DNA of 64,000 bases, taken from Sphingobacteriales bacterium TSM_CSS (GTDB lineage Bacteria; Bacteroidota; Bacteroidia; Chitinophagales; UBA2359). The notes beneath the pieces are model-generated. The model saw only the letters and a program-made list of their open reading frames with translations, was not told where the DNA came from and ran no database searches. The position numbers were made by a program, and so were the translations under genes. Shown in pieces: positions 1 through 64,000 of the stretch. Numbering within the stretch: the first letter of the stretch is position 1; the number at the start of each line of letters is the position of its first letter. The stretch is from contig NBMY01000071.1 of NCBI GenBank assembly GCA_002212985.1, forward strand, positions 1 to 64,000, given 5' to 3'.

Positions 1-182
1 TTCCAAGCGAAATTACGCTAAAAGGCAAATTTTTTTTTGTTTTTTTTCATTTTGTGGTTTTTTCGGCAATCAGGTGCTTACTTTGTGGTAAGAAAAGGCA
101 TTTTCGGAGTTTCGGTTGCCTGCCGGTTTGGGCTTACTGCCGCAAAAAACACCTGTTCATACTTTAAATCTTCTGTACCACC
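1..182. other. left-edge non-coding sequence
   Basis: A T-rich tract and upstream region of the ScfR-like regulator. No full -7 box is seen; TTACTTTG near 80 has only one base between TA and TTTG. No gene is supported. Confidence 0.4.
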
Positions 183-1688
183 ATGTTAAGCGACCAAAAA
201 GTGCGGTTAATTTTCGGGTTAAAACTGAAACAACTGCGGCACGACCGCAACTTGTCGCTCAAAGAATTAGCCGAAGTATGCGGCATATCGGTATCTTACC
301 TTAATGAAATAGAGAAGGGCAAAAAATACCCCAAATCGGAAAAAATAGTGGCTCTTGCCCACGCCTTGGAAGTGCCCTATGACGAAATGGTATCGCTAAA
401 ATTAGGCAAAACGCTGGCGCCTGTAAATGAGTTACTCAACTCAGAAATTCTGAACGAGTTGCCTTTAGATGTTTTTGGGGTAAACCTTGAAAATCTGGTA
501 GAAATAATTTCAAATGCTCCCATAAAAGTTAGCGCCTTTATCAGCACACTCATTAGCATTGCCCGAAACTACGAAATGCGGGTTGAGTTGTTTTTGCACG
601 CTACGTTGCGCTCTTATCAGGAGTTGCACGACAACTATTTTGAAGAGCTGGAAGAAGCCGCAGAGCGTTTTACCACCGAGTTTGGACTGCCCGTTACCCA
701 TGCACCCATTCCCGTTGAACGGCTGAAAGAACTGCTGAAAGGGCAATACAATTACCAGATAGACGAAGCCCAATTGGGTAAGTACACCGAATTGCAAGAC
801 ATACGCTCGGTGTTTGTGCAGAAAAAAAGCGGCAACAAACTGCTGCTCAACCTGCATCTTACCGAAGCTCAGGCGGCCTTTCAACTGGCAAAGGAAATTG
901 GCTACAACTACCTGCATTTAACCGAGCGCAGCAACACCCAATCGTGGGTGCGCGCCGAAACTTTTGAGCAGGTACTCAATAATTTTAAGGCTTCGTACTT
1001 TGCCGGAGCGCTTTTTTTAAATCGGACCCGCATTCAGCAAGACTTTAAAAACTTTATTGCCTCCGAAACCTGGAGCGGTGCGGTGCTGCTGCAACTCATT
1101 GAGCAATACAACGTTTCTACCGATACCTTTTTATATAGGCTCACCAGCATTGCCCCCCGGTTTTTGGGGCTAAACGAATTGTTTTTTATGAGAATGAGCT
1201 ATGATAAAACATCGGAACATTTTGATGTTACCAAAGAACTACACCTGCCCAATTTACACAATCCGCACAGCAACGAAATTAACGAACACTATTGCCGCCG
1301 CTGGGTAGGCGTGGCTATTCTTACCGAACTGAACAAGCACTCACAAAACGGCAACCCGCCTGCCGATTTGGTCGTAAAAGCACAACGGGCGTTGTACCTT
1401 TCATCGGGTAAAGAATATTTTTGCATTTCCATTGCCCGCAATCCTCATGCTACCCAAAGTGCCATCAGCAGTGTTACCATAGGGTTTTTAATTAACAAAG
1501 ATTTTATGAACAAAGTGCGCTTTTGGAACGATATGAATGTGCCGGTAGTGTTGGTTAGCGCCACCTGCGAACGCTGTAAACTCAACGACTGCAAAGAGCG
1601 CAGCGCCCCCCCCTACGTATTGGAAAAACAGGTTAGGCAAAGCCGGATGGAAGCCCGCCTTAAAGAGGTAATTGCCCAAACACAGTAG
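183..1688 (+). CDS. XRE-family regulator, ScfR-like
   Basis: Cytoplasmic DNA-binding regulator of 501 residues. Residues about 8-65 form an XRE helix-turn-helix (LKQLRHDRNLSLKELAEVCG, then SVSYLNEIEKGKKYP). The long remainder resembles the short-chain fatty-acyl (ScfR) regulators of Bacteroidota: a middle region in the place of the ImmA/IrrE-like domain, here without an HExxH motif, and a C-terminal cysteine motif (C462, C465, C470; CERCKLNDCKER). Known ScfR relatives control central carbon and fatty-acid metabolism; the target here is unknown. It is monocistronic, with ATG at 183 and no co-directional gene close by. The family call is firm for the HTH and moderate for ScfR. Confidence 0.85.
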   Translation: MLSDQKVRLIFGLKLKQLRHDRNLSLKELAEVCGISVSYLNEIEKGKKYPKSEKIVALAHALEVPYDEMVSLKLGKTLAPVNELLNSEILNELPLDVFGVNLENLVEIISNAPIKVSAFISTLISIARNYEMRVELFLHATLRSYQELHDNYFEELEEAAERFTTEFGLPVTHAPIPVERLKELLKGQYNYQIDEAQLGKYTELQDIRSVFVQKKSGNKLLLNLHLTEAQAAFQLAKEIGYNYLHLTERSNTQSWVRAETFEQVLNNFKASYFAGALFLNRTRIQQDFKNFIASETWSGAVLLQLIEQYNVSTDTFLYRLTSIAPRFLGLNELFFMRMSYDKTSEHFDVTKELHLPNLHNPHSNEINEHYCRRWVGVAILTELNKHSQNGNPPADLVVKAQRALYLSSGKEYFCISIARNPHATQSAISSVTIGFLINKDFMNKVRFWNDMNVPVVLVSATCERCKLNDCKERSAPPYVLEKQVRQSRMEARLKEVIAQTQ

Positions 1689-1898
1689 CACAACCCGCCA
1701 TGCCCGGTTAACTCCGGCAAACTGCGCAGGTCATAAAACCCCGCTACTCTGCCATACCAACAAAGGAGTTTGCACACTTGCCGTATAACAGTAAGGCACT
1801 TTTGTGCGTTATTTGTGGTTGTATGTTTGCCGTCCGCATAAAAACCCAAAGCCAAACCCGCCAAAATTGCTCCACATCATACCAAAATTGCATCTAAA

Positions 1899-3461
1899 AT
1901 GAAGATTAATAAAAAACATCTATTCTTTCTGACGCTCATGGCTGCCCTGGCAGTACAATGCCTTTTAGCGCAAAACAACGGCGGAAAACTAACCCAATCT
2001 GATACCACCCTTACCTTTACCGATTTTATACAGGGAACCAAATATGCCGAGGTGTTGCTAACCCCCGAAACCCAAAAACAAATAGACAACGAAGGCAGTA
2101 TATTGCTAAATCATTTTGCAGGCTATCTTAAAAACATGGGCTTTAAAACCGTTGCCCTTACCACTGCCGAAAAAAATGCCCTGCACGATACCGTACCCTC
2201 CTTATGCGATATAGCAAGGGTAAAAATACAGATGGAAGTGGTAAAAAAACAGTTTTTTGTAAACCACCTCATGGAGTTTACCACCTGCCTCGATGCTTAT
2301 TACCGATATACCTCACCCGATACCTTGTTTAACGACCCTTTTTTGTTAGATAAACTCTATACTGTTTGGAAAGGCTTTACAGATACCACCTTTACCTACA
2401 ACTCTCAAAAACGCCTGAAACTGCCCGTACATGCCACCGCATGGAATGAAGATACCCTTAAAAAATACCTGTCGGTGCGGTATGAAGATAAATTGGAGGG
2501 TATTTACGAAAAGGTAATTGTGGGCGCACCCAACAAAACCAAATACCGCATTGCCATAGTAAGAAACCAGACATCGGGCAATTACGATGCCATTTACCTG
2601 AGTGGCGCTACCAATTACAACGACTGGAAAGCCGGCGAACTGATAGGGCAGATTTTTTCCACCGGCACCCTCAATTTTTTTAACGTAAACTGGTACAAAC
2701 CCAACAAACAACCCGATGCCGAAGTATATCTGTCGGTTGACCAATCGAACATGCTTTATTTTAACTTTGCCAATGAAGACGAAACCGTTTACAAATACTA
2801 CAAGCAATACCCCCGCCAAGACCCGCAACGGCGCATATTGGCCACCGGAAGCGGCATTGCCATTTCGCCCGATGGTTATATTGTTACCAACAACCACGTA
2901 ATTGAGGGTGGCAACCTTATAGAAGTACAAGGCACGCGCGGCGGGCAGCGCATGGTGTACCGCGCTGTGGTAATGATAAACGACGAAATTAACGACCTGG
3001 CCATCTTAAAAATTGACGACTGGAGCTTTAAAACCCTTCCGCCCATACCTTATACCATTAAAACAATAGTATCGGAGGTGGGCGAAAAAGTATATACCCT
3101 CGGCTACCCGCTTGCCGCCACTATGGGCGAAAGCCTTAAACTTACCGATGGCGTTATCAGTGCGCAAAAAGGATTTAAAGGCGATGTTTCTACCTATCAG
3201 GTAACTGTACCCGTACACCCGGGCAACAGCGGCGGCCCTTTGTTTGATATGAAAGGTAACCTAATTAGCATTATAAAAGCCAAGCACTCGCAGGCCGAAA
3301 GCGCTACCTATGCCATAAAAACCCGAAATGTACTGAACCTCATTGAACTGCTTCCCGAAAAAATTGTTATGCCAGAGAGCAGCGAACTTGCAGGCAAAGA
3401 CCTTACGCAGCAAGTAAAAATGCTCGAAGAATTTGTTTTTTTTATTAAAGTACTGGAGTAA
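1899..3461 (+). CDS. secreted S1C trypsin-like serine protease
   Basis: Exported serine endopeptidase of 520 residues. A signal peptide ([20 protein letters not shown], cleavage near LLAQ) is followed by about 280 residues without a recognised domain and then a DegP/HtrA-like trypsin fold. The catalytic triad is visible: His near 332 in TNNHVIEGG, Asp near 366 in [10 protein letters not shown], and Ser near 444 in [11 protein letters not shown]. No PDZ domain follows; the protein ends about 75 residues after the serine, so it is not a canonical DegP. It probably acts in the periplasm or at the surface on unknown substrates. Its TAA stop overlaps the ATG of the next gene by one base, which implies translational coupling to the TlpA-like lipoprotein. 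Confidence 0.88.
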
Positions 3462-3967
3462 TGCCATTTACCCACCCCAATCAATTATCAAGACAATACG
3501 GCGCCCTAATGTTTTTACTGCTGGCCTGCCTGCTTGCAAGTTCGGGCTGCGCAAAACGAGGCAATCAAATTTACAACCTCACCGTTTTAGACATGGAGGG
3601 CAAAGAAGTATCGCTCTCTTACCTGAAGGGCACGCCGGCAGTGGTAAATTTTTGGGCAAGCTGGTGCGGCCCCTGCCGGCAGGAAAAACCCCAGTTAGAA
3701 AAAGCGAGGCAAGTTTTAGAACCCGAAGGCATACGCTTTGTTTGCCTTTCAGATGAGCCGCTGCCCGTTATACAAGCCTACTGCCGCCAAAACCCCGATG
3801 GCATAACCTATTACAAGGTAAAAAACAGCATTAAATGGCTGGGCATTTTTGAAATACCTCATACCTTGCTCCTAAACAGCAACGGCAAGGCTGTTCAAAC
3901 GCATACCGGCTTTAATGCATGGAGCGAAGCACAACAGTTAGAACAAATAAGAGCCGCCACGCAGTAA
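3461..3967 (+). CDS. TlpA-like thioredoxin-fold lipoprotein
   Basis: Periplasm-facing thiol-disulfide oxidoreductase of 168 residues. A lipobox (LLASSGC, lipidated Cys30) precedes a TlpA/ResA-type thioredoxin fold with the active site WASWCGPC (Cys69, Cys72). A proline in a cis-Pro-like context (EIPHTLLLN) lies further on. ResA/TlpA proteins reduce disulfides in exported proteins or apocytochromes; the substrate here is unknown. The start overlaps the stop of the upstream protease (TAATG), so both are made from one message, which suggests a shared role in envelope protein quality control (inference). Confidence 0.88.
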
Positions 3968-4710
3968 GCGCCAATGCCAAACCGGCTACTGTTGCTTAGC
4001 CGCCGTATTTTGCCGGTATAATACCCTCCAGCCATTGGCGGCTTGAGCAAGGCTAAACTTTGTAATGGTACATTTCTGCTTGCTTTGTTGACGCGGGTAT
4101 TCTATCAACCTCAAAATACATTTCGGGTATATAGGTATGTTGTTGCCGGCTACTATGCTTGAGTGGTGTATGCGGTGTCATAGTGCACAACCTTTCCCCA
4201 ATCCCTTAACAGTCAACTAAAATCCGCCTGTCCGAAAACGCATGCTAAAGGAAATTTCCTTGAATATGAGCAAGACACCTGATAATGGCAAAGTTACATA
4301 GTGCCGTAATATTGGTAGTACCCGGTATAAACAGTCGTTAACGCCTTGCCGGAATTTGAACAGACCAATTTTCAAACAGAAAGTATAACTTATGCTTGTA
4401 AACAAATGCTGCATTTTGTTTACCAACCCTTATAAACCAAGCATTTCAAACTGCCCACCTCATTTTTACCCCTATTCCCTTCATGGCGAATGACCAAACG
4501 CAGCAGGAAAGAAGGCTGAGAGAAGTAAAAAGCTCTTTTATACAATAATTGTTTGACAATTTTTACAATCCCAACAGGCTACCCTGCCTGTTGTTGGCTG
4601 CTATTACAATTTTATGACTAAAATTTTGTCTTTTCTGTAACCTTGCACTTTCAACTGCCGTACACTCCAACAGAACAAGATAATATACCGTTTAACAGAG
4701 CTTGCACAAA
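3968..4710. other. long intergenic region
   Basis: About 740 bases without a supported gene. It holds two hairpins: AGCCGCC/GGCGGCT arms around 4000-4040 with a loop of about 30 nt, and a perfect 8-bp stem at 4572-4593. A weak -7 promoter-like box (TAACCTTG, 4638-4645) lies 66 bases before the next start. A 69-codon minus-strand open frame at 4217-4426 has no recognisable features and is not called. Confidence 0.5.
4572..4593. repeat. 8-bp perfect hairpin
   Basis: CAACAGGC (4572-4579) and GCCTGTTG (4586-4593) form a perfect 8-bp stem with a TACCCT loop. No T-run follows on the plus strand, so it is not a standard terminator. It lies upstream of the promoter-like box of the PKD/T9SS gene and could be a regulatory site or a terminator for weak upstream transcription. 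Confidence 0.4.
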
Positions 4711-5391
4711 ATGAGAATTGGGTTATTCATAGTTTGCCTACTTTTTTTAAGTCTTTCGTCAAAAGCAAGTTGTAATTTACAACCCCGCTTTTCTTACCAG
4801 ACCAAAGGGTTAACTGTAAGTTTCACCAATAAATCGGCAGGTAATTACCAAACAGCACGATGGCAGTTTAGCGACGGCACAGTTTCCAATGAACTTAGCC
4901 CCAAACACACCTTCACCAATGCAGGCCGCTACACCTTTTCGCTCACTATTTCAAACCCCGAAGGGTGTAGTGAAACCTTTGAAGGCAAACTATATGTATT
5001 TGATATTAAACACAAAACCGAAACCGAGGAGGCTTTACCCAACCAAACAAACCTCATACAGCAACCCGCCGCTGCAACAGAAAATGCGCGCAGCATTGCC
5101 GGAAATAACCCGGTTTCCAATGCTGCCGTGCATTTGGTTGGTTCGCTTACCAATATGCCAAACCCGTTTAACGCCAATACCAACATTCAGTTTGAACTTG
5201 CCGGAAACAGCCGGGTAGAGGTAGGTGTATATGACCTGAACGGACGCCTTGTTCGCATATTGGCCAACGAAACAATGAACGGCGGTACTCAAAACATTCT
5301 GTTTGAACGCAACAACCTGCCATCGGGCATGTATATGATCATGGTAAAAACAAGCCAAAATGCCGTTTCGCATAAAATAATGATTAACTAA
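4711..5391 (+). CDS. PKD-domain protein with T9SS sorting domain
   Basis: Secreted protein of 226 residues from ATG 4711; a TTG three codons upstream is less likely. A signal peptide (MRIGLFIVCLLFLSLSSKAS) is followed by one PKD-like Ig domain, recognisable by WQFSDGT, SPKHTFTNAGRYTFSLTIS and GCSETF. After a short linker comes a type A T9SS C-terminal sorting domain (NMPNPFNANTNIQFEL, VYDLNGRLVR, LPSGMYMIMV). Such domains direct export through the type IX secretion channel and surface anchoring. The small size, with a single PKD and no enzyme domain, suggests an adhesive or structural surface protein. A strong terminator follows. Confidence 0.88.
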   Translation: MRIGLFIVCLLFLSLSSKASCNLQPRFSYQTKGLTVSFTNKSAGNYQTARWQFSDGTVSNELSPKHTFTNAGRYTFSLTISNPEGCSETFEGKLYVFDIKHKTETEEALPNQTNLIQQPAAATENARSIAGNNPVSNAAVHLVGSLTNMPNPFNANTNIQFELAGNSRVEVGVYDLNGRLVRILANETMNGGTQNILFERNNLPSGMYMIMVKTSQNAVSHKIMIN

Positions 5392-5470
5392 AAACCTGTT
5401 AATGGTTAAGCGCTAAATGGTGCTTTTAAATTAATAAATGTTCTCTTAATAGAGGGATTAGTAAGGGTGT

Positions 5471-5499
5471 AGCCTCCTTGTAAAAAGGAGGCTTTTTTT
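5471..5499 (+). terminator. Rho-independent terminator after T9SS cargo gene
   Basis: AGCCTCCTT (5471-5479) pairs perfectly with AAGGAGGCT (5485-5493); the stem is followed by TTTTTTT. It lies 80 bases after the stop of the PKD/T9SS gene. Confidence 0.9.
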
Positions 5500-5828
5500 A
5501 TTGTTGCATGGCAAAAATAAAACGACATCGTACATTTTAGAAAGCAGTTGCATACGGTTAAATTTAGTGTATGGCGCAAAAATATAAACAGAGCAAAGAA
5601 AAAATGATAGTCAAGAATTACTGTCCAAATTTATTGCGTTATGCTGTTTTTAATTTATAAATAATTGATTTTTAGGATGAAAAATAATAGTGTAAAAAGT
5701 TATTTTTAATAAAACAGCGTGTTTTTTCCTTTTCCGTTTACAGGCGGGTCTGTTTTTAAGGTAATGGGAACAGTTTTTGAAACCTTGCACACCGTTAACC
5801 ATCATTTGTTCTGAAAACACCTCAAAGT
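5500..5828. other. AT-rich intergenic region
   Basis: About 330 AT-rich bases between the terminator and the first glucosaminidase gene. I see no gene and no clear -7 box; AAACCTTGC near 5780 is only a partial match. It probably contains the promoter for the glucosaminidase pair. Confidence 0.4.
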
Positions 5829-7460
5829 ATGTACAAGCCCGCTACTCTTTTAATTGCGCTGCTGTTTGCAAATTTTGCACACGCCGGCATGTTGTTGCCC
5901 GAACCCGGCAATGCAAATATAGTTGCTGCAAGTTATATAGAACAGTACAAAGACCTGGCCGTTTTAGAAATGCAGCGAACCGGCATACCTGCAAGCATTA
6001 AGCTGGCGCAGGGCATGTTTGAGTCTAATTTCGGGCAAAGCGATTTGGCCATGAAAGGAAACAATCATTTTGGGATAAAATGTAAATCGGATTGGATGGG
6101 CGAAACCATTTACTATACCGATGATTCGCTTGATGAGTGTTTCAGGAAATACCCAAATGTTTACGATTCTTATAAAGACCATTCCGACTTTTTAATGTCG
6201 AGAGAGCGGTATGCTTTTTTGTTTGCCCTTCCGCCGGGCGACTATGAGGGCTGGGCTGACGGACTGAAAAAAGCCGGTTATGCCACCAATGAACAATACA
6301 CCCAAAAAATAATTAACATTATAAAAACCTATGCCTTATACCAATACGACAATACACCCGCCAACCCTGTTGTATATGCTGATAATATTTGCTTAAACGG
6401 TAAAGGTGAATGGGTTGTACTGGAGCCACCCTTTACCCAAAACGAAGACCTGGGCGCCATTTTACCGGCCGTACCCATGCAAAATGCCGGCGGGTTTATG
6501 GATTTTACCCCTGCCAAAGATCTTAAAACAATAGATAATTTGCTAACACAATCGGTTAACCTAAGGCCTAAGGATATGGAACTGAAGTGCCTTAAAGGGG
6601 CGCCGGCCATATCGGTACAGGCAGAGCGCATACAACCCGGTTTTAAACCACTTTTTAAAGGTAATTTGCAAAACAGCAGCAGCAACAAAGCTAAAATACC
6701 TACTGTAGAAATAAAAGGCACCGGGCGGCAGTTAAACCCGTTTTTTAACCCCAATTTATATACATCGGGTCAAAAACCCCAAACACCCGCTACTGCATTT
6801 GTGCCGCCTGCCTCTGCAAACCGCGCGCAACCCTCGGCAAGCCAGACAGTTGCAGCAGCGCAGCCGGTAAAGGAAACACCGCCGCAGCCGGCAGGTAAAA
6901 CATCGGGTAACTATAACGGCGCCGCAGCCGCTGTGCCAACCATCGCTTTTTACAATACAAAGCCCGAAACATCGCAAAGAGCCACCGCCTCGGCAAACAA
7001 GGAAAAAGCCGATGCGATGCCCCGGAAAACAAAAATTACCTACAAACCCGACATGAGCAACGAAAACATGATGTTGCCCAAACAAAAAACCTATAATATT
7101 AATGCCACACCGGCAGTAAGCTATGTCTATGAAGTGTTGCCTTCGCAAATTGCCCAAACCTACCGCCTTACCACACAGGAGGTATTGCAATTTAACGATA
7201 TGAAAAGCAATGTCTTTATACCGGCGCAAACGCATATCTTTCTCCAAGCAAAAAAAAACAAAACCGACAAAGGAGAAAAATACCATACCGTGGCAGAAAA
7301 CGAAACCATGTGGCATATTGCCCAGTTGTATGGCATTTCGTTGCAGGCACTGTATGCGCGCAACAACTTAGCTGACGGCAAACAACCCAAACCGGGCGAA
7401 AAAATAAACCTGCGCAGCAATGGGTTACAACTGCCCAAACTAATCGGAAAAAAACAATAA
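5829..7460 (+). CDS. GH73 glucosaminidase with C-terminal LysM
   Basis: Exported peptidoglycan hydrolase of 543 residues. A signal peptide (MYKPATLLIALLFANFAHA) precedes a glucosaminidase/GH73 domain at about residues 30-175, with the likely acid Glu in AQGMFESNFG and conserved HFGIKC, DECFRKY, DHSDFL and KKAGYATN. A long Pro/Ala/Gln/Thr-rich linker (about 240-410) follows, then one degenerate LysM-like unit (about 415-470) and one good LysM (YHTVAENETMWHIAQLYGIS). GH73 enzymes cut GlcNAc-MurNAc glycan strands; LysM binds peptidoglycan. It lies 11 nt upstream of a paralogue, so the two form an operon that arose by tandem duplication. Confidence 0.9.
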   Translation: MYKPATLLIALLFANFAHAGMLLPEPGNANIVAASYIEQYKDLAVLEMQRTGIPASIKLAQGMFESNFGQSDLAMKGNNHFGIKCKSDWMGETIYYTDDSLDECFRKYPNVYDSYKDHSDFLMSRERYAFLFALPPGDYEGWADGLKKAGYATNEQYTQKIINIIKTYALYQYDNTPANPVVYADNICLNGKGEWVVLEPPFTQNEDLGAILPAVPMQNAGGFMDFTPAKDLKTIDNLLTQSVNLRPKDMELKCLKGAPAISVQAERIQPGFKPLFKGNLQNSSSNKAKIPTVEIKGTGRQLNPFFNPNLYTSGQKPQTPATAFVPPASANRAQPSASQTVAAAQPVKETPPQPAGKTSGNYNGAAAAVPTIAFYNTKPETSQRATASANKEKADAMPRKTKITYKPDMSNENMMLPKQKTYNINATPAVSYVYEVLPSQIAQTYRLTTQEVLQFNDMKSNVFIPAQTHIFLQAKKNKTDKGEKYHTVAENETMWHIAQLYGISLQALYARNNLADGKQPKPGEKINLRSNGLQLPKLIGKKQ

Positions 7461-7471
7461 CCATTTTAAAT

Positions 7472-8620
7472 ATGATACCCTGCCCGCAAAAAAGCTGTAC
7501 TTACCGCCTTCCAACGGGTTTGCTTTTACTGCCCTTTTTGTTGTTGCTGTTGCTGCAACCCGCCAACGCACAACCCATTGTTGAACGCAAACACAAACCT
7601 ATAACCATTGCCGAATACATTGACCTCTATAAAGGCATTGCTATTTCAGAAATGAAACGCACCCAAATTCCGGCCAGCATTATTATGGCGCAGGGAATTA
7701 TTGAATCGCGTTTTGGGAACAGCTACTTGGCCGTAAAAGCGCGCAACCATTTTGGTATTAAATGTCATAAAGGCTGGAAGGGTATGCGAATTCTTGCCCG
7801 CGACGACGAAGAGGAAGAGTGTTTCAGGAAATATAAAAGCGCTTATGCCTCTTATATAGACCACTCCAATTTTTTAACCAACAGCCAGCGGTACAGCTCC
7901 CTCTTTAAACTGCAAACCACAGATTTTACCCAATGGGCAAAAGGACTAAAAGAAGCCGGCTACGCTACCGAACCCACCTATGCCAACCAAATAACCAGCC
8001 TTATTAACGATTATCGGTTGTTTACCTTAGACCAAATGGCCACCGGCAGCAATTGCAATTGCAACGAGCAAATTATTGCCACACCCATGAGTTATAACGG
8101 GCTTAGAACAGTGTTTTTTGATTGTGATGTTACACCAAAACAGGTGCAACTGGCCTATAACATAAGCCCCGAAAAACTAAGCAAGTTCAACGGCTTTGGT
8201 GCAACAGATACCATACGGGCAAATACCATAGTGTACCTGCAGCAGCCCAAAAGAAAACCATCATCGGAATTTAGCCGGCATGTTGCAGCGCCCAACGAAA
8301 CACTGGAGTCTATCGCCCATTTATATGGAATTAAACTCAACAGCCTCTATAAACGGAACGGACTAAACAAAAGCCAACCGCTTTCGGCAGGACAAACGGT
8401 GTACCTGCGCGGTAAAAAAAGCAAAAACAGCGCTGCCCAAACCAATGAAGCCCGCCTGCAGGAAGCCGGTTCCAAACTAAGTTATGTGGTAAAAACCGGC
8501 GACACCCTGTTTTCGCTTGCCCAACGGTTTAACACCAGTGTAGATACCATTAAACGGGTTAACAAACTCAAATCAGACAGCATTTTAACCGGCCAAAAAC
8601 TGAAAATTATTGCCGATTAA
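7472..8620 (+). CDS. GH73 glucosaminidase with two LysM domains
   Basis: Exported peptidoglycan hydrolase of 382 residues, paralogous to the upstream gene. A hydrophobic signal (GLLLLPFLLLLLLQPANA) is followed by a GH73 domain with the same landmarks (AQGIIESRFGNS, HFGIKCHKGW, EECFRKY, DHSNFL, EAGYAT). Two LysM domains come near the C-terminus (HVAAPNETLESIAHLYGIKL and YVVKTGDTLFSLAQRFNTSV). It lacks the long low-complexity linker of its neighbour, so its catalytic domain probably sits closer to the wall. The 11-nt gap indicates co-transcription. Likely role: septal or lateral cell-wall remodelling. Confidence 0.9.
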   Translation: MIPCPQKSCTYRLPTGLLLLPFLLLLLLQPANAQPIVERKHKPITIAEYIDLYKGIAISEMKRTQIPASIIMAQGIIESRFGNSYLAVKARNHFGIKCHKGWKGMRILARDDEEEECFRKYKSAYASYIDHSNFLTNSQRYSSLFKLQTTDFTQWAKGLKEAGYATEPTYANQITSLINDYRLFTLDQMATGSNCNCNEQIIATPMSYNGLRTVFFDCDVTPKQVQLAYNISPEKLSKFNGFGATDTIRANTIVYLQQPKRKPSSEFSRHVAAPNETLESIAHLYGIKLNSLYKRNGLNKSQPLSAGQTVYLRGKKSKNSAAQTNEARLQEAGSKLSYVVKTGDTLFSLAQRFNTSVDTIKRVNKLKSDSILTGQKLKIIAD

Positions 8621-8636
8621 ATTACAACCCCATGCC

Positions 8637-8667
8637 TTGCCACCTGTAGTGTTTTTGCGTATCTTTG
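8637..8667 (+). promoter_or_regulatory. hpt promoter
   Basis: A Bacteroidota-type promoter: TTG at 8637-8639 (-33) and TATCTTTG at 8660-8667 (-7), separated by 20 bases. Transcription should start near 8673, so translation should begin downstream of it. Confidence 0.65.
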
Positions 8668-8688
8668 CCACAAAGAAAACCATATACA

Positions 8689-9231
8689 TTGATACAGATA
8701 CACGACAAACGTTTTGAACCGTTTATTTCCAGACGCCGAATACAACATGCCGTAAAACGCATTGCCAACTGCATTACCGCCGATTTTAAAGGACAACAGC
8801 CCGTGTTAATGCCCGTATTAAACGGAGCTTTTATTTTTGCCGCCGACCTTATACGCGCCATAAATACCGATTGCGAGATATCGTTTATAAAGGCAACTTC
8901 TTATGAAGGAATACAATCTACCGGAAAACTCAACATTCAGTTGCACTTAAACCCCGCATACCTACGCAATAAACCAATTATTTTGATTGAAGATATTATA
9001 GACACCGGATTTACCATAGCCCAGTTGATACCGCTGCTTCATGAATATAAACCATCTGCAATAAAAGTGGCCTGTCTTTTGCATAAACCCGATGCCTTGC
9101 TATACCCCTCTCTCCATATTGATTATATAGGCATGAAAATTGAAAACAAGTTTGTGGTAGGGTATGGCTTGGATTACAACGGACTTGGGCGCAATTATCC
9201 CGATATTTACCGCCTATTGGAGCAACGCTAA
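8689..9231 (+). CDS. hpt: hypoxanthine phosphoribosyltransferase
   Basis: Purine-salvage enzyme converting hypoxanthine or guanine plus PRPP to IMP or GMP, cytoplasmic. The PRPP-binding loop is clear (IILIEDIIDTGFT), and VLMPVLNGAFIFAADLIRAI matches the conserved N-terminal part. Length is about 180 residues, normal for the family. No ATG is available near the N-terminus. The frame is open from TTG 8665, but that codon overlaps the -7 box, so TTG 8689 (MIQIHDKRFEPFIS) is the better start. The TAA at 9229-9231 overlaps the stop of the convergent minus-strand gene. Confidence 0.9.
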   Translation: MIQIHDKRFEPFISRRRIQHAVKRIANCITADFKGQQPVLMPVLNGAFIFAADLIRAINTDCEISFIKATSYEGIQSTGKLNIQLHLNPAYLRNKPIILIEDIIDTGFTIAQLIPLLHEYKPSAIKVACLLHKPDALLYPSLHIDYIGMKIENKFVVGYGLDYNGLGRNYPDIYRLLEQR

Positions 9232-11690
9232 TATTCTCCTATTCCCGGGCAGGTTTGTACCATGGCATGGTAAAAATCGGTGCCCGAATATTTTTCTTTG
9301 AGCAATTTCTGAAATTTCCGGTCTTTGTAGTTGCCCTCATGCAGCGACGACAGCGGCTCCTGCTGTGCCAGCAGTGCCATGTAAGCCGATGAAGCAGCAA
9401 GTTCGGGGTCTTTGGTGGTTTCAATTACTTTTTGGTAATAGGCAATCGCCACTTTTCTGGTGCCATATTCTTCCAGAAACAATTGTTGGGCTTCATACAG
9501 GTTTTTGGCAAATTTGGGCAGATTAAGTGGGTAGGCTCCCGGCATATAATCATAGTAATAGTTGAGCGAGGCTACCAGAGAACCATGCCATAAAGCGCCG
9601 TTATACCCCCAATATGGAGTAGCAAAAAAGCCATCGGCCAGTTGCCTGTAATACACATCGGCTGTTTGTGGGTTTTGTTTAGCGGCCTCCTGCAATTCAA
9701 CCACTTTTCGGGCAAAGCCGGTTTTATTGCAACTGTCAGAAACGCCCAATCCGTTAAAGTTACAGGTAAAGTAAATATAGTTGGCATTTGCAAAATAATG
9801 CAGCGAATCTTTCAGCCAGTAATCGTTTGGAATTTTTTCAAACTCTTGCAACGCTTCGGCATACTGTAGTTTGCGCATTAGCTTTGTTCCCAGCACATCT
9901 GCCACAAAAGCGGGTGTACAACGGCTGTTATTGAGCAGCAATGTATCAAAGCCGGTTTTACGCGGTGTATTTAGCAAATTTTGCAACTCGTTGAGGTCTT
10001 TTTCCGAAGCGTAAAAATCAAGAAGCGCATTGGCAGCACTTGTTTCCATAGCTTTGTCAAGGCATAAAAAGGCGCGGGGTACATTGCCGTTTTTCAGGTA
10101 ATTTTGGGCAAGCCGTGCCAGCACCCTCGAAAAAATGCCGTAATTGTTGTACTCATATTGCGGGCGGGGCAGGTTTTTTAAGGCTTCGGCAAACAGCCCC
10201 TCTGTTTCGGCTGTAAGGGTGCCTGCCTCATCAACTCTTGCAAGCGCATAAATGAGGTTTGCCTGTGCCTGCACTTTTTTGTCGGCTCCGCTCACGTGGT
10301 TTAAAAAACCATAGCACTGCCGGTAGTTTTGCTGCAAATAAGCTAAGTAAGCGGCGGCAGTGTACCACAAATCTGCATTGCGTACTTTTTTACCTGCTGC
10401 GGCCTTCTCCGAAATTATTTTTAAATTTTCAATGTATAGATGGTTGCTTAAACCGCCAACTGTCCGGTTTTCTTTTTTGGCTTCACTCCAATTGAATAAT
10501 TTTTTAATTGAATTCCATATTTTTGCAAAAAAGCTTTTAATTTTATGCCAAATGCCTTTTTCTTTAATGTTTTTTTGATTTACTTCTACATCGGGTTTGG
10601 CTGCATTAGTTTCCACAACAATGGTATCTGTAAGAAAAGGCGTAAGCAAAAAACGTTCGGTTTTATTTATTTCTCTTATGAGCATTACCTCTGCAAGTGT
10701 TGATTCCGGAGCCAATGCATAAATTTGTTCCAATGGCGCAATATCTAAGGCATTGTCTTGCATGGAGCGCAGTGCCCATAAAGCCGCTTTTTCGGCCGGG
10801 GTTTTGGTAAATTGCAGCATTTGCTGCCACAAAGTTTCGTTGCCATAGTTAAAATTTTGAATAGCAATTTTCCGGCTGTCGGCAAAATTGTTAAAAACTG
10901 CCGAAAACAGGTACATGGCTTCTGCCGGTTTATTGGTACGCAACAAGGCGCCCGCTTTCAGTGCCATAGTCCACCCCAAAACAACACTTTTATTAATAAA
11001 AGAATTATCGGGTTGGAGCAGGGGCGTTACAAGGCGGTCATAGTATAAAGTGCAATCACTATATTTTTCGGAATAATGGGCTAAGCGCACTATTTGAAAG
11101 GCATAGCGGAGTTTAAGATATGCCGGTTTTACCGCCGCATAATGGCGTACTCCTTCTTCAATAAGACGTTGCATTTTGAGCGTATCGCGCCCGGGGTCGT
11201 CCCAATAATCCCAAATATGCTGCACAAAAGGTTCGCATTGCTTGGCATATATCAGATAGGTCAGCGTTTCGGCGTCTTTGCGGTTATATAGCAAACGCAG
11301 CAGCGCATTGCTCTCAATGAGTTTGCCCGGTTTACTGCCCTGTAAAATTGGGTTGAGCGCATCCTTTTGGAGCGCTTCGGCGCTAATATCATAAATTACC
11401 TCGGCCACCTGCTGCAAACCGGGCGGCTTAGTGCTGTTAAAATATTGTTGCCATTCAAGTAAATTATACCGGTAGCGCATTTCGGACGAAGCATACTCAT
11501 CAGGCATGTAATAACCTGCATCTACATAACAGGCACGATAGGTAGTATCTGTTACGATGTCGGGGTTAAAAAAGGTAATGCTGTTTCTGTTTGGTTCTGG
11601 TATATATGCGCAGGCGGTAAGTTCTTGATTTTTAAGGGCGAATAAATTAATTAAAAAAAATATTGTATATAAAAGGTGTTTAAAAGTCAT
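9228..11690 (-). CDS. large exported helical-repeat (TPR-like) protein
   Basis: Unknown function. About 820 residues from ATG 11690; a TTG seven codons upstream is less likely. An N-terminal hydrophobic segment (FKHLLYTIFFLINLFAL) looks like a signal peptide. The rest is rich in short Ala/Leu/Tyr helices resembling degenerate tetratricopeptide or SEL1-type repeats (for example FLCLDKAMETSAANALLDFY, ALQEFEKIPNDYW, KVAIAYYQKVIETTKDPELA). A basic amphipathic stretch (KIKSFFAKIWNSIKKLFNW) lies about halfway. Such proteins are usually periplasmic scaffolds. It is monocistronic, with a long structured leader upstream, and its stop overlaps that of hpt. Confidence 0.75.
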   Translation of the reverse strand: MTFKHLLYTIFFLINLFALKNQELTACAYIPEPNRNSITFFNPDIVTDTTYRACYVDAGYYMPDEYASSEMRYRYNLLEWQQYFNSTKPPGLQQVAEVIYDISAEALQKDALNPILQGSKPGKLIESNALLRLLYNRKDAETLTYLIYAKQCEPFVQHIWDYWDDPGRDTLKMQRLIEEGVRHYAAVKPAYLKLRYAFQIVRLAHYSEKYSDCTLYYDRLVTPLLQPDNSFINKSVVLGWTMALKAGALLRTNKPAEAMYLFSAVFNNFADSRKIAIQNFNYGNETLWQQMLQFTKTPAEKAALWALRSMQDNALDIAPLEQIYALAPESTLAEVMLIREINKTERFLLTPFLTDTIVVETNAAKPDVEVNQKNIKEKGIWHKIKSFFAKIWNSIKKLFNWSEAKKENRTVGGLSNHLYIENLKIISEKAAAGKKVRNADLWYTAAAYLAYLQQNYRQCYGFLNHVSGADKKVQAQANLIYALARVDEAGTLTAETEGLFAEALKNLPRPQYEYNNYGIFSRVLARLAQNYLKNGNVPRAFLCLDKAMETSAANALLDFYASEKDLNELQNLLNTPRKTGFDTLLLNNSRCTPAFVADVLGTKLMRKLQYAEALQEFEKIPNDYWLKDSLHYFANANYIYFTCNFNGLGVSDSCNKTGFARKVVELQEAAKQNPQTADVYYRQLADGFFATPYWGYNGALWHGSLVASLNYYYDYMPGAYPLNLPKFAKNLYEAQQLFLEEYGTRKVAIAYYQKVIETTKDPELAASSAYMALLAQQEPLSSLHEGNYKDRKFQKLLKEKYSGTDFYHAMVQTCPGIGEY

Positions 11691-11737
11691 GTTTTGCTCA
11701 GAGTTTAACAATGAAGGAGAGAATAGCCTTCAGCGAA

Positions 11738-11859
11738 AAGAACATACTGCACGTACACCACACCATACACCTTTTGGGTGTATATTCACACTCACTACGG
11801 GTTCTTATGCCCTTTTCTCACTCTCGCTTTGTTCAAAGAACTGGCAGTAAAGCAAAGCG
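11738..11859 (-). promoter_or_regulatory. possible structured 5' leader
   Basis: Read on the minus strand between a -7-like box (TATTTTTG, 11881-11874) and ATG 11690, the roughly 175-nt leader contains paired segments. CGCTTTG (11825-11831) pairs with CAAAGCG (11853-11859); GGTGTAT (11777-11783) pairs with ATACACC (11765-11771); GTTCTT (11801-11806) pairs with AAGAAC (11738-11743) and encloses the last hairpin. No known riboswitch class is recognised. Confidence 0.3.
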
Positions 11860-12059
11860 CCATTGGTCAGGCACAAAAATAACAAAAAATATGGCGGGTT
11901 CAAAAAAAATACGGCCGGGCAGAAAAAAAATGTTTTTTTTTGAGTAAACCGTTAAACCCAAATGGGTGGTTTGTGTCAAACACACCGTAGTTGATGCCCA
12001 AAAAACAAAGCCATAGTAAAAATAAGAGTTTGCGTTTAACCCTAAAGAACATAGCCAGA

Positions 12060-12090
12060 AGCCCAATCATAATCGGTTGGGCTTTTTTTT
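12060..12090 (+). terminator. orphan Rho-independent terminator
   Basis: AGCCCAA (12060-12066) pairs with TTGGGCT (12077-12083), followed by a run of eight T. No plus-strand gene is recognised upstream: the nearest upstream gene on that strand is hpt, 2.8 kb away with an opposing gene between. It implies an unannotated plus-strand transcript. Confidence 0.75.
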
Positions 12091-12261
12091 GTACCTGCGA
12101 CAACTTTTCGTGTCATTTTGGCTGCTAATAATGCGCCATACTGTCAATGTGTCGGTTTATTTTTCGCTTTTGAAGCCTTTTTTGCAGTTTTTTCCGGTTG
12201 GCATTCCTTTTGAAGTACAAAAGAGCGAAACCTTTTTTCTTAACCAACAAAATAAACAGCC

Positions 12262-12729
12262 ATGACACTCGTAAAATGGAATCCTTTCGCAAAAAGCGGC
12301 ATTCCCACCATGTTTGACAAATTAACGGACGATTTCTTCAATTTTGATTTCGACAGTTTCTTTGATACCCGTTTTCCTACGTTTGCGGGAAAGGCAGGCA
12401 GTATTAATGTTGCTGAAACCGCCAATGCCTATGAAATTGAGTTAGCTGTACCCGGAGCCGAGAAAGGTGATTTTAAAGTAAATGTAGAAGGTAACCAACT
12501 GACCATTTCTGCCGAAAAGAGAATAGAAAGCAAAACCGAAGACGCCGAAAAAAAATACCTGCGAAAAGAATTTGGTTATACTTCTTTCCGCCGCACTTTT
12601 ACCCTGCCCGATAATGTGAACGCCAACGGTATTAATGCCACACATAATAATGGTGTTTTAACCGTGGTGCTGCCAAAAATTAAAGCGGAAGAACCTAAAG
12701 CCGACACTAAAACCATTGAAATTTCTTAA
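12262..12729 (+). CDS. small heat-shock protein, Hsp20/alpha-crystallin
   Basis: ATP-independent holdase chaperone of 155 residues that binds unfolding proteins in the cytoplasm. The alpha-crystallin domain is complete: INVAETANAYEIELAVPG at its start, KVNVEGNQLTISAEKR, the FRRTFTLPDNVN strand, and the conserved NNGVLTVVLPK near the end. The N-terminal arm is Phe/Asp-rich (DDFFNFDFDSFFDTRFP), typical for the family. Monocistronic, with a strong terminator downstream. Probably stress-induced, but no known heat-shock operator is visible. Confidence 0.95.
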   Translation: MTLVKWNPFAKSGIPTMFDKLTDDFFNFDFDSFFDTRFPTFAGKAGSINVAETANAYEIELAVPGAEKGDFKVNVEGNQLTISAEKRIESKTEDAEKKYLRKEFGYTSFRRTFTLPDNVNANGINATHNNGVLTVVLPKIKAEEPKADTKTIEIS

Positions 12730-12809
12730 AGTTCTGATGGCAAAAAGGCAATAATGTTGAGTATGCAGGAAGAATTTATTTAGTAAAAGTATTAACTGAA
12801 TGTAAATGT

Positions 12810-12838
12810 AAAAAGGCGGCCAAATTGGCCGCCTTTTT
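12810..12838. terminator. bidirectional terminator
   Basis: AAAAAGGCGGCCAA pairs perfectly with TTGGCCGCCTTTTT around a single-base centre. With A-runs on one side and T-runs on the other it can terminate hsp20 (plus) and the convergent lipoprotein gene (minus). Confidence 0.92.
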
Positions 12839-12881
12839 GGCTGTTTGAAAAATAATTTTATTTTTTTATCAATAAGCGGAA

Positions 12882-13373
12882 TTAGTTAATGGTAACCGAA
12901 ACAGATTTGGTTACTGCCTGCGTACTTTCTCCGCCGCCGCAGGGACGAGAATCAATACGAGCCAAAATAAAATAGCTGCCCGAAGAAACGCCGAAAGGAA
13001 TTTCAATTTGATCGTAATCTATGGTGGTTTGGTTTCCGTTTGCTACCAGTCCGTTAGATGCTACAAAGGCGGTAAGTTGTGTATCGCTGCCGCTAAGGGT
13101 GTTATCGGTAGAGAGATAAAAATCGGTAAGTCCTTTAATGGTAAAATCGTCTAAGTTTAAGGTTTCGGTAACAACTACGGTTCCGCTAAGGGTTGCGCCT
13201 GCCGAAAAAGTTTTGGGCGTTACATTGAAACTGTTCATGGTTAGGGAGCAGTTATTGTCGGGAGTGGTGGTAGTGTCTTCGCAGGCATTAAAGGTAAAAA
13301 GGGCAGCAAGCACAAAAGCCCATGCCAGCAAAGAAATGCTGCTATACCGTAGGAGGGTTGCTTTTCTGTACAT
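12882..13373 (-). CDS. lipoprotein with CARDB-like domain
   Basis: Exported lipoprotein of 163 residues, function unknown. The signal and lipobox are visible (LAWAFVLAALFTFNAC, Cys near 31) and are followed by a Thr/Asp-rich linker. The rest resembles one CARDB-type Ig domain: DFYLSTDNTLSGSDTQL, then VANGNQTTIDYDQIEIP, then SSGSYFILARID. CARDB domains occur in cell-surface adhesion or binding proteins. Monocistronic, convergent with hsp20. Confidence 0.75.
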   Translation of the reverse strand: MYRKATLLRYSSISLLAWAFVLAALFTFNACEDTTTTPDNNCSLTMNSFNVTPKTFSAGATLSGTVVVTETLNLDDFTIKGLTDFYLSTDNTLSGSDTQLTAFVASNGLVANGNQTTIDYDQIEIPFGVSSGSYFILARIDSRPCGGGESTQAVTKSVSVTIN

Positions 13374-13458
13374 AAAGTTCGGTTATTTTAAAGGTTGAAT
13401 AGAATACGGGGTTTGACATGCCGGTTTGCTTTTTGTTTATCGGGGCAGTGTTTTTTTT

Positions 13459-15006
13459 CTAACCTGCCCAGTTTTCGCGGTCTAAACTTCTGAACTGTAT
13501 GGCTTCGGCCAGGTGTTCAATTTTAATATCGGGGCTTGCGGCCAGGTCGGCAATGGTACGGGCAACTTTCAGAATGCGGTCGTAGGCACGTGCCGAAAGG
13601 TTGAGACGTTCCATAGCGGTTTTTAGCAGTTTTTGCCCTGCGGGGTTTATGGCACATACTTCGCGCACCATTTTAGAACTCATTTGGGCATTGCTGTAAA
13701 TGTTTTTTTCGTTGGCAAAGCGGTTTTCCTGCACATTTCGGGCAGCCACTACGCGCTCGCGTATTTCGGCGCTGTTTTCACCTGCGCCGGCGCTGCTCAG
13801 TTCATCAAACGAAACGGGCGTAACCTCCACATGCAGGTCAATACGGTCGAGCAGCGGCCCCGAAATTTTGTTGAGGTATTTTTGTACTACGCCCGGGGCA
13901 CATACGCATTCTTTTTCGGGGTGGTTGTAATAGCCGCAGGGGCAGGGGTTCATAGAGGCTATAAGCATAAAACTGGCAGGGTATTCTACGGTAAATTTAG
14001 CGCGGCTAATGGTTACGCGGCGTTCTTCCATAGGTTGGCGCATTACCTCTAATACGGTGCGTTTAAATTCGGGCAGTTCATCTAAAAACAGCACACCGTT
14101 GTGCGCCAATGATATTTGACCGGGCTGCGGTATATTGCCGCCGCCTACCAACGCCACATCGCTAATGGTATGGTGTGGCGACTGAAACGGGCGCACGGCA
14201 ATGAGCGAGGCATCGGCAGGCAGCACCCCCGCCACCGAGTGTATTTTGGTGGTTTCCAAGGCTTCTTGCAGCGTAAGTGGTGGTAAAATGCCGGGCAAGC
14301 GCTTGGCCAGCATGGTTTTACCAGCTCCGGGCGGACCTATGAGAATTACGTTATGCCCACCCGCAGCCGCAATTTCAAGTGCCCGTTTTATGTTTTTTTG
14401 GCCTTTTACATCGGAAAAATCTAACTGAAGGGTGCTTAGATTGTTGTAAAATTCATCGCGGGTGTTTACTTCGGTAGGTTTCAGTTCTTTTTCGCCTCTG
14501 AAAAACTGCACTACTTCATTTATATGTTCAACGCCATACACGTTCAGGTCGTTTACAATGGCGGCTTCGCGGGCGTTTTGTTTGGGCAGTATAAATCCTT
14601 TAAAGCGTTGTTTTCGGGCTTCTATGGCTATGGGCAATGCGCCTTTTATGGGACGAAGGCTGCCATCGAGCGACAACTCGCCCATTATTACATACTGCCC
14701 TATGTCTTCGCGCTCTAACAGTGCCCCGCAGGCCGATAAAATACCGATGGCCAACGTAAGGTCATAAGCCGACCCTTCTTTGCGTATATCGGCCGGCGCC
14801 ATGTTAATAACCACCTTTTGGCGCGGCATAGGGTAGGCATTGTTTTTAAGGGCAGCTTCAATTCGGTGCTGTCCTTCTTTTATGGCCGCATCGGGCAAAC
14901 CCACCAAAAAGTATTGCAACTGTCCGCCGCCTACGTTTACCTCCACTTCAATAATGGTGGCATCTACACCCAATACTGCCCCGCCGTGCGTTTTGGCTAA
15001 CCCCAT
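13459..15006 (-). CDS. comM: YifB/ComM Mg-chelatase-like AAA+ ATPase
   Basis: AAA+ ATPase of the ComM/YifB family, about 515 residues. ComM is a hexameric helicase that promotes branch migration during recombination of transformed DNA. The N-terminal ChlI-like domain begins GLAKTHGGAVLGVDATIIEV; Walker A is GPPGAGKTMLAKRLPG; Walker B is GVLFLDELPEFKR; the zinc-like cysteine motif is MNPCPCGYYNHPEKECVCAP; the arginine-finger region is GPLLDRIDLHVEV. I chose ATG 15006 because family members start just before the LAKT motif; a TTG at 15060 would add 18 residues. It lies downstream of rbfA on the same strand but has its own -7 box. Confidence 0.92.
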   Translation of the reverse strand: MGLAKTHGGAVLGVDATIIEVEVNVGGGQLQYFLVGLPDAAIKEGQHRIEAALKNNAYPMPRQKVVINMAPADIRKEGSAYDLTLAIGILSACGALLEREDIGQYVIMGELSLDGSLRPIKGALPIAIEARKQRFKGFILPKQNAREAAIVNDLNVYGVEHINEVVQFFRGEKELKPTEVNTRDEFYNNLSTLQLDFSDVKGQKNIKRALEIAAAGGHNVILIGPPGAGKTMLAKRLPGILPPLTLQEALETTKIHSVAGVLPADASLIAVRPFQSPHHTISDVALVGGGNIPQPGQISLAHNGVLFLDELPEFKRTVLEVMRQPMEERRVTISRAKFTVEYPASFMLIASMNPCPCGYYNHPEKECVCAPGVVQKYLNKISGPLLDRIDLHVEVTPVSFDELSSAGAGENSAEIRERVVAARNVQENRFANEKNIYSNAQMSSKMVREVCAINPAGQKLLKTAMERLNLSARAYDRILKVARTIADLAASPDIKIEHLAEAIQFRSLDRENWAG

Positions 15007-15092
15007 ACCTTGTTCAACTTGCTTTTTATTGTTGCTGCCTGTTGTTTGTTGCCTGCCCAAAAGTCAAAATTGATTTTTTGAATAACAGGGTA

Positions 15093-15100
15093 CAAAGTTA
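15093..15100 (-). promoter_or_regulatory. comM -7 promoter element
   Basis: TAACTTTG read on the minus strand (15100 to 15093) matches TAnnTTTG. Predicted start near 15087, in the rbfA-comM gap. A clear -33 TTG is not seen. Confidence 0.45.
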
Positions 15101-15169
15101 TTCATTTTTTCGGTATTTGTGCCATATCGGGCGCTGCTGTTTTAGGCGGCCTATCTTTTTGGGTATTGC

Positions 15170-15535
15170 TTACCCGTTTATATCGTCATCTTTCAATTTG
15201 TCAAAAAGGCGGTCAATTTTTTCTGCTTCGTCTAAGGTGTCATCGAGGTAAAACTCTAATTCGGGTATTCGGCGCAACTTGTGGCGTATGACCGCGCCAA
15301 GGTCGTGCCGTATGGCGTGGGCGTTTTCGGCAATGGCATCAATTACCTCGTGTTTGGCGGGTTTGTTATATACGCTCAGGTAAATACGTGCCAGCATCAA
15401 ATCGGGGGTTACGCGCACATGGGTAAGCGTAACAAAGGCGCTGCCGTAGTATTTGGCGCCGTTTCTGATAAACAAATCGGCTAAGGCATGGTGTATTAAA
15501 GAAGCAACTTGTTTTTGTTTAATGCTTTCGATCAT
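15170..15535 (-). CDS. rbfA: ribosome-binding factor A
   Basis: Small KH-fold factor for late 30S maturation and 16S rRNA 5'-end processing; cytoplasmic. From ATG 15535 the protein has 121 residues (MIESIKQKQVASLIHHALAD), normal for RbfA. Family landmarks are RVTPDLMLARIYLSVY and the C-terminal RIPELEFYLDDTLDEAEKID. The frame stays open 77 codons upstream, but that stretch has no RbfA similarity and overlaps the divergent promoter region. Upstream of comM on the same strand. Confidence 0.93.
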   Translation of the reverse strand: MIESIKQKQVASLIHHALADLFIRNGAKYYGSAFVTLTHVRVTPDLMLARIYLSVYNKPAKHEVIDAIAENAHAIRHDLGAVIRHKLRRIPELEFYLDDTLDEAEKIDRLFDKLKDDDING

Positions 15536-15606
15536 GGTATCGGGGTGTTTGCTTTGTGAAAGTTTGCCTAAAACCGGCAAGATATGAATTTGTAGAACAA
15601 TCGGCC

Positions 15607-15614
15607 TACCTTTG
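15607..15614 (+). promoter_or_regulatory. -7 promoter element of ABC transporter
   Basis: TACCTTTG matches TAnnTTTG and is followed by C, as is common. Predicted start near 15620, giving a leader of about 90 nt to ATG 15712. Confidence 0.5.
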
Positions 15615-15711
15615 CAGTTCCAAATTTCGGGTTTTATTGATGAATAACGGTAAATAAGAAGGCTGTTTTTTCCCGAAAGGATGATTATCTGCATAGCGTA
15701 GTTTATATAAC

Positions 15712-17535
15712 ATGAAAAATCTTTCCCGATTGCTGTATTACCTGCGCCCGTTTCGCATTCAGGCATTGTGGCATGTTTTTTTCAATTTGCTGTCTATTTT
15801 GTTTTCGGTGGTATCGCTCATGATGGTAATACCCTTTTTGCGCCTGTTGTTCAACAAGCAACCGTTGGTACACACGCCGCCGCCGCTGTTTACCCCCACC
15901 GCCGCCTGGGCCGACGGCTGGTTTAACTACCAAATGACACAACTCATTGTGCAGCAGGGTAAACCGCAGGCCTTGCTCTTTGTGTGCATACTGGTAGCGG
16001 TTATTTTTTTCTTTAAAAACCTGTTTCGTTACCTTGCCATGTATGCCATGGCCGGAATGCGAAACGGGGTAATACGGCAAATACGCTCCGATGCCTTTAC
16101 CAAAGTGCTGGCTTTGCCCGTTTCTTATTTTACCGAAGAACGGAAAGGCGATGTTATTACCCGCCTTACCTCCGATGTGCAGGAAGTAGAAAACAGCATC
16201 ATCAGCATGTTAACCATTGCCTTTACCGAGCCGCTTACCGTATTGGCCTACCTGTTTACCATGTTTTTTATAAGCCCGCAGCTTACCTTGTTTGTGTTGC
16301 TGGTGCTGCCGCTTACCGGTGCCGTTATTGGGCAAATTGGTAAAACCCTTAAACGAAAATCGCATCTGGCGCAAGAACGGCTGGGCATGTTGCTTACCAT
16401 TATTGACGAAACCATTTGGGGCATGCGCATCGTAAAAGGGTTTAACGCCCAACAACAGCAAACCGCCAAATTTGAAACAGAAAACAAGGCTTTTTACCAG
16501 GTTAGCAGCAGCATGTTGCGCCGCCGCGATTTATCTTCGCCCCTTTCAGAGTTTATGAGCATCAGCGTGGTGGCGCTGGTGCTGTATGTGGGCGGGCGCA
16601 TGGTACTCAGCCAATCTCTAAGCCTCGAAGCCGAAACCTTTATCTATTTTATTGTGGTGTTTTCGCAAATTATACCGCCGGCAAAATCGTTTTCTACTGC
16701 TTTTTACAACATCCAAAAGGGGTTGGCATCGGTAGAGCGCATTACCAAAATTCTCGATGCCCCGGTCAGCATTCGCGAAACCGAAAACCCTGTGCCGCTT
16801 ACCGCCTTTAACCATAGCATTGAGTTTAAAAACGTAGGATTTGCCTACGACCGTCAACCCGTGCTTTCGGGTATTCATGTGGTGTTGCCCAAAGGCAAGG
16901 TGCTGGCATTGGTGGGCAGTTCGGGTGCCGGTAAATCTACCTTAGCCGATTTGTTGCCCCGCTTTTACGATGTTACCGAAGGCGAAATATTGTTAGACGG
17001 CGTTAATATTCAACAGTACCGCTTATCCGATTTGCGCAACCTCATGGGCATTGTTACGCAGGAACCCGTTTTGTTTAACGACACGGTTTTTAACAACATT
17101 GCCTTTGGTATGCACCGCCCCGTAACGCAGGAAGAAGTAGAAGAAGCCGCCAAAATAGCCAACGCCCACCAGTTTATTAGCCAATTGGAAAACGGCTACC
17201 ACACACCCATAGGCGACCGAGGATGCAAACTAAGCGGCGGCGAGCGCCAACGCCTTACCATTGCCCGCGCCGTACTTAAAAACCCGCCCATTCTTATTTT
17301 AGACGAAGCCACCTCCTCACTCGACTCGGCATCGGAAAAACTGGTACAGGATGCCCTCTTCCGGCTCATGCAAAACCGAACATCGGTGGTTATTGCTCAC
17401 CGCCTTTCCACCATTCAGCACGCCGATGAAATTTTAGTGCTGCAAAAAGGACAGGTTATTGAACGCGGCACCCATACTCAACTTTTAGGAAAACAGGGCG
17501 TTTACAAACAGTTGGTAGATTTGCAGGCATTTTAA
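15712..17535 (+). CDS. MsbA-like ABC exporter, fused permease-ATPase
   Basis: Inner-membrane half-transporter of 607 residues that works as a homodimer. The N-terminal ABC type-1 membrane domain (about residues 15-330) has about six helices. The ATPase domain has Walker A GSSGAGKSTL, Q-loop VTQEPVLFND, signature LSGGERQR, Walker B ILILDEATSSLD and H-switch IAHRLST. The order and length match MsbA/BmrA lipid or drug exporters; lipid A flipping is plausible but not shown by sequence. Monocistronic, divergent from rbfA. Confidence 0.92.
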   Translation: MKNLSRLLYYLRPFRIQALWHVFFNLLSILFSVVSLMMVIPFLRLLFNKQPLVHTPPPLFTPTAAWADGWFNYQMTQLIVQQGKPQALLFVCILVAVIFFFKNLFRYLAMYAMAGMRNGVIRQIRSDAFTKVLALPVSYFTEERKGDVITRLTSDVQEVENSIISMLTIAFTEPLTVLAYLFTMFFISPQLTLFVLLVLPLTGAVIGQIGKTLKRKSHLAQERLGMLLTIIDETIWGMRIVKGFNAQQQQTAKFETENKAFYQVSSSMLRRRDLSSPLSEFMSISVVALVLYVGGRMVLSQSLSLEAETFIYFIVVFSQIIPPAKSFSTAFYNIQKGLASVERITKILDAPVSIRETENPVPLTAFNHSIEFKNVGFAYDRQPVLSGIHVVLPKGKVLALVGSSGAGKSTLADLLPRFYDVTEGEILLDGVNIQQYRLSDLRNLMGIVTQEPVLFNDTVFNNIAFGMHRPVTQEEVEEAAKIANAHQFISQLENGYHTPIGDRGCKLSGGERQRLTIARAVLKNPPILILDEATSSLDSASEKLVQDALFRLMQNRTSVVIAHRLSTIQHADEILVLQKGQVIERGTHTQLLGKQGVYKQLVDLQAF

Positions 17536-18032
17536 CCCAAACAGGTAAATATTTATAAATACTGCAATTTCATGCCGTCTTTAATTACCCCACCCCGCAA
17601 AACCGCTGTTTCCCTGCCGGTTTACCGCAAAGAGGGGAAAAGAATTGAATATCCCAAAAGACACTGAAAGCCTCAAATATGAATAGCCGTATGTGCAACA
17701 TACGGAAAAAAACAACCCAACCATAGCCGTAACCTCAAAGAGGAACGCCATGTTAATTTAACCCGATGTTGTTTTTACTGGCCGATATTTTTCAGTACCT
17801 TGCACTTAGAAGCTGTACGAAAAGTGAAATTAGCACCTATTCACTTGCAGATGAGCGCTAATTCCTTTGCGAACTTTGGGGTTAAATAATATCTTAGCCA
17901 AAAAACACGCGAAACACAAAGCAATAAAAAGAAAACATTAGCCCCAAAAGTAGCCACAGCTACTTTTCATACAGCCTCTTACTAACCCGAACGCTTAACC
18001 TGTAACTGTTTGCCGCTAAAAACAACAACCAC
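17536..18032. other. intergenic region with repeat remnants
   Basis: Nearly 500 bases between two plus-strand genes, with no gene. It contains a fragment (about 17611-17640, CCGGTTTACCGCAAAGAGGG) closely similar to the repeat inside the mobile element at 62.5 kb, and a candidate 170-bp miniature element (17809-17978). Confidence 0.55.
17809..17978. mobile_element. candidate 170-bp MITE, IS5-like ends
   Basis: Left end GAAGCTGTACGAAAAGT and right end (reverse complement) GAGGCTGTATGAAAAGT match at 15 of 17 positions. Both ends are flanked outward by TTA (17806-17808 and 17979-17981), a possible 3-bp target duplication. No coding capacity. The GAGGCTGT-type ends and TNA-type duplication resemble the IS5 family (inference). 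Confidence 0.5.
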
Positions 18033-18920
18033 ATGTCGCTGCTGCAAAACTACTATCTTGGCTGCCCTATTTGGGCAAATAAAGACTGGACCGGAACCCT
18101 GTTTACCCCAAAAGCAAAACCCAAAGACTACCTTAAACAATATGCCCGTGTGTTTAACACCGTAGAAGGCAGCAACACCTTTTATGCCCTGCCCAACACC
18201 GAACAGGTTTTGCGCTGGAAATCGGATACGCCAACCCATTTCAGGTTTAGCTTTAAATTGCCCAAAACCATAACCCACTTGTACAAACTGCGCCATGTGC
18301 AGCAGGAACTCACCCGTTTTTTTATGGCCATGGAGCCGCTTTTAGAGCGCATCGGGGTGTTTTTTATACAGTTGCCGCCCACGTTTAACAAAAAATCGCT
18401 CCCTTCTTTATCAGCCTTCCTTAAAGAATTGCCCCAAGATGTAACCTACGCTTTGGAGGTGCGCCACCTCGATTTTTACCAAAACGATGACACCGAAACC
18501 ACCCTGAACAACCTTTTGCAACAAAACGGCATAAACCGCGCCCTGTTTGATACTGCCACCCTGCACGCCCTGCCGCCTGCCGATGTGCATGTAGCGGAGG
18601 CACAGCGCAAAAAACCCAAAATGCCGCCCCGGTTGCTGGCCACTGCCCAAAACCCGTTTTTGCGCTTTGTTGGCCACGCCCTGCCGCAACAAAACGTTCA
18701 ACGGCTTACCCAAATAGCGCAAACTACGGCACAATGGCTGGCAGAAGGCAAGCAACCTTATTTGTTTATGCACACCCCCGGCGATGAATTTGCTCCCCAA
18801 ACCTGCCGCTATTTTCACCAACTGCTGCTGCAATGCCGGCCTGCCATACCCATTGGCAGCATAGCTCCGTTTGCAGGAGAACAAAACCGGGAACCCAACG
18901 AACAAATGAGCCTTTTTTAG
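18033..18920 (+). CDS. DUF72 (YecE-like) TIM-barrel protein
   Basis: Cytoplasmic protein of 295 residues in the DUF72/YecE family, which has a TIM-barrel fold and no established reaction. Landmarks are GCPIWANKDWTGTLF at the N-terminus, FNTVEGSNTFYALP, FRFSFKLPKTITH, FFIQLPPTF and YALEVRHLDF. The length is typical. It lies 97 bases upstream of cysM on the same strand; co-transcription is possible but unproven. Confidence 0.88.
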   Translation: MSLLQNYYLGCPIWANKDWTGTLFTPKAKPKDYLKQYARVFNTVEGSNTFYALPNTEQVLRWKSDTPTHFRFSFKLPKTITHLYKLRHVQQELTRFFMAMEPLLERIGVFFIQLPPTFNKKSLPSLSAFLKELPQDVTYALEVRHLDFYQNDDTETTLNNLLQQNGINRALFDTATLHALPPADVHVAEAQRKKPKMPPRLLATAQNPFLRFVGHALPQQNVQRLTQIAQTTAQWLAEGKQPYLFMHTPGDEFAPQTCRYFHQLLLQCRPAIPIGSIAPFAGEQNREPNEQMSLF

Positions 18921-19017
18921 CCTAAAATTGCACTGTTACCAAACCACAGAGCAAAAAACTTGTTCATTCGGAATACAAAAACCCCTTGTTGTAACATAAA
19001 AACAAAGCAAACAGCCC

Positions 19018-19899
19018 ATGACCTCGGTACTGCAGCTTATAGGCAATACGCCTTTGGTAGAACTAACCCACCTAAACCCCAAACGGGGGGTTAAGTTATA
19101 TGGTAAATTAGAAGGACATAACCCCGGCGGCAGCGTAAAAGACCGCCCCGCCTACGGCATGATTAAAGGCGCCATGGAACGCGGCCAATTACAACCCGGC
19201 ATGAAACTGATAGAAGCTACCAGCGGTAATACCGGCATTGCCTTGGCCATGATTGCCAACCTTTGCGGCGTGCAAATTGAACTGGTAATGCCCGAAAACT
19301 CAACCCGCGAGCGGGTACTTACCATGCGGGCTTTTGGCGCTACCGTTACCCTTACGCCGGCCGCCGGCTCAATGGAAGCTGCCATAGACTATGCCCGCCG
19401 CAAGGTGGAAGAAGGCGGCTACCTGATGCTGAACCAATTTGCCAACCCCGATAACTATATGGCGCATTACCAAACCACCGGACCCGAAATATGGCGCCAA
19501 ACCCGGGGAGCTGTTACCCACTTTGTTTCGTCTATGGGAACTACCGGCACTATTATGGGGGTTTCGAAGTTTTTGAAAGAACAGAACCCTGCCGTAAAAA
19601 TTGTTGGCGCACAACCCACCGATGGTTCACGCATACCCGGTATCAGAAAATGGCCCGAAGCATACCTGCCTAAAATTTACGACCCCCGCCGCGTTGACCA
19701 AATTATAGAAGTATCGGAACAGGAAGCCACCCAAATGACCCGAAGATTAGCCAAACAGGAAGGCGTGTTTTGCGGCATGAGCAGCGGCGGCGCCGTTACC
19801 GTGGCGCTCAAACTTATAGAAACCCTGCAAACGGGCGTGGTAGTGTGCATTATTTGCGACCGCGGCGACCGCTACCTTTCCGAAAGTTTGTTTGGGTAA
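19018..19899 (+). CDS. cysM: cysteine synthase B (O-acetylserine sulfhydrylase)
   Basis: PLP-dependent enzyme making cysteine from O-acetylserine and sulfide or thiosulfate; cytoplasmic. Of 293 residues, K41 in GGSVKDRP is the Schiff-base lysine, SGNTG (69-73) binds the substrate carboxylate, and SSMGTTGTIMG holds the PLP phosphate. The C-terminal part (SGGAVTVALK, ICDRGDRYLS) fits CysM better than CysK. It is convergent with the DUF4258-like gene. No cysteine or SAM riboswitch is seen upstream. Confidence 0.93.
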   Translation: MTSVLQLIGNTPLVELTHLNPKRGVKLYGKLEGHNPGGSVKDRPAYGMIKGAMERGQLQPGMKLIEATSGNTGIALAMIANLCGVQIELVMPENSTRERVLTMRAFGATVTLTPAAGSMEAAIDYARRKVEEGGYLMLNQFANPDNYMAHYQTTGPEIWRQTRGAVTHFVSSMGTTGTIMGVSKFLKEQNPAVKIVGAQPTDGSRIPGIRKWPEAYLPKIYDPRRVDQIIEVSEQEATQMTRRLAKQEGVFCGMSSGGAVTVALKLIETLQTGVVVCIICDRGDRYLSESLFG

Positions 19900-19953
19900 A
19901 TGTTTATGCGGCTGTAATAAGCAAAACCTATATTGCTTTGTTTGGCGAAGCAA

Positions 19954-19991
19954 GCTGTGCCGCCGGTTGTTTAACTTGCCGGCAGCACAGC
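19954..19991. terminator. hairpin between convergent genes
   Basis: GCTGTGC (19954-19960) pairs with GCACAGC (19985-19991), with an inner CCGG/CCGG pairing. It sits between cysM and the convergent DUF4258-like gene. No strict T-run follows, so terminator function is tentative. Confidence 0.4.
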
Positions 19992-20000
19992 CTGTTTGTG

Positions 20001-20537
20001 CTAATTGATTGTTGGTAAAACCGGTTTTCTGTTGTCTGCCCTGCGCAAAGACCCACCTGCCGGCAAGTAGGCGCCGGTGTAAAGCCTTTTGGGTTTCTTT
20101 TTAATGTTGCGCAAGGCATTTTGATTTTTATATACGGTTATTAAAATATCGGGGCGTTTAACAAGTACCACAGTATTGGCAATTTTTTCGGCAAACTGCC
20201 TCGAAAATAAACGCTGTGCAACTTTCGAGGGCATTACATAAAAACAAAATCCCTGTTTGCAAATTCTGAAGCCGTATTTTACGGTGTTTTCAATCATATC
20301 CAGGGTTATGCCGCGGCCTGCAGCCCTTTTGCGGGCATGAGGTGTAACAACAAGTCCGTAGGGGTTTTGCAGTTGAACAGGGTTGTCAATAGTTGTTTGT
20401 ACATCATCATCATCGGGGCAAAAACAAGTTTCGGTTTGTTGCCGCAATGCTTCGTCCACCTTCCATACAAAGGGTTTGTGAAGCATCCTCATCAGTTTCT
20501 TCGAAATTCCGGGGCGGGTAAATTTTTCCATTTTCAT
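20001..20537 (-). CDS. DUF4258-like protein
   Basis: Small basic protein of 178 residues, function unknown. The middle matches the DUF4258 pattern: VTPHARKRAAGRGITLDMIE, then VKYGFRI, then a strand pair ending ILITVYKN. DUF4258 proteins resemble RelE/BrnT-type folds, and some are suspected toxins, but no antitoxin-like partner lies next to this gene. The N-terminal 60 residues include a Cys/Asp-rich patch (TCFCPDDDD). ATG 20537 is used; an upstream extension is not supported. Confidence 0.6.
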   Translation of the reverse strand: MKMEKFTRPGISKKLMRMLHKPFVWKVDEALRQQTETCFCPDDDDVQTTIDNPVQLQNPYGLVVTPHARKRAAGRGITLDMIENTVKYGFRICKQGFCFYVMPSKVAQRLFSRQFAEKIANTVVLVKRPDILITVYKNQNALRNIKKKPKRLYTGAYLPAGGSLRRADNRKPVLPTIN

Positions 20538-20751
20538 AATAAAAAGTATTTAATGAATAGCAAAATTTTAATCAATGTTTGCATTTAAGGTTGCAAATAC
20601 TTTAACACAACCTTGCATAAAAATAGTTCCCGCATCTGGGCTTAGTCTGAAAAAAACAACGAAAAGTTGAAATAATGCATGACCAATGCGAGGCTGGATT
20701 TACATGAGGCGGTCTAATCTTTACCAATAATGACTTTTGTTCAACCGGCGC

Positions 20752-23301
20752 TTATTCCTGCCCATGTATTTTTTGAAGGGCGCGGCGCAACATACGGCGG
20801 CGGTAGAGTTGAGTTGCCATAAACCTAATAATTATGTAAACGGCAACTGCTGCAACTGCTCCCAAAGCAAGCCAGGCCCAAAACCACCAAAAACGCCAAA
20901 CGGGGGGTAAAATGGTAAAACTGAAACCGGTTTGTGCATAAGCGCCGGGGTTTTGCAGGTGTTGTGCGCGCACCTCAAACCGGTAATTTCCGGGTGGCAG
21001 GTTGGCATAGGTGGCCACTTGCTCTGGCGGGGCAGGCAGCCAGGCGGTATCGGTGCCTGCCAGGCGGTATTGGTAGTTAATGAGTTTTGGGTTTAAGAAA
21101 AACAATGCGTCAAAAGAAAAGGTAAGGGTATTTTCGTTGTATTTCAGGCGCAGGTTTTCGGGCAATTGGGTAAGTGGGTTCAGGCTGTCGGAAAAGGCAA
21201 TCCAGTCAACGGTTTCATAACGCAGTTTAATGTCTGTTATATGCAGCAGAAGGGTATCGGGTGTTGGGGGTGGGGCAGAGGGGTTATAGCGGGTAATACC
21301 GCTAATGGTTCCTTGCCAAAGGTTTCCCTTTGTGTCGGTATAAGAGAGTCCGGTACATTCTGGCGAAATAAAACCATCGGGCTTACCCAGATGCAGTACG
21401 CGGGTTTGGCGGGTTTGGTTAAAAAAGGCAATGTCAAAGCGGTCAATTCCGTTTGGAGTTCCCAGCCAGGCATAGTTGTTGCTTATGCTCAAAGATTGCA
21501 GGTTGCTGCTGCTTAGTCCGTCGCGCTCGTCAAATTGCATTACCTGCTTTCCGTCAAAGCGCAGCAGTCCGCCTTCGGTTCTAATCATCCAGAGGTTGCC
21601 CTGTTGGTCGTGGCACATTTGGGTAACCGTTCCGAAATACTGTGCTCCTCCGGCCAGTCTGAAACTGCCTGTTGATGGGTTGAGCACATAAACCCCCGAT
21701 GTAGCGGCCACCCAAACGCTGTCGGTTTTGGGGTCAATGGTCAGGCTGTTAATGTTGTTGTAGGGGTTAAAACCATACATGGGGTTCAGGTTGTTGTTGG
21801 CGGGGCCTGTAAGTTCGTAGTAGGTAAACTGCCGCCCGCTATACCGGTAAAGTCCGCTGTTGGAGGCAAGCCAGATGTTTCCTTTTTGGTCTTGCTGCAA
21901 CAGCCCTATGAATTTGTTGAGTGGGTTTTTATCGAAAGCTACCGGGGTAAATCGGGATCCGTCAAATCTGGTCAGTCCGCCGTTGGCAATCCAGATATTT
22001 CCATGCCGGTCTTCAAGAAAGTTGTAAACACTGTTAGAGGGCAGCCCGTTTTGGGTAGTAAATTGCCGGCAGTTGTTGTTTTGGCACAGGGTAATGCCAT
22101 CATCCTGGTAGCCAATCCAAAGGTGATTTTTTGAGTCGAGCAAGATGGCGTTGGCTTCTTTACCCTGCAGTTCGGCACCGTAACGGTAGTTTAAAAAGGA
22201 AAAACCGCTGTACCGTGCAATGCCGTTTTGAGTAGTAACCCAAATATTGCCTTGCCGGTCTTGCATAATATGGCGCAGCCTGAACCCCTTGCCCGGTCCC
22301 ATAAAACCGGCTGTTTCGGTGTCGAGGGTAATAAATTGGTTGTCTTTACGAACTATAAGGCCGTTTTCCGAAATAATCCAGAGGTTGTTTTGGGCATCTG
22401 CCATCATGTTAGCAATGCGGTTGGTAATCATGCCATCGGCGGTGGTAAAGCGCTTAAAGCAATCGCCGTCGTAGCGGTACAATCCCATTACCGTACCAAA
22501 CCAGAGGTTGCCGCTGTTATCGGGCAGCATTACCTGCGTAATGTTTTTTTGCAATTCGGGCGGCAGCAGGGTATTATCGAACCGTTTTCCGTTAAATTGC
22601 CATATTCCTTCATCGGTTTGCAGCCACCACGCATCTTTATAGCGCACAATCTGATAAACCTGCATGGTGTTTCGCACCTGTTTGCTAAGGTTGGTATAGG
22701 TTCCGTTTTGGTATCGGAGCAACCCCAGTTGAGTGGCTAAATAGGCATTGGCAGAGTCTGCAATCCAAACATCGTAAATATAATTGTCTTTAAGTTGGGC
22801 GCTGTTAAGCAGGGTAAACCGGCTGTTTGGGTGAATCATATCCACTTGTTGGCGGTTATTTTCTACCCAAAGGGGTTCGGTTTGGTCGCGATGAAAATAA
22901 ATACTTCCGGTTCCAAAAACGCGCATTGAGTCGAGAGGGGTAAATTTTCGGCCGTTAAAGGTAAAAAGGCGGCTGTTATCCCATTGCAACGATTTGAACC
23001 ACAACTGCCCCTTGTTGTCTTCGTGTATGCTGCTTATTTGGTAAGAAGTAAGCCCGTCTTTTGTAGTGTAATTTTTAAATGTTTTACCATCAAAGCGGCT
23101 TACCCCGGCGGCAGTACTCACCCACAGGTAGCCTCGGTTATCCTGGTAAAAGGTATAAACTTTAGAGGCGCCCAATCCTTCGTCAACGCCATAGGTTACG
23201 GCGCTGTATTGCTGTGCGTAAACGGTTGCCGGCGCACATGCCAGCAGGTGTAAGGTAAAAAAAATACCAGCCCAAAAGATGGTTAACCGGTTTTGTTTCA
23301 T
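20752..23301 (-). CDS. two-component-regulator propeller protein without kinase
   Basis: Membrane sensor-like protein of 849 residues from ATG 23301. A signal peptide (TIFWAGIFFTLHLLACAPATVYA) leads into about a dozen Reg_prop blades (GNIWVTTQNGIARY, KNHLWIGYQDDGI, GNLWFGTVMGLYRYDG), forming two seven-bladed propellers. A Y_Y_Y Ig-like domain (NPKLINYQYRLAGTDTAWLP, GNYRFEVRAQ) and one transmembrane helix (WFWAWLALGAVAAVAVYIII) follow. It ends about 25 residues after the helix (RRRMLRRALQKIHGQE), where a histidine kinase normally begins. No kinase remnant is visible downstream. It may signal through a partner or be a truncated sensor. Confidence 0.87.
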   Translation of the reverse strand: MKQNRLTIFWAGIFFTLHLLACAPATVYAQQYSAVTYGVDEGLGASKVYTFYQDNRGYLWVSTAAGVSRFDGKTFKNYTTKDGLTSYQISSIHEDNKGQLWFKSLQWDNSRLFTFNGRKFTPLDSMRVFGTGSIYFHRDQTEPLWVENNRQQVDMIHPNSRFTLLNSAQLKDNYIYDVWIADSANAYLATQLGLLRYQNGTYTNLSKQVRNTMQVYQIVRYKDAWWLQTDEGIWQFNGKRFDNTLLPPELQKNITQVMLPDNSGNLWFGTVMGLYRYDGDCFKRFTTADGMITNRIANMMADAQNNLWIISENGLIVRKDNQFITLDTETAGFMGPGKGFRLRHIMQDRQGNIWVTTQNGIARYSGFSFLNYRYGAELQGKEANAILLDSKNHLWIGYQDDGITLCQNNNCRQFTTQNGLPSNSVYNFLEDRHGNIWIANGGLTRFDGSRFTPVAFDKNPLNKFIGLLQQDQKGNIWLASNSGLYRYSGRQFTYYELTGPANNNLNPMYGFNPYNNINSLTIDPKTDSVWVAATSGVYVLNPSTGSFRLAGGAQYFGTVTQMCHDQQGNLWMIRTEGGLLRFDGKQVMQFDERDGLSSSNLQSLSISNNYAWLGTPNGIDRFDIAFFNQTRQTRVLHLGKPDGFISPECTGLSYTDTKGNLWQGTISGITRYNPSAPPPTPDTLLLHITDIKLRYETVDWIAFSDSLNPLTQLPENLRLKYNENTLTFSFDALFFLNPKLINYQYRLAGTDTAWLPAPPEQVATYANLPPGNYRFEVRAQHLQNPGAYAQTGFSFTILPPVWRFWWFWAWLALGAVAAVAVYIIIRFMATQLYRRRMLRRALQKIHGQE

Positions 23302-23548
23302 AGTGGGCAACCTTTGGTTTTTTATTGATTAACCACAACGCAACACAAAAGTGCCGGGTTGGCAGCGGTTATGGCAGTTGGCAAGTTTACCCGGCAAAGC
23401 CTGCCATACAGAACAATAACGCAAAAAAAGCGCTTTTGTGTTGTCAATGCAGTGTCAAAGTATGGGCAAATCGGGTATTATTTGTAACTTTCGGGCTATT
23501 GTACAGTCAAAAATAATATTTCACCAATCAATAAACCTGTTTTAACAC

Positions 23549-24235
23549 ATGAAGTTACCATTTTTTGCTTTTTGGGCGGTTGCGTTTGCTTCGCTTTTAT
23601 TTAGTAATTGCACCATGGCGCAAAACGAAAAACCGGTTCGAACTCTTACTACGGTGAACTGCACCGTTACACAGGTTGCGGGCGAGTACACCTTAGTACC
23701 CGATGAAGATAACAGCCAACGCTACATGCCCCGCAACCTGGAACTTAAATTCCGGAAAGAAGGATTGAAAGTAGTAGTAAACGGCAATGTATTTGCCATA
23801 CCGCCCAATGTGCGCATGATAGGCACCCCTTTTGAAATAACCAAAATTGCGGTGCGCAATACAGAAGCGCCGGTAAAACCCAAAGATGCCGATAAAGGGA
23901 AAGATGGGCCTAAATTGCAACCCGTATCGGAGGGTAATGCCGAGGTAAAAACAGGGGTAAACTATGCCGAAGTGCAATACACCACCAACCTTAGCAATGT
24001 GAAAGGCACCATTATTAAAATTGACAACACCTATTTAATTGAAACCGGCCCCGGTATGCGCTATATGCTTATGGGCGGCGGACTGCCGGCAGAATTTCAG
24101 GTAGAAAAAACCAAGGTTATTTTTAGCGGGCAAAGCGGCAACCCGCCTGCCAACGTGCGCATGAAAGGCAACCCGCTTAAACTTGCTTCCATTAAAAAAG
24201 CCCCTGTCAAAAAATGGTGGCAGTTCTGGAAGTAG
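23549..24235 (+). CDS. exported protein with duplicated module
   Basis: Unknown function; 228 residues. The signal sequence (FFAFWAVAFASLLFSNC) ends at a Cys that could be a lipobox. Two similar halves follow. The first runs from NCTVTQVAGEYTL to PPNVRMIGTPFEITKIAV and the second from GTIIKIDNTYLIETG to PPANVRMKGNPLKLASIK; both end in a PxNVRMxGxPxxxxxI pattern, so an internal duplication is clear. The halves are joined by a Lys/Pro-rich linker. The C-terminus is basic and aromatic (KKWWQFWK). A weak -7 box (TAACTTTC, 23485-23492) lies upstream. Confidence 0.7.
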   Translation: MKLPFFAFWAVAFASLLFSNCTMAQNEKPVRTLTTVNCTVTQVAGEYTLVPDEDNSQRYMPRNLELKFRKEGLKVVVNGNVFAIPPNVRMIGTPFEITKIAVRNTEAPVKPKDADKGKDGPKLQPVSEGNAEVKTGVNYAEVQYTTNLSNVKGTIIKIDNTYLIETGPGMRYMLMGGGLPAEFQVEKTKVIFSGQSGNPPANVRMKGNPLKLASIKKAPVKKWWQFWK

Positions 24236-24333
24236 CAACCAATTTAGGTTAACCCCGGTTACACATACTTTTACACCCGGTATTGCGCGCAATATTGGGT
24301 GTTTTGTTTTTACACAGGTTGTTTGCTATTTCT

Positions 24334-24717
24334 TTATTCCCTCGAATGCAGGGCTATTCGGTTGCCTTCGGTATCGGTAAGTAAGGCCATATAGCCGTAT
24401 TCTTCCGAAATTTGGGTGCGCGGTTGCAAAATTTTACCGCCTGCCGCTTCTACACGCGCCAGTTCTACGCTTAAATTACCCGATGGAGAGGTAAAATACA
24501 CCAACGTGCCGTTTTCAGATGGGGTGTAGTACTGTGTATGATAGACCAGACTGCCGGGCGAACCCACAGCATTTTCAACCCACGGAAACCAGGCCATTTC
24601 AAGCGGACCCATCAACTGCCGATGTAACTGAAACCCCAATACGGTTTCGTAAAACTTAACTGCGCGGTCCATATTGCGAACCGGAATTTCGAACCAGCCT
24701 ACTACGTTTTTGTCCAT
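24334..24717 (-). CDS. VOC-superfamily glyoxalase-like protein
   Basis: Cytoplasmic protein of 127 residues with the paired beta-alpha-beta fold of the vicinal oxygen chelate superfamily. Landmarks are VVGWFEIPVRNMDRAVKFYE and VLGFQLHRQL at the N-terminus and GYMALLTDTEGNRIALHS at the C-terminus. This is the common YdcE/PhnB-like glyoxalase type; the substrate cannot be inferred. Monocistronic. Confidence 0.85.
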   Translation of the reverse strand: MDKNVVGWFEIPVRNMDRAVKFYETVLGFQLHRQLMGPLEMAWFPWVENAVGSPGSLVYHTQYYTPSENGTLVYFTSPSGNLSVELARVEAAGGKILQPRTQISEEYGYMALLTDTEGNRIALHSRE

Positions 24718-24890
24718 ACCGAAATAATTTTTTTGGTTACACCATAAAAACAGGGCAACTTATGCCTGTAGCGCAGTAAAATGCCTGCCTGACAAATTTG
24801 TACGCACAATTTTACAAATAATGTGTTAAAAAATTTGCAAACAGGGTAAAATGTTATTACCTTCAACCTTAAACAAAATATTTTACTATT

Positions 24891-25229
24891 ATGAAAAAGC
24901 ACCTGTTTACCCTTCTTGCGGCGCTCTTACTGCCCGCAATGGCTTTGTTGGCTCAACAAAGCATACACCTTACCGAACCGCCGCCGCCTACCGATGACGG
25001 TGTAAAATTTTACCAGATTTACCTCGAAAAACCCGCACAAGCTATTAAAAACCTGCAATACAAAGACGGCACACCCCTTAACGGCGAATTGTCTGAGGAC
25101 GGGAAACGGGTTATCATCAGCAATTACGATAAACGGGCAGGCATAAGTGTTGAAGTTACCTACACCGATGGCCAAACCGAAGAAATAAAACGAAGCCCCT
25201 GTTTTGTTGACCCGGTTGTACCTTTGTAA
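24891..25229 (+). CDS. small secreted protein
   Basis: Unknown function; 112 residues. A clean signal peptide (MKKHLFTLLAALLLPAMALLAQ) is followed by about 90 residues of beta-type sequence (KNLQYKDGTPLNGELSEDG, RVIISNYDKRAGISVEVTY) that look like one Ig-like domain. Only one Cys remains after cleavage. Monocistronic, with a hairpin terminator downstream. Confidence 0.7.
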   Translation: MKKHLFTLLAALLLPAMALLAQQSIHLTEPPPPTDDGVKFYQIYLEKPAQAIKNLQYKDGTPLNGELSEDGKRVIISNYDKRAGISVEVTYTDGQTEEIKRSPCFVDPVVPL

Positions 25230-25261
25230 CCTGCCCAAACTTTTACACCTTGCCCAAATTT

Positions 25262-25300
25262 GCCGGCAACCCTCTGTTGCCGGCCGGGTTATTTTTTATT
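25262..25300 (+). terminator. hairpin after small secreted protein gene
   Basis: GCCGGCAAC (25262-25270) pairs with GTTGCCGGC (25276-25284) around CCTCT. A T-rich stretch (ATTTTTTATTT) begins seven bases later, so it is a somewhat loose Rho-independent terminator. Confidence 0.6.
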
Positions 25301-25316
25301 TGCAGACCTACCCCCT

Positions 25317-26975
25317 ATGACCAACAAAAACATGGCCAACACGTTTCGCCTGCTGGCAGAACTAATGGAATTGCACGGCGAAAACCCTTTTAAAATAAGG
25401 TCTTACGAAGTAGCAGCCCGCACCATAGAGCAACAGCCGCAGCCGCTGTCGGCGCTATCGGCACAGCAAATTGAAGACCTGCCGGGCGTGGGTAAAGCCA
25501 TTGCCGGCAAAATTTCGGCCCTGCTGCAAACCGGCACCTTCGACCTGCTGGACCGTCTGCTGGCCGTAACGCCGGCCGGCATTACCGAAATGCTGCAAAT
25601 AAAAGGATTGGGCCCGAAAAAGGTGAAAATACTGTGGCAAGAACTCAACATTGAAACCGTTGGCGAACTGCTCTACGCCTGTCAGGAAAACCGCCTCCTG
25701 CACCTGAAAGGATTTGGCGAAAAAACACAGGAAAACGTAAAAAAAAGCGTGGAGTATTTTCTGGCAAATGCCAAATACTACCGCTATGCCGATATGGAAC
25801 CCGAAGCCTTATACCTGCAACAGGCTTTTGCTCAATTGCCCGATGTGGAGCGGGTAGAACTTACCGGCGCATACCGGCGCAAATGCGAAGTGCTGGAATT
25901 TGCCGACCTCCTTATTGCCGGCAACTGGAGCAACCTGCAAAACTGGTGCAACCAACTGCAAATAATGCTGCTTCATGTGCAGGAGCAAAGCGCCACCGCA
26001 CAAAGCGCCACCGGCTTGCCCCTGCAACTGCACAGCGCCACCACTCAAAATTTTGCCTGCCGATTGCTGCAAACCACCGCCGCGCCCGCTCATTGGCAAC
26101 AACTGATTGCCATTAAAGAACCCAACCCGCACAGCAACACCGAAACCGATATTTACCAACAACTTGGACTACCCTTTATTGAACCCGAACTGCGCGAAGG
26201 CTTAGATGAAATTGAACTGGCTCGTAAAAACCACCTGCCGCCCCACCTGCTGCGAGTTGAAGACATTACCGGCATTATTCATGCTCACAGCACCTACAGC
26301 GATGGCCGCGACTCGCTGGAAAACATAGCGCGCGCCTGCATGGCATCGGGCTATCTTTATCTGGGCATTTCAGACCATTCAAAAGCAGCGTTTTACGCCA
26401 ACGGATTATCGGAAGCAGCCATTATTCAACAACACAAAGAAATTGACCGCCTTAACCAAACCCTGGCGCCTTTCAGAATATTTAAAGGCATTGAGGCCGA
26501 CATTCTCAACGACGGCTCGCTCGACTATAACAACGAGGTGCTGCAAAGTTTCGATTTTGTGATTGCCTCCATACACTCCACCCTGCAAATGACCGAAGAA
26601 AAAGCCATGATGCGCCTCATTCGGGCTATAGAAAACCCGTACACCACCATTTTGGGGCATCTTACAGGCAGGCTGCTGTTATCAAGGGCGGGATATCCGG
26701 TCAATCATCGCAAAATTATAGATGCCTGTGCTGCCAACAAGGTTATTATTGAAATAAATGCCAACCCCTACCGCTTAGATATTGACTGGCGATGGATACC
26801 CTATTGCCTTGAAAAAGGCGTGCTGCTCTCCATAAACCCCGATGCGCACAGCACCGCCGGCATAAACGATGTAAAATACGGCGTGTTTGCCGCCCGAAAA
26901 GGTAAGCTTACCAAAGAGCATACCCTTAACACCCGCACACCCGATGAAGTAGCGGGTATTTTTGCCCTAAAATAA
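25317..26975 (+). CDS. PolX-like protein with PHP domain, polymerase site degenerate
   Basis: From ATG 25317, about 552 residues with the layout of bacterial PolX. Helix-hairpin-helix units come first (DLPGVGKAIAGKISALL, LQIKGLGPKKVKILW, HLKGFGEKTQENV), then a nucleotidyltransferase-like palm, then a PHP phosphoesterase domain from about residue 318. PHP metal ligands look intact (H322, H324, D329, and GISDHSKA, FKGIEADIL, VIASIHS, NPDAHS). In the palm, the usual GSxRR...DxD motif reads TGAYRRKCEVLEFADLLIAG: the first Asp is Phe, and the third catalytic Asp strand also appears to be lost. DNA synthesis is therefore unlikely, while PHP nuclease or phosphatase activity is likely. A PD-(D/E)XK-like gene follows after 14 nt. 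Confidence 0.88.
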   Translation: MTNKNMANTFRLLAELMELHGENPFKIRSYEVAARTIEQQPQPLSALSAQQIEDLPGVGKAIAGKISALLQTGTFDLLDRLLAVTPAGITEMLQIKGLGPKKVKILWQELNIETVGELLYACQENRLLHLKGFGEKTQENVKKSVEYFLANAKYYRYADMEPEALYLQQAFAQLPDVERVELTGAYRRKCEVLEFADLLIAGNWSNLQNWCNQLQIMLLHVQEQSATAQSATGLPLQLHSATTQNFACRLLQTTAAPAHWQQLIAIKEPNPHSNTETDIYQQLGLPFIEPELREGLDEIELARKNHLPPHLLRVEDITGIIHAHSTYSDGRDSLENIARACMASGYLYLGISDHSKAAFYANGLSEAAIIQQHKEIDRLNQTLAPFRIFKGIEADILNDGSLDYNNEVLQSFDFVIASIHSTLQMTEEKAMMRLIRAIENPYTTILGHLTGRLLLSRAGYPVNHRKIIDACAANKVIIEINANPYRLDIDWRWIPYCLEKGVLLSINPDAHSTAGINDVKYGVFAARKGKLTKEHTLNTRTPDEVAGIFALK

Positions 26976-26989
26976 CCCCGTTGCCGCCT

Positions 26990-27628
26990 ATGGAGCCTTT
27001 GGTGTACGAATATTTGCATGGTTTTGTTTATAATTGCAACTCCTGCCCCACCCGGTGCGATTCCAAAAGCAAACTCCATTACCGGTTTGCCGCCGATGCA
27101 GCTTTTAGCGAGCGGTTTGAAAAATACCTTATTAACCGCATTAATCAAAACGCCAACCTGCCGTTTACCGCCCAAAAAAACACCCAAGCCGGCTACCCCG
27201 ATATTGCCTTGTACCCAAAAACACCCGGCAGCAACTGTGTGGGCTTTATAGAGGTAAAAGTGCAAACACGCACCTTTATGACCATACAACAACACCTGCC
27301 CAAAGCAAATTTATACCCATCAGAAACCATTGCCCTTAACCAAAGCGACCTGCTGCGGTATTTTGCCATTAAAGAGCAAACACAACTGCCCTTGTTTGTT
27401 GCCTGGGCGCTCCTCAACCGCCCCTGTATTGTAAAAGCAGAAAAGGTGCAGTATTACCATCAGGAAGCAGACCTGCTGCGGCAGGTTTACCAACATTATC
27501 AAAACCTGCGCCGGTTCAGGCGGCAAAGCGGCGAGGGCGATGTAGTAGATGGGCAACACAAGGGCGTGGTGGTAAACTACCATTTCAGCCTGTCTGAGCT
27601 GGTGCCCGGACTGCCTTTTGGGATTTAA
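26990..27628 (+). CDS. PD-(D/E)XK nuclease-like protein with Cys motif
   Basis: 212 residues from ATG 26990; a TTG three codons upstream is possible. Not a family I can name. An N-terminal cysteine motif CNSCPTRC (C16, C19, C23) could bind metal. Further on, GYPDIALYP (Asp71) and FIEVKVQT (Glu88, Lys90) fit the PD...ExK nuclease signature with normal spacing. Later segments (NQSDLLRYFAIK, LPLFVAWALLNR) look like the fold's remaining strands and helices. The 14-nt gap after the PolX-PHP gene indicates an operon and suggests nucleic-acid processing (inference). A palindromic terminator-like element follows. Confidence 0.7.
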   Translation: MEPLVYEYLHGFVYNCNSCPTRCDSKSKLHYRFAADAAFSERFEKYLINRINQNANLPFTAQKNTQAGYPDIALYPKTPGSNCVGFIEVKVQTRTFMTIQQHLPKANLYPSETIALNQSDLLRYFAIKEQTQLPLFVAWALLNRPCIVKAEKVQYYHQEADLLRQVYQHYQNLRRFRRQSGEGDVVDGQHKGVVVNYHFSLSELVPGLPFGI

Positions 27629-27635
27629 AAACAAA

Positions 27636-27704
27636 TTCCCCTCCTTTGCAGAAACAGGCAGTTGCAATTAAAAATGCCATGCAACTATTCTGAAAGGAGG
27701 GGAA
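27636..27704. terminator. 69-bp nested palindrome between convergent genes
   Basis: The outer arms, at 27636-27653 and 27688-27704, are complementary over 17 bases with one bulged C. Inner arms AGTTGCA (27660-27666) and TGCAACT (27680-27686) are perfect. It sits between the PD-(D/E)XK-like gene and yceI, so it can form a long bidirectional hairpin or a REP-like element. Confidence 0.65.
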
Positions 27705-27753
27705 TAATCTAAAACCAAAGTATAATGAAAACAGCCTAAATAATTAGCGGTTT

Positions 27754-28443
27754 TTACGGTTTGGCAACTAAGTTAATGCCAATATTTACCTCGGGGTGAA
27801 TAATTTTATTGCCCAGCGATTTGTCTGACTTATAGGTAATACCCCAGTTGGTACGGTCAATGTTAAAATTGGCTTTTGCGGTAAGGCCGGCATCGGTTAA
27901 GGCAATAGTAGCCGGAAATGTTACGCTTTTGGTTACACCTTTAAGGGTAAGGTTGCCGGTAATGTTGTGGGTGGCAGCAGGTGCGTTGCCTTCGGTTTTA
28001 GCAGCGGCATCGGGCGTTGCCGGTTGTACGGCGGTTATATCAAAACGCGCATCGGAAAATTTGGCTGCATCAAAAAAGTCTTCGCTTTTAAGATGGCTGG
28101 TTAAATCGTTTCGGTCGCCTTCGTCCATACCTTCATCTAAAACAGCTACAGAGTTCATGTTCATGACAAAACTACCGCTGGCAAGTTGACCGTTGGCAAC
28201 ATTTACAGAGCCTTCCGACAGGTTAATGCTGCCATTATGACGGCCCGTTGGTTTGGTGCCAATCCATGTTACCAGACTTTGCTGCACATCAACTTTCATG
28301 GCGCCTTGCCCGGTAGCGCCGGCATTGGCGGGTGTTTGTTGCGGTTCTGCAGTGGTGGCTCTGGGCGCATCTGGTGCCTGAGTGCAGGAAACGGCAAAAA
28401 CTAAAACAGTACAAACCAGAACAGAAACAAGTGTTTTTTTCAT
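27754..28443 (-). CDS. YceI-family lipoprotein
   Basis: Exported lipid-binding-type protein of 229 residues. The lipobox is VLVFAVSC (Cys20). After a Pro/Thr/Ala-rich linker comes the YceI beta-barrel: VDVQQSLVTWIGTKPTGRHN, GSFVMNMNSV, DARFDITAV, ITGNLTLKGVTKSVTFP and NFNIDRTNWGITY. YceI barrels bind isoprenoid or other lipophilic ligands; the ligand here is unknown. Monocistronic. Confidence 0.92.
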   Translation of the reverse strand: MKKTLVSVLVCTVLVFAVSCTQAPDAPRATTAEPQQTPANAGATGQGAMKVDVQQSLVTWIGTKPTGRHNGSINLSEGSVNVANGQLASGSFVMNMNSVAVLDEGMDEGDRNDLTSHLKSEDFFDAAKFSDARFDITAVQPATPDAAAKTEGNAPAATHNITGNLTLKGVTKSVTFPATIALTDAGLTAKANFNIDRTNWGITYKSDKSLGNKIIHPEVNIGINLVAKP

Positions 28444-28525
28444 TTCGGTATAATTATTGTTTTTTATGAAATTTCAAATTTTTAAAAGCAATCTCTTATA
28501 AATGAAAAACTGGGCTGTTCGGTTC

Positions 28526-28558
28526 TTTGTTTGGGCATGTTTTTTTGTAGTAAATTTG
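28526..28558 (+). promoter_or_regulatory. promoter of TPR gene
   Basis: TTTG at 28526-28529 and TAAATTTG at 28551-28558, 21 bases apart, fit the Bacteroidota -33/-7 arrangement. Predicted start near 28564, giving a leader of about 110 nt to ATG 28674. Confidence 0.5.
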
Positions 28559-28673
28559 CTTGGAATAGGCGCCGACAAGCATATAGTTTAATACTTAATC
28601 TAAAGAATGCAATAAAAATACCCGGCCGTGCGTTTCCAAACCCCCGGATACTGTAAAAAATGTTTTTGTCTTT

Positions 28674-29753
28674 ATGTTTAAACAGATATTGTTAACCGGT
28701 TTTATGGCTTTGACTACCTTGTGCGCATTTGCTCAAACCGATGCCGAAAAAGCAAGTGCAGAGGAGCGGGAAGCCCTTAAATATATGGACGCGGGCAACT
28801 ACGAAAAAGCGGCGGCTTACTATAAAAATGCGCTTAAATTAAACCCCGGCGACCTGAAATACCAGTACGGGCTGGCATTGGCTTTTTACCGTGCCGAGAA
28901 CTATCCTAAAGCCATAGAATTTGCCGAAAAAACCCTGCAAAATAACCCCGATTTGGATTGCTACCGCCTGTTGGGCAACAGCTACGATCTGAACAATGAA
29001 TATGAAAAAGGTATGGCAGTATTGCAAAAAGCGTTTGAACGGTTTCCGGGCAATGGCGCCCTTTACTTAGATATGGGCGTTATTGAACTGATACGAAACC
29101 ACCCGCAAACAGCTATTGACCACTGGGAAAAAGGCATAAAATCTGACCCCTCTTTTGCCGATAATTATTTTTTGGCAGCACAAACCTATGCCGGGTCTGA
29201 CCGCAAAGTTTGGGCGCTTTTGTATGGTGAAGTGTTTATGAACTTAGAGCGTGGCACTGCCCGTTGGGATACCATGAGCCATCTGCTATACAACCTTTAC
29301 AACGGCCTGCTTACCGACAGCGCGTATCTGCAAAAAGGAACCCTGGAACTGCCGCGCACCAAAACCAACGGCTTTGAACAGGCACACCTGCGCGTATTTG
29401 ATATTTTGCGCAAAAACGGCATGATGAACCCCGACCGAGCAAAAAAAGCCGATGGAGCTACCAATACCCTTAAACTGATTGGCATGGTGCGCAAAAATTT
29501 TATGGAAATGTGGCTGCAAACCTTTACCCTGCTTTATAGCAATAACCTGTATGCCAACCTGCGCCAAATGATGGACAAAGGCTATCTGGATTCCTATAAC
29601 AATTGGATGTTCAGCCCCGTTTGTACCAATGATTTCTTAGAGTGGAAAGCCGGCAACGAAGCAAAATATGCCGATTTTATAAACTGGTTTCTGGAAAACC
29701 CGCTTAAAGTAGATGTAGAAAGCTATTTTGTGCGCCAACAGTACGAAAAATAA
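28674..29753 (+). CDS. exported tetratricopeptide-repeat protein
   Basis: Periplasmic TPR protein of 359 residues. A signal peptide (MFKQILLTGFMALTTLCAFA) precedes four to five TPR units at about residues 30-180 (YMDAGNYEKAAAYYKNALKL, AFYRAENYPKAIEFAEKTL, YEKGMAVLQKAFERFPGNG). The C-terminal half is helical, with aromatic-rich segments but no recognised domain. It probably mediates protein contacts in the envelope. Monocistronic and divergent from yceI. Confidence 0.8.
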   Translation: MFKQILLTGFMALTTLCAFAQTDAEKASAEEREALKYMDAGNYEKAAAYYKNALKLNPGDLKYQYGLALAFYRAENYPKAIEFAEKTLQNNPDLDCYRLLGNSYDLNNEYEKGMAVLQKAFERFPGNGALYLDMGVIELIRNHPQTAIDHWEKGIKSDPSFADNYFLAAQTYAGSDRKVWALLYGEVFMNLERGTARWDTMSHLLYNLYNGLLTDSAYLQKGTLELPRTKTNGFEQAHLRVFDILRKNGMMNPDRAKKADGATNTLKLIGMVRKNFMEMWLQTFTLLYSNNLYANLRQMMDKGYLDSYNNWMFSPVCTNDFLEWKAGNEAKYADFINWFLENPLKVDVESYFVRQQYEK

Positions 29754-29770
29754 CACTACCGCCCGGCCGC

Positions 29771-30208
29771 TTACCGCTCTTTAAGATAGAGTTTAGCCTG
29801 TTCAAAGTCAATAACCGCTTGCAGGGCAAGCAACACATCGGCACCTAAAATACCTTGCACCTGCACACCGGCCATTTGTTCCAAACGTTGGTTAATATGT
29901 TGCAGGTTAAGTACCGCTACCGGCTGCTGCTTGATACATATGCTGCCTATTTGCAGTTGGTCTGCTACGGCTTCGGTAAATCCTTCGGTTTCGGTGCCGG
30001 TGGCAGAGGTAAGCAATTCGGTATTTTTTTCCAGCGTCAGCCGCAGCGTTTCGGCTGTTTGCAAATCAATACAGGTGGCAGATGCCCCGGTATCGAGCAA
30101 AAACAGCAAATTGAGGTGGTGTATGGTTATCGGCAGCAACAAATGCCGCGTGGCAATTATCCGCAAATCTATGGCAACGTAAGGCAAAACAGGGTTAAAA
30201 GGTTCCAT
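29771..30208 (-). CDS. retropepsin-like aspartic protease
   Basis: Protein of 145 residues with a single-lobe aspartic protease fold. The active site is FLLDTGASATCID (Asp39, Thr40, Gly41), and the second signature is QGILGADVLLALQAVIDFEQ. Retropepsin-like enzymes act as dimers. There is no signal peptide, so it is probably cytoplasmic; the substrate is unknown. A -7 box lies only eight bases upstream of the ATG. Confidence 0.88.
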   Translation of the reverse strand: MEPFNPVLPYVAIDLRIIATRHLLLPITIHHLNLLFLLDTGASATCIDLQTAETLRLTLEKNTELLTSATGTETEGFTEAVADQLQIGSICIKQQPVAVLNLQHINQRLEQMAGVQVQGILGADVLLALQAVIDFEQAKLYLKER

Positions 30209-30215
30209 AAAGTTG

Positions 30216-30223
30216 CAAAGATA
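30216..30223 (-). promoter_or_regulatory. -7 element just before retropepsin start
   Basis: TATCTTTG (read 30223 to 30216) is a perfect TAnnTTTG match followed by C. It would place the transcript start near 30210, almost on the ATG at 30208. Confidence 0.55.
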
Positions 30224-30397
30224 AATAATTACAGTTATGAACCGGATAGGTACAGCAAATAAACTCCCCCCTCAAAGCAACGGGCAAATACACCCCTTGT
30301 ATCATAAAAAAACTTGCCGGGCAATGCCCAACAAATAAACTACTGCGGCAATAGGTTAAAAAAAGCCCGGAATTCCCCAAAAAACGGCTAAAGTTTG

Positions 30398-30405
30398 TAC
30401 CTTTC
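30398..30405 (+). promoter_or_regulatory. weak -7 element of M23 peptidase gene
   Basis: TACCTTTC differs from TAnnTTTG only at the last base. The predicted start near 30411 leaves about 65-95 nt to the candidate ATG codons. Confidence 0.35.
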
Positions 30406-30504
30406 GCAGTAGATTGGCTGCAACAACAAGGCGGGGAAAAACGTTTGTGTTGGGGTAGGGCAGAGTTGTATAACATGACCAAAATACAGGGCTTTTTTAA
30501 AGAA

Positions 30505-32262
30505 ATGAAGATTTTTTTACGGCTTGTTATTGCCTTTTCGTTTTTTTTGCTGGTGTTGTTTCCGTTTGCCGAAACAGCCAACGCCGTGGTGCGTACCACG
30601 CCAAGGCAGGAGTACCCGCAGGGGTATTTTGGTCAACCTTTGGATATACCGATGAGGTTGGCCGGTAATTTTGGCGAGTTGCGCACCAACCATTTTCACA
30701 CCGGCTTGGATTGCAAGACAGACGGGCAGGAAAACCTCAACTTGTATGCCCTTGCCGATGGGCATGTATCGAGGGTGGTGGTTTCGGCGCGGGGCTATGG
30801 CAATGCAGTGTATATTGATTACCCAAACGGATTTACCAGCGTTTTTGCCCACATCAACACCTTTGCCGGCCAAATTGGCGAGTATGTAAAACGCAAACAG
30901 TATGAACTGCAACGGTTTGAAATAGATGAGCCTGTTTCGGCCGGATTGCTCCCCGTGTACAGAGGGCAGGTAGTGGCAAAATCGGGCAATACCGGCTCTT
31001 CAAACGGGCCGCACCTGCATTTCGAAATTCGCGATACCTATTCCGAAGAGGCCATTAACCCACTGCTTTTCGGCTATAGTGTGCCCGATGATATTAAACC
31101 CGGCATTAAACAACTGGCGTTGTACCGCTTTAAAGGGCAAACACAGGAGTATGACGAACCTTCGGTTTATAGTACCCAACTTCACAACGGTGTGTATGCC
31201 ACTACCCAAAACTTACTAAAACTCAACACCACCCGCGTAGGGCTGGGTATTAAAACCTTTGACCAGCAAAACGGACTGGCAAACTTAAACGGCGTATTTA
31301 GCATTAAAATGTTCGACAACGGCAACCCCCTTTTTGCCTTTGAAATGGAGCGCATTAATTTTAGCGAAAACCGATACATTAACGCCCATATTGACTACCA
31401 ACTGAAAAAAGAAGGCGATGGGTTAATTCAAAAATGCTTTGTTGAACCCGGAAACCGGCTTTCAATATACAAAAACACTCTGCAAAACGGCATTATTGAC
31501 CTGTCTGACGGGTTGCTGCACAAAATTACCATGGAGGTGCGAGATGTGCGCAACAATACTTCTACGCTGAGCATTATGTTGCAATACGACAGCCAACTGC
31601 CCCTGCCCCCGCCAGCGCTAAGTTCTTACAACGCTCAATTTACCTATTTTACCGACAACTCCTACAACAACGACTATTTCCAACTGTTTTTACCCGCGGG
31701 CAGCTTGTACAACAACCTGTTTTTTAACTACGACATGAAAACCACTACGCTGCCCAATGTGTACTCGCATATACATAAAGTACACCAGGGTACTACGCCC
31801 GTACACCAGTTTTTTGACATTGCCATTAAACCCTTAAACCTGCCATTTAACCTTTATGACTATGCCGTAATTGCCTACAAAAATGCCGAAGGTAAAGAAA
31901 TTGCCCTCAGCAGCCGTTGGGAGGGTGCCTTTTTAAAAGCTAAATCGCGCGAGTTTGGCAACTACTACATTACCATAGATTCTAAACCGCCTACCATAAA
32001 AAGCATTAACCTGCTGCCGGGCAAGGCCATGAGCAAGTACAAAACCATTGAAGTGCAAATTTCTGACAACTTAGCCGGCATTGAAACCTACAACGGCTAT
32101 ATTGACGACCGATGGGTGCTGATGGAATACGACCAGAAAAAAGCCCGCTTATGGCACACCTTTGACGATGTAAGCGGATTGCCCGGTCCGCACGAGTTTA
32201 GATTAGTAGTTACCGACGGGCGAGGCAATGCAGCCGAATACAAAGCAAAATTTACCCGATAA
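30505..32262 (+). CDS. M23-family metallopeptidase
   Basis: Exported peptidoglycan endopeptidase of about 585 residues. From ATG 30505 a good signal peptide begins (MKIFLRLVIAFSFFLLVLFP, cleavage near AETANA); ATG 30475 is an alternative. The LytM/M23 domain spans about residues 50-190, with zinc ligands in HFHTGLD (H65, D69) and HLHFEIRD (H170, H172). The 400-residue C-terminal part is beta-rich and ends with a domain resembling Ig folds (DNLAGIETYNGYIDDRWVLM). The catalytic zinc motifs are intact, unlike in the inactive EnvC/NlpD group. Likely acts on peptide crosslinks in the periplasm. Confidence 0.9.
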   Translation: MKIFLRLVIAFSFFLLVLFPFAETANAVVRTTPRQEYPQGYFGQPLDIPMRLAGNFGELRTNHFHTGLDCKTDGQENLNLYALADGHVSRVVVSARGYGNAVYIDYPNGFTSVFAHINTFAGQIGEYVKRKQYELQRFEIDEPVSAGLLPVYRGQVVAKSGNTGSSNGPHLHFEIRDTYSEEAINPLLFGYSVPDDIKPGIKQLALYRFKGQTQEYDEPSVYSTQLHNGVYATTQNLLKLNTTRVGLGIKTFDQQNGLANLNGVFSIKMFDNGNPLFAFEMERINFSENRYINAHIDYQLKKEGDGLIQKCFVEPGNRLSIYKNTLQNGIIDLSDGLLHKITMEVRDVRNNTSTLSIMLQYDSQLPLPPPALSSYNAQFTYFTDNSYNNDYFQLFLPAGSLYNNLFFNYDMKTTTLPNVYSHIHKVHQGTTPVHQFFDIAIKPLNLPFNLYDYAVIAYKNAEGKEIALSSRWEGAFLKAKSREFGNYYITIDSKPPTIKSINLLPGKAMSKYKTIEVQISDNLAGIETYNGYIDDRWVLMEYDQKKARLWHTFDDVSGLPGPHEFRLVVTDGRGNAAEYKAKFTR

Positions 32263-32279
32263 TAGGGCGGCGGGTGTTT

Positions 32280-32981
32280 TCAGTTGGTCGCTACTCGGGT
32301 TAAAGTTTGGAGTTTTTTCAGGTCGCGCACAATTAGTTTTTTTCGGGTAAAGTAAATAAGGTTGCCGTTTCGCAGTTCGTTCAAAACGGTGGTAACGGTT
32401 TGTCTGGAGGTGCCGGTAAGGTTGGCAATATCCTGGTGGGTAAAAAACTCGCGCACCAGTATTTCGTAGCCCAACGGCTGGCCGCGCTCGGTAGCAAGGT
32501 CGGTTAAAAACTCAATAATGCGCATTCGGGCATCTTTAAATACCAGCGATTCCAGCCGGCGCTGTGTTTTCACCAGTTTATTGCCAATAAGGCGGGTAAT
32601 TTCCAACCCAAATTCTTTGTAATCGCGCATTAGGTTGCGCATCATTTCCAAGGTCATAACACACAAAGCCGCATCTTGCAAAGCCTGTGCAAACTCGCCC
32701 CTTGTTTGCTCGCCCAACAGTCCAAGTTCACCAAAAATTTCGCCCGGGTGTAAAATGGCTTTTATCACCTCGCGCCCGTCATCGGAATAAGCCGAAATTT
32801 TTACCGTTCCGCTTTCAAGATAGTAAATCTTGTTCGATGCATCTTGTGCAAAGTATATAAACTCACCTTTTTTATACATTCTGGTGTCCATGTTTTGGCG
32901 CTGCTCACCCAGTTTTACCGGGCAAAACAGTTGCTCCATATTAATGTTTTGCATGAACCAGATGTCGAATTTGGTGCTCAT
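32280..32981 (-). CDS. Crp/Fnr-family transcriptional regulator
   Basis: Cytoplasmic regulator of 233 residues. The cyclic-nucleotide-binding-type beta-roll spans about 35-140 (GEFIYFAQDASNKIYYLESG, GEIFGELGLLGEQTRGEFAQ), and a winged helix-turn-helix follows (THQDIANLTGTSRQTVTTVL). No N-terminal Fe-S cysteine cluster is present, so it is not a classical Fnr; the ligand may be cAMP or none. Convergent with the M23 gene, with 17 bases between stops. Confidence 0.92.
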   Translation of the reverse strand: MSTKFDIWFMQNINMEQLFCPVKLGEQRQNMDTRMYKKGEFIYFAQDASNKIYYLESGTVKISAYSDDGREVIKAILHPGEIFGELGLLGEQTRGEFAQALQDAALCVMTLEMMRNLMRDYKEFGLEITRLIGNKLVKTQRRLESLVFKDARMRIIEFLTDLATERGQPLGYEILVREFFTHQDIANLTGTSRQTVTTVLNELRNGNLIYFTRKKLIVRDLKKLQTLTRVATN

Positions 32982-33097
32982 TGGCCGGAGGTTAAATTTT
33001 TTGCTGAAAAATGGGTATTTTTGTACGCATCACCCCGAAAAAAAGGACAAACAAGCGGCAAACCGGCTGTTATATGGTTATTTACCCGTGCTTTACG

Positions 33098-33105
33098 TAT
33101 CTTTG
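33098..33105 (+). promoter_or_regulatory. -7 promoter element of L,D-transpeptidase gene
   Basis: TATCTTTG followed by CC is a perfect -7 match. Predicted start near 33111, 46 nt before ATG 33157. No clear -33 TTG is seen. Confidence 0.5.
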
Positions 33106-33156
33106 CCATACTTTTGGCCGTTACCGTTTTTACCTGTTCAATAAAAACCTGTTTGT

Positions 33157-34647
33157 ATGTTAAATAGTTTGAGCAAACAACCCTTGTTGTTGTTTTACCT
33201 GTTTGTTGCCGTTTTATTGGCAGCCTGCAAGGGTTTCCCGTCTATGAACGGAGAAGATAAAGCAGCCCGGCGCATTGCCTTTGCCGACTCGGTATTGCAG
33301 GTAAACATGTGGCAGTTATTGGCAACAACCTATACCCCCGATAGCCTTGCCAAACTATTTCTGTCTAAAAACGCCGCTTACCTGCAAGCGCAGTTTGAAC
33401 AGTTGTACCCCAAGGGGCAGGCCAAACCTATTTGGTTAAATTCCCAAACGGGTTTACCTCAGCCCGCCGTACAGCAATATTTGCAGCAATTGCAACAAGC
33501 GCCGCAGCACGCCTTAAACCCCCAACAGTACGGCTACCTGCAGCTCAGCAACCTGTATAAAAGCCTTTATGCCGCCGATACGCCGGCGGTAGATACCCTG
33601 TTGCCCAATAAAGCGCAGTTCGACGCCCTGCTCAGCGCATCGGCATTGGCTTATACCGCACATTTGCAAAACGGCTATGTTACGCCAAGCCGCATGTGGG
33701 ACATACCCGCCAAAAAACCGCCTTTGGCGCAAAACCTGCTCAAAGCCATTCAAAACAACGCCATTGATACCCTTATTGCACAGGCAGCACCCGTTTACGA
33801 AGGGTACAGGCAACTGCAAAAACAACTTGCCTCGTTTAGCGCCGAAGCCGAAAAAAACCCGAAAGCCAAAGTACCCAACTACAGCCTTACCTACCAGGAT
33901 GCGGTAAAAAAAATTGCCCTTAACATGGAACGGTACCGTTGGCTGCCACACCCCGACTCGGTTAGCAGCCGGCGCGTTTGGGTAAATATTCCCGAATTTA
34001 AAATGCACGTGTTTGACAACAACAAAGAAATAGACCAGATAACCGTAGTAGTGGGCGAACCCAAAAACGCCACCCCCGTTTTGGTAAACAAACCCATGAG
34101 CAACGTTATTTTCAGCCCTACCTGGACCATTCCTACCAACATTGCTCAGGAAGAAATGGAGTATATTTTAAGAAACCCTGCCGTTCTTATAGTGGCAGAT
34201 GTAGATGTGTTTGTGGACGGCAAAAAAGTGGATCCGCGCGATGTTGACTGGAGCACCATTAACAAAAAACGGGTAAAAATGAGGCAGCGCCCCAAACCCA
34301 CCAACAGCATGGGGTTGGTAAAATTTCCGTTTGACAACAACTTTGGCATTTACATACACGATACCCCCAACAAAGTTGATTTTGGCAGTGCTCACCGCGC
34401 CCAAAGCCACGGATGTGTGCGCGTGGCCGAACCCAAAAAATTGGCCATGGAACTACTTCAGGGCAGCAACTGGGGCGAAGGCGACATTTCTAAAGCCATG
34501 AACAGTGGTAAAGAACAATATGCCCGATTGCCGCAACCCGTAAGCGTTACCATTTATTACCTTACCGCCTGGACCGATGCCGAAGGCAACCTGCGTTTTG
34601 GAACCGATGTGTACGGGCACGACCGCCAACAATTAAAACAGTTGTAA
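33157..34647 (+). CDS. L,D-transpeptidase (YcbB-like lipoprotein)
   Basis: Exported enzyme of 496 residues that forms 3-3 peptidoglycan crosslinks or attaches proteins to the wall. A lipobox (VAVLLAAC) lies near residue 24. The N-terminal scaffold region (about 30-250) resembles YcbB-type proteins, including PQQYGYLQLSNLY where these often carry a peptidoglycan-binding motif. The YkuD catalytic domain follows (RRVWVNIPEFKMHVFDNN), with IYIHDTPNKVDF and the active site SHGCVRV (His418, Cys420). The next gene starts 18 bases downstream. Confidence 0.9.
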   Translation: MLNSLSKQPLLLFYLFVAVLLAACKGFPSMNGEDKAARRIAFADSVLQVNMWQLLATTYTPDSLAKLFLSKNAAYLQAQFEQLYPKGQAKPIWLNSQTGLPQPAVQQYLQQLQQAPQHALNPQQYGYLQLSNLYKSLYAADTPAVDTLLPNKAQFDALLSASALAYTAHLQNGYVTPSRMWDIPAKKPPLAQNLLKAIQNNAIDTLIAQAAPVYEGYRQLQKQLASFSAEAEKNPKAKVPNYSLTYQDAVKKIALNMERYRWLPHPDSVSSRRVWVNIPEFKMHVFDNNKEIDQITVVVGEPKNATPVLVNKPMSNVIFSPTWTIPTNIAQEEMEYILRNPAVLIVADVDVFVDGKKVDPRDVDWSTINKKRVKMRQRPKPTNSMGLVKFPFDNNFGIYIHDTPNKVDFGSAHRAQSHGCVRVAEPKKLAMELLQGSNWGEGDISKAMNSGKEQYARLPQPVSVTIYYLTAWTDAEGNLRFGTDVYGHDRQQLKQL

Positions 34648-34665
34648 AACCATTTTTACAACCCC

Positions 34666-35115
34666 ATGGTTGCCGGTATGAAAACCACAGGCGCTACCCT
34701 CTATTGCACCACCTGCTGTAAGGAAAAACAGCACCATGAATACCCAATGCCTGCCATTCGGCGTTACCTCTCGGAGCGCATACGCTGCATACACCGCAAA
34801 AGCCGCACAGATGGGGTAAAATTTCGCATTTTATCGGGTAAATACGGGTTGCTGCCACCCTACCGCAAAATTCCCTTTTATGACCACGCCCTGCTGCCCG
34901 AAGAAGTTTCCCGAATATCGGAAACCTTGCAGCAGCAACTTAGCCGGCTGAAGGTGGTAAAAGTGGTATTATTTGCCAAAAATTCCCAAAAGTATCCCGA
35001 TTGGGAACCATACTGCCAAAGTTTGTATTTATCTTGTACGGCATTGGGTATTAACTTTACCCTTGCAGAAATAACAGATGCCGGGCACCTGCTGCAAAAC
35101 AACAACATTGAATAG
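34666..35115 (+). CDS. DUF6884-like protein
   Basis: Protein of 149 residues, function not established. N-terminal LYCTTCCKEKQ, central FRILSGKYGLLPPYRKIPFY and the following DHALLPEEV match the pattern of DUF6884-type proteins (Cys motif, ILSAKYGL, pY-D...L). An ATG at 34678 gives a slightly shorter protein. It lies 18 bases after the L,D-transpeptidase gene and 52 before the slipin gene, all on one strand. No signal peptide, so it is cytoplasmic. Confidence 0.65.
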   Translation: MVAGMKTTGATLYCTTCCKEKQHHEYPMPAIRRYLSERIRCIHRKSRTDGVKFRILSGKYGLLPPYRKIPFYDHALLPEEVSRISETLQQQLSRLKVVKVVLFAKNSQKYPDWEPYCQSLYLSCTALGINFTLAEITDAGHLLQNNNIE

Positions 35116-35167
35116 CAACCCTGTGTACCGGCAGTATAGTACTTTAACCTCCCAAAATCCTTATTTT

Positions 35168-35929
35168 ATGGACACTACACTTTTAATTCCCCTTATTGTT
35201 GCAGTTATTCTCCTTTCAGGCATACGTATTGCGCAAGAGTACCAAAGAGCTATTGTTTTCAGGTTGGGAAGGTTTCAGGGCATACGCGGCCCCGGGTTGT
35301 TTTACCTCATTCCGCTTATTGAGCGGCAGCAAATGGTAGATATAAGAACCCGCACCGTTGACCTTGAACAACAGGAAACCATTACCAAAGACAGCGTAAC
35401 CATTAAGGTAAACGCCGTTTTGTGGTTTAAGGTAGTTGACCCCCAAAAAGCCATTTTACAGGTTGCCAACTACAATCAGGCGGTTTACCAGTTTTCGGTA
35501 ACCACGCTGCGCAATATTATTGGCCAGCACCTGCTTGATGAGGTTTTGCGTGAACGCGAAGAAATAAACAGCAAACTGCAAAAAATTGTAGATGAAACCA
35601 CCGAACCCTGGGGCATAAAAATTGAAATGGTGGAAATGAAAGATGTGGAAATTCCCGAAGCCATGCAACGTGCCATGGCCCGCGAAGCCGAAGCCGTGCG
35701 CGAAAAACGGGCCCGAATTATAAAAGCCGAAGCCGAACTGGAAGCTTCAACAAAACTTACACAGGGTGCCATGCAAATGAGCGAAAGCCCCATTGCCCTT
35801 GAACTGCGCCGCCTGCAAATGCTTTCCGAAATTGGCATTGACAACAATACGGCCACCATTATTATGCTGCCATCGGAAATTATTCATGCGGCCCAAAAAA
35901 TTGCAGGGTTATCCGACAAGACAAAGTAA
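35168..35929 (+). CDS. slipin/stomatin (SPFH-domain) protein
   Basis: Membrane-anchored SPFH protein of 253 residues from ATG 35168; the frame is open 30 codons upstream without similarity. One N-terminal membrane segment (TLLIPLIVAVILLSGIRIA) is followed by the band-7 domain (EYQRAIVFRLGRFQGIRGPG, TVDLEQQETITKDSVTIKVN) and a coiled-coil (AMAREAEAVREKRARIIKAE). Slipins oligomerise and organise membrane microdomains. Prokaryotic slipins often sit beside a NfeD-type gene; none is present here. Confidence 0.92.
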   Translation: MDTTLLIPLIVAVILLSGIRIAQEYQRAIVFRLGRFQGIRGPGLFYLIPLIERQQMVDIRTRTVDLEQQETITKDSVTIKVNAVLWFKVVDPQKAILQVANYNQAVYQFSVTTLRNIIGQHLLDEVLREREEINSKLQKIVDETTEPWGIKIEMVEMKDVEIPEAMQRAMAREAEAVREKRARIIKAEAELEASTKLTQGAMQMSESPIALELRRLQMLSEIGIDNNTATIIMLPSEIIHAAQKIAGLSDKTK

Positions 35930-35965
35930 AACGCTTTTTCGGAATTAACGGCATCAAAACACTAC

Positions 35966-36943
35966 CTATTCTTCGCCCTCTGCATCGGGTTGCCCGGCGG
36001 CAGCTCTTTTCAGGCGGTCGTTGATGGCGCGTCCTATGTCAACATCGGGTACCGGCTCGGTTAAAATAACCGTTACAGGCAGGTTGTCTAAGGTACGCAG
36101 GGCTGCAAACAGGCGGCCGGCTGCTTCATTTAGGTTACCATCGGGCGATAAAATGACCTGCCTCGGGCAGCCGTAATCTTGTTTAAATGACAAAACCCCT
36201 ACCAATCCCTGCCGGTTTTCTTCCGAAAATGTTTGCAATAATTGGGTAATATTGCCCAAAACAACCTTTTTGTGCGGGGCGTAGTGGCTTTTTAGCATAC
36301 CGGCCGTGCGCGGATTTGAGCTTGAATAGGTTTGCACCAGCACTTTACCAATAGCGGCTTCAATTTGTTCAATGCTTATTCCGCCCATGCGGTACACCGT
36401 AGGCGGAGTGGTATCAAAGCCTATAATGGTAGATTCTATGCCAACACTGCAGGGGCCGCCATCAAGAATATACGGAATTTTACCGCCCAACTGGTCTTGC
36501 ACATGCTGTGCCGTGGTAGGGCTTACATACCCAAAAGGATTGGCGCTGGGCGCTGCCAGCGGAAAATTGAGGCTGCGAAGCAGTTGCAGGGTAAGCGGGT
36601 GGTTTGGAATGCGAACGGCCACATGTGGCAGCCCGCTGGTTACCAAATCGGGTATGAGGTTTTTTTTGGGCAGCAGCAGGGTAAGCGGGCCGGGCATAAA
36701 CTGTTCTGCCAAATAGCGGCCAGTTTCGGGCATATGGGTTACCAGTGTTGCTATTTGTGCTATGCTGCCGGCATGTACAATCAGCGGGTCAAAAGCGGGG
36801 CGGTTTTTGGCGAGAAATATTTTTAACACCGCATCTGCATTAAAAGCATTGGCCGCCAGGCCATACACGGTTTCGGTAGGAATGGCCACTAATTCTCCGG
36901 CTTGCAGCAGGGTTTTGGCTAATGCAATATCGGTTCCAATCAT
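35966..36943 (-). CDS. sua5: L-threonylcarbamoyladenylate synthase
   Basis: Makes threonylcarbamoyl-AMP from threonine, bicarbonate and ATP for the t6A37 modification of ANN-decoding tRNAs; cytoplasmic. The TsaC/YrdC core is clear (VAIPTETVYGLAANAFNADA, KNRPAFDPLIVHA, FPLAAPSANPFGYVSPT), and the C-terminal Sua5 domain (residues about 210-320) makes it the long form. ATG 36943 (MIGTDIALAKTLL) matches the usual Bacteroidota start; ATG 36961 would add six residues. It is the last gene of a tightly packed minus-strand unit behind the phoD-like gene. Confidence 0.93.
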   Translation of the reverse strand: MIGTDIALAKTLLQAGELVAIPTETVYGLAANAFNADAVLKIFLAKNRPAFDPLIVHAGSIAQIATLVTHMPETGRYLAEQFMPGPLTLLLPKKNLIPDLVTSGLPHVAVRIPNHPLTLQLLRSLNFPLAAPSANPFGYVSPTTAQHVQDQLGGKIPYILDGGPCSVGIESTIIGFDTTPPTVYRMGGISIEQIEAAIGKVLVQTYSSSNPRTAGMLKSHYAPHKKVVLGNITQLLQTFSEENRQGLVGVLSFKQDYGCPRQVILSPDGNLNEAAGRLFAALRTLDNLPVTVILTEPVPDVDIGRAINDRLKRAAAGQPDAEGEE

Positions 36944-36968
36944 GGTTTTTGCCGGTAGCATTTGTTTG

Positions 36969-38315
36969 TCAATAACCCAAATCTGTTTGTGTCCATGATT
37001 TTTGCCATACGGTTTTACCCTTTTTATTGCACAAATATATGGTACAAATGCGGTTATTGGGGCTGCCGGTTATGTTAAAGCGGGCAAAATTGGGTTTTTT
37101 CCATTTGGTTTTAGGCACGGCCCGTTGCGTACCTTTGCTGGTACTTAACAAAATACCGGTGGTAATGGCGCTAAGCGGTGAGGTGGTAACCTCGTATAAA
37201 TCGTAAGATTGGGGGCGCGGAAAGTGGTACAATTCGGCAAAATGGCGGTCGCCGCTCAACAAAACAACGCCTTTAATTTGCTTTTCTTCCAACATGTCTA
37301 AAAACCGTTGTTGTTCTGCCGGAAACTCCTTCAGCCCTTCAGCACCCGAATTTTCTATGAGCATTTGTACCCCACACACCACAAATTTAAAAGTTGCCGA
37401 TGAATTTTGGAGTTGTTCTGCCAGCCAGTTCCACTGTTCGGCACCAAACATAGAGCCATTTGTATGTTGGTGCGGCATGTCTTTGTTGTACCGGTCGTCG
37501 AGCAGAAAGAACTCGGCATCCTGATATTTGAAATTGTAAAAAACGCCCGGTGCTGCGGGTATTCCGTAGGCGGGATTTGCCCAAAAAAGTTTAAACAATT
37601 GAAGCGCCCAGTCTTTTGCAGGGTTGTTGGCGCTGTTGGAGTTGTTTGGGCCAAAATCGTGGTCGTCCCAAATGGCATATTGCGGCATTGCCTCTAAAAG
37701 GGGGTGTATGGGTTTAAAGGAACGCATGGTTACATATCGGGCAAACATGGCGGCGTAGCTGTTCCAATCGCCGTTTCTGAAATAAAGGTCATCGCCCAGC
37801 CAAATCATAAAATCGGCGCCGCTTTTGGCTGCACTGCGGTAAGTGGCATTGGTAATACCCGGCTGTATATCTTCCCAAAAACTAAGCGGCATCCAGGCAC
37901 AGGAGCCGGCAATAAAAGAAAAATTGGCAGCCCCGGGCGGTTGAAGTGTGCGAACTGTGCCCTTTTTTACCACCTCCTTATTGAGCAGCAGCCGGTATTG
38001 GTAAACGGTATCGGGCAGCAGCCCCTCAAAACGCAACTGTACCGGAGCATAACCGCCGAGGGCAACGGCAGTATCGGGTATTACGGTTTGACTAAGGTTT
38101 AGGTTTTCCTGTTGGGGCAGGTACAATTCCATTTCTACCAGCTGTGCATGTTTGCACAGCAGCCAAATATTCATTTCGCTGTGGGTGGTATGGCCTTGCA
38201 TGGGGCCGCAAATTAGCTTTGGCTGCTGCGTTTTTTGGGCAACCACTGTGCAGGGCAACCCTGCCATACAGCAAAGCAAGCAAAGCAGGGCGGTCTTTTG
38301 TAGTTGTGCAGGCAT
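36969..38315 (-). CDS. PhoD-like alkaline phosphatase/phosphodiesterase
   Basis: Exported metallophosphoesterase of 448 residues. A signal peptide (LQKTALLCLLCCMAGLPCTVVA) is followed by a fibronectin-like N-terminal domain (residues about 45-130) and then the PhoD catalytic domain: SFIAGSCAW, MIWLGDDLYFRNG, YAIWDDHDFGPN, EFFLLDDRY and VVLLSGDRHFAELY. PhoD enzymes cleave phosphate mono- or diesters using Fe/Ca; the substrate is unknown. Its ATG overlaps the batE stop by one base (TAATG), so it is translationally coupled to batE. Confidence 0.9.
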   Translation of the reverse strand: MPAQLQKTALLCLLCCMAGLPCTVVAQKTQQPKLICGPMQGHTTHSEMNIWLLCKHAQLVEMELYLPQQENLNLSQTVIPDTAVALGGYAPVQLRFEGLLPDTVYQYRLLLNKEVVKKGTVRTLQPPGAANFSFIAGSCAWMPLSFWEDIQPGITNATYRSAAKSGADFMIWLGDDLYFRNGDWNSYAAMFARYVTMRSFKPIHPLLEAMPQYAIWDDHDFGPNNSNSANNPAKDWALQLFKLFWANPAYGIPAAPGVFYNFKYQDAEFFLLDDRYNKDMPHQHTNGSMFGAEQWNWLAEQLQNSSATFKFVVCGVQMLIENSGAEGLKEFPAEQQRFLDMLEEKQIKGVVLLSGDRHFAELYHFPRPQSYDLYEVTTSPLSAITTGILLSTSKGTQRAVPKTKWKKPNFARFNITGSPNNRICTIYLCNKKGKTVWQKSWTQTDLGY

Positions 38316-39088
38316 TAGATAGTGGTAAGGTTTTGCTCATTTACCCACCCTTCGCGGTTATCGGTAAGGGTTATGCGCACCCAACCGTTTACGCGCTCAT
38401 TGGTGCGTACTTTTACACCTTCGGGCAGTTCGGCAACGCCCTCGCTGCTGTCTGAAGGGCCTTTTTTAAGGGCAACAGCCTGTTGCATTACCACTGCAAA
38501 ATTATTGGCTGTTTCGGCTTGGTGGCGGTTATAGGCAACAACATGCAGCAACACTGCCAGCACAAGGCAGGCTATGGCGCCGGTAAAGGTGCGTTTTTTT
38601 TGCTTTGCCGTTGCCGAAAGCAGAAACAGCGCGCCCAGCCCGGCAGCCAGCCATAAAAACAAAACGGCTCCCCCGGCCCACAAACCCGATGGCAATAACC
38701 CCAACACGGCTGCCCACCAACGGCGGTAAAATACCTCTGGCAGTTCGTCTATGGGGTTGGCAATGCGGTCTTTGGCCAATTGCAGGTTGCTTTGTGCCGC
38801 CTTGTTGTGGGGTTGCAGGCGCAAAGCTCGCTCGTAGTTGAGTATGGCAGATGCGGTTTTTTGCAGCCTGTAGTAGGCATTGCCCAGATTATAGTATAAG
38901 GCTGCCGATTCAACACCTTGTGCAAGGGCTTGTTCATACAGGTCGGCGGCTTGGTTGTACTGCGCGCCTGCGTAGGCATCATTACCCTGTTTTACCAAAT
39001 CTTTGGCGGCAGGAACTGCGCCTGCCGTTCGACAGAACAGGGTAGTCAGGCAGCAGATAAGCAGGTACTTGGCTATAGATGTATGCAT
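38315..39088 (-). CDS. batE: BatE: TPR plus SH3-like domain
   Basis: Bat-locus protein of 257 residues from ATG 39088; GTG 39097 is an alternative. A signal peptide (SIAKYLLICCLTTLFCRTAGA) is followed by two to three TPR units (GNDAYAGAQYNQAADLYEQA, SAILNYERALRLQPHNKAAQ), two membrane helices near 140-205, and a C-terminal bacterial SH3 domain (GVKVRTNERVNGWVRITLTD). BatE is the usual last gene of the batABCDE cluster, linked to aerotolerance and fitness in Bacteroidota and spirochaetes; the molecular role is unresolved. Confidence 0.85.
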   Translation of the reverse strand: MHTSIAKYLLICCLTTLFCRTAGAVPAAKDLVKQGNDAYAGAQYNQAADLYEQALAQGVESAALYYNLGNAYYRLQKTASAILNYERALRLQPHNKAAQSNLQLAKDRIANPIDELPEVFYRRWWAAVLGLLPSGLWAGGAVLFLWLAAGLGALFLLSATAKQKKRTFTGAIACLVLAVLLHVVAYNRHQAETANNFAVVMQQAVALKKGPSDSSEGVAELPEGVKVRTNERVNGWVRITLTDNREGWVNEQNLTTI

Positions 39089-39103
39089 ACTTGGCACAAA
39101 ATT

Positions 39104-40969
39104 TCAGGGTTTGTTTAGTAGGGCGGTTTTTAAATCTTCTTCCACTTTGGCAATGGCATTTTTGGCGTTTTCGTAGGTGGCGCTCATGGTGCCGGCTTCG
39201 GCGGCCGGGGCAAAAAGCGCAATTTCGCAATAAGTAATAACTTGCAGCAGTTGGTCAAGAGCAACTTTGGTAGCGCCGTTTTGCTGCAAAATGGCGGCAA
39301 TATTATCTTTGTCTAACTGGCTGGCCGGTATGTGTACACGGTCGCTCAGGTAGCCCCAAATTGCCCTTATCACTTCGTCGTAAAAAGCGCGTTTGTTGTT
39401 TTGCTGCAAATGCGTTTGGGCAACTGCCAGGCGTTGTATGGCCACTTTTTGCGCCTGTTTTTGGCGCAGGGCGAAGGGGTCGGACAATTCTTGTTTGCGG
39501 CGTCTGATGAGCAGGGTTGCACCCAAAAACAGCAAAACCGGCAAGCCCGATAAGGCATAATACGCAACTGACCCGAAAAAGCGGCTGTTTTTAGCAAACA
39601 GGCGTAAGCCCGGGTTTTGCGGCATGAGCGTACCCGGTTTCTCGGTATTGGCACCGGTTTTTACCGGTGTTTTACCCTGCCGAATGGTAACCGGAATGGG
39701 CGGGGTTGAAACCGTTTGGTAGCTTCGGGTTTCGGGGTTATAAAAACTAAAGGCTATGGAAGGCAACTCCTGCTGCCCTGCTTCGGAAGGAATGAGCGTA
39801 TAGTCATACGATTTTCGGCCTTTCACCTTGTCTTGCTGGGTAAAGGTTTCTTCATTTACTTCGGGTTCATACACTTCAAACGAAAACGGAAAAGCGGGCG
39901 TTGGCAGGTCAATGAGTTTCATGTTTCCGGTTCCCGAAATGGTTACTTTCAGGTCAATAGATTCGTTGGTTTCAACGCTGGGGTTGCCCAACAGGGTGTT
40001 AATTTCGTACTGCCCCACGGCGCCGGTAAAGTTTTGCGGTTTACCTTCCTGCGGCAGGTCGGCAACGGTAATTTTAACCGGGTCGGTAGTAAGGTTAAGA
40101 GTTTGGTTGGTATAAAACATGTTGCCCCAAAAACCGCCGCCGGCATTGGGGTCGGGTATTCTTACAATTACCTGCACTTCCATGGGATCAATTTGCAGGG
40201 TACCGGGGCGCTGTGGAAACAGGGCGTATTTTTTCAGGTCGAGGGTGCGGTATTGCTGGTTGTTCCAGGTGGTGGTGCCGGGTGTTTGCTGGTAGGTGGG
40301 GGTAATATCTTCTACCCAAAAACCGGTAAAAGTGGGCGGGGTTTGAATTCCGTAGTTGGCTACGTCAACACCGGTATAAAGTCGGTAGATGATGGTAATT
40401 TGCTGCCCTACGCACACTGCCGAGGTATCAGGAATGGCAGCCACCCAAACCTTTCCATTACCCGATGCCGGTACATTACCGCCGCCGCTTCCGCCCGATG
40501 ACGAAGACGAAGATGGCGGCGCTACCCGCGGTTGCGGACGTCCTTTCGCAACACTTACGCTTACCTTTTCGCTGCGCAGGGTTTGCCGGCGGTCTGTAAT
40601 AACCGTGGCTGCCGGAATGGTGAAATTTCCTGCTCGTTTGGGCTGCAACACATAGCTGATACTTACCGAACTGGACATGCTGCCGTTTACAATTTGCATG
40701 CTTTGTGATTTATTGGGGCCGCCGACCACAAAAAAATCGGTTAAATCGGGTGCCTGAAAATCGCGCATGCCTATGTTTTGAAGCGAATAGGTTATTTGAA
40801 ACTGTTCATCGGCGCTAACATCTACCGATGTTGGCGTTACCGAAAAAGATTGCGCCGCCGCCCGTCTGCCCCAAGGCAAACATAGCAACAATAATACAAA
40901 AAGGGTATCCATAATACTCCGGCGGGTGTATATGGGTAGTGAGGTAAGTATGACGGGGTTATTTTTCAT
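39104..40969 (-). CDS. batD: BatD protein
   Basis: Exported membrane protein of 621 residues. ATG 40969 is used; ATG 40912 (MDTLFVLLLLCLPWGRRAAA) would begin right at the signal peptide. The body is a series of beta-sandwich domains (VTPTSVDVSADEQFQITYSL, AVCVGQQITIIYRLYTG, NESIDLKVTISGTGNMKLID). A Ser/Gly run (about residues 150-165) acts as a linker. One transmembrane helix near 470-490 precedes a cytoplasmic helical tail. Features match BatD. It lies 15 bases upstream of batE. Confidence 0.88.
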   Translation of the reverse strand: MKNNPVILTSLPIYTRRSIMDTLFVLLLLCLPWGRRAAAQSFSVTPTSVDVSADEQFQITYSLQNIGMRDFQAPDLTDFFVVGGPNKSQSMQIVNGSMSSSVSISYVLQPKRAGNFTIPAATVITDRRQTLRSEKVSVSVAKGRPQPRVAPPSSSSSSGGSGGGNVPASGNGKVWVAAIPDTSAVCVGQQITIIYRLYTGVDVANYGIQTPPTFTGFWVEDITPTYQQTPGTTTWNNQQYRTLDLKKYALFPQRPGTLQIDPMEVQVIVRIPDPNAGGGFWGNMFYTNQTLNLTTDPVKITVADLPQEGKPQNFTGAVGQYEINTLLGNPSVETNESIDLKVTISGTGNMKLIDLPTPAFPFSFEVYEPEVNEETFTQQDKVKGRKSYDYTLIPSEAGQQELPSIAFSFYNPETRSYQTVSTPPIPVTIRQGKTPVKTGANTEKPGTLMPQNPGLRLFAKNSRFFGSVAYYALSGLPVLLFLGATLLIRRRKQELSDPFALRQKQAQKVAIQRLAVAQTHLQQNNKRAFYDEVIRAIWGYLSDRVHIPASQLDKDNIAAILQQNGATKVALDQLLQVITYCEIALFAPAAEAGTMSATYENAKNAIAKVEEDLKTALLNKP

Positions 40970-41237
40970 GTTATAATGCTGGCAGGCTTTCTTTACTTAT
41001 GTACATTGGCAGCTTAATCTGGTATTGTTTTGTGCATGGAACGCGGATTGCCGCAGATAAAAATCTGTTAAAAAATACGCGCTATGAAATATCCGATTCA
41101 TCGGCGTTCTATTATACAGAAGGTAACATTGGGGTTGTTTGACTTGTCTTTTGTTCATTCCTTAAAAATGTATAACTCCTACGGGCGGTTACTTTCTTGC
41201 TTTCGGTTGTTGTATGGCGGCAAAAAGCGGTATTAAC
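40970..41237. other. gap inside the bat locus
   Basis: A 268-base gap between batC and batD, unlike the tight packing on either side. I see no gene, no -7 box on the minus strand and no clear terminator, so whether batD-sua5 has its own promoter is open. Confidence 0.4.
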
Positions 41238-42086
41238 CTACCAATCTTTATCAACCGGGGTTTTGTTGGCCTTGCCCTGCCTTTGTTTTAGCTTTTGCTG
41301 TACTTTCAGTTCTTCGTTTTTTAGGGCTTCCAACAAACGGGCAGTTTCTTCCTTGCTTAGTTTTCGCTCCTGCCCGTTCATTTGGGCGGCATTTTGCTGT
41401 TGGTCTTTCTGATCTCCTTGCTGCCCCTGTTGTTGGTCTTGTTGCTGTTGTTGTTTGTCCTGCTGTTGCTGCTGGTCTTGTTGCTGTTGTTTATCCTGCT
41501 GTTGTTGCTGGTCTTGTTGTTGCTGTTTATCCTGCTGTTGTTGTTGGTCTTGTTGTTGCTGTTTATCCTGCTGTTGTTGGTCTTGCTGTTGCTGGTCTTG
41601 GTTTTGCTGATGTTGCTGTTGTTGCTGCTGCTGCATTTTTCGGGCATAGGCCAGGTTGTATTTGGCATCGGCATTGTTGGGATTTTGGCGGAGCGCGTTT
41701 TTATAGGCTTCTATGCTTTCGGGCAGTTTTTTTGATTTCAGCAGGGCGTTGCCCATATTGTAATAGGCGTTTGATTTTAGTTGGGCGCTTTGACCGGTTT
41801 TGGCGGCCTGTTCAAATTGTGCGGCGGCTTCTTCGTAGCGGCCTTGTTTAAAAAGGGCATCGCCCAAGTTGAAAGCAGCGGTATGGTTGGTTTTGGGGTT
41901 GTTTTTTTCGGAAGAGGCGCGGTAGTCTATTTCGGCAAGGCCGTAGTCGCCGTTGCTGTATTTCTGGTTGCCCTGCCTTATAAGGTTTTGTGCAGATTGG
42001 GCGTGCACGGGAGCGGCAAATAGGCAAATGCTGCAAAGCGCAAACAGGGTAAAGCAAAAGTTGGCAAAACAAGATTTTGTAAACAT
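41238..42086 (-). CDS. batC: BatC: TPR protein with Gln-rich repeat tail
   Basis: Bat-locus TPR protein of 282 residues. A signal peptide (FCFTLFALCSICLFAAPVHA) is followed by three TPR units at about 30-145 (GNQKYSNGDYGLAEIDYRAS, LFKQGRYEEAAAQFEQAAKT, LPESIEAYKNALRQNPNNAD). Residues about 150-235 are a Gln/Asp/Lys low-complexity tract built on a 12-residue period, encoded by a 36-bp tandem repeat. A charged helical tail follows. BatC relatives often end in a charged, Gln-rich region, but this exact periodic array is unusual. Located 23 bases downstream of batB. Confidence 0.88.
   Translation of the reverse strand: MFTKSCFANFCFTLFALCSICLFAAPVHAQSAQNLIRQGNQKYSNGDYGLAEIDYRASSEKNNPKTNHTAAFNLGDALFKQGRYEEAAAQFEQAAKTGQSAQLKSNAYYNMGNALLKSKKLPESIEAYKNALRQNPNNADAKYNLAYARKMQQQQQQQHQQNQDQQQQDQQQQDKQQQQDQQQQQDKQQQQDQQQQQDKQQQQDQQQQQDKQQQQQDQQQGQQGDQKDQQQNAAQMNGQERKLSKEETARLLEALKNEELKVQQKLKQRQGKANKTPVDKDW
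41441..41600. repeat. 36-bp tandem repeat in batC
   Basis: The landmark TTTRTCC recurs at 41454, 41490, 41526 and 41562, exactly 36 bases apart. Between the landmarks are CTG/TTG codons on the plus strand, so the minus strand encodes DKQQQQDQQQQQ units. Flanking, less regular Q-codon runs extend to about 41430 and 41637. Confidence 0.9.
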
Positions 42087-42109
42087 GAGGTAAACGATTG
42101 TTTTTAAGG

Positions 42110-43156
42110 TTAACCTTTTTGCGGTTCGTTTTCAAAGAGGTTCCAGCCTGCCCATCGGGCATTTTTGCGCTCGGAGGTAAAGAACTCTATGAGCAGCAAA
42201 ATAAGGGCAATGCCTATAAAATACTGAAACTGGTCGGCATAATCGGTTATAATATGGTCTTCGAAGGTACGTTTTTGCAAGGTGTCTAACGCTGTAAGCA
42301 CGTTGGTTACTTCGTCTTTTGCGCCGGCAATGCGCAGGTATTTACCATTTCCGCTGCTTGCAACGTCTTGCAAAATGGCTTCGTTTAGTTTAGAAATTAC
42401 GTAGCTGCCGCTGTTGTCGCGCTTATAATCGGCAGTGCGGCCGTTTACCACAACGGGCACGCGGGCACCTTCGGGCGAGCCTATGCCAAGGGTATAAATA
42501 ACCATACCTTCGGCGGCGGCTTTTTGGGCAGCCTCTACAGCATCGGCTTCGTGGTTTTCGCCATCGGAAATAATAACCAAAGCATTATGCGTTTTCGATT
42601 CATCGGAAAAAGCAGTTTGGGCAAGTTCTATGGCGGCGGCAATGGCGGTTCCCTGCGTGGGTACAATATCGGGGTTAATGGTTTTCAGAAACAGTTTGGC
42701 GGCGGCATAATCAGAACTAAGGGGCATTTGCAGGTATGCATTTCCGGCAAACACAATAAGTCCTATGCGGTCGTCTTTCATATTTTCAATAATGCGCGAA
42801 ACCAATTGTTTGGCGCGTTCGAGGCGGTTGGGCTGTATGTCTTCGGCCAGCATACTGTTCGATACGTCAATGGCTATCATGACGTCAATTCCCTGCCGTT
42901 TTACCTTTTCCAATTTAGCGCCCACTTGTGGGTTGGCCAGCCCTATAACAATAAAAAAATAGGCAAACAGGTAGAGCAAAAACTTGGTACGCCGCTTTTG
43001 TATCGAAAAATCGGGCATCAGGCGGCTTATAAGGGCTGCCTGTCCAAGTTTTAAACTTGCCTGCCGCTGCCATTGCATACTTGCCCTGAAAAACCACCAA
43101 AAAAGCGGCAGGAGTAAAAGGGCATAAAACCAGGCGCTGTTTTCAAATTTAAACAC
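42110..43156 (-). CDS. batB: BatB: von Willebrand factor A membrane protein
   Basis: Inner-membrane protein of 348 residues. It starts at GTG 43156 (MFKFENSAWFYAL); no ATG is nearby. Two N-terminal membrane helices (AWFYALLLLPLFWWFF and FLLYLFAYFFIVIGLA) precede a VWA domain with the metal site AIDVSNSM, and a C-terminal helix (FQYFIGIALILLLIEFF) anchors the other side. The VWA domain probably faces the periplasm and forms a complex with BatA. Located 40 bases downstream of batA. Confidence 0.9.
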   Translation of the reverse strand: MFKFENSAWFYALLLLPLFWWFFRASMQWQRQASLKLGQAALISRLMPDFSIQKRRTKFLLYLFAYFFIVIGLANPQVGAKLEKVKRQGIDVMIAIDVSNSMLAEDIQPNRLERAKQLVSRIIENMKDDRIGLIVFAGNAYLQMPLSSDYAAAKLFLKTINPDIVPTQGTAIAAAIELAQTAFSDESKTHNALVIISDGENHEADAVEAAQKAAAEGMVIYTLGIGSPEGARVPVVVNGRTADYKRDNSGSYVISKLNEAILQDVASSGNGKYLRIAGAKDEVTNVLTALDTLQKRTFEDHIITDYADQFQYFIGIALILLLIEFFTSERKNARWAGWNLFENEPQKG

Positions 43157-43196
43157 GGTATAGATGGTTGTTTAGACGTTATACGTAATGCATTTA

Positions 43197-44213
43197 TTAG
43201 TTTATACCTCTGAAAACGGTGTTTCGCAACAGTATTTCCATTGCCAGGCAAATTGCCGCCAGCAGGGCAAACAGGTGAAATTGCTCGGTAAAACGGCTTA
43301 TGGTGGTTACTTCTATTTTTGTTTTTTCTAACTGGTTGATTTCATCATAAATTTGGCGAAGGCTGGTATTTTCGGTGGCGCGGTAATAGCGGCCGCCGGT
43401 CATTTGGGCTATTTTTTGCAGCAGGGTTTCATCAATTTCTACCTGCATGCGCTGGTATTGTATGCCAAAAAAGCCCTGTACGGGGTAGGGTGCATAGCCG
43501 CGCGTACCTACGCCAATGGTATAAACCTTTACCCCTGTTTGCAGGGCGGTTTCGGCGGCGGTAAGGGGGTCAATAAACCCGGCATTGTTTACGCCATCGG
43601 TAAGCAGGATAATAACCTTGCTTTTGGCCTTGCTGTCTTGCAGGCGGCTTACGGCGGTTGCCAGCCCCATGCCAATGGCGGTTCCGTCTTCCAGCATACC
43701 GCTTTGTGTTTGCTCCAGCAGGGTGCGCAATACGGCGTGGTCGGTGGTGGTGGGGCATTGGGTAAAGCTTTCGCCGGCAAACACTACCAGCCCTATGCGG
43801 TCGTATTTTCGGGTATTGATAAACTCTTGTGCTACCTGTTTGGCTGCACCAAGTCGGTCGGGTTCAAAGTCGCGTGCCAGCATACTGCCCGAAACGTCCA
43901 TAGAAAGCACAATATCTATGCCATCGGCGGTAATTTTTTCTTCGGCAAATTTGTTTTGGGGGCGTGCCAGAGCAATTACCAGCAAGGTAAAGGCAGCCAG
44001 TTTAAACACACTCAAAAACGGCCGCAGAGCCGATTTCCAAGTGCCGGTTCTGCCAAATGCCGCTAAAGACGACATTTTCAGCTCTGGATACTGTTGCTGA
44101 TACCTGCGCCATTGCCATACCGCAAGCAGCGGCAGCAGCAACAGCAAGGCAAGAAAACCCGGGTTGGCAAAAGTAAGGTGGTGTGGCAGCATGGGCAATT
44201 GTTGGTAAACCAT
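43197..44213 (-). CDS. batA: BatA: von Willebrand factor A membrane protein
   Basis: Inner-membrane VWA protein of about 338 residues. The N-terminal FANPGFLALLLLLPLLAVW is the usual BatA start. The metal-ion site is LSMDVSGSMLARD, with VITLLTDG-like VIILLTDGVNN further on and a C-terminal helix (FHLFALLAAICLAMEILL). ATG 44213 is chosen; ATG 44192 is an alternative, while the TTG at 44237 lies upstream of the -7 box. It heads the bat locus, but the moxR and DUF58 genes that normally precede it are missing here. Confidence 0.9.
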   Translation of the reverse strand: MVYQQLPMLPHHLTFANPGFLALLLLLPLLAVWQWRRYQQQYPELKMSSLAAFGRTGTWKSALRPFLSVFKLAAFTLLVIALARPQNKFAEEKITADGIDIVLSMDVSGSMLARDFEPDRLGAAKQVAQEFINTRKYDRIGLVVFAGESFTQCPTTTDHAVLRTLLEQTQSGMLEDGTAIGMGLATAVSRLQDSKAKSKVIILLTDGVNNAGFIDPLTAAETALQTGVKVYTIGVGTRGYAPYPVQGFFGIQYQRMQVEIDETLLQKIAQMTGGRYYRATENTSLRQIYDEINQLEKTKIEVTTISRFTEQFHLFALLAAICLAMEILLRNTVFRGIN

Positions 44214-44224
44214 AAAAAACGCTG

Positions 44225-44232
44225 CAAAATTA
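44225..44232 (-). promoter_or_regulatory. batA -7 promoter element
   Basis: TAATTTTG (44232 to 44225, minus strand) matches TAnnTTTG. It lies 12 bases upstream of ATG 44213, implying a very short leader, or about 27 nt to ATG 44192. Confidence 0.4.
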
Positions 44233-44368
44233 ACCAACTTACCGCCAACCTTGTGCTATAAACCCGTTTTTTTAACTTTTGTTAAATATTATATGAAACA
44301 ACAGCGCCGGACTATGGTAAAAACACTTTACCCGATGCCCGAAACTGCCCGTTTGAAAGCTGCAATTG

Positions 44369-44388
44369 CCAAAGGTAAATGCCTTTGG
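44369..44388. repeat. 7-bp hairpin in batA-glpK divergent region
   Basis: CCAAAGG (44369-44375) pairs with CCTTTGG (44382-44388). It sits between the divergent batA and glpK genes; function unknown. Confidence 0.35.
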
Positions 44389-44510
44389 TGAGAATAAAAA
44401 TCTGTTTTTTCGGTCTGTTTTCTATGCACCTATTTGTGGTTTATTTTTTTGGCCGCTTTTTTTTCAACTTCGGGTTTTTTGGTAAATTTACCCCCTAAAC
44501 ACAAAAAACA

Positions 44511-46007
44511 ATGTCGCAAACCTATATTCTTGCCTTAGACCAGGGTACTACCAGTTCAAGAGCCATATTGTTTAACACTGCCGGGCAACCGGTGGCGGTG
44601 GCGCAAAAAGAATTTACCCAAATGTACCCCCATGCCGGCTGGGTAGAGCACAACCCCCTCGAAATTTGGAACACCCAGTTGCAGGTAGCGCAGGAAGTGG
44701 TTAAAAACAGCGGCATTAACCCCCGGCAGGTGGCCGCCATAGGCATTACCAACCAACGCGAAACCACCGTAGTATGGGACCGCCGCACCGGCCAACCTGT
44801 TTGCAATGCCATTGTTTGGCAAGACCGCCGCACGGCACCCATTTGCGACAACCTAAAGGCTAACGGGCTGGAACCCTATGTTAAAAAACACACCGGACTG
44901 GTGATTGATGCCTATTTTTCGGGAACCAAAATAAACTGGATTTTAGACAATATACCCGATGCCCGACAAAAAGCCGAAGAAGGACATCTGCTTTTCGGAA
45001 CCATAGATACCTGGCTTATTTACAAACTTACCGGCGGAACCATACACGCCACCGATTATAGCAACGCCTCGCGCACCATGCTCTACAATATTGACTCGCT
45101 GAAATGGGACAAAAAACTGCTTGCCGAACTGAACATACCCGCCTCCATGCTGCCCGATGTGCGCAACTCCAGCGGCAGTTTCGGCAACACACTGCCCGAA
45201 TTTTTTAACGGCGTGTCTATACCCATTTGCAGCGTTGCCGGCGACCAACAGGCCGCCCTCTTTGGGCAGGCTTGCTTTGAAACCGGCATGGCCAAAAATA
45301 CCTACGGAACCGGCTGTTTTATGCTCATGAACACCGGCACCAAACGCATAGAGTCTAAATCGGGGTTGCTCACCACCATTGCATGGGGTATTAACGGCAA
45401 GGTAACCTACGCCTTAGAAGGCAGCGTATTTATTGCCGGCGCAGCAGTGCAATGGCTTCGCGACGGGCTGAAAATTATTGACGAAGCCGGCGACTCGGAA
45501 TTTCTGGCCATGAAAGTGCCCGATAACGGCGGCGTGTACGTAGTGCCGGCCTTTGCCGGTTTGGGCGCACCGTATTGGGATATGTATGCCCGCGGAGCCA
45601 TTTTCGGGTTAACCCGCGGCATTAAAAAGGCGCACTTAGTAAGGGCTACCCTCGAATCTTTAGCCTACCAAACCGCCGATGTTTTGCAGGCTATGGAAAT
45701 GGATGCGGGTTTACCGCTCAACGCCCTTCGGGTAGATGGAGGCGCATCGGCCAACAACCTGCTCATGCAGTTTCAGTCCGATATTTTAGGCGTACCGGTT
45801 GAGCGCCCCGCCATTATAGAAACCACCGCCCTTGGTGCGGCCTACTTAGCCGGTTTAAGCGTTGGGCTTTTTACCCGCGAACAAATTGCACAACACTGGC
45901 AGCGCAATGCCCTTTTTACCCCGCAAATGCCGTTTGAAACGCGCGAAAAATTGTATTACGGCTGGAAAAAAGCGGTAAAACGCTGCATGAACTGGGAAAA
46001 TGAGTAA
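44511..46007 (+). CDS. glpK: glycerol kinase
   Basis: Phosphorylates glycerol to sn-glycerol 3-phosphate with ATP; cytoplasmic FGGY-family kinase of 498 residues, normal length. Landmarks: [15 protein letters not shown] (ATP phosphate site), [38 protein letters not shown], and the C-terminal FGGY signature around [20 protein letters not shown]. Neither glpF nor glpD is adjacent, so uptake and oxidation are encoded elsewhere or absent. Confidence 0.96.
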
Positions 46008-46124
46008 CCAAAAACCGAAGGAAGACATAAGCACTGTAGCAACAACACCGGTAACTTGCCCGAAATGGGGTAAATTGCCCTGTTTATTTAACTTAACCCC
46101 ACACCAAAAACCATTAACCTGTAA

Positions 46125-47036
46125 ATGATGATGAAACAATTACCCGCTTTTTTGTTTTTTGTGTTCTTTTTTACCTGCTCTGCCAATGCGCAAATACCCG
46201 AAAACGGCTTTTTTGAAACATGGGAAAGCGAAGCAGGCGGCTTGTATTCTGAGCCGGCCGGTTGGAGTACGCTAAATATTCTGGCACTTATTGGTGCACC
46301 GCAAACCGTAAGTCAAACCACCGATGCCGTTGCAGGTAATGCCGCCCGCTTAGAAACGGGCACCTATTTCGGCAACCTGATACCCGGCTTGCTTTATACC
46401 GGCAATTTTGATGTGGCACAAGGAATAAACGGTGTACAACCGGGGCTCCCGTATAATGCCACCACCCGCCCCGATTCGTTTGAGGGTTACTATAAGTATT
46501 TTCCGCAAAATGGCGACTCGGCCGTGCTGTTTGCCCAGCTTTGGCATTACAATACCCAAACCGGAAAACGCGATACGGTTGCCCAAGCCGCCACATCGGT
46601 TCTTACAACCGTTTCGGAATACACTAAATTTGAATTGCCTTTTACCTACTATACCCAAGACATACCCGACAGTATGTATGTGGTAATTACTTCCAGCGGC
46701 GGCGGTGCAAGCGGACAAGGGCAAAACGGCAGTGTGCTGTATGTTGATCAGGTGTTGTTTAGCTCACTTACCGGCATTGTGCCGCTGTTTGGCAGCAATA
46801 TAGACCAAATTAAGGTGTACCAGAAACAACAACATATACAGGTGGAATTGCCCAATCTGTTAAACCAAGGGGTTATTGAGTTGTACAACCTGCAGCAACA
46901 AAGGGTATTGCAAAGCAAATTAGAGCAAACACAAACCACACTGCCCCTGCCCGGGCTGCCTTCGGGTTTATATGCCTACCGCATAACCGCCGCCGGAGTA
47001 ACGGTAAAAAAAGGCATGGTAGCGGTGGTAAACTAA
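46125..47036 (+). CDS. carbohydrate-domain protein with T9SS sorting domain
   Basis: Secreted protein of 303 residues. A signal peptide (LPAFLFFVFFFTCSANA) precedes a jelly-roll-like domain resembling the PCMD (putative carbohydrate metabolism) domain: NGFFETWESE, EPAGWSTLN, AGNAARLETGTYFG, FEGYYKYFPQNGDSAVLFAQ. A T9SS C-terminal sorting domain closes it (VELPNLLNQGVIELYNLQQQ, LPSGLYAYRITAAG). Likely exported through the T9SS and bound to the surface, perhaps to bind glycans (inference). Confidence 0.82.
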   Translation: MMMKQLPAFLFFVFFFTCSANAQIPENGFFETWESEAGGLYSEPAGWSTLNILALIGAPQTVSQTTDAVAGNAARLETGTYFGNLIPGLLYTGNFDVAQGINGVQPGLPYNATTRPDSFEGYYKYFPQNGDSAVLFAQLWHYNTQTGKRDTVAQAATSVLTTVSEYTKFELPFTYYTQDIPDSMYVVITSSGGGASGQGQNGSVLYVDQVLFSSLTGIVPLFGSNIDQIKVYQKQQHIQVELPNLLNQGVIELYNLQQQRVLQSKLEQTQTTLPLPGLPSGLYAYRITAAGVTVKKGMVAVVN

Positions 47037-47208
47037 GCTAAAGCCGCGGCATTGGAAGGAACGGCTCCCGCAATACACATTTGCTTTGACGTTTATTTTA
47101 TTTGTAAAAGCTTTTTTCGTAAAATATATTAAGTAAGGCAATTTTTAAATACTATTTTTCGTTTTGCCTGTATAATCTATTCACTATACTCAACTATGTG
47201 CAGCCGCC

Positions 47209-48558
47209 ATGTTACAGAAGAGTTCGTTCTGCGTGACCAACTGTTGCCGTTATTTAGAGTGGCTGGCAGTTATACTTATTTGCTGCATAAACACCCTGCT
47301 GCTTAAAGCGCAAGATACTGCGGGGCATACCCAAGCCGATACGCTGTACAACAGTGCCGCCGTAGTATGGGGTGGTTTTACACATCAATGGAGTTATAAC
47401 CACCGCCTCAACCGATTGGGCAGTTATATTGAAAATCCGCCGGAGTTTACCGGATTTCCCTTTACCGCTTCGTTTTACCATACCTCTGCTACCGGCCTTG
47501 GCCCCGATGCAGGCACTTACAACGGCTTTTATTCTTACGTAGCTGCCAATGGTGTGGTCATACAACCGGCGCAAAAAAGCATCAGATTTTCGGGCAAACT
47601 GGGCGATATGCATAACGCCACTTTTGAAGTGCTGGCAGATGCACCAAAGGATTTTAATGTCAACTACCATCACACCGTCATTATAAACGGTTTCGACATT
47701 GTGTCGGAACGCCGGGCAGACAAACTGCAAATGCTGCGCATTTCGGTAAGCAAAGGTTATTATATACCCGTTACCTGCCAAATACGGTTTACCATAGATG
47801 CTGCCCTGCTGGTGCGCTGTCAATCGGTAGAGTGTAATTATTTGAACGACCGGTTTGACTATACCATTAACCTGCAATTTTTAATTTTTTCGGCAACCGA
47901 GCAGTATATGTTTACATCGCAGCAAGACTGTCACCATGTATATAACTGGAACAAACATGCCGAAGTGCAAAATAATTTTTACAACGAATATAATACATCG
48001 GGTATTGGTAACGACCTGTACCCTACGGCCTTGTTGGCGTTTCAATCTATCAATATTGTTTTAGACCGCCCGCATTGGTATGTAGAGTGGCACTCTGCCA
48101 TACAACCCGAAAGATACGACTCAAAATCGGGCAATTACCGGTTTTCGCTCGATTTGCTGTTTAAGCAATGGAGCAGCGATATGAAAAAAAAGTCGGCATA
48201 CCCTTCCAAATCTAAGTTTTCTATTAAAAGAAACGGGTGGGCAGCTATAGACGGCACGGTACTCATGCTGCAATTTTCATCGGGGTTTGTGCTGAACAAC
48301 AGCAACAAAGGTGCGTTTAAATGGGAAGGGAAAAACCAGCCGGGCAACCGGCAAACTGCCGTAACTAAGCAAGATATTGTGTTTGATAAGAGCATTTTTC
48401 TTAAAGATCTGCAACAATTTAAGCAAAGCCGCCTGCAACAGGAAGCGGAAGTACAAGAACTTTACCAACAATACATAAATGATTTATCTAAAATGAAAGA
48501 ACAGCGCAAACAGGAAAAAGAGCAGCGAAAAGCTGATAAAAAGAATGACCCGAAGTAA
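47209..48558 (+). CDS. secreted protein of unknown function
   Basis: I do not recognise this 449-residue protein. An N-terminal hydrophobic segment (LEWLAVILICCINTLLLKAQ) looks like a signal peptide. The middle is aromatic and beta-rich (FTHQWSYNHRLNRLGSYIEN, GFPFTASFYHTSATGLGPDA, PHWYVEWHSAIQPERYDSKS), suggesting a beta-sandwich or lectin-like fold. The C-terminal 60 residues form a Gln/Lys/Glu-rich coiled coil (FKQSRLQQEAEVQELYQQYI, KEQRKQEKEQRKADKKNDPK). No lipobox or T9SS domain. Monocistronic. Confidence 0.7.
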   Translation: MLQKSSFCVTNCCRYLEWLAVILICCINTLLLKAQDTAGHTQADTLYNSAAVVWGGFTHQWSYNHRLNRLGSYIENPPEFTGFPFTASFYHTSATGLGPDAGTYNGFYSYVAANGVVIQPAQKSIRFSGKLGDMHNATFEVLADAPKDFNVNYHHTVIINGFDIVSERRADKLQMLRISVSKGYYIPVTCQIRFTIDAALLVRCQSVECNYLNDRFDYTINLQFLIFSATEQYMFTSQQDCHHVYNWNKHAEVQNNFYNEYNTSGIGNDLYPTALLAFQSINIVLDRPHWYVEWHSAIQPERYDSKSGNYRFSLDLLFKQWSSDMKKKSAYPSKSKFSIKRNGWAAIDGTVLMLQFSSGFVLNNSNKGAFKWEGKNQPGNRQTAVTKQDIVFDKSIFLKDLQQFKQSRLQQEAEVQELYQQYINDLSKMKEQRKQEKEQRKADKKNDPK

Positions 48559-48626
48559 AGGCGCCGTTTTTACAAAACTGCTTTGCGTATAGAGGTCAGT
48601 GGGGTGGTTGTGTGCATATCCTGCAA

Positions 48627-50516
48627 TCAATTGTTGGGTTTTGCTACCATTACCGCAAGACTATCAAGGTAAGCGGGATATGCTGAGGGGTTATACATAT
48701 ACACCTTTACCCGGTCTGCTGGTGTTTGGGCATTGGGTATTGTGGTTTCAAACGATACATGTTGCCATTTACCTTCGGGTGCAAGGTCTTGCAGGTTGAG
48801 AGGATTCCATCCATAGCTTTTTTCGTTCTCGAAAGAGATAATGAGCAAAGGTTGCTTGTATGGGTTGGGTTCTTTTTGGGTAACCAGCACCTGCGCCTCT
48901 GCGCGCAAGATGTTGCCCTTAAACCTCGAAATTTCGGACAAGGGCAGGTCGAAACCCAATGAATATGGGTTTTCCGATGATGCCCTTGCGGCAAACTTTC
49001 CTTCAAAAGCGTACAGGCTGTCTAATCGGCCGGCGTTGGCAGGTGTCAGGTTTTCAAAACCGGTGGTAAACAGTGTAACCCGGCTGCTGTCATTGGCATT
49101 GGTGGTAAATTGTTTTTTCTGAAACACATAGGTGGCACGGCGATTGCCCCATGGGTCGGGTTTTTCAAAAGAGCGCAGCAGTTCAAAGCGGTTATCGCCG
49201 GTAAGCATTTCTAGGTTGGTTCTATTGTCAACAACAGAGTACCAGTCGTCCCATATTACCAGACTTTTATCGGGTATGATTTTACCTGTAAACAGTTCGG
49301 AAGTGGCTTCTTTTTTGGTTTTATCAAATATATCAACATTCATCAACATGGCAATATAGGGGGCATCAAAAAAGTATTTGTAGCCGTCAAAACGGTTTCC
49401 GAGGTAGTTGGCCATTTCGGTCTGAGCTTGTTGGTCGGCCCGTAAAAGCAAGTGGTTTTTCCAGTTTTCGCCAAAAAGGGTAAAAGCAAAAACAAGGGCT
49501 GCCATACCGGCTGTAAATGCGTTTTTTGCACGTGGCCTTTGCCCCCAAAGGTTGGATAAAGCGTTTAATCCTCTTAAGCAAATAATTGCCGAGAGCGGAA
49601 CAATGCCCACCAACACGCGCAACAACCCGAAAGACTTAAACAACCCGAAATACCAGAACACGGTGTGCGCCGCAACATAGGCAGTAAAGCAGCCATATAC
49701 CAGCCATAGTTCGGTGGCAGCCATATGACGGTACGATACTGTGCGCAGGTTTTTAAATAACATAAAAGCGCCATACAGCAACCCTATGCCCAGCAGCACA
49801 TACATTGGCGGCCCAATGACTTCCTGTAAGCCCTTTACAAATTGCAGCAATTTACCCGATCCATACACCGAACTGTTGGAGGCATAGGGTATTTTGGTAA
49901 ACACCCACCACAAACTGCCGTAGTAAAAATAGCCGGCTACGCTATACACGGCATGGCCGGTAAGTAACAGGGGCAGCCTCTGCCATTTTTTGGTAAAAAG
50001 GAGGTATAGCACATACACACACAAAATAACTAACCCTTCTGAGCGTACAAAGGGTAGAAAAGAAACCCAAATAACCGATGCCACAACCTGCCCCCGAACT
50101 GCCAGATAGACTGCCGCAATAAGCCAAAGGGCAAACAGCGGCTCTGTTAACCCCGATAAGGTGAGGTAAATGTGCATGGGTGCCAGCATAACAAACAACA
50201 TGGCAGCCCAGGCATGAGGTATGGTAAGCCGGCGGGCGGTGTGGTAGGTAAGCCAGGCGGCAAGGACACCAAACCCAATGTTCATAAGTTTTACCCCCAC
50301 AAAACCCAATTGTGCAAAGGGCGCTGCCAGCAGCACAAACAACGGCTTTGCCCAATGGTCTAAAAAGTTGGCGGTGTGCTGAAAGGCATATCGGGCAAAG
50401 AGGTAGTGCGACACGCTGTCGCCTTCATCGCCGGTGCCATTGGCAATAAAGGCCAGAGTACACATGGCGGCAAGGTACAAGCCGGTAAAAACAAAGGGTA
50501 GTTTATGAGGTTTCAT
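48627..50516 (-). CDS. GT-C-like membrane glycosyltransferase
   Basis: Polytopic membrane protein of 629 residues with about ten to eleven helices in the first 380 residues and an exported C-terminal domain of about 220 residues. An acidic motif in the first periplasmic loop (NGTGDEGDSVSHY) and the loop RSEGLVI fit the GT-C/ArnT-PMT layout, which uses lipid-linked sugars. The C-terminal part has a beta-sandwich look (SLGFDLPLSEISRFKGNILR, WQHVSFETTIPNAQTPADRV). Substrates are unknown. Confidence 0.72.
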   Translation of the reverse strand: MKPHKLPFVFTGLYLAAMCTLAFIANGTGDEGDSVSHYLFARYAFQHTANFLDHWAKPLFVLLAAPFAQLGFVGVKLMNIGFGVLAAWLTYHTARRLTIPHAWAAMLFVMLAPMHIYLTLSGLTEPLFALWLIAAVYLAVRGQVVASVIWVSFLPFVRSEGLVILCVYVLYLLFTKKWQRLPLLLTGHAVYSVAGYFYYGSLWWVFTKIPYASNSSVYGSGKLLQFVKGLQEVIGPPMYVLLGIGLLYGAFMLFKNLRTVSYRHMAATELWLVYGCFTAYVAAHTVFWYFGLFKSFGLLRVLVGIVPLSAIICLRGLNALSNLWGQRPRAKNAFTAGMAALVFAFTLFGENWKNHLLLRADQQAQTEMANYLGNRFDGYKYFFDAPYIAMLMNVDIFDKTKKEATSELFTGKIIPDKSLVIWDDWYSVVDNRTNLEMLTGDNRFELLRSFEKPDPWGNRRATYVFQKKQFTTNANDSSRVTLFTTGFENLTPANAGRLDSLYAFEGKFAARASSENPYSLGFDLPLSEISRFKGNILRAEAQVLVTQKEPNPYKQPLLIISFENEKSYGWNPLNLQDLAPEGKWQHVSFETTIPNAQTPADRVKVYMYNPSAYPAYLDSLAVMVAKPNN

Positions 50517-50610
50517 GAGTTTAGCGTAATGACAGAAAGGTTAAGTGCGCACACTCAAAGGGAAAATGATAAATATTTTTAATTATTTAAAATGCAGCGA
50601 AAAACAATTT

Positions 50611-52704
50611 TCAACGCACTGCAGGTATTGCAATTCTTCCTGCGTTATTTTTAAACAAGTTAAAATCTGAAATGGTAACAACTCCATCTAAATTTAAATC
50701 TGCGCTCATATAGCCGGTCAGTCCGGATTGCAAAAAATACTTATTAAAGTCGTTATGTGTTATTGTTCCACTATTAAAACAGTCTCCGGTCCAAAGAGCA
50801 TATATGTTGGGCGCAACTTGCTTAGTTTGCTCCTGGCCTGCTACGTTGGCAAGGTTTGAAAAATCGAAAGAAGCAGTATTAGGTAAATATACAGGAATGC
50901 CCGACATTACGCTCAAATGATTGCGATGGTGAATCTGTAACCTGTAATTGCTGCCGGCCGTAACTCCTGCCAGGAACAAAACGCCAACAGACCCGTTTAC
51001 ATCTATTAATTGACCATCACTTCTTATAAATGCAGCTCTTCGGGCAATAGTGTTGTAGGAGTCATCAACCAGTTCAACAAGTACCCAATCAACAGTATTT
51101 GCCGGAAAATTTGTAACATTTTCTGTTCCGTTATAATACCATGGAGCACTGTTATAAGGTTGGGAGGTTGGAAGCAAATTGCCCGATAGTAGCAGCGTAT
51201 TCATAGAACCGGTTGCCGCATTATATGCTCCTTCCAGATAAATTTTTGCTTTTGCACGAACACCTGTTGCACTCAGGATGCTGGATTCTACCCAGCTATT
51301 GGTACCTGTAGCACCGGGGGTTTTATAGGTTTGCAAAATACTCTTATTGTTGTTATCTTGAAGAAATACAACAGTTCTTGAATCTGTAGCATCAACATAG
51401 GAAGGGAAGGTAAAAGTTTGGGTAGCGGTAAAAGTTTCGCCAGACATTAAAACAGGTACAGTGGTTCCATTGGTAGGAAGCAATTTGCGCAACACATTGG
51501 GGAAATTTTTTTCGCCGTTGCTTCCGGGAGCAGTGGTATAATCCACCATTTGCTCTACAATGGCAATGTATAGTTTATAAGTACCGGGTTTCATATCTAC
51601 CAGAGAGGTGATTGTTACATTGATGGTGGCAGTGTTGCCTGCTAAGGATTCCTGAACTCTAACATTGCAGGTAGCCGGAATTGTTTTTTGCTGGGCAATA
51701 AGACTGGTAGAAACCAAACCGGGAGGTCCTTCAATAGTTCCGTCAACAAATACATCGGGCACACCGCTTACCCCGTAATAATCAACACGGGCATCGGGGT
51801 CGGCTGTATTTTGGTTGTACATGGGGTCATAACCCGGCCAAGATGTATGATATGAAATATGTGCGTACTTGCCACTATTTGTTTGTTGTGCCAATACAGC
51901 TTGCATGGCCGGGTTTTGTGCGGCGCACGGGCCGCAGGAGGCTTGGGTAAAATGCTCCAAAAGCACCAAACGGTCGCCTAATTCAAAGGCAGAATACACG
52001 TTTTTGGTTAGCTTATCGTTTTCGGGGTTCAGGTCTGCACCGCCGTCAAGACCCGAAGCCCAAACTTCTATATTATGGTTGCCAAAATCGGCTAACCAAG
52101 GAGTGCTATGGGTAAAGTTGTAAGATGCGCCCGGCGCAATTGGAGCGGTTACTGTTTGGGTTTGTATGGCACCACCATCAACACGGTAGTTGAGATTGTA
52201 GCTGCTTACGGTAGTTGTGCCAAGGTTAAAAATGGTTCCGGGAATTTGTTTACTGCCGGCCAATATATAATCTTGTAAAGAAATTTTTGAAACTAATAAA
52301 TCTTTAGTTTGGGGGCTTACAGTAAAAATTCGGGTTTCTTCATCATCAAATTCTCCACCGGAAATCAACGTGACAGCACCTGTAGTTACGGTGTAAAAAC
52401 CTGTTCCATACGCACAGCAAATGCCATCGCCGTAGGAATCAAATATTTCAAAAAGAACTGTTGCCGTGGTTGGAACACAAACGTTGGCAGTATAGGTAGT
52501 GGTGGCTGCTGTATAAGGACCCGCGCTTGCCAATATTACTCCGGTTACATAATTTTTTAACCTCCAGGTAGTTTCAGCGGGGTAGTTGTCGGTTTTAATG
52601 GTAATTGTTAACTGCGTTTGCCCTGTAGGGCATTGAGCGAATACTGCATTTTCTAATACACTTATTATGCCCAAAAAAATAAAGATGTTCAGTTTTTTAC
52701 ACAT
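50611..52704 (-). CDS. Omp28-like thioredoxin-fold protein with dockerin-like tail
   Basis: Exported mosaic protein of 697 residues, function unknown. After the signal peptide (IFIFLGIISVLENAVFA), residues about 25-130 form a beta domain with FEIFDSYGDGICCAYGTGFY. A CARDB-like spacer follows, then an Omp28-type thioredoxin-like domain (VLLEHFTQASCGPCAAQNPA) with a CGPC active site. The C-terminus has IHHRNHLSVMSGIPV and a dockerin-like calcium loop (ADLNLDGVVTISDFNLFKNN). The gene looks more AT-rich than its neighbours by eye, which may indicate transfer. No T9SS domain is evident. Confidence 0.78.
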   Translation of the reverse strand: MCKKLNIFIFLGIISVLENAVFAQCPTGQTQLTITIKTDNYPAETTWRLKNYVTGVILASAGPYTAATTTYTANVCVPTTATVLFEIFDSYGDGICCAYGTGFYTVTTGAVTLISGGEFDDEETRIFTVSPQTKDLLVSKISLQDYILAGSKQIPGTIFNLGTTTVSSYNLNYRVDGGAIQTQTVTAPIAPGASYNFTHSTPWLADFGNHNIEVWASGLDGGADLNPENDKLTKNVYSAFELGDRLVLLEHFTQASCGPCAAQNPAMQAVLAQQTNSGKYAHISYHTSWPGYDPMYNQNTADPDARVDYYGVSGVPDVFVDGTIEGPPGLVSTSLIAQQKTIPATCNVRVQESLAGNTATINVTITSLVDMKPGTYKLYIAIVEQMVDYTTAPGSNGEKNFPNVLRKLLPTNGTTVPVLMSGETFTATQTFTFPSYVDATDSRTVVFLQDNNNKSILQTYKTPGATGTNSWVESSILSATGVRAKAKIYLEGAYNAATGSMNTLLLSGNLLPTSQPYNSAPWYYNGTENVTNFPANTVDWVLVELVDDSYNTIARRAAFIRSDGQLIDVNGSVGVLFLAGVTAGSNYRLQIHHRNHLSVMSGIPVYLPNTASFDFSNLANVAGQEQTKQVAPNIYALWTGDCFNSGTITHNDFNKYFLQSGLTGYMSADLNLDGVVTISDFNLFKNNAGRIAIPAVR

Positions 52705-53055
52705 AAAGCATATTTTTTTATCAAATGGGGGATGTATGAAAAAGAGTTGAAAAACAGTAATTCGGGTTAAAATTACAAAAGTTGATGCAATAAGTATCTA
52801 TGCTGAGTTATTTTAGCCCCGCCAATTTGCATCTTTTGCCTATAGGCTAACGCTAAATTTTGGTAGTGTTTAGATGATTTTCCTGTAAATAAATGGAAAG
52901 GTATTGTATATGTAAATTCCTATAAAAAAAGAATTCCCTGCTTTCTCTTTAGAAAAAGGAGTTACTGGGGGCAATATTATTGCGCCTTCCGGTACTACCC
53001 CCCTTGTTTCTTATGTGATTAAAGATTTGTCACAGTATCAAAGAAGACCAAAGCT
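52705..53055. other. AT-rich intergenic region
   Basis: About 350 AT-rich bases between two minus-strand genes. It includes a small palindrome (CAATATTATTG near 52975) and a plus-strand frame that stays open without a start codon from about 52920; neither is enough to call a gene. No -7 box is seen on the minus strand. Confidence 0.4.
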
Positions 53056-54315
53056 TCAATATTCCTGCACAAATTGGGTCAGCAGGGTGCAAAGGTTGGT
53101 AAATTTGGTAAGCGGCAGGGTTTCGGGGCGGTCAAACACATCGTGGTAGGCTTGTATGCCGCCCATGGTGTAAAGGAAAAAACAAGGCACGCCGTTTTGG
53201 TAAAACCAGTGTTGGTCGCTGTTGGCAGCGGGCGGTCGGCTTTTTACCGCCGGCAGGTAGTTGTATTGGGTATTGAGTTGCTGCAAAAGGTTGTAAGCAT
53301 CGGGAAATTCGGTGGCGTTTACGGCCATAACCCCCTCGTCGCCGGTTCCTACCAAATCGAGGTTAATAAGAAATTTAATGTTTTGAAGCGGGAACAGCGG
53401 ATTTTCGGTAAAATATTTTGAACCCAGTAACCCCAATTCCTCTGCGCTGAAAGCAATAAATGCCACCGAAAAAGGAGGCGGATTTTGGGCATAGTGTTGC
53501 ATAAGGTTAAGGAGCATTGCTACACCGGCTGCGTTATCGTTGGCGCCGGGTACAAATTGTTTGCTGCCCATTTGCCCAATATGGTCGTAGTGGGCGGTAA
53601 ACACAAAAAAGCTGTCGGGTTGTTGTGTGCCTTTTATATAAGCAACTACGTTTTGGGTTTGATAGTTGCTAAGATAAGCGTTGTCAATATTAAAGGAAGC
53701 CGTTTTAAATTTTCGGGGCAGTTGTTTGCGTAGTACGGTAATTTCGGTTTGATATTTGGGCTGCCCGCTAATGTGCCAGGTGAGTTTTTTGTCTTCGGGG
53801 CTAATGTAGGCTGCGGCTTTGGCTGCGCTTTGCAACATTCCCAACTTACCTTGCAGGGTTTTGGCATTTTTCGGGCTGTAATTGAGCCAAAGTGCTTTGC
53901 CCTCATAGGTTTTCGACAACAGTTCGTTAAACTTTTTATCGTTTAGGAGCCATTTTTCTTTTATTTGCAGCACTTTGTAGGTTCCTTCAATACCGGTAGA
54001 AGCCGGGTGAATAATAAAATCAACGCCGGGTATAAGATTTTTTTGGTTTGCGCTCATTTCCATATTGCCCGGAAAAACATTGGCATCTATGCTGAAATGC
54101 TGAAAAAAATCTTTCCCGAAAGGTAGTGCTCCCCAATGGGTAAACTCGGCTGCGAGGTAGGCGGCGGCTTTGCGGTCGCCTTGGTTACCATACCCTCTGC
54201 CGGCCATGTAGGGCGAGCAAAGGGTGTCTATTACCTGCTTTGCGTAGGGTAAATCTTGAGCGGCCAGAATAGCCGGCATGAGCAGCAATAACAGGCACAA
54301 AAGGCATTTACACAT
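53056..54315 (-). CDS. M28-family zinc aminopeptidase
   Basis: Exported metallopeptidase of 419 residues. A signal peptide (MCKCLLCLLLLLMPAILAAQ) precedes an N-terminal region with a PA-like insertion and the M28 catalytic domain. The five zinc ligands are visible: His and Asp in FTAHYDHIG and GANDNAAGVA, Glu in AFSAEELGLLG, Asp in NLDLVGTGDEG and His in QAYHDVFDRP. M28 peptidases remove N-terminal residues from peptides. It is followed upstream by pssA on the same strand (48-base gap), perhaps co-transcribed. Confidence 0.92.
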   Translation of the reverse strand: MCKCLLCLLLLLMPAILAAQDLPYAKQVIDTLCSPYMAGRGYGNQGDRKAAAYLAAEFTHWGALPFGKDFFQHFSIDANVFPGNMEMSANQKNLIPGVDFIIHPASTGIEGTYKVLQIKEKWLLNDKKFNELLSKTYEGKALWLNYSPKNAKTLQGKLGMLQSAAKAAAYISPEDKKLTWHISGQPKYQTEITVLRKQLPRKFKTASFNIDNAYLSNYQTQNVVAYIKGTQQPDSFFVFTAHYDHIGQMGSKQFVPGANDNAAGVAMLLNLMQHYAQNPPPFSVAFIAFSAEELGLLGSKYFTENPLFPLQNIKFLINLDLVGTGDEGVMAVNATEFPDAYNLLQQLNTQYNYLPAVKSRPPAANSDQHWFYQNGVPCFFLYTMGGIQAYHDVFDRPETLPLTKFTNLCTLLTQFVQEY

Positions 54316-54363
54316 AAGGGATGGAATACATTGCAGGGGTGAAAAACTGTGCCGAAGGGTTTT

Positions 54364-55095
54364 TTAAAGGGTAGGGGCAGTAGGCGCAGCGCTTTTACCC
54401 GAAGCAAGGCGCTGTACAATAGCAATGGCAATATAGAGCAAAATTGATAAAGCAATGCCCAACCCGCCCCAAAAAACAAGGAGCAAAACACCCGAAATCA
54501 TGAGTATATACCGAAGTTCATTACCTTTCCATGCAAAGTTTTTTACCTTAAAAGCCATCATAGGCAACTCGGCTACTAACAGCAGCGAAAAAACAACAGC
54601 TATTACGCTTAAAAAAACGGGGTTCAGAATAAAAGCAGCCAAACCGGCCTGGTTGTTTTTAACTATAAGCACCAGAGAAATAAAAAACATGGTGCAGGTA
54701 GGCGTAGGCAGTCCTATAAACCCTTCGGTTTGGCGTTTGTCTATGTTAAATTTTGCCAGTCGCAAGGCCGAAAACAGGGTAAGCATGAGTGCCGGTACAA
54801 ACTGCCACCACAGGGCATTATCCCCCAACGACAGTTTGAGCAGGTGAAATATAATAGCACCCGGTACTACGCCAAAGGTAACCATATCGGCCAGTGAGTC
54901 GAGTTGTAAACCCAACGGCGAAGAAACTTTGAGCACCCTGGCTACCAGTCCGTCTGAAAAATCGGCAAAAGCGGCGGCAATAATAAAGTACGGCACCCAA
55001 TACAAATGCCCTTCAAAAGCCAGTACAATGCTGATACAGCCCAACGCTAAGTTAACTAAGGTGATTAAGTTGGGAATATGCTGTTTAATGTTCAT
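54364..55095 (-). CDS. pssA: CDP-diacylglycerol-serine O-phosphatidyltransferase
   Basis: Inner-membrane enzyme making phosphatidylserine from CDP-diacylglycerol and serine, the precursor of phosphatidylethanolamine. 243 residues with about seven to eight helices. The CDP-alcohol phosphotransferase motif DGxxAR-x8-GxxxDxxxD is complete (D48, G49, A52, R53, G62, D66, D70). NLITLVNLALGCISI at the start fits the bacterial PssA type. Upstream of the M28 gene; no psd lies in the window. Confidence 0.92.
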   Translation of the reverse strand: MNIKQHIPNLITLVNLALGCISIVLAFEGHLYWVPYFIIAAAFADFSDGLVARVLKVSSPLGLQLDSLADMVTFGVVPGAIIFHLLKLSLGDNALWWQFVPALMLTLFSALRLAKFNIDKRQTEGFIGLPTPTCTMFFISLVLIVKNNQAGLAAFILNPVFLSVIAVVFSLLLVAELPMMAFKVKNFAWKGNELRYILMISGVLLLVFWGGLGIALSILLYIAIAIVQRLASGKSAAPTAPTL

Positions 55096-55179
55096 GGCAG
55101 CAGGTTAAAGTTAGTGTTTTTTAAGCATAAGACTTGGTAAACTGGCGCTTTGGTTGTAAAGCAGTGGGTGGCATGCCTG

Positions 55180-57132
55180 CTACCACAGGTTGCGCTGTAT
55201 TCTGAACAGGTGGAAAGGCAGTTCGGGACCAAGTTCTACATAGTTGTATTCGCTGCCCCACACGTAGCTGTTTCCGCTTATAAGGTCAGACATGGTAATT
55301 TTTTCACCCGGGTGAGCGCCCATTGCTTCAAAGGGCAGTCGCACCATACCCCATTGGCGGTGGAAGGGGTCGAGGTTTACCACCATGAGCAATTGGTTTT
55401 GTTTATCGGGTGTGGCTTTGTAATAGGCCAGCAGGTGGTTGTTTTCTACGGGGCAGAATTGGATGTTGGTAAAATCCTGAAGGGCGGGGTTATGGCGGCG
55501 TATTTTGTTTAAAATGGTAATGAGGTAAGTAAGGCGGGTTTTGCGGTTCCAATCCCAGTTTTTGAGTTCGTATTTTTCAGAGTTGTGGTATTCTTCTTTA
55601 CCTGGTACAGCTTCGTAGTCAATAAATTCAAAAACTGGTCCATAGAGGCCATAGCTTGAACTAAGAGTTGCGGCCATAAAGAGGCGGGTAAAAAACACGG
55701 CTTCGTTGCCGGTTTGCATAATGTAGGGGTTAATATCGGGGGTATTTGGCCAGAAATTAGGTGTGAAATATTCGCGCGAAACGGTTTGGGTAAGTTCGTT
55801 CATATACTCCACAATTTCGTGTTTATGAATTCGCCAGGTGTAGTAGGTGTAAGATTGGGTAAAGCCCAGTTTGGCGAGTTGGTCCATAATTTTTGGAGCG
55901 GTAAAAGCTTCGGCCAAGAACAGCACATCGGGGTATTGTTTTTTTACCTCGGCAATGAGCCACTCCCAAAACCCGAACGGCTTGGTATGAGGGTTGTCCA
56001 CCCTGAAAATGGCAATGCCTTTTTCTGCCCAGTACAAAACAATGCTGAGCAGTTCGTTCCAGAGGTTTTGCCAGTCGGGGGTTTCAAAAAAAATGGGTAA
56101 AATATCCTGATATTTTTTGGGCGGGTTTTCGGCGTATTGCACGGTTCCGTCGGGGCGCCATTTAAACCATTGTGGGTGTTCTTTTACATAGGGGTGGTCG
56201 GGGGCGCATTGCAAGGCTAAGTCCATAGCTATTTCAACACCTTGTTGTTTGGCTGCGTCAACAAGTTTCAGAAAATCTTCTAAAGTTCCTAATTGAGGGT
56301 GTATAGATTTGTGCCCGCCTAATGCCGAGCCAATTCCCCAGGGCGAACCCACATCATCGGGTTGGGCGGTTGTGGCGTTGTTTTTACCTTTTCGGTTTAC
56401 CTCGCCTATGGGGTGTATGGGCGGAAAATACAACACATCGAAGCCCATTTCGACTACGCGGGGCAGTAGTTTTATACAATCTTCAAAGGTGCCGTGCTTG
56501 CCCGGTTCCTGTGCGGCTGAGCGTGGAAAAAACTCGTACCAGGTGCTGTAAAGAGCTTTCAGCCTATCTACGTAAACATGCAAGTTTGGATAGGTGGTGG
56601 CAAAGTCTTTGGTAGGATATTTGAGAAAAAGGTTGTGCAGGTTTTCTGATTTTACATGTAAAATAGCTTCGTGGTAGCGGGTTTCATCGGTAAAAAGTTG
56701 TTTTACGTAGTTTACGTATCCTTCTTCTTCTTCGGTACAAAAGGGCGCTATTTTATCAAGGTACAGCGCCCCTTCCAGCAGTTCGGAAGTTACCTGTTGT
56801 CCGTCATCAATTTTGCGCACCGTTCCATGTTGCCAGGTAAGGGCGTGGTCAATCCATGCTTCAATGGTGTATTCATAAAAACCCTGCTGCTGCACTACAA
56901 AAGTGGCCTGCCATTTGCCGTTGTTAGCGGGTTTCATGGGTTTGTGTTGCCATTTTTTGGCTGTTTTGCTGCGGTATTTAAGCATGGCGGCCACCACGTC
57001 GTGTCCGTCGGCAAGAATATCTGCCTCAACGGTTACGGTTTGCCCTACTACCCGTTTTATACTGTGTTTTCCGCCGTTCAGTTCGGGATATACATTTTCA
57101 ATAACTGCTCTGCTTTGTCCGTGTTGCATCAT
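55180..57132 (-). CDS. glgE: alpha-1,4-glucan:maltose-1-phosphate maltosyltransferase
   Basis: GH13 maltosyltransferase of 650 residues that extends alpha-glucans from maltose 1-phosphate; cytoplasmic. An N-terminal beta domain (residues 10-110) is followed by the catalytic barrel. Catalytic residues fit GlgE: nucleophile Asp379 (IFRVDNPHTKP), acid Glu408 (LFLAEAFTAP), transition-state Asp466 (NFWPNTPDINPY). YFPPIHPIGEVNRKGKNN is characteristic of the family. The usual partners (treS, maltokinase, glgB) are not in the window. Confidence 0.94.
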   Translation of the reverse strand: MMQHGQSRAVIENVYPELNGGKHSIKRVVGQTVTVEADILADGHDVVAAMLKYRSKTAKKWQHKPMKPANNGKWQATFVVQQQGFYEYTIEAWIDHALTWQHGTVRKIDDGQQVTSELLEGALYLDKIAPFCTEEEEGYVNYVKQLFTDETRYHEAILHVKSENLHNLFLKYPTKDFATTYPNLHVYVDRLKALYSTWYEFFPRSAAQEPGKHGTFEDCIKLLPRVVEMGFDVLYFPPIHPIGEVNRKGKNNATTAQPDDVGSPWGIGSALGGHKSIHPQLGTLEDFLKLVDAAKQQGVEIAMDLALQCAPDHPYVKEHPQWFKWRPDGTVQYAENPPKKYQDILPIFFETPDWQNLWNELLSIVLYWAEKGIAIFRVDNPHTKPFGFWEWLIAEVKKQYPDVLFLAEAFTAPKIMDQLAKLGFTQSYTYYTWRIHKHEIVEYMNELTQTVSREYFTPNFWPNTPDINPYIMQTGNEAVFFTRLFMAATLSSSYGLYGPVFEFIDYEAVPGKEEYHNSEKYELKNWDWNRKTRLTYLITILNKIRRHNPALQDFTNIQFCPVENNHLLAYYKATPDKQNQLLMVVNLDPFHRQWGMVRLPFEAMGAHPGEKITMSDLISGNSYVWGSEYNYVELGPELPFHLFRIQRNLW

Positions 57133-57316
57133 GGTAAGAACTAATAATTTGCTTAGTGAGTGTGGTTAAGAGTTGGAATTGTTTATGTATGGTAACAGGG
57201 GGGCAAAAATAAAGTTTTGCCTCGTAATGTTGTTTTTAAACCGGGGTATAAATAAGCCGGAACGCAAAAAATTGCAGTTTCTGGGCATTTTACCCGTTTT
57301 TTGCAGCAATGCGTTT

Positions 57317-58159
57317 CTACTGTTTAATAATAACCGTGCGTTGGTCATAGGTTAAGGCGGTAAAAATTCCAGTTCCGCCCTGTATATTGCTTTCAATGCG
57401 GGCAGGGCGCGTAAATGGGCCACCCGAAGCATCGGCGGCATCTTCTACGGTATCCAGAAACCGGAAATATTCGCGGCTAATGTGGTAGAGCCTTGCAATT
57501 ACTGTATCATTGAGCCGGTAGTTATAATTCATGCCTACCGAGGTGCGGTCGGCGCCCAATGCCCGGTCGCTAAATTCCCATGTGTGGAGCGAATCGCGGT
57601 CAAAAATATTGGCAGCGTTGGCAAACCAGGGTTTGTAATAATTGGTATCGGGTTTGGGGTCGTAGAAATACAAGAGCATGGCAGCCTGCAGCGAGTCGTT
57701 AAACAGGTATAGTACGGTATCTATGGGTATTTGCGGTAAAAAGCGGGTGGTTGCGGTGGCTATGCGGTTAGAAGCGGTATCTTCTACCCGTAGCAGATAT
57801 GGTTCAAAATCTGTTGCCTGTATAGGAGCCTGAAGTGCTTTTATATAAACCCGAAGGCTGTCAACATACGGAATGGTATCGGTAATATTGCTATGAGTAA
57901 TGGTTACCAATGCATTGTCTATAGTGGGCAGCGACTGCGAAACGGGCAGGGTTCCGGGCGTAAAAAACGATACGCTTTCGGTTACCGAAACCACATAAAA
58001 CGGCACATTGGCATCTAAATAACTCTCTACTACCAACTGGCTTTCGTATTCGGGCAGGTCTATGGTAATGTTTTGCAGGCAGGCCGACATCAACAGGGTG
58101 CCTGCAATTGCCAAAACTATCGCTATCAGCAACAACTTTTTGTTTTGTTTTTGGCTCAT
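57317..58159 (-). CDS. DUF4249 lipoprotein
   Basis: Outer-membrane-type lipoprotein of 280 residues. The signal and lipobox are clear (LLLIAIVLAIAGTLLMSAC, Cys near 27). The rest matches DUF4249: QLVVESYLDANVPFYVVSVT, DNALVTITHSNITDT, TDFEPYLLRVEDTASN, and the C-terminal NIQGGTGIFTALTYDQRTV. DUF4249 genes usually lie next to a TonB-dependent receptor gene; none is present here, so this copy is an orphan. Divergent from the TolC-family gene. Confidence 0.85.
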   Translation of the reverse strand: MSQKQNKKLLLIAIVLAIAGTLLMSACLQNITIDLPEYESQLVVESYLDANVPFYVVSVTESVSFFTPGTLPVSQSLPTIDNALVTITHSNITDTIPYVDSLRVYIKALQAPIQATDFEPYLLRVEDTASNRIATATTRFLPQIPIDTVLYLFNDSLQAAMLLYFYDPKPDTNYYKPWFANAANIFDRDSLHTWEFSDRALGADRTSVGMNYNYRLNDTVIARLYHISREYFRFLDTVEDAADASGGPFTRPARIESNIQGGTGIFTALTYDQRTVIIKQ

Positions 58160-58625
58160 TTAGTTTAAATTGAAACCATATTGCAACGGGTAAACAGGGC
58201 GGGTATATTGTGTAATTTGCCTGCAACCTTACCGGATTAACATAAAAAAGGGTAAAGTTAGGTAATTTTCTGCAACGGGCAAGAGGGTAGAAAGTAGAAA
58301 GTGGAAAGTAGAAAGGCTGTAATGTTGCATTCAACAATATTTCTGTTGGATGGGATGCCAACAATGATGACAATAACAATGGCAACAATTACAACATTGG
58401 TGGTTGACACCGGCGCAGGGTAGGGGGGCAACAGCCGGGTGCCTTTTAGAGAATTTAGGTATTAATTTAGGGGTTGATCCGGTGTCTTTATTATGAACAC
58501 TGACATTGGCAACAATGCACCGCCTTTAGAAGTAGGGTTTTACAAAAGGTAATTTTTACCCCGCATAACTGTAAATTACGCCGCCTTTGTGCGACAAACC
58601 AACAAAGCACAGAGATAATACAACC
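58160..58625. other. intergenic region with short repeats
   Basis: About 465 bases between divergent genes. It holds the heptamer array and short open stretches with coding-like composition: a 20-codon piece rich in Asn/Asp codons near 58340-58405, and an ATG-started 19-codon piece at about 58494-58553 ending FYKR. They may be remnants of a broken gene, but nothing can be named. Confidence 0.35.
58287..58314. repeat. four-copy heptamer array
   Basis: GTAGAAA repeats four times in a row, with one variant (GTGGAAA) as the third copy. Confidence 0.85.
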
Positions 58626-60065
58626 ATGAAAAAACAATTTTTACCATATTTTTTCCTCTTTTTTGTGTGCAGCGCTGCCTTGCAGGCGCAAAATGCCACA
58701 GAGACTCCATCGGTGTTGACTTATGAACAGTGTACACAATACGCCCGGGAACACAACATCCAAGCCCGCCAACTGCAACTGCAAACCGAAAGCGCCGGCA
58801 TTAACCTGCAGCAAAGCAAAGCCAACCGCCTGCCCAATGCCAATGCCAACTGGTCGCATGGGTTAAACTACGGGCGCAGCATTGACCCCTTTACCAACAG
58901 TTTTAACACCGAAGCCACACAGGCATCGCAAATTGCCGTAAGCAGCCGCGTAGTGCTCTACAACGGCAGGCAACTGCACAACACCATTGAGCAGCGCAAA
59001 TTAGAATTGGAAGCAGCCAACTGGGATTTAAAAGATTTGGAGAATAACCTTCAACTCAATATTCTGTCGGCTTATATGCAAATTTTGTTGGCCGAAGAGC
59101 AACAGCGGGTGCTGGAGCAGCAGGCTAAAGTTACCCAAATACAGTACGAACAAACGCAGCGTTTTGTAAATGCCGGCGCCCTGCCGGCCGGCAACCTGCT
59201 CGATATTGAGGCACAAATAGCCAACGACCGGCTGAATATGGTAAATGCCGCTAATGCGGTGAACTCGGCTTACTTAGCCTTGTCGCAGATTTTAAATTAT
59301 TACGAACCGTTTAAAATTAGCAAACCGACAGTGAATGTGCCCAATGTGGAGGCGCTTAACCAACTTACCGCCCGACAAGTGTTTGATGCAGCGCTGGCAA
59401 CCCAGCCCCAACTGCAAAGCGCCGCCCTTAGAACCCGCATTGCCGAGCAATCTTTAAAGGTAGCCGAAGGCGCCCAATACCCCACCGTAGCGCTGTCGGC
59501 CAATTTAAGTTCTTTATACTCCAGCAGGGCGCAGGATATAGTATTTGGCAATAGTATAGACACCTCGCTTACCAATTATTTTACCCTTACCGGAACCCCC
59601 ATAGTAAGTCTTACCCCCGAATACAGCTTTAAAAAAACATCGTACCCCACCCAACTATGGAACAACTTAGGCGGCTTCATCGGGTTAAATGTGAGCATTC
59701 CCATTTTTAACCAGTTTCAGGTTAAAAATGCCATTAAATTGTCGCGCATCAACATTACCAATGCCTACCTTACGCAGGAAAATACCCAAAATACCCTTCG
59801 GCAGCAGGTAGAGCAAGCCTACCTGAGCGCCCGCGCAGCCGCCACCCGCTATGAAGCATTGCAGGCAAACGTAACGGCGCTCCAAAAATCTGCCACCCAT
59901 GCCGAAAAGCGCATGAATGCCGGAACCATCAGCGCGTTGGAGTACCTCAATATTCAAAACAACTTCACTGCCGCCCAACTCAACCTCGAATCGGCTAAAT
60001 ACGAATTTTACTTCCGCCTTAAAATTCTGGATTTCTACCAAGGCAAATCCGTAAACCTGAAGTAA
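58626..60065 (+). CDS. TolC-family outer-membrane efflux protein
   Basis: Outer-membrane channel protein of 479 residues from ATG 58626 (MKKQFLPYFFLFFVCSAALQ); the frame is open 13 codons upstream. Two OEP repeats with long amphipathic helices are seen (LTYEQCTQYAREHNIQARQL, QQQAKVTQIQYEQTQRFVNA-type and LTQENTQNTLRQQVEQAYLS-type segments). The conserved NAGTISALEYLNIQNNFTAA lies near the end. TolC proteins pair with a periplasmic adaptor and an inner-membrane pump, but no such genes are adjacent. Confidence 0.9.
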   Translation: MKKQFLPYFFLFFVCSAALQAQNATETPSVLTYEQCTQYAREHNIQARQLQLQTESAGINLQQSKANRLPNANANWSHGLNYGRSIDPFTNSFNTEATQASQIAVSSRVVLYNGRQLHNTIEQRKLELEAANWDLKDLENNLQLNILSAYMQILLAEEQQRVLEQQAKVTQIQYEQTQRFVNAGALPAGNLLDIEAQIANDRLNMVNAANAVNSAYLALSQILNYYEPFKISKPTVNVPNVEALNQLTARQVFDAALATQPQLQSAALRTRIAEQSLKVAEGAQYPTVALSANLSSLYSSRAQDIVFGNSIDTSLTNYFTLTGTPIVSLTPEYSFKKTSYPTQLWNNLGGFIGLNVSIPIFNQFQVKNAIKLSRINITNAYLTQENTQNTLRQQVEQAYLSARAAATRYEALQANVTALQKSATHAEKRMNAGTISALEYLNIQNNFTAAQLNLESAKYEFYFRLKILDFYQGKSVNLK

Positions 60066-60079
60066 CCTATATTTTTGGC

Positions 60080-60160
60080 AAAAAAAAGGGCGCTGCAAGA
60101 AATTGCAGTGCCCTAAATCATTTCAAATCACTACACTCAACTCGCCTTTTTGACGAGGGT
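60080..60160 (-). ncRNA. candidate small RNA with terminator, minus strand
   Basis: On the minus strand, CTCGTC (60157-60152) pairs with GGCGAG (60146-60141) to form a 5' hairpin. About 30 bases later a strong terminator follows: GGGCACTGCAA pairs with TTGCAGCGCCC, with one G-U-type mismatch, followed by eight U (60087-60080). The sequence just upstream (GCATTTGCACC) resembles a degenerate -7 region. No minus-strand gene precedes the terminator, so it probably ends an 80-nt RNA or antisense transcription of the tolC gene. Confidence 0.4.
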
Positions 60161-60389
60161 GCAAATGCGAAGGTCACAAAACGCACCTTTTTTTATAAAA
60201 CGTTTGCAGATTTATGCAGGCAACCCATTGGTAGCTTTACTTTTTTGCGGGTTAACTGCCGGCACATGCAACCTCATTGAGCTTGTTCCCGTCTGTTTGC
60301 AGCACAACGACAAGCGAAGCCATTAACCCCGTTAAAGCAAAAATAATGGCAGAGATAGCGCTGTGCTATCTGTTTACCCAAATTATGCT

Positions 60390-60397
60390 TACCTTTG
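60390..60397 (+). promoter_or_regulatory. porV -7 promoter element
   Basis: TACCTTTG followed by CG is a perfect -7 match. A perfect 7-bp hairpin (60353-60371) lies where the -33 region would be, so it could be an operator. Predicted start near 60403. Confidence 0.5.
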
Positions 60398-60597
60398 CGT
60401 GTGTTTTTATTGAATGGCACATTTTTTAATGCACTTTTTGTCGCTTAAAGATTTTTTCTGCTTAAATTTGAGTAATTTCAATCCGGTTTAACCAACTTTC
60501 CAACCATAACAACGTTTTTCTGCCAGATTGCCTATGTAAAAAAGTTTTACACGTTGTTTTAATCTTTACTCATTAACTTGTAACATTGCTATTGAAT

Positions 60598-61794
60598 ATG
60601 AAAAAAGTGTTTTGCCAGATATTGCTGGCTTTTACAGCCCTTAGCGGCTGCTTTTCTGTTGTACAGGCACAGGTAACCAATACCGGTCAATTAGATGGTC
60701 GGGTGAACACCGTTTTTACCTCTATTCCGTTTTTGCGCATTAACCCCGATGGCAGAACCGGCGGTATGGGCGATGTGGGTATTGCTACCGATGCCGACCC
60801 CGCTGCCTTGTATCACAACGTAGGTAAATTGGCCTTTGCTCCCAAAATGGTAGGCGTAAGCCTTACCTATACCCCGTGGCTGCGCGAGTTGGTAAACGAC
60901 ATTTACATTGCCTATGTGGGCGGTTATTACAAAATTGATGAATTGCAGTCAATAGGACTTTCCATGCGCTATTTCTCTTTAGGCAATATCAATTTTACCG
61001 ATATTACCGGAAACGATGCCGGACAATACAACCCCAATGAGTTTGCCTTCGACCTGGGTTATTCCCGCCGTTTGTCCGACAAATTTGCTACCGGCATTAC
61101 CCTTAAATATATTCGCTCCGACCTTGCCCGCGGACAAGAAGTAGGAAGCGGAAATATTGTAAAAGCAGCTCAGGCTGTAGCAGCCGATATAGGCTTTTAC
61201 TACAAAACCCCTCTTAACCTTACCCCCGGCGGAAGCACCCTTTCGCTCGGCGCCGCTTTTACCAACATTGGTAACAAGGTATCTTACCTCAACGACGATA
61301 CCCGCGATTTTATACCCATTAACATGGGGCTTGGCTCTGCCCTGAAAATGAACATTGACGACCACAACTCCATTATGGTAGCAGTCGACATGAACAAACT
61401 CATGGTACCCACCCCCGATACCCTTGACCTTGACGGCAACTTGGTGCCCGATACGCGCGAAAAACCCCTGCTTAGCGGCATGTTTGGCTCTTTCAGCGAT
61501 GCCCCCGGCGGATTTAAAGAAGAATTGCAGGAGCTAATGTTTTCAATTGGGGCAGAGTATTGGTACAACAACCAGTTTGCCCTCAGAACCGGCTATTTCA
61601 ACGAGCATAAATACAAAGGCAACCGTAAATTCCTTACCGTAGGGTTGGGTTTACGCTACAGCGTTTTTGGGTTTAATTTCTCTTACCTCATTCCGGTTAG
61701 CGGCCAACGCAACCCGTTAGACAACACTTTACGCTTCTCCCTCACTTTTGATTTTGACGGAAAAGAAAAAGCCGATAGCAGCACCGAAGAATAA
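60598..61794 (+). CDS. porV: T9SS outer-membrane protein PorV
   Basis: Outer-membrane beta-barrel of the type IX secretion system, 398 residues from ATG 60598 (TTG 60586 possible). PorV carries cargo from the translocon to the PorU sortase-like attachment complex. Landmarks: SIPFLRINPDGRTGGMGDVG, ATDADPAALYHNVGKLAFA, LTYTPWLRELVNDIYIAYVG and the C-terminal LIPVSGQRNPLDNTLRFSLT. The signal peptide has LSGC but ends in VVQAQ. porU usually lies directly upstream; here a TolC-family gene and a long gap do. Two likely cargo proteins are encoded in the window. Confidence 0.94.
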   Translation: MKKVFCQILLAFTALSGCFSVVQAQVTNTGQLDGRVNTVFTSIPFLRINPDGRTGGMGDVGIATDADPAALYHNVGKLAFAPKMVGVSLTYTPWLRELVNDIYIAYVGGYYKIDELQSIGLSMRYFSLGNINFTDITGNDAGQYNPNEFAFDLGYSRRLSDKFATGITLKYIRSDLARGQEVGSGNIVKAAQAVAADIGFYYKTPLNLTPGGSTLSLGAAFTNIGNKVSYLNDDTRDFIPINMGLGSALKMNIDDHNSIMVAVDMNKLMVPTPDTLDLDGNLVPDTREKPLLSGMFGSFSDAPGGFKEELQELMFSIGAEYWYNNQFALRTGYFNEHKYKGNRKFLTVGLGLRYSVFGFNFSYLIPVSGQRNPLDNTLRFSLTFDFDGKEKADSSTEE

Positions 61795-61845
61795 AACCAA
61801 TATTGCCCTAAAACTGCGGCAACAGGTAAACCCGATGCAGGTGTA

Positions 61846-61889
61846 AAAACAGCCCGAAACTCCGGAGGTTTCGGGCTGTTTTGTTTTTC
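61846..61889 (+). terminator. Rho-independent terminator after porV
   Basis: AAAACAGCCCGAAAC (61846-61860) pairs perfectly with GTTTCGGGCTGTTTT (61868-61882), followed by GTTTTT. Confidence 0.92.
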
Positions 61890-62350
61890 TAACGCAAGGC
61901 ACAAGCAAGATTGAAAGAAATTTCAGGCAAATAGTTCAATCATCCTTGCAAAAAATGCTGCTTTTTATACCAACCTTCTCAATGCACCCGCCTTTCCTCT
62001 AAAAAAACTACCTTGGCTGCATTTCCGGCAAGGTGGAGGAAATGTTGCTATTGAACAACAAACTCAACCCAACCAAGCGCAGTTTCCCTTGCTGCAACAA
62101 ATTGCGGGGGCAAGTTACATTTATGGTGTGTAATGATTGCCCATGCTTGCGCGAGGCTATGCCTTGCGGGTTACGCTGTTTACGCGGCTAAACCTTGAGC
62201 GGGCAGGGCAACTTTGTTTCGGTAACCAAAATATTCTTATTCCAAGCAAAAAACCAACTCCAAGTTCCCATGCGCTTATACAGCCCGCTAAATTTGCAAT
62301 TTCTTGCTGCTGGTAAATTGTATATACTGAAGACTACCTAAATATGTAAA
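61890..62350. other. intergenic region left of mobile element
   Basis: About 460 bases between the porV terminator and the mobile element. Apart from the open frame noted at 61915-62133, I see no feature. Confidence 0.4.
61915..62133 (+). pseudogene. possible gene remnant without start codon
   Basis: A frame of 72 codons is open from a TGA to TAA 62131-62133 and contains no ATG. The translation has a plausible protein composition (for example FYTNLLNAPAFPLKKLPWLH, FPLLQQIAGASYIYGV) but matches no family I know. It could be the 3' remnant of a lost gene or chance. Confidence 0.2.
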
Positions 62351-62358
62351 ATTTTAAT

Positions 62359-62810
62359 GGTTCTTCCGTACATTTAGCGCAAAATTACTCTCTTTGGGGA
62401 TTGGCGCTAACAGATATAAATTACTCACCCCCAGCCCCTCTCTCCGATAAATCGGCAATGAAAAGGCTGCTAAATAATCAACTTACACGTGCCGATTTAC
62501 CGCAAAGAGGGGAGCAGCCCTTTGTTAGCAGGGAAAGGTGTAGTTGAAAAGAACTCTGCTCCCCCTCTTTATCGGAAATGCCGGGTTGATGGTTGTTTTT
62601 TGCGTGAAGGTTGAGCATTTCCGATAGGGAGGGGGCTGGGGGGGTGGGTTAAGAAGGGGGCAAGTTGGGGGCAAGGCAGATTAGAATGAGTAGGCAAATA
62701 AAATACCGAAAATCAAACAAACGCTCATCTGAAAGGGAGTACAATTCTTTTTATCACAATCCAAAGGTAATAGTCGCTTTCCTATGATGCGCTAAAAAGT
62801 CGGAAGAACC
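62359..62810. mobile_element. 452-bp non-autonomous IS-derived element, ISL3-like ends
   Basis: Terminal inverted repeats start GGTTCTTCCG at both ends and continue, after four differing bases, with TTTAGCGCA (19 of 23 matches). The element is flanked by perfect 8-bp duplications ATTTTAAT (62351-62358 and 62811-62818). Ends beginning GG with 8-bp duplications are typical of the ISL3 family. No transposase frame is present, so it is a MITE or an internally deleted copy. The right duplication covers the stop codon of the adjacent lipoprotein gene. Confidence 0.82.
62427..62648. repeat. nested inverted repeats inside the mobile element
   Basis: Outer arms CACCCCCAGCCCCTCTCTCC and (reverse complement of the right side) CACCCCCCCAGCCCCCTCCC flank two inner inverted arms containing GCAAAGAGGGGAGCAG and ATAAAGAGGGGGAGCAG. 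A related copy of the inner arm occurs at 17611-17640. Confidence 0.7.
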
Positions 62811-62813
62811 ATT

Positions 62814-63314
62814 TTAATTACTGCTTTTCTGTTCACCACACCCCGCCGGCAGCAGTGTTTTTGTAAACTCTTGCCATATAAAAGGCAATTCTTCTTCAAT
62901 AAGCTGCTTGTTATAGGCAATAAAGCTATCCTTTACAAAATAGAGTTTGCTGTATGGCGTTAGCAGGTTATAGCGGGCAAGTGTATCGGCGCTTGTAAAT
63001 TGGAGGGCGGTGTTGGGTGAGTTTTTTACTGCCTGCTGTAGCAACGAGTCTGGTGTGCTAAGCACAAGGCATTTTGCACAGGGAAGTTGCATGATTTGTT
63101 GTGCAAACTGCCTTATTTTTTCTGTACAAGAGCCGCAAAAAGACGGGTTAATGAGCAAGATGAGTTTATTGGAATCGACAATGTTTTTGCACAATTTATT
63201 TGTTACAAAAGAGGCGGTAAGAGGGTCAATATCATTTACGGTATTGGTTGTTTGGTTTGAAACGCATGAGTACCACAGAAAGAACATAGAAAATAAGCAA
63301 ACTATGTATTTCAT
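62814..63314 (-). CDS. thioredoxin-like lipoprotein with CGSC motif
   Basis: Exported lipoprotein of 166 residues, function unknown. The lipobox is FFLWYSC (Cys17). The body begins like a thioredoxin fold (KLILLINPSFCGSCTEKIRQ) with a CxxC motif, and a second pair lies further on (PCAKCLVLSTPDSLL). FVKDSFIAYN fits a C-terminal strand. The ATG overlaps the stop of the upstream gene by four bases (ATGA), so they are translationally coupled. Its TAA lies in the target duplication of the mobile element. Confidence 0.72.
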   Translation of the reverse strand: MKYIVCLFSMFFLWYSCVSNQTTNTVNDIDPLTASFVTNKLCKNIVDSNKLILLINPSFCGSCTEKIRQFAQQIMQLPCAKCLVLSTPDSLLQQAVKNSPNTALQFTSADTLARYNLLTPYSKLYFVKDSFIAYNKQLIEEELPFIWQEFTKTLLPAGCGEQKSSN

Positions 63315-63745
63315 TGCAGTTTTTTGAGTTTTTTCTTTTTGGGGTTGAGCATGATGTTATACACCGAAAACAGCCCGTATTGGGTTAGGGTAATGGTGTT
63401 TATTTCTTTAAACTCAAACCGGCTTTGGTTGGTAAGCGGTTGCAAGATTTTAGCCCCGGCGTTTTCGCAAATTACTAATATTCTGTTTCCTTTTTGTTTG
63501 CCAATTAAACTTACCAGATTTTCGCGGCAGTATTTTGAGCCGGTACAAAACTGAAAATGCACTACAAAAACTTTGTCGTAGTGGGCAAATACAATAGTAG
63601 AGTCAATGGTGGGCAGCGTTTGTTCAAAACTACGGTAGCTTACCTGTTGCTGGGCTTGTAAAGAACAGCCCAATAACAAGCAAAGTAAGAACAGCAGGGC
63701 TGCGCTAGTTTTTGGTGAAGGTGATTTTGAGAATATTGTATTCAT
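63311..63745 (-). CDS. small exported protein in DUF4221 cluster
   Basis: Unknown function; 144 residues. A signal sequence (SAALLFLLCLLLGCSLQAQ) may include a lipobox (LLLGC). The mature part is compact, with VVHFQFCTGSKYCRENLVSL, NRILVICENAGAKILQPLT and a basic end (LNPKKKKLKKLQ). The FCTGSKYC pair might be redox-active or metal-binding, but no fold can be assigned. The start overlaps the DUF4221 gene by about 41 bases, and the stop overlaps the next start (ATGA). Confidence 0.68.
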   Translation of the reverse strand: MNTIFSKSPSPKTSAALLFLLCLLLGCSLQAQQQVSYRSFEQTLPTIDSTIVFAHYDKVFVVHFQFCTGSKYCRENLVSLIGKQKGNRILVICENAGAKILQPLTNQSRFEFKEINTITLTQYGLFSVYNIMLNPKKKKLKKLQ

Positions 63746-64000
63746 TTCCCATGGCTTTTGAAAAGGGGCCGTAATTTATAAATAATCCTTGTTTGGAAGT
63801 TGCCACCAAAAACAACCCAAAACACATTTTGGGTAAAAGCGTTTCGCCCATCAGATTAAAATTTTCATCTAAAACCATAACCGATATTTGTCTGTCTTTG
63901 TAAGTGTTAAAAAAGCCCTGCTCATTTTTTTGGGGCATTGGTAATATAAAGAACCGGTAATACAGGTTTCGGTATTCATCGTAAATCAATTTTTCATATC
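63705..64000 (-). CDS. DUF4221 propeller-type protein, 5' end outside window
   Basis: C-terminal part of a gene that continues beyond the right edge; the frame is open to position 64000. At least 98 residues are visible. They match the end of DUF4221 (6-bladed beta-propeller) proteins: YDEYRNLYYRFFILP, then SVMVLDENFNLMGETLLP, then SKQGLFINYG. These are usually exported lipoproteins of Bacteroidota found with thioredoxin-like genes. First gene of a unit with the two small exported proteins downstream. Confidence 0.8.
   Translation of the reverse strand, partial: YEKLIYDEYRNLYYRFFILPMPQKNEQGFFNTYKDRQISVMVLDENFNLMGETLLPKMCFGLFLVATSKQGLFINYGPFSKAMGNEYNILKITFTKN

Follow-up and report, generated by a model that had tools for sequence, protein, structure and literature searches.

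A probable ISL3-derived non-autonomous element enclosing a dispersed repeat at the stop codon of a putative lipoprotein gene

At the 3' end of a putative lipoprotein gene of Sphingobacteriales bacterium TSM_CSS, two copies of the 8-mer ATTTTAAT enclose a short stretch of DNA, and one of these copies contains the stop codon of the gene. What kind of element is this insert, of which parts is it made, and how could it have come to lie at a stop codon without altering the protein? We find that it is very probably a non-autonomous, MITE-like derivative of the ISL3 family in which two ISL3 ends surround an independent dispersed repeat.

Ends and Target Site Duplication

The window is the whole stretch of DNA that was analysed, 64,000 nucleotides in length. 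Rereading its positions 61500-64000 places an insert of 452 bp at 62359-62810, between the two copies of ATTTTAAT. The features at its margins are as follows.

62351-62358, unstranded: left target site duplication, 8 bp, ATTTTAAT; present as a single copy in a paralogous empty site
62359-62381, plus strand: left terminal inverted repeat, 23 bp, GGTTCTTCCGTACATTTAGCGCA; 22 of 23 positions identical at C152:39067-39089
62788-62810, minus strand: right terminal inverted repeat, 23 bp, GGTTCTTCCGACTTTTTAGCGCA when reverse-complemented
62811-62818, unstranded: right, gene-side copy of the 8-bp duplication, holding the TAA stop (62816-62814, minus strand)
62814-63314, minus strand: target gene from the open reading frame list, encoding a 166-aa putative lipoprotein, frame intact

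A preliminary description of this locus had proposed perfect 8-bp duplications, inverted ends and the lack of an encoded transposase, and each of these points is borne out. ATTTTAAT occurs exactly at both sites, and the probability that such 8-bp identity arises by chance at given positions is about 2e-5. The terminal repeats, which start with GGTTC, agree at 19 of 23 positions with the first 10 perfectly matched, and a search pattern built from them has 2 matches in the window compared with 0.02 expected from window shuffles. The element is short, and its largest open reading frame does not exceed 49 aa. The same description had also called the insertion recent, and this part is not established. 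It rests on the identity of eight bases, which dates nothing, so the duplications do not give the age of the insertion, and the one relative that shares the left end is only 72% identical inside.

The Lipoprotein Gene and a Paralogous Empty Site

The 166-aa reading frame carries a lipoprotein-like signal and has the C-terminal sequence KSSN, and its product has no match in Pfam and none among PDB sequences. As had been proposed, the insertion struck the TAA and the stop was retained. Because the target includes this codon, the gene-side copy of the duplication keeps it and the protein is unchanged. No special mechanism is needed for such a target: an AT-rich 8-bp site at the end of a gene contains TAA by coincidence, and the involvement of the stop codon follows from this.

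Relatives had been suggested as the place to look for an empty site with a single ATTTTAAT, but a search of 15 related genomes recovered neither the lipoprotein gene nor, in consequence, an orthologous empty site. The comparison consequently rests on a paralogous remnant, and this does have the expected form. A 69-bp remnant duplicate of the 3' end of the lipoprotein gene lies on the same contig at C11:65578-65646 (L049 4579-4647), 2.8 kb from the element and 1.6 kb past the window. It is identical at 68 of 69 positions to the joined flanks, meaning the flanking DNA minus the element and one duplication copy, and it contains only one ATTTTAAT. A duplicate that postdated the insertion would have part of the element at this point. 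The remnant also suggests that the gene already ended in the same TAA before the insertion. The far-side part of the match, TGTAAA, is only 6 bp long and would arise by chance with a probability of about 3e-4, which makes the support from the empty site good but not overwhelming.

Relationship of the Ends to ISL3

The source assembly comprises 4.49 Mb in 173 contigs and is 87% complete. Two stretches of the element resemble ISL3 sequence, and they extend somewhat beyond the terminal repeats.

62359-62384, plus strand: ISL3-type left end, about 26 bp with an approximate boundary; common to a truncated sister on contig C152 (alignment GGTTCTTCYGTACATTTAGCGCAAAATT)
62773-62810, minus strand: ISL3-type right end, 38 bp; matches the transposase 3' end of a truncated insertion sequence (IS) at C35:2870-2907

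The 23-bp right terminal repeat recurs without mismatch at two places in the same genome, C35:2870-2892 and C65:15089-15111. Similarity to the C35 insertion sequence continues for 38 bp at 92% identity and then stops. This end directly adjoins a 67-codon remnant that corresponds to the last 45 positions of the DDE_Tnp_ISL3 model (PF01610; E 2e-17). The second copy of the C35-type end, C65:15089-15142, sits at a contig edge and interrupts an open reading frame of unknown function, with the contig stopping 54 bp inside the insertion sequence. Such an edge is typical of a repeat, probably collapsed, that an assembler cannot cross, so a full ISL3 copy probably exists in the genome outside the bin. 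At this contig end (L020 5825-6143), the interrupted frame bears a signal peptide and is broken by the ISL3 end after about 89 codons (...RPVFVLLGNYW).

Intact elements of this type occur in relatives:

L052 663-1942: intact ISL3 element from the same order, 1280 bp, with ends GGTTCTACAAG and the duplication TATTTTAA on both sides
L050 1608-2864: intact ISL3 element from the same class, 1257 bp, with ends GGTTCATCAC and the duplication GCTTTTTT on both sides

In both, the ends are of the GGTTC type, the 8-bp duplications are perfect, and the reading frames match PF01610 over the full model. The duplicated L052 target TATTTTAA is of nearly the same AT-rich type as ATTTTAAT.

A full-length parental insertion sequence with both ends of the element was not found in its own incomplete assembly, and the end pattern likewise recovered none in 60 relatives. 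Comparing the 67-aa fragment with 395 genomes of the class yielded no parent (best match 49% identical), and none was found in viral contigs. Plasmid and phage collections contained no DNA similar to the element, and matches in Rfam were at chance level. The left end occurs elsewhere in the assembly only at C152. The search for a complete ISL3 element with the same ends, which had been proposed as a check, has therefore turned up the truncated right ends at C35 and C65 but no complete element in the genome's own assembly.

The assembly thus lacks an intact transposase bearing the element's ends, which is what might be seen if a different transposase family, one with similar ends and 8-bp duplications, had made the insertion and the likeness to ISL3 were confined to the ends. 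We consider this exceedingly improbable, because the 38-bp right end is so closely matched by an end lying immediately next to the C-terminal part of an ISL3 transposase, and because ISL3 elements of relatives share both the GGTTC ends and the 8-bp duplications. An ISL3 origin of the ends is therefore preferred. The ISL3 part of the earlier label, ISL3-like MITE, is supported by the ends, the duplication and the link to the C35 fragment, but ISL3 sequence accounts for no more than ~26 bp at the left edge and ~38 bp at the right.

A Dispersed Repeat Nested within the Element

Between the ISL3-type ends lies sequence of a different character.

62385-62772, unstranded: nested dispersed repeat, rich in hairpins; it has inverted ends of its own, imperfect and of TTATTCCCTTTYGGGT type; limits uncertain by 1-3 bp
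62435-62512, unstranded: inner hairpin 1, 23-nt arms, 87% complementary
62561-62635, unstranded: inner hairpin 2, 21-nt arms, 90% complementary

When the element is compared by BLAST with its own genome and with relatives, the interior is matched at many loci and the ends are not. Pieces that lack the ISL3 ends represent the left part of the interior on contigs C115, C50, C62, C79 and C48 and the right part on C62, C167 and C141. The interior also occurs at loci in the two other species of the genus (G001 and G002), or three species in total, and the ISL3-type ends are absent from both of these genomes. Across the three genomes, seven free ends break off at one shared boundary (TTATTCCCTTTYGGGT..., TTATTCCC-type), and their flanks are unrelated. 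The left end of the inner repeat is an inverted copy of its right end: for 11 of 12 such comparisons none of 2000 shuffles reached the observed score, and for the twelfth 3 did. In the window the corresponding boundaries coincide with the points where the ISL3-like ends give way to the interior, at about 62384/62385 and 62772/62773, and the element can consequently be viewed as an ISL3 shell of ~64 bp around a repeat of ~390 bp. The inner repeat family is defined by homology and not by its end pattern, since a pattern search that allowed 3 mismatches found it no commoner than the control.

Only one full copy of the element is present in the assembly, together with one truncated, diverged relative at C152:39067-39377 that has the same left end and junction, an interior 72% identical, and no right end. 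The suggestion that other copies should be sought has thus led to one truncated relative but to no second complete copy, and the designation "MITE family" is thin on this basis. Because the C152 relative shares the left end and junction and its interior has diverged to this extent, the nested arrangement predates both insertions.

These observations bear on whether the 452 bp could instead be one ancestral ISL3 MITE without any nesting, in which case copies that lack ISL3 ends would be degraded members. It is true that none of the free inner repeats recovered had both of its ends intact, and that the C152 relative combines the left end with the interior. Degradation would be expected to leave random endpoints, however, whereas the free ends share one boundary against unrelated flanks, and the interior pieces are more widely spread than the ISL3 ends, reaching both genomes from which those ends are missing. 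We regard this explanation as unlikely and retain the nested arrangement.

The predicted RNA fold of the element is stronger than that of shuffled sequence (z -4.8), and the element sits between converging genes. Both features might suggest that it has been exapted, for example as a 3'-end RNA hairpin or terminator, and kept for that function. This seems very improbable: a terminator search found no terminator-like site in the element, the fold is produced by inner repeats that also occur at scattered sites elsewhere, and no conservation at this locus is visible in relatives. A non-autonomous ISL3 derivative with a nested repeat remains our preferred description.

Proposed Origin and Related Elements

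The ends, the duplication, the empty site, the relation to ISL3 and the nested interior are all read from the DNA sequence. The most probable history behind them is as follows. An ISL3 insertion sequence may have lost its body to leave a minimal shell of two ends, and this shell would then have acquired the inner repeat; presumably the repeat entered the shell and not the reverse. Mobilisation was likely in trans, by an ISL3 transposase that would recognise the GGTTCTTCCG... ends. A staggered cut in ATTTTAAT, an AT-rich 8-mer located where the lipoprotein gene ends, could then have received the unit, and gap filling would have duplicated the 8 bp, with the gene-side copy retaining TAA.

One published ISL3-like transposon (PMC5559704) has ends of 25 bp and AT-rich target duplications of 8 bp. 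The present element resembles ISL3 insertion sequences in its GGTTC-type inverted ends of ~23-25 bp, its perfect AT-rich 8-bp duplication, and a right end that differs little from an ISL3 fragment of the same genome, but it lacks a transposase and retains no more than about 64 bp of ISL3 origin. An ISMac21-related ISL3 MITE of Methanosarcina acetivorans is 179 bp long and has 6 copies, with IR 22 and DR 7 (PMC3852290, Table 4). It is likewise transposase-less, retains nothing of ISL3 but the ends, and gives rise to a duplication; the element described here differs in its bacterial host, its length of 452 bp, its one full copy, and an interior that is another dispersed repeat. Tn3-derived TIMEs and mosaic non-autonomous elements (PMC4133298) are units with inverted ends that do not move autonomously and can form mosaics with unrelated sequence. 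Our element is similar in these respects, although it belongs with a different transposase family and its passenger is a non-coding repeat. One paper that treats ISL3, MITEs and Bacteroidetes together concerns another IS family.

Because ISL3-derived MITEs and AT-rich 8-bp duplications have already been reported, the element adds to the known IS-derived MITEs, and the nested repeat is its only unusual trait. It offers a clean bacterial example of an ISL3-derived non-autonomous element for which the duplication, a partner IS fragment and an empty site all come from one genome, and it shows that about 64 bp of transposon shell are enough to enclose a repeat unrelated to it. In other respects it is a tidy but ordinary case of a known phenomenon and leaves general views unchanged. 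It is doubtful that ISL3 ends repeatedly capture and spread genus-specific modular hairpin repeats; if they do, the intergenic repeat would spread partly by hitch-hiking in minimal ISL3 shells and not by its own mobility.

Additional Repeats and Hairpins

The loci compared here contain a genus-specific family of intergenic repeats that are modular and rich in hairpins; their inverted ends are of the TTATTCCCTTTYGGGT type, and their middles are interchangeable. They include L022 4225-4487, L025 (C115), L023 (C50), L026 (C167), L013 (C141), and L027-L034 (G001 and G002). Just upstream of the element, 23 bp at 62144-62166 of the window are 87-91% identical to the middle module of C167 and C141, a weak match that may be due to chance. 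A strong intrinsic-terminator-like hairpin, with 16 pairs followed by a T-rich tail, lies at 61846-61882, 3' of the plus-strand gene at 60586-61794.
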